IMG/VR virus record: IMGVR_UViG_3300037421_000023
Coordinates: 1 to 21,869 of that record
Direction: 5' to 3' (one strand)
Length of the DNA stretch: 21,869 bases
Source: a virus
Positions 1 to 21,869 of the stretch are shown in pieces. The translations under genes were made by a program, and so were the position numbers. The first letter of the stretch is position 1; each line of letters begins with the position of its first letter. The notes beneath the pieces are model-generated. The model worked only from the letters and a program-made list of their open reading frames with translations. It did no database searches and was not told the DNA's origin.

Positions 1-233
1 GCGAATACCGGCCCATCGTCACCAGCAGTTAACGGCACGCTTCCTCGGTCTTCCGGTCTGAAAGGAACATAACCGTACCAGAGGTCTTTCAGGCGCCGCG
101 CTTCCGGTGATGATCCAGAACCTTCGCAGGCAGGGCAATCGGTCGCCACGTGGTGAGGATTGATGTAACCCTTCCATGGCTTGTTCAATGGCCAGTCGAA
201 ACTCAGAGGCACGCGCTTTAGTTCTCGTCCCAT
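1..233 (-). CDS. Conserved phage hypothetical protein, partial (N-terminal part)
   Basis: A leftward gene runs off the left edge, with its start ATG at 233-231. The leader reads AGGGAGA a few bases upstream, the same ribosome-binding pattern as its neighbours. The 77 visible residues begin MGRELKRVPLSFDWPLNKPW and contain a CPAC pair (Cys33, Cys36) followed by EGSG, like one half of a zinc ribbon, then SPEARRLKDLWYG and FRPEDRGS. From memory this start and the CPxC...SPEAxxL...WYG...FRPEDRGS pattern recur in environmental and proteobacterial phages as an uncharacterised family. No function is known to me. The second Cys pair needed for a full zinc site may lie beyond the edge. The reading frame is open through the edge. 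Confidence 0.85.
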   Translation of the reverse strand, partial: MGRELKRVPLSFDWPLNKPWKGYINPHHVATDCPACEGSGSSPEARRLKDLWYGYVPFRPEDRGSVPLTAGDDGPVF

Positions 234-272
234 CGTCACGTCTCCCTTGGCCTGGTCAGGCCGATGGTGGTT

Positions 273-515
273 TCAGGTGGCGATCAGGCGCGGATACTGC
301 GGGACCGAGGCATGGAGCACGTCAAGGAATTCCTGTTGGTGGCGCGCGGCCCGGATCACGCCGGGTTTGTCCCGTTTATCCGCCGCGCCCCAGAACCAAT
401 GGTGCTTCCAGTGCCCGCGTCCACGCTTCCACACCTTGACGCTGCGCCAAACGGCTTTCGGATCGTCCGACAGTGTGACGACGTATTGATCGCCGCCGTA
501 AGCGACTTTGAGCAT
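273..515 (-). CDS. Small hypothetical phage protein (80 aa)
   Basis: Leftward gene. The start at 515 (MLKVAYGG) is preferred over a longer frame from 542 because GAGGGAGA lies just upstream at 521-528. The protein is short, basic and rich in Trp and His (VWKRGRGHWKHHWFWG). It has no signal peptide, membrane segment or recognisable domain. It lies in the leftward cluster of small genes, 39 bases before the next start at 233. Function unknown. The gene call rests on the ribosome-binding site, the packing and the consistent direction. Confidence 0.7.
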   Translation of the reverse strand: MLKVAYGGDQYVVTLSDDPKAVWRSVKVWKRGRGHWKHHWFWGAADKRDKPGVIRAARHQQEFLDVLHASVPQYPRLIAT

Positions 516-563
516 GATCGTCTCCCTCTCGGCCGGGACCATTCCCGAGCCGTGGCGTGGTGG

Positions 564-749
564 TTAAGCCGATGGTGGTTTGAGGCGGCGCGAGGCGAAT
601 CCGATGGCATTCCCCAGGCACCATCCCTCGCGGCTGGCCCAATACTCTGGGTCAGGTGGGATGGCCCCTTCGCCGACCTCGCGAATCCGGCGCGCGGTCC
701 CGAGCCACTCCCACATCTGGTACTCGTCTGGATCGAAGGGGCGCGTCAT
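564..749 (-). CDS. Small hypothetical phage protein (61 aa)
   Basis: Leftward gene whose ATG (749-747) overlaps the TGA of the upstream gene in an ATGA arrangement, so translation is probably coupled. The 61 residues begin MTRPFDPDEYQMWEWLGTAR and include EGAIPPDPEYWASREGWC. The protein is acidic and aromatic at the N-terminus and basic at the C-terminus. No domain recognised and no function assigned. Confidence 0.68.
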   Translation of the reverse strand: MTRPFDPDEYQMWEWLGTARRIREVGEGAIPPDPEYWASREGWCLGNAIGFASRRLKPPSA

Positions 750-1084
750 GCGAACAGCGCCAGCAAATCAGGATAGCGCGGGTCATCGTTGAAGATCGCT
801 TCCTCGCTGATCTTCATATCGCCGCGCATGATCGAGACATACCAAAACGCGGTCAGTTCCGCGATATACGTCCGTCCGTCGTCGCCATCCACGATCCGCG
901 CCTTGGTGGCATACGTGAGCACCTTGCGCGCCGTTGGCCTGCCAGACTTCGGGTCAATCGTGATCCGCGTGCCACGCTCGCCGCGCGAGGTCTGCTCGAT
1001 CTCGAACGTCGCGGTGGTCCGCATCGAACCGTAAGGCCAATCGGCGATCGTTGCCGAAAGGCGCGGGTTGGTATAGGTTTTCAT
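746..1084 (-). CDS. Conserved phage hypothetical protein (112 aa)
   Basis: Leftward gene. The start at 1084 (MKTYTNPRLSATIADWPYG) is chosen over a frame start at 1111 because GGAGGGA sits about 7 bases upstream. The middle of the protein reads KARIVDGDDGRTYIAELT and the end reads SIMRGDMKISEEAIFNDDPRYPDLLALF. From memory this combination recurs as a conserved hypothetical protein in phages and prophages of proteobacteria. It looks like a small soluble beta-rich protein. It overlaps the next gene by four bases. Function unknown. Confidence 0.8.
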   Translation of the reverse strand: MKTYTNPRLSATIADWPYGSMRTTATFEIEQTSRGERGTRITIDPKSGRPTARKVLTYATKARIVDGDDGRTYIAELTAFWYVSIMRGDMKISEEAIFNDDPRYPDLLALFA

Positions 1085-1148
1085 AGTGTGTCCCTCCATT
1101 GGTCCTGGCAATCACCGGTGCGCGTCCTCCAACGCGCCTCGGGGGTTG

Positions 1149-1499
1149 TCAGTGCTTGTCTTCCGACCACTCCAACATTTCCGGGAGAGTGCCGCTCTTG
1201 ACGCCATCGTGACCGCCGACCGTGACAAAGATCGCGCCGTCACGCATTTCGACGCAGTAACCGTAGTTCTTGCCCATTTTCGCGTCAGTGAGGCGGTAAT
1301 TGCCCGGATCACGCTTGAACATCGCGATCATGCCAGCGGCGGCTTCATCGGCTTCGAACCTTGGTAACGGCCAGACGAAATTGCTTTTGAACAGGGCGTC
1401 TAGGTCGGGAATAACACCCGACGGATAGCCGTCCCAATGCCGGAATATCGAATACTCGCCATGCTGGTCTTTGAACGTGATGACTGCTTGCGTGCTCAT
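1149..1499 (-). CDS. Conserved phage hypothetical protein with HWDGYPSG motif (116 aa)
   Basis: Leftward gene with GAGGGAGA followed by CACACA and ATG at 1499. The N-terminus MSTQAVITFKDQHGEYSIF followed by RHWDGYPSGV matches a pattern I recognise from many small phage proteins, of the type MSTRA-x-I-x-F...xRHxDGYPxG. The rest has PLPRFEADEAAAGMIAMF and a C-terminal acidic region. No enzyme motif can be named. It is probably a cytosolic accessory protein expressed with the rest of this leftward cluster. Confidence 0.8.
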   Translation of the reverse strand: MSTQAVITFKDQHGEYSIFRHWDGYPSGVIPDLDALFKSNFVWPLPRFEADEAAAGMIAMFKRDPGNYRLTDAKMGKNYGYCVEMRDGAIFVTVGGHDGVKSGTLPEMLEWSEDKH

Positions 1500-1552
1500 T
1501 GTGTGTCTCCCTCATGGTTCACGGAGCGGCCGGAACCGCTCGCGGGTGGGTG

Positions 1553-1852
1553 TCAGGCGGCGGCGGCTTCGATTACGAGACGCGCTTCGGCTTCCCATAC
1601 CTCCCAGGAAACAGTGCGTTCAGCCGCTGACCATCCCTTTACTGTCCGCAAATCCAATGCTCGCCGTACCAGTCGAAGAAGTTCTGGAGCCTCAGCTATG
1701 AGGTTGGCGTTTGCTTCCATCTCGGTGAGATTGCCAGCCTTCGAACGTCTCATTCGCACTTTGGCGAGAAAGCCGTGACCGTCGCGAGGCACGATGTTGC
1801 GCCAACCATCGCCGGCTTTCGTCGTCCACGGTCCTGGTGTGTGCTGTGCCAT
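1553..1852 (-). CDS. HTPGPW-type conserved phage hypothetical protein (99 aa)
   Basis: Leftward gene. The start at 1852 (MAQHTPGPWTT) is preferred over the longer open frame from 2077 because AAGGGAGA lies just upstream and the extra N-terminal residues overlap the next gene as Arg-rich shadow sequence. The HTPGPW start together with a later EANANLIAEAPELLRLVRRAL matches a common phage and prophage family in which xHTPGPW is followed by ANAxLIAxAPELLxAL. The C-terminal helix is Ala/Glu-rich. Function unknown. Confidence 0.82.
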   Translation of the reverse strand: MAQHTPGPWTTKAGDGWRNIVPRDGHGFLAKVRMRRSKAGNLTEMEANANLIAEAPELLRLVRRALDLRTVKGWSAAERTVSWEVWEAEARLVIEAAAA

Positions 1853-1886
1853 CGTGTTTCTCCCTTGTGTGTTCCATCGTCTACCT

Positions 1887-1909
1887 CCGCCACGGGTCCA
1901 GCGTGGCGG
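1887..1909 (-). other. Perfect hairpin between two leftward genes
   Basis: CCGCCACG (1887-1894) and CGTGGCGG (1902-1909) form an 8-base-pair perfect stem around a 7-base loop. It lies in the 88-base gap between the stop of the gene ending at 1941 and the start at 1852. No T run follows on either strand, so it is not a classical intrinsic terminator. It could be a processing, stability or translational control element in the leftward mRNA. Confidence 0.5.
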
Positions 1910-1940
1910 GCGTAGAGGGTGGGGATCAGGGGGAACACCG

Positions 1941-2159
1941 TCAAACTTGCGCCCGGTACCAGCCGCCTGGCGCATTCGGGTCGCGACGATGGCTCGCGAC
2001 CTCGCGCCCCTTGGCATCCGTGATCGTGCAGTAATCAGCCGTGGTGCCGTATTCTTCGGCCCATGCGCGACACGCACGGATCGTTGGGAATTCCGCCACC
2101 GGCCCGGTGTGCCAGGACGACCCGCCGATAGTTGCCGTGTAGGTGTTTGGCTTGCTCAT
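1941..2159 (-). CDS. Small hypothetical phage protein (72 aa), first gene of leftward cluster
   Basis: Leftward gene starting at 2159 (MSKPNTYTATIGGSSWHTG) with GGAGAGA just upstream, and the gene nearest the divergent control region. It contains TIRACRAWAEEYGTTADYCTITDAKGREVASHRR and ends GGWYRAQV, which looks like a compact alpha/beta protein. I do not recognise a function. Being promoter-proximal, it should be among the first leftward genes transcribed. Confidence 0.75.
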   Translation of the reverse strand: MSKPNTYTATIGGSSWHTGPVAEFPTIRACRAWAEEYGTTADYCTITDAKGREVASHRRDPNAPGGWYRAQV

Positions 2160-2209
2160 TTGTCTCTCCTGGTTTGGGTCCGGTCACTGTCGGCGTGACA
2201 GGTGGGTTA

Positions 2210-2278
2210 TGGCATAGCGTATTACGCCACACCAGCGCGTTGGGCGTATGACAGCTATGCGGGTAGCGTATGACGCTA
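2210..2278. promoter_or_regulatory. Putative operator array in divergent intergenic region
   Basis: Three related sequences lie between the leftward cluster and the RHH gene. GCGTA-T-TACGC at 2217-2227 is a perfect odd palindrome. GGCGTATGACAGCTA begins at 2243. TAGCGT-ATG-ACGCTA at 2264-2278 is a perfect 6-base-pair inverted repeat. All share GCGTAT(G/T)AC. The cores start at 2217, 2244 and 2266, spaced 27 and 22 bases. Arrays of short palindromes beside a small RHH gene are typical of autoregulated operators, so this is probably the binding site of the protein encoded from 2306. I could not assign a convincing -35/-10 pair here. Confidence 0.55.
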
Positions 2279-2305
2279 TATGGGTGATTGTGATATGGTC
2301 GGCTC

Positions 2306-2494
2306 ATGAGCAATGTTTCGGCCAACACAACCATGATCGCAGCGCGATTGCCGAAGCCACTTGTCGTGGGGCTGAAGGCGGAAGCTCGTGCGCGTCAGAT
2401 GTCCTTCACTGCCGCCGTCGTGCAGGCAGTTGAACAATGGCTTGGGCCTTCGTTAGCTGATTCAGAACCACAGTCAGGCCCGACAGTCGAATGA
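2306..2494 (+). CDS. Small ribbon-helix-helix type DNA-binding protein (62 aa)
   Basis: The first rightward gene. Residues 10-46 read as a short beta strand (MIAARLPKPL), helix A (VVGLKAEARARQ) and helix B (SFTAAVVQAVEQWL), the layout of Arc/CopG-type RHH repressors, which dimerise and insert the strand into the major groove. The C-terminal tail is short and Pro/Ser-rich. The ATG at 2306 has no strong ribosome-binding site, and a later Met at 2333 is possible. The palindromes directly upstream make an autoregulatory repressor of the divergent region the likely role. Its stop overlaps the next frame in ATGA form. Confidence 0.7.
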   Translation: MSNVSANTTMIAARLPKPLVVGLKAEARARQMSFTAAVVQAVEQWLGPSLADSEPQSGPTVE

Positions 2495-2775
2495 CTCTCT
2501 CCGGCGTTTTCGAACTCCGCGACGGCTGGATATTCAGAATCGAGGAACCAATACCCGTTCCGTTTTCTGGGACGTGTCGCGGGCTGGATTGGTTACCGGC
2601 TTCTCTCGCTCTAACCCGTTTCAGTCAGGGCGCCAGCCCGGTCGCGGAATGCCGCCCCCTTGGGGCGATCGCAGAGAGATTCTATCCGACTTCATCGTGG
2701 CCCGCCACGCCGCCGCGATACCACGATACTACCGCTCTGGGGATGGGGTGGCAATGGGTGTTTACAGTCGGGTAA
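2491..2775 (+). CDS. Uncertain small ORF downstream of the RHH gene (94 aa)
   Basis: An open frame starts in an ATGA overlap with the RHH gene, the arrangement used through this genome. The first 30 residues (MTLSGVFELRDGWIFRIEEP and following) look protein-like. The rest is Pro/Arg-rich and could be noncoding sequence read by chance. A 6-base-pair hairpin, CGCCCC-CTT-GGGGCG, lies at 2653-2667 inside it with no T run. It matches no family I recognise. The alternative is that the roughly 320 bases before the HNH gene are largely noncoding debris from the insertion of that gene. Confidence 0.33.
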   Translation: MTLSGVFELRDGWIFRIEEPIPVPFSGTCRGLDWLPASLALTRFSQGASPVAECRPLGAIAERFYPTSSWPATPPRYHDTTALGMGWQWVFTVG

Positions 2776-2792
2776 AAATCGTTTACACCCAT
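2754..2792 (+). other. Inverted repeat just upstream of the HNH gene
   Basis: ATGGGTGT (2754-2761) pairs perfectly with ACACCCAT (2785-2792) across a 23-base loop. The sequence GTTTACA also occurs twice, at 2760-2766 and 2781-2787. The element ends 11 bases before the HNH ribosome-binding site, so it could be a protein-binding site or an RNA hairpin controlling endonuclease expression. Inference from position only. Confidence 0.35.
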
Positions 2793-2815
2793 CTTACACC
2801 GCTGAGGAAATTGGC

Positions 2816-3292
2816 ATGGCTGAGATATCTGGAATCTCCTGGACTGACGCCACTTCAGCGACAGCGAGACGGTCTGGACCACCGCCTCTTCCCTCTCGGG
2901 ACGGCGATAAGAAACAGGCCAGACAGCGGATCAACGTGGAGGTGAGGACTGGTCGTCGGCCGCATCCTAATTCATTGGCGTGCGTCCAATGTGGACACAC
3001 TTGGCAGCCGGGAGAGCGGCGGCACGAGTACGACCATCATCTCGGTTACGCAGCTGAGCATCATTATGAAGTGCAACCGCTTTGTACGCGTTGTCACACA
3101 GCGAAGGATAGCGAGAAGGCCCAACGGACTCATTGCATCAAAGGGCATGAGTTCACATTGGAGAATACCGGCAGAAAGCCAAACGGCACGAGGTTTTGTC
3201 GAACGTGTCACAGAGAGTTCGATAAAAGCCGCCGGAATGCCGAATTTTGGCGCGCGTATCGACTAACCAGGAAGGGCAAACCAAGTGGGTGA
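2816..3292 (+). CDS. HNH homing endonuclease with second zinc module (158 aa)
   Basis: A free-standing phage HNH endonuclease. The start at 2816 has GAGGAA at 2804-2809. Residues 46-95 hold the nuclease: Cys56-x-x-Cys59, then HEYDHHLGY (catalytic His around 74-75), then Cys90-x-x-Cys93-His94, the treble-clef fold with structural zinc. Residues 107-131 add a module seen in many phage HNH proteins: CIKGHEFTLENT...PNGTRFCRTC, with Cys107, Cys128 and Cys131. Residues 2-13 (AEISGISWTDAT) do not belong to the nuclease. They match the start of the next gene's product (TEISWSDAT), so the gene appears fused to a captured start of its neighbour. It overlaps that gene by eight bases. Expected role: nicking or cutting intronless DNA to spread itself. 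Confidence 0.88.
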   Translation: MAEISGISWTDATSATARRSGPPPLPSRDGDKKQARQRINVEVRTGRRPHPNSLACVQCGHTWQPGERRHEYDHHLGYAAEHHYEVQPLCTRCHTAKDSEKAQRTHCIKGHEFTLENTGRKPNGTRFCRTCHREFDKSRRNAEFWRAYRLTRKGKPSG

Positions 3293-4019
3293 AAGAACCG
3301 AAATAAGCTGGTCGGACGCTACTTTCAATCCGTTTATTGGGTGTAGTAAGGTAAGTCCGGCGTGCGATAATTGTTATGCGGAGCGTCTTGCCACGCGGTA
3401 TGGGTGGGCGAAATGGGGCGCGGGCCAAGCGCGCCGGCGTACATCAGCGGCAAATTGGCGCACACCTTTGGCCTGGAACCGCAAGGCGGCTGAGACTGGC
3501 CATCGGACGCGGGTGTTCTGTGCGTCTCTCGCCGATGTATTCGACAATGAGGTTGAGCAGGCGTGGCGGGACGATCTCTGGCAACTGCTGCGAGACACCC
3601 CGAACCTGCGTTGGATGTTGCTGACGAAGCGAATCGGCAACGCACCGAAGATGCTGCCGCCTGATTGGCCTTTCGCTAACGCCGGGCTGATGGCGACGCT
3701 GGCGACGCAAGCCGAATGGGATCGCGACTTTCACAAGCTGATGGCGATTCCGGCAGCGTGGCATGGTGTATCGGCTGAGCCTCTATTGGGCAGCATCGAT
3801 ATCGGCGAAGCTCGGCCCGATTGGATCATCACGGGAGGCGAGAGCGGCGCCGGGTTTCGACCGCTAGATATGAATGCCGTTCGTTTCCTTCGGGATCAAT
3901 GCGCACGTAATGGCGTCACTTTTCACCACAAACAGAATGGTGGGGTGCGTGGCAAAGACGCTGGCTGCCTGGTGGATGGCATCGAGCACAAGCATTTTCC
4001 GCTCGCTTTGGCCGCTTGA
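3285..4019 (+). CDS. Phage Gp37/Gp68-like protein (DUF5131 family), three-Cys motif (244 aa)
   Basis: GTG start at 3285 with AGGAAGGG at 3269-3276. The N-terminus TEISWSDATFNPFIGC followed by SKVSPACDNCYAE is the signature of the Gp37/Gp68 family, with Cys20, Cys27 and Cys30, a cluster suited to a metal or Fe-S centre. Further family features are RRRTSAANWRTPLAWNR, VFCASLADVFD, WMLLTKR, GVSAEPLLG, and WIITGGESGAGFRPL. The cysteines and the TIM-barrel-like succession of motifs have led to suggestions of radical-SAM-like chemistry, but the substrate is not established as far as I know. The protein appears full length. It lies between the HNH gene and a second RHH gene in the accessory operon. 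Confidence 0.9.
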   Translation: MGERTEISWSDATFNPFIGCSKVSPACDNCYAERLATRYGWAKWGAGQARRRTSAANWRTPLAWNRKAAETGHRTRVFCASLADVFDNEVEQAWRDDLWQLLRDTPNLRWMLLTKRIGNAPKMLPPDWPFANAGLMATLATQAEWDRDFHKLMAIPAAWHGVSAEPLLGSIDIGEARPDWIITGGESGAGFRPLDMNAVRFLRDQCARNGVTFHHKQNGGVRGKDAGCLVDGIEHKHFPLALAA

Positions 4020-4024
4020 GCGCC

Positions 4025-4480
4025 ATGCCAGGGAAATCCAGCAAGACAGAAGTTGTCAGTCTCCGAGTGTCGGTCGATCTGCTGGCTACACTCCGCACGC
4101 GCGCCAGGGCCAAAGACAGCACCGTGGCGGCTGTGATCCTGGACGACATCAAGCAGGCGCAACGTGTCCGGGCGGATTACGCATCGTTGGCGGATGATTA
4201 CCAGGAACTGCGCCGGACGTTCGATCAACGCATCGTTGAGTCCGGCCTTCGCCTTGATGCCGCTCAGTTCCGCATCGCGGAACTGGAGAAACATGTCACT
4301 AACGCCCAAGAAATGGCGGTCGCGATGGCTAGTGCGCCGCGTGGGCCGCCGTTACCACCGGGCGGCCGCCTCGACCCCTCCCGTCACCATCCCGCCGGTC
4401 CAGTGCTGGCGTCGGCTGTGCCGCCAGTCGCTGGTGAGGTCGCGTGGAGCGGGTTGAAGACTAAGGGGAAGAAGCCATGA
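4025..4480 (+). CDS. Ribbon-helix-helix protein with coiled coil and Pro-rich tail (151 aa)
   Basis: The ATG at 4025 is chosen; a TTG at 4016 overlapping the previous stop is the alternative, and neither has a strong ribosome-binding site. Residues 8-45 (KTEVVSLRVSVDLLATLRTR and following, then STVAAVILDDIKQA) fit an RHH fold: a beta strand followed by two helices. Residues about 50-100 form a charged helix with heptad character (YQELRRTFDQRI, FRIAELEKHV). The last 45 residues are Gly/Pro-rich. It is probably a DNA-binding regulator, and the second RHH protein in the operon. Its stop overlaps the Thg1-like gene in ATGA form. Confidence 0.62.
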   Translation: MPGKSSKTEVVSLRVSVDLLATLRTRARAKDSTVAAVILDDIKQAQRVRADYASLADDYQELRRTFDQRIVESGLRLDAAQFRIAELEKHVTNAQEMAVAMASAPRGPPLPPGGRLDPSRHHPAGPVLASAVPPVAGEVAWSGLKTKGKKP

Positions 4481-5283
4481 CGGACGCCCTTGGCGATCGG
4501 ATGAAGGCGTACGAGAGCCGCGAATCGGAACACCGGTTGCTGCCCATGGTCCCGGTGCTGGCTCGGATTGATGGCCGGAATTTCTCCGCGTTCACGCGAG
4601 GCCTGGCGCGGCCTTACGATATGACGATGACAAGAGCCATGCTCGCCACCACTGAGGAATTGGTTGAGGAAACGCACGCTCGCATCGGCTACACACAAAG
4701 CGATGAAATTTCCCTCGTCTGGCAGGCGCAGCGTTCCGATAGTTCGATCTTCTTTGATCATCGCATCGCCAAGATGACGAGCGTTTTGGCCTCATTTGCC
4801 ACGGCGTCTTTCATCAACGCGCTACTCGCTGAGGGCCTTTTCGATCTGGCGAGAAGAGCGCCGCATTTCGATTGCCGTGTTTGGCAGGTGCCAACGCGAT
4901 CCGAAGCGGCGAACACTTTCCTGTGGCGCGAGCAGGACGCTACCAAAAATGCGATCAGCATGGCCGCCGCCGCCGTCTATTCTCATAAGGAACTGGACCA
5001 TAAAACGGGGCCGGAAAAGCAAGAGCTTCTATTCGAGAAAGGCATCAACTTCAACGATTATCCAGCCTTTTTCAAGCGAGGGACGTTCGTGCGAAGGCAG
5101 ACGATCTTACGCGAACTGACCGTCGAGGAACTGGCTCGCATTCCAGAAAAGCACCGCCCGACTGGTTCAGTTGAGCGATCGGTAATCGTTCGGCTGGATA
5201 TGCCGCGGTTCGGAAGTGTGACCAACCGAGAGGCGGTGATTTTTGATGGCGCACAGCCGGAAGTATGCGAGGCGAAGCCATGA
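4477..5283 (+). CDS. tRNA-His guanylyltransferase (Thg1)-like protein (268 aa)
   Basis: Thg1 family enzymes add nucleotides in the 3'-5' direction. Eukaryotic Thg1 adds G-1 to tRNA-His, and bacterial/archaeal/phage Thg1-like proteins can repair truncated tRNA 5' ends. Here ARIDGRNFSAFT (Asp32) and YTQSDEISLVW (Asp76, Glu77) provide the two-metal catalytic residues of the polymerase-like palm. The later FDCRVWQVPTRSEAANTFLW and REQDATKN correspond to the family's second conserved block, but the HINNLYNT motif of eukaryotic G-1 addition is not kept (NAISMAA here), favouring a Thg1-like over a canonical Thg1 activity. Length is normal. GGGGAAG precedes the ATG, which overlaps the previous stop. 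No tRNA gene is visible in the window. Confidence 0.9.
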   Translation: MTDALGDRMKAYESRESEHRLLPMVPVLARIDGRNFSAFTRGLARPYDMTMTRAMLATTEELVEETHARIGYTQSDEISLVWQAQRSDSSIFFDHRIAKMTSVLASFATASFINALLAEGLFDLARRAPHFDCRVWQVPTRSEAANTFLWREQDATKNAISMAAAAVYSHKELDHKTGPEKQELLFEKGINFNDYPAFFKRGTFVRRQTILRELTVEELARIPEKHRPTGSVERSVIVRLDMPRFGSVTNREAVIFDGAQPEVCEAKP

Positions 5284-5552
5284 GCATGTTCGAGCACCTG
5301 GTGGGGTTTGGTCCATATGGTTCGGCATACGAAGAAACCGGACTGGCCCAACAGCGGGCATCGGAGCAAAACCAGCGGATAGCCGCCGAGAACGCGAATC
5401 TCTTCATGCACCTCCCGCGACGTGAATTGGCCGCCGGCATCTTCTGGGAACGCACGGGAGGTAAGACTTACCGGGTCACGATCCGACGTAAACCAGAGGT
5501 CGTGATCGATCTGTCTGGCTTGCTAGACACTCAGTTCGGTCCAAAGCCATGA
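5280..5552 (+). CDS. Small hypothetical protein (90 aa)
   Basis: Starts in an ATGA overlap with the Thg1-like gene (ATG at 5280, GAGGCGAAG upstream). A Met at 5265 is possible but lies inside Thg1. The protein begins MSMFEHLVGFGPYGSAYEET, has a short helical region (QQRASEQNQRIAAENANLFM) and ends in a beta-rich part, KTYRVTIRRKPEVVIDLSGL. No known domain. Co-translation with Thg1 suggests it is expressed with it, but no functional link can be shown. Confidence 0.68.
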   Translation: MSMFEHLVGFGPYGSAYEETGLAQQRASEQNQRIAAENANLFMHLPRRELAAGIFWERTGGKTYRVTIRRKPEVVIDLSGLLDTQFGPKP

Positions 5553-5773
5553 CCCCTCTCCTCCCCGACGATCCGCGCCGCGCCGGAAGGTATGTGCTGG
5601 AACGGCCGGATCATGCGAAAGGCGGGATGGAACGAAAGACATTCAGGTGGCTCGCTCGCCGCTCTTGTTGGGAGGCGGTGGGTGGCGGACGATATAGTCC
5701 AGCGGTTCTCACTGCCTCTGGCTGGCGCCTGGTTGGACGCGCGACTGATGGCAAACAATCAACGGAGAACTGA
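5549..5773 (+). CDS. Small basic hypothetical protein (74 aa)
   Basis: ATGA overlap with the previous gene. The 74 residues (MTPLLPDDPRRAGRYVLERP and following) are basic and contain FRWLARRSCWEAVGGGRYSP and GWRLVGRA, a possible small beta protein. It is supported by packing and direction only. A longer frame from 5592 covers part of the same DNA, but that frame's own gene most likely begins at 5775. Confidence 0.55.
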   Translation: MTPLLPDDPRRAGRYVLERPDHAKGGMERKTFRWLARRSCWEAVGGGRYSPAVLTASGWRLVGRATDGKQSTEN

Positions 5774-5774
5774 C

Positions 5775-6200
5775 ATGGGGTTTATAGCCGACGAGCCGGT
5801 CACTGACGTGCGATGGAAAGTCGGAGACTGGTGCATCCTACATCTGGAAATTGGGCAGATCACTGAAAAGCGCGGCAAAGGAAGCGTCAGCTTTTCGGAC
5901 GGGACGTTCGAGACATCTGGCCAACTGGTCGATCTCTTTCGTCCCTTAACCCTCCGCAACAAGAACATCGTCGAATGGTTCAAGGCGCATTACGACTACT
6001 TGCGCGAGATCGCGGGCGAACAGGGCTTCAACTACCCGCGCATCGCCAGCCACTTCGAGAATATGTGCCGCGAAGCGATTGATGCTGAGCCGAATAACAG
6101 ACAAGTTTTCGACAAAGCAGAGAAGTTCGTCCAGGCCGCTCGCGAGCATCAACCCGTCATTCAAGGCGTTGATCTCTTCCGGCCCGCTCGGCGTCACTGA
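5775..6200 (+). CDS. Hypothetical protein (141 aa)
   Basis: The start at 5775 (MGFIADEPVTDVRWKVGDWC) is preferred to upstream in-frame codons at 5592 and 5748 because GGAGAA lies at 5764-5769 with normal spacing and it follows the previous stop at 5773 directly. The N-terminal half resembles a small beta-barrel (VGDWCILHLEIGQITEKRGK, VSFSDGTFET). The C-terminal half is helical (IVEWFKAHYDYLREIAGEQG, FDKAEKFVQAAREHQ). I do not recognise a family. Confidence 0.7.
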   Translation: MGFIADEPVTDVRWKVGDWCILHLEIGQITEKRGKGSVSFSDGTFETSGQLVDLFRPLTLRNKNIVEWFKAHYDYLREIAGEQGFNYPRIASHFENMCREAIDAEPNNRQVFDKAEKFVQAAREHQPVIQGVDLFRPARRH

Positions 6201-6226
6201 AAGAAAAGCCCGACCTGAGCCGGGCT
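6201..6226 (-). terminator. Intrinsic-terminator-like hairpin, oriented leftward
   Basis: AGCCCG (6207-6212) and CGGGCT (6221-6226) form a stem around an 8-base loop. On the leftward strand the stem is followed by TTTTCTTTC, so it has terminator form there. On the rightward strand the next bases are GAGTTGTCG, with no T run. It begins directly after the stop at 6200, where a rightward terminator would be expected. It may block antisense transcription or act weakly in both directions. Confidence 0.5.
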
Positions 6227-6291
6227 GAGTTGTCGATCTACCGAAGGGTTTGTGACACATGCCGGGCGATGCTGCAAATGGGAGATTATTG

Positions 6292-6702
6292 ATGGGCGGC
6301 AATGTGGATCAAGCCAAGCCGTGCCTGACGGCTGGTGCTATCTATAAGACGCAAATCGAACCGCGTCGGATAACGGTCGTGGTCGAGTGTCCGCAACAAA
6401 TCGATCTGCTCGCACCAATGGAATTGGAGCGATACGCGGCCACGTTGGAGGATCGGGTCCACGATGCCATGGAGTGGGTGCTCGGGCCTTGGTTCTATAA
6501 CGCGATACACGAAAGGCGCGTGGCCTTGATTCAAAAGACAGGATGGCCAGATTTTCATCTGTCTCCCGAGGAAGCGGCTGAACTAGCCGAACTCGATGCT
6601 CGCGTTGAAGCACTTGCCGCGTTCTCAGAGACGCCATCGGACAATGAAGCGATGAACATCATACGGCGCGCGGCGAAGAAAATGCGGGAACTCACGGAAT
6701 GA
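6292..6702 (+). CDS. Hypothetical protein (136 aa)
   Basis: The ATG at 6292 has GGGAGA seven bases upstream and is preferred over the in-frame ATG at 6259. The protein begins MGGNVDQAKPCLTAGAIYKT, has a predicted beta-rich first third (RRITVVVECPQQIDLL), and then long helices (ERYAATLEDRVHDAMEWVLG, SPEEAAELAELDARVEALAA). The C-terminus is basic and helical. It begins a new gene pair after the hairpin at 6207-6226. No family recognised. Confidence 0.72.
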   Translation: MGGNVDQAKPCLTAGAIYKTQIEPRRITVVVECPQQIDLLAPMELERYAATLEDRVHDAMEWVLGPWFYNAIHERRVALIQKTGWPDFHLSPEEAAELAELDARVEALAAFSETPSDNEAMNIIRRAAKKMRELTE

Positions 6703-7010
6703 CCGACGATCTCCGCATCGCCCGAGGTATCTGTCTCTCCGCTGCCATTGGCGCGACTGTGTGGCTGACGGCGTGGTCGTGCGCCAGAGCCGATGAAATG
6801 TGCCGCGCGCCCAACATCCCTCGCGTGGTGCGTGACTTCAGGGCCGTGACTAATATTCCCGGAATCGCTGGCTTGGTCTGGTTCCTCGCCTGTCCAGCAG
6901 AAGGCCCGTGCGAATACCGGATGACCATGGACATCCCGGCCGATCCCGTGGCACGGGTCGAGTGCCTCACACCAGACCAGAACGCCGAGGCAGAACGGAG
7001 ATGGAGATGA
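6699..7010 (+). CDS. Small exported Cys-rich hypothetical protein (103 aa)
   Basis: ATGA overlap with the previous gene. Residues 6-31 look like a Sec signal peptide: a basic start (RIARG), a hydrophobic core (ICLSAAIGATVWLTAW) and a cleavage site after Ala-Arg-Ala31. The mature part of about 72 residues has four cysteines (35, 65, 71, 89), which suits disulfides in the periplasm. It has no lysozyme, holin or spanin hallmark that I can see. It lies just before the terminase genes, where small lysis or accessory genes sometimes occur. Function unknown. Confidence 0.7.
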   Translation: MTDDLRIARGICLSAAIGATVWLTAWSCARADEMCRAPNIPRVVRDFRAVTNIPGIAGLVWFLACPAEGPCEYRMTMDIPADPVARVECLTPDQNAEAERRWR

Positions 7011-7246
7011 CCGACCCAACATCCGGCTTCATCGCGCCTCACGGCAACGGCACACCAACCATCCTTGGTCCGCTTACACCCAGGCCATGGCAACGGACAC
7101 TGGCCAAAGCCGCCAGGATTCTGGGCCAGGAACTGACAGCGGAAGGCTTCACCGGCGAAGTGGTTACGGTGTATCGTGCTGGCATCGTGGTCGATGTGGA
7201 GGTCAGGCGTGCCGCCAGCACAGACAGCGCATCGGCTCTTGCGTAG
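7007..7246 (+). CDS. Small hypothetical protein (79 aa)
   Basis: The ATG at 7007 overlaps the previous stop, with GGAGATGGAG directly upstream; an in-frame ATG at 7001 is the alternative. The product begins MTDPTSGFIAPHGNGTPTIL and includes WQRTLAKAARILGQELTAEG and VVTVYRAGIVVDVEVRR. It looks like a compact alpha/beta protein. It is the last gene before the terminase small subunit. No family recognised. Confidence 0.62.
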   Translation: MTDPTSGFIAPHGNGTPTILGPLTPRPWQRTLAKAARILGQELTAEGFTGEVVTVYRAGIVVDVEVRRAASTDSASALA

Positions 7247-7274
7247 CAGGGCGGAACTAGGGTAACGCCAACCC

Positions 7275-7820
7275 ATGGCTCTTACCGGAAAGCAGCGGGC
7301 CTTTGTTCGGTACTACATAGCCGCCGACATGACGAACGCGGCGGAAGCATACCGTAAGGCTTACCCAGCCGCCAGGAAGTGGACCGCTGCGTCTTGTGCG
7401 AATATCGCAGAGAAACTCCTTCGTCATGCCGACATCTTACCGATAATCACAAAAGCACGCGAAGAAGCCGGAAGGGCTATAGAACAAACCATTGATAAGT
7501 ATGCCCTTTCAAAAAAAGACCTGATGGACCAACTGGCACGAATGATCACACTTGATCCTCGGCGAGTGTTTAAGTGGGGACCAGACGGAGTGGTTGTGCA
7601 TGAAAGCGACGACCTGACCGACGATGAGGCGATGGCCGTCACTGAGGTAAGCCAAACCAAAACAGCGGAAGGCGGGACCATTCGGGTTAAGATCGCTGAC
7701 CGGCAAGCGGCTATTATGAACTTCGCGAAACTTGCTGGCCATGGGAACGATAAACCCGAAACCAATATCAAGATCACACTGGAACAGTTGGTTCTTGCTT
7801 CCTTTCGGGTCGAACCCTGA
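7275..7820 (+). CDS. terS: Terminase small subunit (181 aa)
   Basis: The N-terminal half LTGKQRAFVRYYIAADMTNA, then AAEAYRKAYPAARKW and ANIAEKLLRHADI, matches the Terminase_2-type small subunit: a DNA-binding helix-turn-helix that recognises the packaging site. The middle (DLMDQLARMITLDPRRVFKW) and end are typical of the oligomerisation and C-terminal region. Usual length. It lies directly before the large subunit, which its stop overlaps if that gene starts with CTG at 7817. The ribosome-binding site is weak (AGGG about 14 bases upstream), so the start at 7275 rests on the MALTGKQ homology. Confidence 0.9.
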   Translation: MALTGKQRAFVRYYIAADMTNAAEAYRKAYPAARKWTAASCANIAEKLLRHADILPIITKAREEAGRAIEQTIDKYALSKKDLMDQLARMITLDPRRVFKWGPDGVVVHESDDLTDDEAMAVTEVSQTKTAEGGTIRVKIADRQAAIMNFAKLAGHGNDKPETNIKITLEQLVLASFRVEP

Positions 7821-9304
7821 AAGCCGCGCTGCCGCTGGCGGAATGGCGGGCGCACCCGGCGCGCTTCGTGCGAGAGGTTTTCGATGCGGTCCCCGATCCG
7901 TGGCAGGACGAGGTTCTCGAAGCCTTCCCGTCGCATCAACGTGTCGCGATGAAGGCGTGTAAAGGACCAGGTAAGACAGCAACTGAGGCGTGGCTCGCCT
8001 GGAATTTCCTACTTACGAGGCCACATCCGAAGGTCGCTGCGACCTCTATCAGCGCGGACAACCTGTCAGACAACCTATGGACCGAAATGGCCCACTGGCA
8101 AAACAAGTCCAGGTTATTGCAGTCCGCCTTCGAATGGACCAAGACGCGGATTTTCGCGCGAGACCACCCAGAAACGTGGTGGATGGCAGCCCGCTCATGG
8201 TCGAAAACAGCTGATCGCACACAACAAAGCGCCACGCTGGCCGGCCTTCACGCTGACTATATTCTGTTCATCCTTGATGAATCAGGTGGTATCCCAGATG
8301 CTGTTATGGTCTCCGCTGAGGCCGCTTTGGCTTCATGTCGAGAAGGCCATATTGTCCAAGCTGGCAACCCGACACACCTGGAAGGCCCGCTTTATCGGGC
8401 TTGTACCTCGCAACGTGCGCTATGGTTCATAGTAGAAATCACAGGCGATCCGGACGATCCGAAACGTAGCCCACGAGTCTCGGTGGAGTGGGCAAGGCAG
8501 CAGATCGCTTCGTACGGCAAAGATAACCCGTGGGTGTTGGTCAATGTCTTCGGCCGCTTCCCGCCCTCCAGTCTGAATTCGCTGATTGGTCCCGATGAAG
8601 TTAGAGATGCTACCCTCCGTATCTATCGGGAGCCGGATTATGCATATGCGGCGCGTGTTTTGGGCGTTGATGTGGCTCGGTTCGGCGATGATTCCAGCGT
8701 CATTTTCCCTCGACAAGGCTTGGTAGCGTTCGACCCTCTTCAGTTCCGCAACATTGATGGCACGCAGGGCGGTGGCCTGGTCGCACGTAAGATGATGGAC
8801 TGGGACGCTGACGCCGTGTTCGTGGATGATACGGGCGGCTACGGCGCGTCGTGGATCGACAGTCTAATCAGGTTGGGACACTCTCCGGTAGGCGTGGGGT
8901 TCTCTGGCAAGCCGGATGACCCACGCTACACCAACAAGCGTGCTGAAATGGCGTTTGAGTGTGTCGAATGGATCAAGCGTGGTGGGCGAATCCCGGACAT
9001 TCCCGAATTGCGTGCCGCGCTGACCGAAACCACCTACACTTTCCAGGGTGATCGGCTGCTGGTTGAACCGAAGGACCAGATCAAGTTGCGCCTTGGCTAT
9101 TCTCCAGACCATTTTGACGCTCTGATGTTGACGTTCGCAGCACCCGTGGTGCGGAAACCAGACGGGGCGAATATTGCCAGACGCCGTGGTTTCGAGTCCA
9201 ACTACCAGCCACTATCTGACGCCTGGAACGTCAACAAGGACAACGACAGGTCGCGCCAACAGAACTGGCTACCCGGGCAGGCGACGCCATGGATGGGGCG
9301 GTGA
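7817..9304 (+). CDS. terL: Terminase large subunit (about 495 aa), probable CTG start
   Basis: The packaging motor and nuclease. With a CTG start at 7817, the Walker A-like CKGPGKT lies at residues 48-54, Walker B LFILDE at 150-155 (Asp154, catalytic Glu155), and the C-terminal RNase H-like nuclease begins at GVDVARFGDD (283-292) with VFVDDTGGYG later. Between the in-frame stop at 7751 and GTG at 7868 there is no ATG, GTG or TTG, yet the upstream codons read LAEWRAHPARFVREVF, which belongs to this family's N-terminus. CTG 7817 overlaps the small-subunit stop as CTGA, like the ATGA joints elsewhere. GTG 7868 lacks a ribosome-binding site. The product call is secure; the start is inferred. Confidence 0.92.
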   Translation: MKAALPLAEWRAHPARFVREVFDAVPDPWQDEVLEAFPSHQRVAMKACKGPGKTATEAWLAWNFLLTRPHPKVAATSISADNLSDNLWTEMAHWQNKSRLLQSAFEWTKTRIFARDHPETWWMAARSWSKTADRTQQSATLAGLHADYILFILDESGGIPDAVMVSAEAALASCREGHIVQAGNPTHLEGPLYRACTSQRALWFIVEITGDPDDPKRSPRVSVEWARQQIASYGKDNPWVLVNVFGRFPPSSLNSLIGPDEVRDATLRIYREPDYAYAARVLGVDVARFGDDSSVIFPRQGLVAFDPLQFRNIDGTQGGGLVARKMMDWDADAVFVDDTGGYGASWIDSLIRLGHSPVGVGFSGKPDDPRYTNKRAEMAFECVEWIKRGGRIPDIPELRAALTETTYTFQGDRLLVEPKDQIKLRLGYSPDHFDALMLTFAAPVVRKPDGANIARRRGFESNYQPLSDAWNVNKDNDRSRQQNWLPGQATPWMGR

Positions 9305-9358
9305 TAAGGCTTGCTGTATCGCGTGAACCAAGGCTAGATCGAGGGTAGGAGAGTGATC

Positions 9359-9544
9359 ATGACCGACGCGGAGTTTCAAAAAGACCTGGCGACCACGGCC
9401 CTCCCTCGTGGAACCAGGTGGCGGGAAGGGCCGGAAGCTCTGATTGCCGAGCATCGAGAGTATGACGCGGCCAGGTTGCGTCTCTGGGCCGATCGTCAAC
9501 GGCATTTCGCGGCGAAGGCCAGAGAGGCGCGGGCTGCATCATGA
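9359..9544 (+). CDS. Small hypothetical protein (61 aa)
   Basis: The ATG at 9359 has AGGAGAG six bases upstream; a GTG at 9353 lies within that site. The product is short, charged and helical (MTDAEFQKDLATTALPRGTR, then EYDAARLRLWADRQRHFAAK). It starts a run of seven small genes between terminase and portal, a common position for head-completion or accessory proteins in this kind of phage. No domain recognised. Confidence 0.72.
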   Translation: MTDAEFQKDLATTALPRGTRWREGPEALIAEHREYDAARLRLWADRQRHFAAKAREARAAS

Positions 9545-9741
9545 CCGATGCGCAACGGGGTGCCCTCGACAAGATGACCGGTGCGAGTTGGCGCGAGGTT
9601 GAGGTTGGCACGCTTCTGGTCACGCCGATGGCTGGCGCGTCATTCCTGCTTGGACCGGACGGTCGGCGCGACGCGCTTTCCGTTCAGCGGGTGTACCAAC
9701 CCAATGAAGCTGGCCGCATGATCGTCGAGGCGCCTCCCTGA
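9541..9741 (+). CDS. Small hypothetical protein (66 aa)
   Basis: ATGA overlap with the previous gene. The product is compact and beta-rich: ASWREVEVGTLLVTPMAGAS, FLLGPDGRRDALSVQRVY. The next gene follows its stop with no spacing. No known family. Confidence 0.68.
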   Translation: MTDAQRGALDKMTGASWREVEVGTLLVTPMAGASFLLGPDGRRDALSVQRVYQPNEAGRMIVEAPP

Positions 9742-9981
9742 ATGGGCGCGATGTGGGCCAACCAGTCCGCCGGCCAGTGGGGCGCGCAATCACCCTTCGT
9801 GAAGACGATCGCGGGTGAGATGGGGGAGGTGCCTCTCGTTGGCCGTGGTGTGACGCTTCCCGCTCCGCCGCCTGCGCTGGCATCGGTAGCACCGGCTTCA
9901 CCGTCGGTCGCGCCGGCTGGGACAAACGCCTTCGCCGCCGCGTTTGGGCCTGCCACGCAGGGCAAGAGTCTGTTAGGATGA
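9742..9981 (+). CDS. Small Ala/Pro-rich protein ending in SLLG (79 aa)
   Basis: The start directly follows the previous stop. The protein has a Trp/Gln-rich N-terminus (MGAMWANQSAGQWGAQSPFV), a low-complexity Ala/Pro middle and the C-terminus ATQGKSLLG. The same kind of end (ATRSLLG) occurs in the gene at 10426. Short Pro/Ala-rich proteins with a conserved (K/R)SLLG end are, from memory, frequent between terminase and portal genes of environmental podoviruses. The shared tail suggests binding to a common partner, perhaps the portal or head. Function unproven. Confidence 0.68.
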   Translation: MGAMWANQSAGQWGAQSPFVKTIAGEMGEVPLVGRGVTLPAPPPALASVAPASPSVAPAGTNAFAAAFGPATQGKSLLG

Positions 9982-10424
9982 CGGGTATGGATCAACCACC
10001 CGAGAAGACGATCGAAGAGCACTTTAGAAGCTGGGAGAGTTCGGCCTTTGGTTACGGCTACGGGACGGGCGAACCTCACGTGCTGGCCGCGCTTCAGTCG
10101 TTTCTCGCGGTATGTCCGGACGAGGGAGCGTATGACTATCGGCTATTGGAGATTGCCGTTGGCCCGACTGTAGCGTGGTTGTTGATTAGCACGTTATGTC
10201 GCCAGGAGGCGCTGGAATACGGCGGATCGCCTCGGTTTGCGTGGCTTACCGATGCCGGCAAGAAATTGAAAGCGTTCGTCTGTTCTCATTCGGTTGACGA
10301 TCTGGTCGATCTGGTTTGTCAGGACGAGGGGCGTATAGACATCTGCTGTCGCGATGCGTGCAACTGCGGCCCGGAAGGCTATGAAAAGGGCCGCGTCTGT
10401 CCGAATCCGTTTTGGGGGCGGTGA
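9978..10424 (+). CDS. Conserved phage hypothetical protein, Cys-rich C-terminus (148 aa)
   Basis: ATGA overlap at 9978, with a second Met at 9987. The pattern EHFRSWESSAFGYGYGTGEP, AVGPTVAWLLISTLC, SPRFAWLT and a C-terminal CCRDACNCGPEGYEKGRVCP matches a family I recall as conserved but uncharacterised in phages. The C-terminal cysteines (six within about 25 residues) could bind zinc. There is no signal peptide, so disulfides are less likely. Function unknown. Confidence 0.78.
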   Translation: MTGMDQPPEKTIEEHFRSWESSAFGYGYGTGEPHVLAALQSFLAVCPDEGAYDYRLLEIAVGPTVAWLLISTLCRQEALEYGGSPRFAWLTDAGKKLKAFVCSHSVDDLVDLVCQDEGRIDICCRDACNCGPEGYEKGRVCPNPFWGR

Positions 10425-10425
10425 C

Positions 10426-10653
10426 ATGGGCTTTCTCTCCCCCTCGATCCCGTCTCCACCGACGCCACCCGTCCCGCCGCCCGCTGCGATGCCTGCCACG
10501 CTGGCTAATCCACAGGTCGCGGGAGCAGGCGCGGCACAGCGTCAAGCTGCTGCGGCTGCGGGGATGGCTGGGTTTGGGGGAACGCTGACGAATGAGGGTG
10601 GCGCCGCTGGAACGACACCGCAGAACACCGCGACTCGGAGCCTTTTGGGGTGA
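10426..10653 (+). CDS. Small Pro-rich phage protein ending in SLLG (75 aa)
   Basis: The start at 10426 (MGFLSPSIPSPPTPPVPPP) is one base after the previous stop, with GGGGGCGG upstream. A Pro-rich head is followed by an Ala-rich helix (AGAGAAQRQAAAAAGMAGFG) and the end TATRSLLG. This arrangement is recurrent in phages next to the portal gene. It shares its C-terminal signature with the gene at 9742, suggesting a paralogous pair or a common binding motif. Confidence 0.75.
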   Translation: MGFLSPSIPSPPTPPVPPPAAMPATLANPQVAGAGAAQRQAAAAAGMAGFGGTLTNEGGAAGTTPQNTATRSLLG

Positions 10654-10841
10654 GCGCCAGGTTCTCTGAGTTGATCGACCGCGCCGCTGGCCAGACTGGC
10701 GTTCCTGGCGCCGCGCAACCGACTCGCTACGTGCTTGGCTTCGCTCCGCCCGTCGCGCCCGGCTTCTGGGGTGAGGTAGTATATAGGTACCAGGACGGGA
10801 AGCTGATCGGCGCGGAGGTTCGGGAGACGGTGAAGGCATGA
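10650..10841 (+). CDS. Small hypothetical protein (63 aa)
   Basis: GTG start overlapping the previous stop as GTGA. The product reads SARFSELIDRAAGQTGVPGA at the start and PGFWGEVVYRYQDGKLIGAE near the end: a short helix followed by a beta hairpin. No family recognised. Supported by overlap on both sides (the next gene begins in ATGA at 10838). Confidence 0.65.
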   Translation: MSARFSELIDRAAGQTGVPGAAQPTRYVLGFAPPVAPGFWGEVVYRYQDGKLIGAEVRETVKA

Positions 10842-11152
10842 ACCGGGCGCGTGTCATACGTTTGGCTCGACAGATGGCGGCAGATCGCGAAGAGAACGCC
10901 GAACGGTTCGCCGCGCTTCGCAATGACAGCATGACGGCTGATTACACCCAGAAGGTGCCAGCCGATCATCCTGACTATAAGACGAAGGCGGCCGAACCTA
11001 CGATGGAGGCCGTTGACCGACTCCCGCTGGACTACTTGCGGTGTTTACACTCCTATGGATACGTCGATGTTTATCGAGCTTGGTTGCGGCGCTGGCCTGT
11101 TGCCAGGATCAGGGAACGCGCGGAACGGAATGGCGGGAGGTTTGTGCTCTAA
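10838..11152 (+). CDS. Hypothetical protein (104 aa)
   Basis: ATGA overlap with the previous gene. The N-terminal half is helical and charged (MNRARVIRLARQMAADREEN, AERFAALRND). The C-terminal half reads LPLDYLRCLHSYGYVDVYRA and WLRRWPVARIRERAERNGG. It is the last gene of the post-terminase run. A new promoter and a terminator follow within about 100 bases. No known domain. Confidence 0.7.
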   Translation: MNRARVIRLARQMAADREENAERFAALRNDSMTADYTQKVPADHPDYKTKAAEPTMEAVDRLPLDYLRCLHSYGYVDVYRAWLRRWPVARIRERAERNGGRFVL

Positions 11153-11165
11153 CCCCACGGCTTCC

Positions 11166-11196
11166 TTGACAATCCGCCCGTGACGCCCGCTATATC
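11166..11196 (+). promoter_or_regulatory. Putative vegetative-type promoter upstream of the portal gene
   Basis: TTGACA at 11166-11171 matches the -35 consensus perfectly. CTATAT (11190-11195, spacing 18) or TATATC (11191-11196, spacing 19) serves as the -10. The TTGAC with CTATAT pairing resembles alphaproteobacterial housekeeping promoters. Transcription would start near 11202-11205, only about 20 bases before the terminator stem at 11224, so readthrough would be needed to reach the portal gene. Confidence 0.55.
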
Positions 11197-11223
11197 CCGC
11201 CACGAGCGACGAGGAACAACCCG

Positions 11224-11258
11224 AGCCCGCATGCCCTTCCTGGGCGCGCGGGCTTTTT
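11224..11258 (+). terminator. Strong rho-independent terminator before the portal gene
   Basis: AGCCCGC (11224-11230) pairs with GCGGGCT (11248-11254). An inner GCCC/GGGC stem closes around a short loop, and TTTTT (11254-11258) follows. It is a textbook intrinsic terminator on the rightward strand. It would end transcripts from the terminase block and also from the promoter at 11166, unless antiterminated. The portal ribosome-binding site begins seven bases after the T run. Confidence 0.82.
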
Positions 11259-11274
11259 GGCGTCAGGAGAGTCG

Positions 11275-13176
11275 GTGTCCGGCAGCGAGCAAGTTCCTGG
11301 GGTCCAGGCCGGAACGTCGCCGCGTAACCGTCGCGCACCACGCAAGGCGCGGCAACTCCCATACGAAGGCGCTGGCCCGGAACGCCTCGCGCGGACGCCA
11401 GCGAAGGTAAAACGTCCCACTCCAGCGGGGCCGCCTGAGTGGAACGCCATCAAGCAGAACATGGAAGCCAGGATTGGACTCCTGAGAAGTTGGCGAACCA
11501 GCTGGGTACAACACTATCAGCTTCTCGAAACCTACATCCTTCCGCGCCGTGGCATCTTCATCAACACGGCGATGCCCACGCCCAACAGTATGATCCGCGG
11601 CGTACCGATCAATCAAAATATTCTCGATCCCACGGGCACTTACGCGATGCGGCGTTGCGCCGCCGGCCTGACGTCCAACGAGATGTCTCCCTCGCGCCAG
11701 TGGTTCAAGCTAAAGCCGGCGCTATCAGATCGCGAAGACGCTGACCCAGAGGCGATCGAATGGTTCGAGGAGGTCGAGGACCGCATCACCACCGTCATGT
11801 CACGGTCCAACTTCTACCAGGAGGCTGCACAGCTATTCGAGGACCTCGTGACCTTCGGAAGCGGCCCAATGATTATTTACGAAGACGAAAAGGACTTGAT
11901 CCGTTGCTACACGCCATGCTGCGGCGAGTATTTCCTCGCATCGTCATCCGCGAACCGGGTCGAGACGTTCGCGCGCATGTTCGTGATGACGATCGCGGCC
12001 ATCGTCGAGATGTTTGGGCTTGAGAACTGTCCTCCCGATGTCCAGCAGATGTGGACCGATAAGGGCGGCGCTCTTGAGGTCGAAAAGGTCGTGGCGCACA
12101 TGATTGAGCCGAACGCGCCAATCAACGCACCGAAGATCAGCGAACAGGGTGCTGTCGTAACGGGTGGCTTCGCGTGGCGCGAGGCTTACTGGGTCTGGGG
12201 CGGTGAAAGCTCTTACCCGCTGTCTCTGGCCGGGTTTCACGATCAACCCCATCTGTGTCCGCGCTGGGCCGTGACCTCCAACGATCCCTATGGCCGTTCG
12301 CCGGGGATGGACGTGCTGCCCGACATCATTCAGTTGCAGGTCGAAACAGGACGCAAGGCCGAGGCAATCGAGAAGATGGTTCGGCCGCCCATGTTGGCGT
12401 CGATCGACATGAAGAACGAACCGGCTTCGATCCTTCCCGGCAAAGTGACCTACGTCAACGGACTTGGCGCCGACAAGGGAATGCGGCCCGCGTTTACCGT
12501 CAATCCCGAGATCAAGGAGATGATGGAGGACCTGGCGCAGATACAGCAGCGGATCAGGGAAGGGTTCTTCTCGGATTTGTTCGCGATGTTGGAGCAGACG
12601 ACGAAGGATATGACGGCCTATGAAGTGGCTGCACGCAACCAGGAAAAACTCCAAATCCTCGGCCCTGTTGTTGAAAGATTGCAGAACGAATGTCTGGCTC
12701 CGGCGATTAAGCGGGTGTTCAAGATCATGGAGCGTCGCGGCGTGCTGCCGCCTCTCCCGCCAGCGTTGCACGGTGTGCCACTCGGGATTCAATATATTGG
12801 TGTTATTAGTCTCGCCGCGAAGGCCGCGAAGACGGCATCGCTTGAACGCTTCTCGAATGTGATGAATACCATGGCGCAGGTTGACCCAACGGTCATGGAC
12901 CTGTGGAGTCGGGATGCATGGACCGCTGAATATTCTGACGACTTGTTCATTTCGAAGAAGATAATGAACTCTCCCAAAAAGATCGCTCAACTTCGAGATG
13001 CGCGAGCTAAGCAGCAACAAGCTCAACAGGCACTCGCGGCAGCGCAGTCGGCATCCGAAAGCGCGAAAAACCTAGGACAGACGGATGTTGGTGGCGGAAT
13101 TTCAGCGGCAGCCGCACTAACAGGGTTTGGTGGAAGTGGTAATCTCACGACTGCACAGCCAGCAGGAACAGCGTGA
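11275..13176 (+). CDS. Head-to-tail connecting (portal) protein (633 aa)
   Basis: The podovirus portal forms the dodecameric ring through which DNA enters and leaves the head. The GTG at 11275 is chosen because AGGAGAG lies at 11265-11271; the TTG at 11257 is inside the terminator T run. After a basic, Pro-rich N-terminal extension of about 55 residues, the family pattern begins: SWRTSWVQHYQLLETYILPR, then CAAGLTSNEMSPSRQWFKLK, EDLVTFGSGPMIIYED, NDPYGRSPGMDVLPDIIQLQ, and the helical region ending with TKDMTAYEVAARNQEKLQIL and PVVERLQNECLAPAIKRVF. The C-terminus is Gln/Ala-rich with a Gly-rich end (GGISAAAALTGFGGSG). Length fits the Head-tail_con family. Its last residues are partly duplicated just downstream. 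Confidence 0.92.
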   Translation: MSGSEQVPGVQAGTSPRNRRAPRKARQLPYEGAGPERLARTPAKVKRPTPAGPPEWNAIKQNMEARIGLLRSWRTSWVQHYQLLETYILPRRGIFINTAMPTPNSMIRGVPINQNILDPTGTYAMRRCAAGLTSNEMSPSRQWFKLKPALSDREDADPEAIEWFEEVEDRITTVMSRSNFYQEAAQLFEDLVTFGSGPMIIYEDEKDLIRCYTPCCGEYFLASSSANRVETFARMFVMTIAAIVEMFGLENCPPDVQQMWTDKGGALEVEKVVAHMIEPNAPINAPKISEQGAVVTGGFAWREAYWVWGGESSYPLSLAGFHDQPHLCPRWAVTSNDPYGRSPGMDVLPDIIQLQVETGRKAEAIEKMVRPPMLASIDMKNEPASILPGKVTYVNGLGADKGMRPAFTVNPEIKEMMEDLAQIQQRIREGFFSDLFAMLEQTTKDMTAYEVAARNQEKLQILGPVVERLQNECLAPAIKRVFKIMERRGVLPPLPPALHGVPLGIQYIGVISLAAKAAKTASLERFSNVMNTMAQVDPTVMDLWSRDAWTAEYSDDLFISKKIMNSPKKIAQLRDARAKQQQAQQALAAAQSASESAKNLGQTDVGGGISAAAALTGFGGSGNLTTAQPAGTA

Positions 13177-13220
13177 TGGTTGGCAACCTCTCAGGCGCGC
13201 AACCAGCGGGGAATGCGTAG
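13138..13220 (+). repeat. Diverged duplication of the portal 3' end, with a 14-codon mini-ORF
   Basis: The last 39 bases of the portal gene (13138-13176, coding GNLTTAQPAGTA and stop) recur in diverged form at 13182-13220 (coding GNLSGAQPAGNA and stop), with 24 of 39 bases and 9 of 12 residues matching by eye. The second copy is read from an ATG at 13176 that overlaps the portal stop as TGATG, giving a 14-residue peptide ending directly before the spike start at 13221. The copy also supplies GGGGAA, the spike's likely ribosome-binding site. Confidence 0.55.
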
Positions 13221-15338
13221 ATGTCGCAAACGACGGGCAACACAATCGTTGGTTCTGAAATTCTGTTTGTCTCAGGCATTATCAATGGCCGTCCGAGCGA
13301 AGCCACGTTCCCGGTCACGACGGCCCAAATCGCCGGGGTCCTATCGGCCAACGGTTCTACCTCTTCGGCGGGGAACTCCGCTGTAAGCGGCTCTGGAACC
13401 GAGGCCGCGCCGTTGGTAAACGCTGACGGCACGGCTGGAATACAAACGCTGATCAGCGCGCTAACCGCTGTTCGAGGCGGCGTCGTCAATCTGGGGCCGA
13501 GCCGCTCGAATGTCTCCGCCACCACGATATTGGGAACCGATGGTATTGTCATTCAATCGCAAAGTAACGGATGGAACACAGGAACCAATGGTGAGTCGCC
13601 TGGGTCGGTCGGGCAGATTATCCGCACGACGGCGCCGCTGACTTCCGGTGTCTTTCAACTTGGTCCGACGACGCCTTCAACAACACCAGTGCGTGGCCTC
13701 GCGCTGCGAAACATCTATGCTTATGGCACTACACCGGTCGCTGGCATTGCTCCGGCTGATGGCTCGATCGGGTTGAATTTCAACAGCGCCGTGGATGGTT
13801 TCCGTTCCGAAGCGTTGATGTTCTCCGGGTTTCAGTACGGCATTTATTTCGGTGTCGGAGCCGGCAGCGGCATTCTGGCTGATGCATCGCTTCTCGCGGA
13901 TGGCGAACTGGTCGCGAACGGCTATGGTATCTTCCTCGCCAAGGGAGCGCCTGGCACGCCAGAATTGAAAATCACAAACTATGTGATTGGCGACAATGAC
14001 TACGAAGGCGTTGGTGAGTTTTCGACGAGCGGCCAGGGATGGCGGTTTGTCAACAGCGACCTTGTCAGAAACGCATCCAAACTGGCCAGTTTCACGGGCG
14101 CCATCTCCACGACGACTCTGACTGTCACTGGTCTGACTGGCGGTACGCTTGGCCCCGGCAAAATCATCTCTGGTGCCAGCGTCACCGCGAACACGATCAT
14201 CACCGCCTATGGAACCGGTACGGGCGGCAACGGTACTTACACTGTCAACAATTCTCAATCGGTAAGCGCGGAAGCCATGACCGCCGCTGGGGCCGGCCTC
14301 TACACGAATGGGGCGGCCGATCAGATCATCAACGCCTTGGTCCAGGACATGGGCCACAATGAACTCAATAATACGTTCGTCGCGGCCGATGGCATCCTTC
14401 TCGATGGCAGCAACAATGCCGTCTATGGCGGCAGGTTCACCGGCAACACCACTGGCTGGGCCATCCGGGCCACGGGTAGCAGTGAGGTTGTCAGCGGCGC
14501 GACCTTCAACGCCAATGGCCCGGTTGGTGTGACAAGCGCCACGACGGCCTCCGGCAACGCCGTGCTGCACTTTACCGCTACGCCTGTCGGCGTGGCCATC
14601 GGCGCTTACGTTACGGACTCCACGACGGGTGGTGTCATTCCTTCGGGAACGAAGGTGCAGTCAGTCACAGCGACCACCGTCACGATGAACGCCAATGCGA
14701 CGGCTGGCGGCGTGGGAAGCGGCGACACCATCCTCTTTCACCAGGATGTGAAGTTCGACACGACCTCGTCGTTTAGCCAACTTTTTTCCGTGCAGCCGGT
14801 TTATTTCGACGACGAAGGCAATTCAAACTCGGGCTTCTTCGCGGATGGCGTGACGGGCGCGTGGGTCGCGTACAATTACACCAACCCGACCATGATCGTG
14901 CGCGCTTCGAGCGGTGCTGCGTATGGTGCGGGTCTCGTATTTGATGCTGCGTTGACGGCGGGCGGCCAGAAGTGGGACGTGTTTTCGGGTGGAGGCGGAA
15001 GTTCCGGCGCGACGGCGGGTTGTTTCTTCCTGAAAGACGAAGTGACAAATAGGATCGTCGCGCAATGGGACGTGACGACAAATCTACTGCACGCCTATTT
15101 CGGCGTGAACTCGGGTACGCCAACAGGGGCCGCGCCGAGCGCGGGCGATTTCAACGCCTCCGGAGTGTTTAAGATCAATGGTGTGAAGGTGCTTGGTGCT
15201 GCTCAGGCCGGATGGGGCACCTCATCGAACGGGACGCGCGCCGCGATCAACGGTTCGACCGCGACGGCGGCACAGGTCGCTGCTGGTTTGGCACAATTGC
15301 TGATTGACCTGACCTCACAAGGAATTCTCGCGACATGA
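13221..15338 (+). CDS. Beta-helix tail spike / tail fibre protein (705 aa)
   Basis: Gly/Ser/Thr-rich throughout. Residues about 60-260 and 355-440 read as right-handed beta-helix rungs ([48 protein letters not shown]). A short N-terminal part may anchor it to the particle. Two inserted beta modules stand out: residues 291-355 ([20 protein letters not shown] and the following [16 protein letters not shown]), a module common in phage tail proteins, and residues 436-506 ([20 protein letters not shown], ending GDTILF). The C-terminus ([36 protein letters not shown]) is a typical fibre end. It probably binds or degrades a host surface glycan. No catalytic residues can be assigned from sequence. 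Confidence 0.8.
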
Positions 15339-15523
15339 CGGAAGAACGCGCTCATCCGGAGATCGTCGCGCTTCGCAGCGCGTTATCCGATGCAATGACG
15401 CGGGAAATGAACCTGAGAATGCAACTCGTGTCGGCGCATTACGAGATCGCGGACCTGCGGGAACGATTGAAGCCCGTTGGTGACGGTGACAATGTGGTTG
15501 AATTACGAACGGATCAGGCGTGA
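15335..15523 (+). CDS. Small coiled-coil protein (62 aa)
   Basis: ATGA overlap with the spike gene. Nearly the whole protein is a heptad-rich helix ([20 protein letters not shown], then [13 protein letters not shown]). Small coiled-coil proteins encoded directly after tail spikes may be chaperones or fibre-attachment factors; that is inference. Its stop lies in TGATG with the following GIY-YIG start. Confidence 0.7.
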
Positions 15524-16183
15524 TGCCAGGCTTCTCCATGCCAAACGGAAGTCCGCGCTACCAAGACACGGCTATGATCGCCACCCTGAGAAAGCCGCGG
15601 CAAGCCTTTTCCGTTCTCGACGCTGGAATTTACGAGATCGTCCATGTGGCAAGCGGACGCCGTTATATCGGCAGTTCTCGAAACGTCAGGTACCGACTTC
15701 AGAGGCACCGCTGCGATTTGAGAGGAGGCAGGGCGAGGAGCCGTTATCTCCAAAATGTGTGGAACAAGTACGGAGAAGATGCCTTTGCTTTCCGGCAGGT
15801 GTTGGCCTGTTCTGAAGACCATCTCACGTTGTTTGAGGACATTTTGATCTCTGGATACCAGACCAGGGATAAACGATTTGGATTTAACCACCGGGTCGCG
15901 GCCGATACGAATGCGGGGATGCTCCGCGTCGTGTCGAAGACCGTCCCGGGGGTCAAGTTCGGTCGCCTTACGGCGATAGAACCAAGGGAGGTTGTCGGGA
16001 CTGACAGAAAATGGCTTTTTCGATGCGACTGCGGAAGAGAGAAAATGATCTTCGCCAATTTGGTGCGTCGAGGACGCCAGATTTCTTGTGGATGCTGGCG
16101 TCGAATAAGGAACGCCGGAGGGCTGGCCCAGGGAGTCTTCGCCTTCGACGCCCCCACCCGAGCGGCAGTTTGATGCCGGGATT
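15521..16183 (+). repeat. Imperfect direct repeat flanking the GIY-YIG insertion
   Basis: TGATGCCAGGCTT at 15521-15533 and TGATGCCGGGATT at 16171-16183 match in 11 of 13 bases, and the similarity continues at the protein level (MPGF....G.P...D). Removing 15521-16170 would leave one TGATG joint and an intact small gene. The endonuclease therefore looks like a roughly 650-base insertion that kept a copy of the gene start on each side. Confidence 0.55.
15523..16173 (+). CDS. GIY-YIG homing endonuclease with Cys-rich DNA-binding module (216 aa)
   Basis: ATG at 15523 in TGATG with the previous stop; a GTG at 15520 is adjacent. Residues 35-37 (GIY) and 48-50 (YIG), Arg54 and Glu105 (LFEDILI) give the GIY-YIG nuclease core. 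Residues 144-191 (VKFGRLTAIEPREVVGTD, WLFRCDCGREK, RGRQISCGC) are a Cys-containing module (168, 170, 189, 191) found in many phage homing endonucleases and probably binding zinc and DNA. The first 17 residues ([15 protein letters not shown] and following) are not nuclease. They resemble the start of the next gene's product (MPGFFVAQGRPGFVD), as in the HNH gene at 2816. Expected role: cutting an uninterrupted homologous site to spread. Confidence 0.87.
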   Translation: MPGFSMPNGSPRYQDTAMIATLRKPRQAFSVLDAGIYEIVHVASGRRYIGSSRNVRYRLQRHRCDLRGGRARSRYLQNVWNKYGEDAFAFRQVLACSEDHLTLFEDILISGYQTRDKRFGFNHRVAADTNAGMLRVVSKTVPGVKFGRLTAIEPREVVGTDRKWLFRCDCGREKMIFANLVRRGRQISCGCWRRIRNAGGLAQGVFAFDAPTRAAV

Positions 16184-16451
16184 TTTTGTAGCTCAGGGTC
16201 GTCCGGGGTTCGTTGACACCGGCCAAGGAGCATCTGGCCGAATCGCCTCATGGGGCGCCTGGACTGCTGATCCCAACCCGCTCGCCGGCCCGGAACAGAC
16301 CCGCATTCTTCGTGAGGACGACAACGGCGCGTTAATGGGTGGGCCAACCGTGCCGCTTGGGCAAGGCGGGTGTGGCCAGTGGGGAGTGATACTTGACGGA
16401 TCATCGAACGGGGCCACCAGCGGCGGGGACAACCCCTTTGTCCTGGGTTAA
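16173..16451 (+). CDS. Small hypothetical protein, target of the GIY-YIG insertion (92 aa)
   Basis: The ATG at 16173 overlaps the GIY-YIG stop as TGATG. The product begins MPGFFVAQGRPGFVDTGQGA, is rich in Gly, Pro and Trp (WGAWTADPNPLAGPEQTRIL), and ends GGDNPFVLG. From memory, short phage proteins with an MPGF start and a W...NPLAGP core occur in tail regions. It overlaps the next gene by 14 bases. No enzymatic motif. Probably a small structural or assembly protein. Confidence 0.7.
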   Translation: MPGFFVAQGRPGFVDTGQGASGRIASWGAWTADPNPLAGPEQTRILREDDNGALMGGPTVPLGQGGCGQWGVILDGSSNGATSGGDNPFVLG

Positions 16452-18111
16452 GGCTTCTCTCCTCATCGCGCTGTTGATGTTGCCTATAGCGGCCCGCGCT
16501 CAGTGCGCTGGCGGCCTGATCACGAACTGTCCGCCGGCCGTCAATCCGCAACCAACTGATCTGTTGCTGCTCTATCAACTCGGGCAGAACCCGCACAGTC
16601 GGCAACTCCCGCTCAGCCAGACGCTGGTCATTCCATTCTCGTCACCTCCTCCTATTGGGAATGTGACGCCGAATACAGGCGCCTTCACGACTCTCTCAGG
16701 GTCAAATCAATTATCACTTACTTATTCACCATCGACACCCTCAACTGACGTGGGTTGGTTGGTTAATGCGCAAAGCACAGTCAACTTCCCGGCTGCCGGG
16801 CATGACTTTCGCGATCGTTTTTGGAAGACCACCGCGACGCTTTCAGGCAGTTCAAGCGGCATTTGGGAACCGAACTTTCTTGAATGCAATCATGCCGGAA
16901 CCGGAACGGCGACGGTCGAGACGAACTGCCTCCATCCGCATTCCAGCTATCAGTCCGGCGTGACAATTTCGGGAGGGACCGAGACATTTGAAACAAGCAT
17001 GGACAACTTCGCGGGAACGATTTCTGGCGCCTGGACGGGTGCCTTGTCGCAGATCACAAGCAACACCGGAACGATTGGGAGCGCCTATGGCTTCAACGCG
17101 CGGTACGGCCAGAACACCGGGAGTATGACGGTATGGGCTGGTTACAACTGCGACCCTGGCAGCGGCAATCAACCCACCTTCAATCTTTGCCTTCGAAACG
17201 CTGATCCGAACGCTTACATAACAAGCCTCGGACACGCGTCTTTCGGCACGTTAGGACCCGCGACGAACAATGTGTTGCTTGTTGCTGGTCCCGATACAAG
17301 CGGCAGTACGTTTCCGTTCGTGGTTCAGAATTCAACCCCGACGACGGTCTTCACGATTAGCGACTCAGGAGGTGTGACGACATCGGGGACATTGGCGCCA
17401 GCGACATATGCTCAAATCGGACCAGACAATTCATCCGGCACATTTCCCTTTACGTTCAAGAGCGCGGCTCTGACCCGCATCTTCGATATCAACGATGGCG
17501 GGAACGTGTACGCGGCCAATCTAAGTGGGATCAGTCAGGCATTGGTGGGTGCCGACAATTCCTCGGGAACCTTTCCTTTCACGGTGAAAAGTCTGGCCCT
17601 GACGCGCCTCTTTGATGTGAATGATGGAGGTGGTGTTTACGCCGCGAATCTGACCGGGATATCGATCCTGACGACGGGGCCTGACACCTCCGGTAGTACC
17701 TTTCCTCTCGCGGTGAAGAATTCCACACCAACGACGTTGCTGGCGGTCGCCGATAATGGCGCGATCACGACGTTTGGCACTTTCGCGCTGGACCCGAGCG
17801 GAAATGCCAGCGTCAACTCCGTGATCGCGAAAGGAACCAAATTCACGATTTCGGGATGCGCAGCGGGAACGACGGTAGGTGGTGCGACGGCTGGCACATT
17901 CCTGTCAGGCACGTCAGGCGCCTGCACCGTTGTCATCACTCTGGCTGGCGCCTCTGGCATCACGGCACCAAATGGCTGGACCTGTGCGGCCGAGGACCTT
18001 ACCACGCCGGCCAATCTGATCAGCCAAAGCGCATCGTCCCCGACGACATGTACGGTCACTGGCACGACGGTATCGGGCGACAAGATCGCCTTCGCTGCAA
18101 TCGCATACTGA
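16438..18111 (+). CDS. Fibre-like repeat protein with Sec signal peptide (557 aa)
   Basis: TTG at 16438 is chosen: GGCGGGGA lies upstream and the product then begins with a compact signal peptide (MSWVK, a hydrophobic core, and ARA|QC). TTG 16393, with GGGGAG upstream, would add 15 residues. The mature part starts CAGGLITNCPPAVNPQPTDL followed by a Q/L-rich stretch, then Gly/Ser/Thr-rich sequence. Residues about 284-449 hold four repeats of about 43 residues. The C-terminal 95 residues (GTKFTISGC, GWTCAAEDLTTPAN, TVSGDKIAFAAIAY) resemble an end domain recurrent in phage fibre-like proteins. Its place beside the spike suggests an adsorption or structural role, but an N-terminal signal peptide is unusual for a virion protein and points to export or a secreted accessory role. 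Confidence 0.72.
   Translation: MSWVKASLLIALLMLPIAARAQCAGGLITNCPPAVNPQPTDLLLLYQLGQNPHSRQLPLSQTLVIPFSSPPPIGNVTPNTGAFTTLSGSNQLSLTYSPSTPSTDVGWLVNAQSTVNFPAAGHDFRDRFWKTTATLSGSSSGIWEPNFLECNHAGTGTATVETNCLHPHSSYQSGVTISGGTETFETSMDNFAGTISGAWTGALSQITSNTGTIGSAYGFNARYGQNTGSMTVWAGYNCDPGSGNQPTFNLCLRNADPNAYITSLGHASFGTLGPATNNVLLVAGPDTSGSTFPFVVQNSTPTTVFTISDSGGVTTSGTLAPATYAQIGPDNSSGTFPFTFKSAALTRIFDINDGGNVYAANLSGISQALVGADNSSGTFPFTVKSLALTRLFDVNDGGGVYAANLTGISILTTGPDTSGSTFPLAVKNSTPTTLLAVADNGAITTFGTFALDPSGNASVNSVIAKGTKFTISGCAAGTTVGGATAGTFLSGTSGACTVVITLAGASGITAPNGWTCAAEDLTTPANLISQSASSPTTCTVTGTTVSGDKIAFAAIAY
17287..17784 (+). repeat. Four tandem protein repeats in A-B-B-A order
   Basis: Within the fibre-like gene, repeats begin near 17287, 17419, 17548 and 17677 (44, 43 and 43 codons apart). 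Each starts G(P/A)D(T/N)S(G/S)(S/G)TFP. Copies 1 and 4 share GPDTSGSTFP...NSTPTT. Copies 2 and 3 share DNSSGTFPFT...LTR(I/L)FD(I/V)NDGG.VYAANL(S/T)GI. The nested order suggests successive internal duplication. Confidence 0.7.
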
Positions 18112-18124
18112 GGTGGAATCGCGT

Positions 18125-18430
18125 ATGATCCGGTTCATTGCTTTATTCGCGTTACTCGCCGCTCCGGCGTTCGCCAAGGAAATCCCCGATACGGTCGAAC
18201 TTCCCTCTGATGTCGTGCTTCAGGTGCAGCAGTACCTTGGAACGCGCCCTTTCAACGAGGTCGCTGGGTTGCTTGGAATGATCCAGGCGTGCCTCAATGT
18301 CCAGATACCTCAGAACGGGGTTACGGTTAGCAATGGCCAATGCCCGGCGGTATCGGCCGCGATTCAGGTGCGATCGGCCAAACAGGTGTCAACACCATCG
18401 ACTCCCCCAGCCGAACCGGAGAAGAAGTGA
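18125..18430 (+). CDS. Small exported hypothetical protein (101 aa)
   Basis: ATG at 18125 with GAGGTGGA at 18110-18117; a GTG at 18113 lies within that site. MIRFIALFALLAAPAFA is a clear Sec signal peptide with cleavage before Lys-Glu. The mature part has two cysteines (in IQACLNV and NGQCPAV), a helical part (SDVVLQVQQYLGTRPFNEVA) and a Pro/Ser-rich basic end. It follows the exported fibre-like protein, so the two may act together in the cell envelope. No lysis-protein signature. Function unknown. Confidence 0.72.
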   Translation: MIRFIALFALLAAPAFAKEIPDTVELPSDVVLQVQQYLGTRPFNEVAGLLGMIQACLNVQIPQNGVTVSNGQCPAVSAAIQVRSAKQVSTPSTPPAEPEKK

Positions 18431-18669
18431 TGCCCGATGGAGTACCTGGGCAGCGCATGTTCGGCCGCACCATGTCGGAGCGGGAACTGTTCAGCGAGGC
18501 CATCGCGAATATCAAGAAGCTACGGGATTGCTATCGCGGTCTCGCGCTATCGAGAAACGATGAACGCTGGCTTGTCCCGGCCCGCCTCATGGAAGAACTC
18601 GAAGACCGCACCAAAAAGCTGATGACGCAACGCCAAACGCCGTATCTTATCCTGCCAAGGAGGCAATGA
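18430..18669 (+). CDS. Small helical hypothetical protein (79 aa)
   Basis: ATG at 18430 in a TGATG joint with the previous stop, with GGAGAAGAAG upstream. Mostly helical and charged: MSERELFSEAIANIKKLRDC, then RLMEELEDRTKKLMTQRQTP. A longer frame from 18340 only adds shadow sequence of the previous gene. No domain recognised. Confidence 0.68.
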   Translation: MPDGVPGQRMFGRTMSERELFSEAIANIKKLRDCYRGLALSRNDERWLVPARLMEELEDRTKKLMTQRQTPYLILPRRQ

Positions 18670-19022
18670 TGGCACTCGTGGGAACCGAACTGGTCCGCTG
18701 CGTTGGAATCATCAACAGCGGGTCAGCCGCCGTCGCTGAATACGTGACGACACAGAACATCGCGAATCTGAACACGACCGGCGCGGGAGCGCCCTCGGCA
18801 CCGTTGACTGGATTGGAACCAGTACACTGCTACGGACCATCCGGGACAGGCATTCCGTCGTCGGTGCCGTTCTTTACGACGACCGGGTCGATCCAGGCGC
18901 TTGGTTCGGTGGCTCCGTCAACACTGACCGGGAATGAGATCATCAACCTCGCGCCGCCTGTCGTTGGACAGACGCCGGCGGCGTACAATCCAACCACGAC
19001 GGCACTGACGATAGCGGGGTGA
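18669..19022 (+). CDS. Hypothetical protein, Thr/Ala/Gly-rich (117 aa)
   Basis: AAGGAGG at 18657-18663 gives better spacing for ATG 18669 than for the adjacent ATG 18666 that overlaps the previous stop. The product (MALVGTELVRCVGIINSGSA, then EYVTTQNIANLNTTGAGAPS) is beta-rich with small residues and resembles a tail or fibre component rather than an enzyme. It ends NPTTTALTIAG. No family recognised. Confidence 0.7.
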   Translation: MALVGTELVRCVGIINSGSAAVAEYVTTQNIANLNTTGAGAPSAPLTGLEPVHCYGPSGTGIPSSVPFFTTTGSIQALGSVAPSTLTGNEIINLAPPVVGQTPAAYNPTTTALTIAG

Positions 19023-19027
19023 GTACC

Positions 19028-19261
19028 ATGGGTAAGAAGCTAAAGGCGGCGAAAGCTGAAATCGAGAGTCTTCTCGGCCAGCTTTCGGTTAGTCTCTTGA
19101 ACAACAAAGAAATCGCGACAACGCTTTCGTCCGAAAGGCGAAAGTTCGATATGGAGCATGCGACTCACGTTAAGGACGCGGCTCGCATTCGCCAGTTGGA
19201 AGCCAGACTCGCGCACCCAAAACCTGGGGATGTCGCACTTCTTCATAAGAAAATCGAATAA
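19028..19261 (+). CDS. Coiled-coil protein, N-terminal part before an in-frame TAA (77 aa)
   Basis: ATG at 19028 with GGTGAG upstream; GTG 19019 overlaps the previous stop. The product is a basic start (MGKKLKAAKAEIESLLGQLS) and a long coiled coil (ARIRQLEARLAH) ending ALLHKKIE. The TAA at 19259-19261 is followed in the same frame by another coiled coil to 19504. One base change (TAA to CAA or GAA) would give a single protein of 158 residues. It may be a genuine short protein, the first half of a broken gene, or a readthrough product. Confidence 0.62.
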   Translation: MGKKLKAAKAEIESLLGQLSVSLLNNKEIATTLSSERRKFDMEHATHVKDAARIRQLEARLAHPKPGDVALLHKKIE

Positions 19262-19504
19262 CTGACGCTGGATTGGCACGCGGCGGAACGCCGAGCATTC
19301 GAAATGGAGCAGCAGCTCAATGAGCTGAAGGGGGTTCTTTCGAAAGATTCAAACGACGAAATCACCCCTGTTGAGGAATATGACATGCGCCCACTGGTGG
19401 CGCCTGAAAGACCAAGGACTGTTCTCGCGGTCGGCACACAAAAGTCATCGCGTGTCATGCCGACAAAGAAGGGCGTTATGAGAATGGCGGCGGGAAGCGC
19501 GTAA
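19262..19504 (+). pseudogene. In-frame continuation of the coiled-coil gene after TAA (possible start 19304)
   Basis: The frame after the TAA reads LTLDWHAAERRAFEMEQQLN then ELKGVLSKDS, a direct continuation of the coiled coil, then a basic tail (PLVAPERPRTVLAVGTQKSS) to a TAA at 19502. A Met at 19304 could start an independent 66-residue protein, but it has no ribosome-binding site. The final stop overlaps the glycosyltransferase ATG as TAATG, the coupling used elsewhere here, which suggests this segment is or recently was translated. Confidence 0.5.
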
Positions 19505-21219
19505 TGGGAGAAGCTCGTAGAAAAGCCGAAAGCCTGTTGATCTCCGTTTTGATCCCAGAGCGCGGCCGTCCCGAGATGTTGGAGCGGGCGATCTGTTCGC
19601 TGATCGACACGGCGGGACCCGAGGAACGGTACGAGATTCTGGTTTTCATAGACTCCGACGATCCGGAATGGGCCGATCGCGAACCGTTCGAACATTCCCG
19701 CACACGCTACATGCGGAGACCACGTCCGATCACGCTGGGCGAGAAACTGAACGAAATGGCGCGTGCCGCGACCGGCTCCGTGTTTTGGTTCGTCGCTAAC
19801 GACTATATCATGAAGACCGCAGGCTGGCCCGCGATCTTCCGCCAGGCCGCCGCCAGGCTGCCAAATAAGATTGGCATCCCCTACGTCACCGACGACATGC
19901 ATCCCGGCCACGCCCTGTTCCCGTTGATCACGCGCGAGATGATGGAGGTCGTCGGGTTCGCCTTCGCGCCATGGTATCCGACATGGTTCATCGACACGCA
20001 CTGGGATGAGATCGGCATCATGTCCGATCTTCGATTTCAGGTGCCGGTCGAGATCGAGGCACCGGAGGGCCGCGGCAAGACACACGGGATGATTGATCTC
20101 GCATTTTGGGTCAATGCGTTCAACGAACTTCGGCCGACCAGGATGCGGGACGCCATCGCGCTGGCGGAACGGGCTCATGGAGCCGAAAGCGCGGCCTTCG
20201 CCGATGTCATGGCCCGAATCGGAGAGCGGCAGGCACAATGCGTCGCGCGCACCCGTCACCTGTCCTCTCCGGCCTTCCTGGCGCAGTGGGGCGGCAACGC
20301 GGCATCTCCACCGGCACCGTCTTATCCTGACGTGAAGGCGTACATGGAGCGCCTGGTCTCTCGGCTCCGTAAGGAGACGCCACGGCGGGTCAAGGTGATC
20401 GTGGCGGTTCCGAGTGGACGCACCTACGAGGCGGCGTCAGCGAACACCATAGCGGCCATGGCGGCGCATTCGGCGGCGGCCGGCATCGAGGTCATGATGC
20501 TCAACACGCAGTCGTCCTCGATCAGCCACAACCGCAACACCCTGGCCAAAATCGCGGTGGATAGCGACGCCGATTTCGTGTTCATGATCGACTCCGACAT
20601 GGTATTCCCACCCGATACACTGATGCGGCTCCTGAAGCACGACAAGGACATCGTGGGAGCGTTGTATTGCAAGCGAACCTTCCCGCACGACCTGATCGGG
20701 AAGTTGAAGGGGCCGAAGCCGGAAGTCATGGATGACGGTCTGCATGAGGCGCTTTACATGCCGGGTGGCGTCATGCTGATCAGGGTTGATGTGCTCCGCC
20801 AACTCGGTTATCCCCAGTTCGCCGAATTGTTTCAGTTCGAGGGTCGCGATGGACTCGATGCGTTCAAGAACCTCGCGAGGAACTACTTTTCGGAAGTCCC
20901 GCCAGAGGACGTGTTGGTATCGCTCGATGGATCGCCGTTCGGGGAATGGATCAGAACCAACTACGCGCTTGGCCTGGGGGGTGAGCGGTACCCCTATCTG
21001 AGCGAAGACAACTTCTTCATTCAACGTGCCCGGCGGGCCGGATACACGGCATGGGTCGATGTCGCGGTGTCGGGCACCGTAATCCACCTCGGCCAGCTGG
21101 AAGTCACAACGCTGCTTCCTGAACAAATCAGACGGCTCGGCCCTGACCCGATCCAATCAACTGGTTCAGCACGTCGCGATGGGACGCTCGATGGGGCGTA
21201 CCAGGAAGCGGCGGAATAG
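19504..21219 (+). CDS. Two-domain glycosyltransferase (571 aa)
   Basis: TAATG joint with the previous frame. Residues about 11-270 form a first GT-A-like domain (LISVLIPERGRPEMLERAIC, EILVFIDSDD with a DxD at 50-52, WFVANDYIM). Residues about 295-540 form a second, better-conserved one: VKVIVAVPSGRTYEAASANT, SSSISHNRNTLAKIA, then FVFMIDSDMVFPPD (Asp363, Asp365 as the metal/nucleotide-sugar DxD), DIVGALYCKR, MPGGVMLIR, YLSEDNFF (Glu501, Asp502) and VIHLG (His528). The second domain matches glycosyltransferases common in phage genomes. Likely role: sugar transfer to host surface glycan, a virion protein or DNA. The substrate cannot be told. The first domain could be catalytic or acceptor-binding. 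Confidence 0.85.
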   Translation: MGEARRKAESLLISVLIPERGRPEMLERAICSLIDTAGPEERYEILVFIDSDDPEWADREPFEHSRTRYMRRPRPITLGEKLNEMARAATGSVFWFVANDYIMKTAGWPAIFRQAAARLPNKIGIPYVTDDMHPGHALFPLITREMMEVVGFAFAPWYPTWFIDTHWDEIGIMSDLRFQVPVEIEAPEGRGKTHGMIDLAFWVNAFNELRPTRMRDAIALAERAHGAESAAFADVMARIGERQAQCVARTRHLSSPAFLAQWGGNAASPPAPSYPDVKAYMERLVSRLRKETPRRVKVIVAVPSGRTYEAASANTIAAMAAHSAAAGIEVMMLNTQSSSISHNRNTLAKIAVDSDADFVFMIDSDMVFPPDTLMRLLKHDKDIVGALYCKRTFPHDLIGKLKGPKPEVMDDGLHEALYMPGGVMLIRVDVLRQLGYPQFAELFQFEGRDGLDAFKNLARNYFSEVPPEDVLVSLDGSPFGEWIRTNYALGLGGERYPYLSEDNFFIQRARRAGYTAWVDVAVSGTVIHLGQLEVTTLLPEQIRRLGPDPIQSTGSARRDGTLDGAYQEAAE

Positions 21220-21241
21220 TTCGGGGGTGCAAACTCGTAAA

Positions 21242-21448
21242 CTAAAGATTAGTATCGCCTGGATAGACGAAGCGCTCGACTTCTCGCGTTTGTCCTTTGC
21301 CGCATCTATGACACGTCCGGTAAGATGTCGTAACGACCCTTCGGAAGCCGCGATCAACAAAAACCGCAAAAATGCTACAATAAGACTGGTTGCTTGATTT
21401 CCATTCGGACCAATTGTGACTCCATGGCCAACATTGCCGCTTTTTCAC
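21242..21448 (-). CDS. Small Cys-pair (zinc-ribbon-like) phage protein (68 aa)
   Basis: Leftward gene with a GTG start at 21448, overlapping the upstream stop as GTGA, and AGGGAGA at 21457-21463. The product starts MKKRQCWPWSHNWSEWKSSN and later has RTCHRCGKGQTREVERF. A Cys near the W-S-H-x-W-S-x-W start plus a CxxCG pair fits a small family I recall from phages (HxWSxWE...RxCxxCGxxQ). It probably binds zinc. It converges on the glycosyltransferase gene, leaving 22 bases between stops, with no terminator visible there. Confidence 0.75.
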   Translation of the reverse strand: MKKRQCWPWSHNWSEWKSSNQSYCSIFAVFVDRGFRRVVTTSYRTCHRCGKGQTREVERFVYPGDTNL

Positions 21449-21869
21449 CCGCTGTATCTCCCTAGTAAAATGGTGACCGGATTGCCTAACTGCCGGTCTT
21501 CCCCGATGCGCGTCATCTTGATCCCGAATCGCTCAAACAACCGAACGTAGACGCTGGCGGGCCAGAACCTCCACCACTTTCCGGGAGGTTGCGTGTCCGC
21601 CATGTGGTCGATCACGAACAGGGTTCCACCGGGCGCCAGAACGTGAGACAGGCCATCAACGGTTCGTTCCAGATCGATGCCTGGGTTGCCAAGAACCATC
21701 ACGACCAGGATCACGTCGAAAGCCTTGGCATTGCGAAAGAAGAACAATTCTGGCGGTCCTGACTCCCAGGACACGCCAAGGATGGGCGGCGCGTGTTCAA
21801 GTAGTTCCGGGCATGGGTCATAGCCGACCGTGAGGGGAACCTTCCCACGCAACAGGCGGTTGAGAGGCC
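21445..21869 (-). CDS. Probable SAM-dependent methyltransferase, partial (C-terminal part)
   Basis: Leftward gene running in from the right edge. The frame is open to the edge, and the upstream codons read PLNRLLRGKVPLTVGYDPCP, so the TTG at 21852 is unlikely to be the true start. VGYDP followed by an acidic/aromatic strand region (FDVILVVMVLGN) and LSHVLAPGGTLFVIDHMADT fits the beta2-to-beta5 part of a class I methyltransferase. The glycine-rich SAM loop would lie beyond the edge. The end has RLFERFGIKMTRIGE. The substrate is unknown. It could belong with the glycosyltransferase in glycan modification. Confidence 0.68.
   Translation of the reverse strand, partial: PLNRLLRGKVPLTVGYDPCPELLEHAPPILGVSWESGPPELFFFRNAKAFDVILVVMVLGNPGIDLERTVDGLSHVLAPGGTLFVIDHMADTQPPGKWWRFWPASVYVRLFERFGIKMTRIGEDRQLGNPVTILLGRYSG

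Follow-up and report, generated by a model that had tools for sequence, protein, structure and literature searches.

How can a free-standing homing endonuclease gene lie between two overlapping phage genes, and why do its first codons resemble the start of the gene that follows it? The question is raised by a GIY-YIG gene in a 21,869-nucleotide stretch of viral DNA (IMG/VR record IMGVR_UViG_3300037421_000023, positions 1 to 21,869), which we call the window.

The GIY-YIG gene and its joints

The open reading frame of the GIY-YIG endonuclease (15523-16173, 216 amino acids) has a small coiled-coil gene on its upstream side and a gene of 92 codons (16173-16451) on its downstream side. The features of the locus are:

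15335-15523, + strand: upstream small gene, 62 amino acids, coiled-coil-like; its stop overlaps the endonuclease start as TGATG
15523-15573, + strand: head of 17 codons, foreign to the endonuclease and derived from an MPGF-family gene start; the orthologue in contig L002 is without it
15574-16173, + strand: remainder of the GIY-YIG homing endonuclease, presumed native, with the GIY-YIG domain at residues 35-113 of the reading frame and a Cys-rich, DNA-binding-like region at residues 133-196
16171-16175, + strand: TGATG stop/start overlap to the downstream gene
16173-16451, + strand: downstream "MPGF" gene, 92 amino acids, of a rare phage family found in two other lineages (L002 and L035)

The GIY-YIG domain matches Pfam PF01541 with 30.6 bits (cut-off 22.6), and the reading frame matches PHROG homing endonuclease families 7168, 314, 5123 and 374. 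Its Cys-rich residues 133-196 align with a region of PHROG 374, an HNH endonuclease (7e-12), and the cysteine pairs of this predicted DNA-binding-like region are conserved between the window protein and its orthologue in L002. No split gene was seen around the reading frame. Judging from its sequence, the gene is of a known kind, the free-standing homing endonucleases. A family match was also looked for with the upstream 62-residue coiled-coil-like protein, and none was found.

Both neighbours overlap the endonuclease frame by a single base, in each case within a TGATG, and the two ends of the gene carry TGATGCCAGG (15521-15530) and TGATGCCGGG (16171-16180). A first-pass annotation of this DNA had reported TGATGCC(A/G)GG at either end, and a seamless joint once 15521-16170 is deleted. 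Both observations hold, with coordinates right to within a few nucleotides; after the deletion, a TGATG links the coiled-coil gene to the MPGF gene.

Origin of the N-terminal head

The first 17 codons of the GIY-YIG gene resemble the start of the downstream gene, MPGFFVAQGRPGFVDT. In an ungapped alignment anchored at the two start codons, the proteins agree at 8 of 16 residues and the DNA at 29 of 51 nucleotides, which bears out the pattern MPGF....G.P...DT proposed earlier as common to both. The start-anchored BLOSUM62 score of the pair is 44. In a background set drawn from the window and from other loci (20,706 pairs of gene starts), only three pairs reach this score, and each of them consists of homologous genes; a chance likeness is therefore very unlikely.

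The head does not belong to the endonuclease by descent. An orthologue with 57% identity, at the same site in another phage (L002, of which L003 is a second contig with the same sequence), starts MVSISSLATGGRPLDVGVYE and has no MPGF head, and the distant relatives in L005 and L006 begin at the GIY motif itself (MNTGIYEIVN in L005). The condition under which the first-pass annotation would have withdrawn its proposal, a head native to this GIY-YIG family, is thus contradicted by orthologue and distant relatives alike. The ATG at codon 18 (15574) lies 17 residues ahead of the GIY motif, and the start of the L002 orthologue lies 16 residues ahead of it; this ATG is likely the native start of the endonuclease. 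Since it sits about where the L002 protein begins, the head probably consists of 17 codons joined to that native start. On this comparison of orthologues, the head is foreign and comes from the family of the downstream gene.

Searches of Pfam, PHROGs and named phages gave no match to the 92-residue MPGF protein. Besides the window, the family is known from L002, where the gene starts VASFLAFPPAANAPRFVDTGQGASGR and a GIY-YIG orthologue lies upstream, and from L035, where it starts MPGGFTFPTIDALTPRFVDLGQGARGR (MPGGFTFP....LTPRFVD) behind an HNH-type endonuclease. The motif PR[FY] in the head of the window endonuclease recurs in L035 and L002, and its F.P in L035; neither is present in the MPGF gene of the window itself. 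All three known MPGF genes are directly preceded by an endonuclease gene, of two types (GIY-YIG and HNH-type). The gene further upstream is a different one at each of the three sites (a coiled-coil gene, a fibre-like gene and a portal gene), so homology on the upstream side is poor. Uninterrupted relatives were looked for in the viral contig and genome contig collections, by tblastn against phages and in about 800 genomes, and none was found; three marginal genome matches (E about 7e-4) were discounted as probably due to chance. In L035 (11227-12528) the HNH-type gene stands directly ahead of the MPGF gene, and the start of this gene looks like an insertion hot spot.

Further cases in the window and at the portal gene

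The same anatomy had been ascribed to an HNH gene elsewhere in the window, and the alignment of the two starts agrees:

2816-3292, + strand: HNH endonuclease whose head, MAEISGISWTDAT, echoes the DUF5131 start (score 41; 26 of 39 nucleotides)
3285-4019, + strand: DUF5131 (Gp37/Gp68) gene that follows the HNH gene and starts VGERTEISWSDAT (Pfam PF07505, 217.7 bits)

DUF5131 genes in two other phages start MGTDTAIEWTDHTFNP and MAIESKIEWTDATFNP.

The anatomy is seen most clearly in a related phage (L044), in which an HNH gene (9330-9977) starting MSDTNVGYGVAR is followed through a TGATG joint by a portal gene starting MSDTNVGYGAAR; head and portal start are alike at 30 of 39 nucleotides. An orthologue of this HNH protein in L043 (68% identical), also ahead of a portal gene, starts MKSAAQ and is without the head.

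In all three cases, codons for conserved residues often differ only silently between the head and the downstream start: five of eight for the window GIY-YIG gene, four of seven for the HNH gene and DUF5131, and four of 11 in L044. For this reason the heads look like diverged alleles, probably of different phages, and not like a fresh duplication. The first-pass annotation had spoken of a start duplicated upon insertion; the origin of the head in the downstream gene family stands, and plain duplication is not supported.

The HNH endonuclease at the portal gene start of L043 (1495-2200) forms a clean empty/occupied pair with L041 and L042, in which there is no insert and the upstream gene runs straight into the portal gene. 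The upstream flank of L043 is 99-100% identical to that of L042 as far as the start codon, and the endonuclease comes next. Behind it, the portal gene has about 110 nucleotides at 65-75% identity, followed by sequence at 95-100%. Because these first 110 or so nucleotides are replaced, the endonuclease at the portal site comes with a 5' end of its own for the target gene, and by the same token the downstream start in the window was probably brought by the element. L041 and L042 themselves differ around nucleotides 110-180 of the portal gene, so this region recombines in any case, and exchange of another kind takes place in it as well. The two halves of the mechanism set out below come from different phages, since L043 has the replaced 5' tract and no head, and L044 has the head and no near-identical empty relative.

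The window has a portal gene of its own (11257-13176), which is epsilon15/BPP-1-like, with identity to named phages of up to about 37%, and has relatives with 62-75% identity on seven IMG/VR contigs. In L045 (11830-12500), an HNH gene carries a six-codon head, MPTEGP, ahead of its likely own ATG (MPTEGP/MEIG..), and the downstream gene starts MPAEIP; this is a possible short fourth case, its score of 24 being near background and not significant.

Weighing the explanations

Homing with replacement of the 5' end of the target gene is the best reading of these loci, and one we hold to be reasonably probable. The head is short, with half of the aligned residues matching, and this counts against it; the sequences are also metagenome contigs, which may contain assembly errors. 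An unlikely alternative is local duplication, in which the resident MPGF start was doubled in tandem at or before insertion, leaving the endonuclease between two copies of the same origin. The resulting anatomy would be the same, with TGATGCC(A/G)GG at each end. However, recent copies should be nearly identical, whereas the two starts, besides their silent differences, disagree at nine of 17 residues, and the GIY-YIG frame has stayed intact. The occupied portal-site relative, moreover, carries a 5' tract unlike that of its empty relatives, and not a copy of it.

We consider it somewhat less likely still that the endonuclease's own start resembled that of the target by chance and guided the joint by microhomology, so that no head was transferred. 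This is the likely course of events for mobC and nrdG of phage T4 (see below), but the headless orthologues of the window GIY-YIG gene and of the L044 HNH gene indicate that the head is not native, and neither of the distant relatives in L005 and L006 has an MPGF-like head. That genes joined by TGATG merely happen to have a few N-terminal residues in common seems very improbable. The match is short and the weak candidate in L045 falls near background, but the few background pairs that reach the score of the window pair are true homologues, a second strong case lies within these 22 kb, and a related phage supplies a third.

A model for entry at the 5' end

In the favoured reading, homing with 5'-end replacement, a free-standing homing endonuclease would enter by recombination at the 5' end of its target gene; cleavage near that end, the direction of movement and one-sided repair are all inferred. 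On the downstream side, repair would copy the donor's start, giving the target gene a complete new 5' end, and the downstream start now present in the window would be of donor origin. On the upstream side, donor and recipient would have little homology, and for lack of it the join would fall at the recipient's start codon or a few codons past it. A join past the start codon would keep the recipient's old start, in frame, as a head on the endonuclease, as may have happened to the GIY-YIG and HNH genes of the window and in L044; a join at the start codon would leave no head, as in L043 and possibly L002. In the window GIY-YIG gene, the 17 codons of the head would lead straight into the ATG presumed to be the endonuclease's own (15574).

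The endonuclease would thereby take over the old, translation-coupled TGATG start, and the downstream gene would be re-started via a new TGATG. TGATG overlaps permit translation by termination-reinitiation (PMC6728339); because of this, neither neighbour need lose translation, provided that the coupling operates here.

These loci suggest a route by which a selfish endonuclease with neither intron nor intein could get into coding sequence within a packed operon. It would be translated at once, and the target gene would be left whole with a changed N-terminus. A head that resembles the downstream start and is missing in orthologues could serve as a signature of recent invasions and of the gene end that was invaded. 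More tentatively, and with slightly less than even confidence, we propose that in this phage group, whose portals are epsilon15/BPP-1-like, endonucleases of unrelated families (GIY-YIG as well as HNH) have homed time and again into the first 100 or so nucleotides of the downstream gene, re-supplying its start from the donor and using the start that they displace to begin their own translation. Such elements would mirror, at the 5' end, the atp6-type elements of mitochondria, and would let coding sequence be entered without loss of function.

Relation to known systems

No earlier description of such heads, or of start replacement, was found in the openly accessible papers searched. The study of Sandegren et al. 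(2005), which lies outside that scope, reportedly deals with SegH/Hef replacing mobC/mobE.

Among the closest counterparts are the mobile open reading frames (mORFs) of fungal mitochondria, known from Allomyces atp6 and from Glomus atp6, atp9, cox2 and nad3 (PMC3630166). In these, a homing endonuclease gene brings along a foreign substitute for part of the host gene, and the native part that is displaced stays adjacent; the two are diverged alleles, of which the native one matches close relatives (PMC3630166). In the window, what look like two diverged alleles flank the endonuclease, and at the portal site a 5' tract has been replaced. mORFs, however, replace the 3' (C-terminal) part, which is displaced downstream of the endonuclease, whereas in the phage case the 5' part is affected, and the displaced start lies ahead of the endonuclease, in frame with it as a fusion. 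The window case, a 5' segment of a phage gene, accordingly falls outside a class made up of C-terminal segments of organellar genes.

The seg and mob free-standing homing endonucleases of T4-like phages are described, in the available part of a review, as promoter-less genes in intergenic or overlapping positions, with overlap-coupled translation (UAAUGA for mobE) and with cleavage in neighbouring genes (PMC2988022). Insertion in packed operons with overlaps is thus common to them and to the window; the same part of the review mentions no downstream gene start on an endonuclease, although T4 mobC does match the nrdG start, with a native Mob head. In phage ICP1, endonuclease genes mark recombination boundaries between phages, as here, and the available part of that report makes no mention of kept or replaced gene starts (PMC10448857).

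Occurrence in other phages and T4 mobC

The first-pass annotation had suggested start duplication as a recurring way in for free-standing homing endonucleases. Matching heads do recur in this phage group, with three cases, but wider generality is not supported: about 100 other endonuclease loci yielded only T4 mobC before nrdG, where the head is native. This was the one high score in a survey of 61 endonuclease loci, most of them from named phages, and in 41 HNH loci from Pseudomonadota genomes no head matched the downstream start. In this sample, the head pattern recurs within the phage group and is rare outside it.

T4 mobC and nrdG (L143; NC_000866.4, 42600-44600) have their first seven residues, MNYDRIY, in common. 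MNY and a similar stretch behind it are native to Mob-type HNH enzymes (L131, L132 and L135-L137), so mobC was dropped as proof of a rule; it is probably a joint at a chance resemblance, as far as the related sequences tell. Because its head proved native, orthologues must be checked before such a head is taken as foreign. Co-conversion at T4 nrdG was likewise dropped, as divergence extends past the first 120 nucleotides. In F1, RB69 and RB51, which have no mobC, nrdD runs straight into nrdG, and 195-199 of the last 200 nucleotides of nrdD are unchanged.
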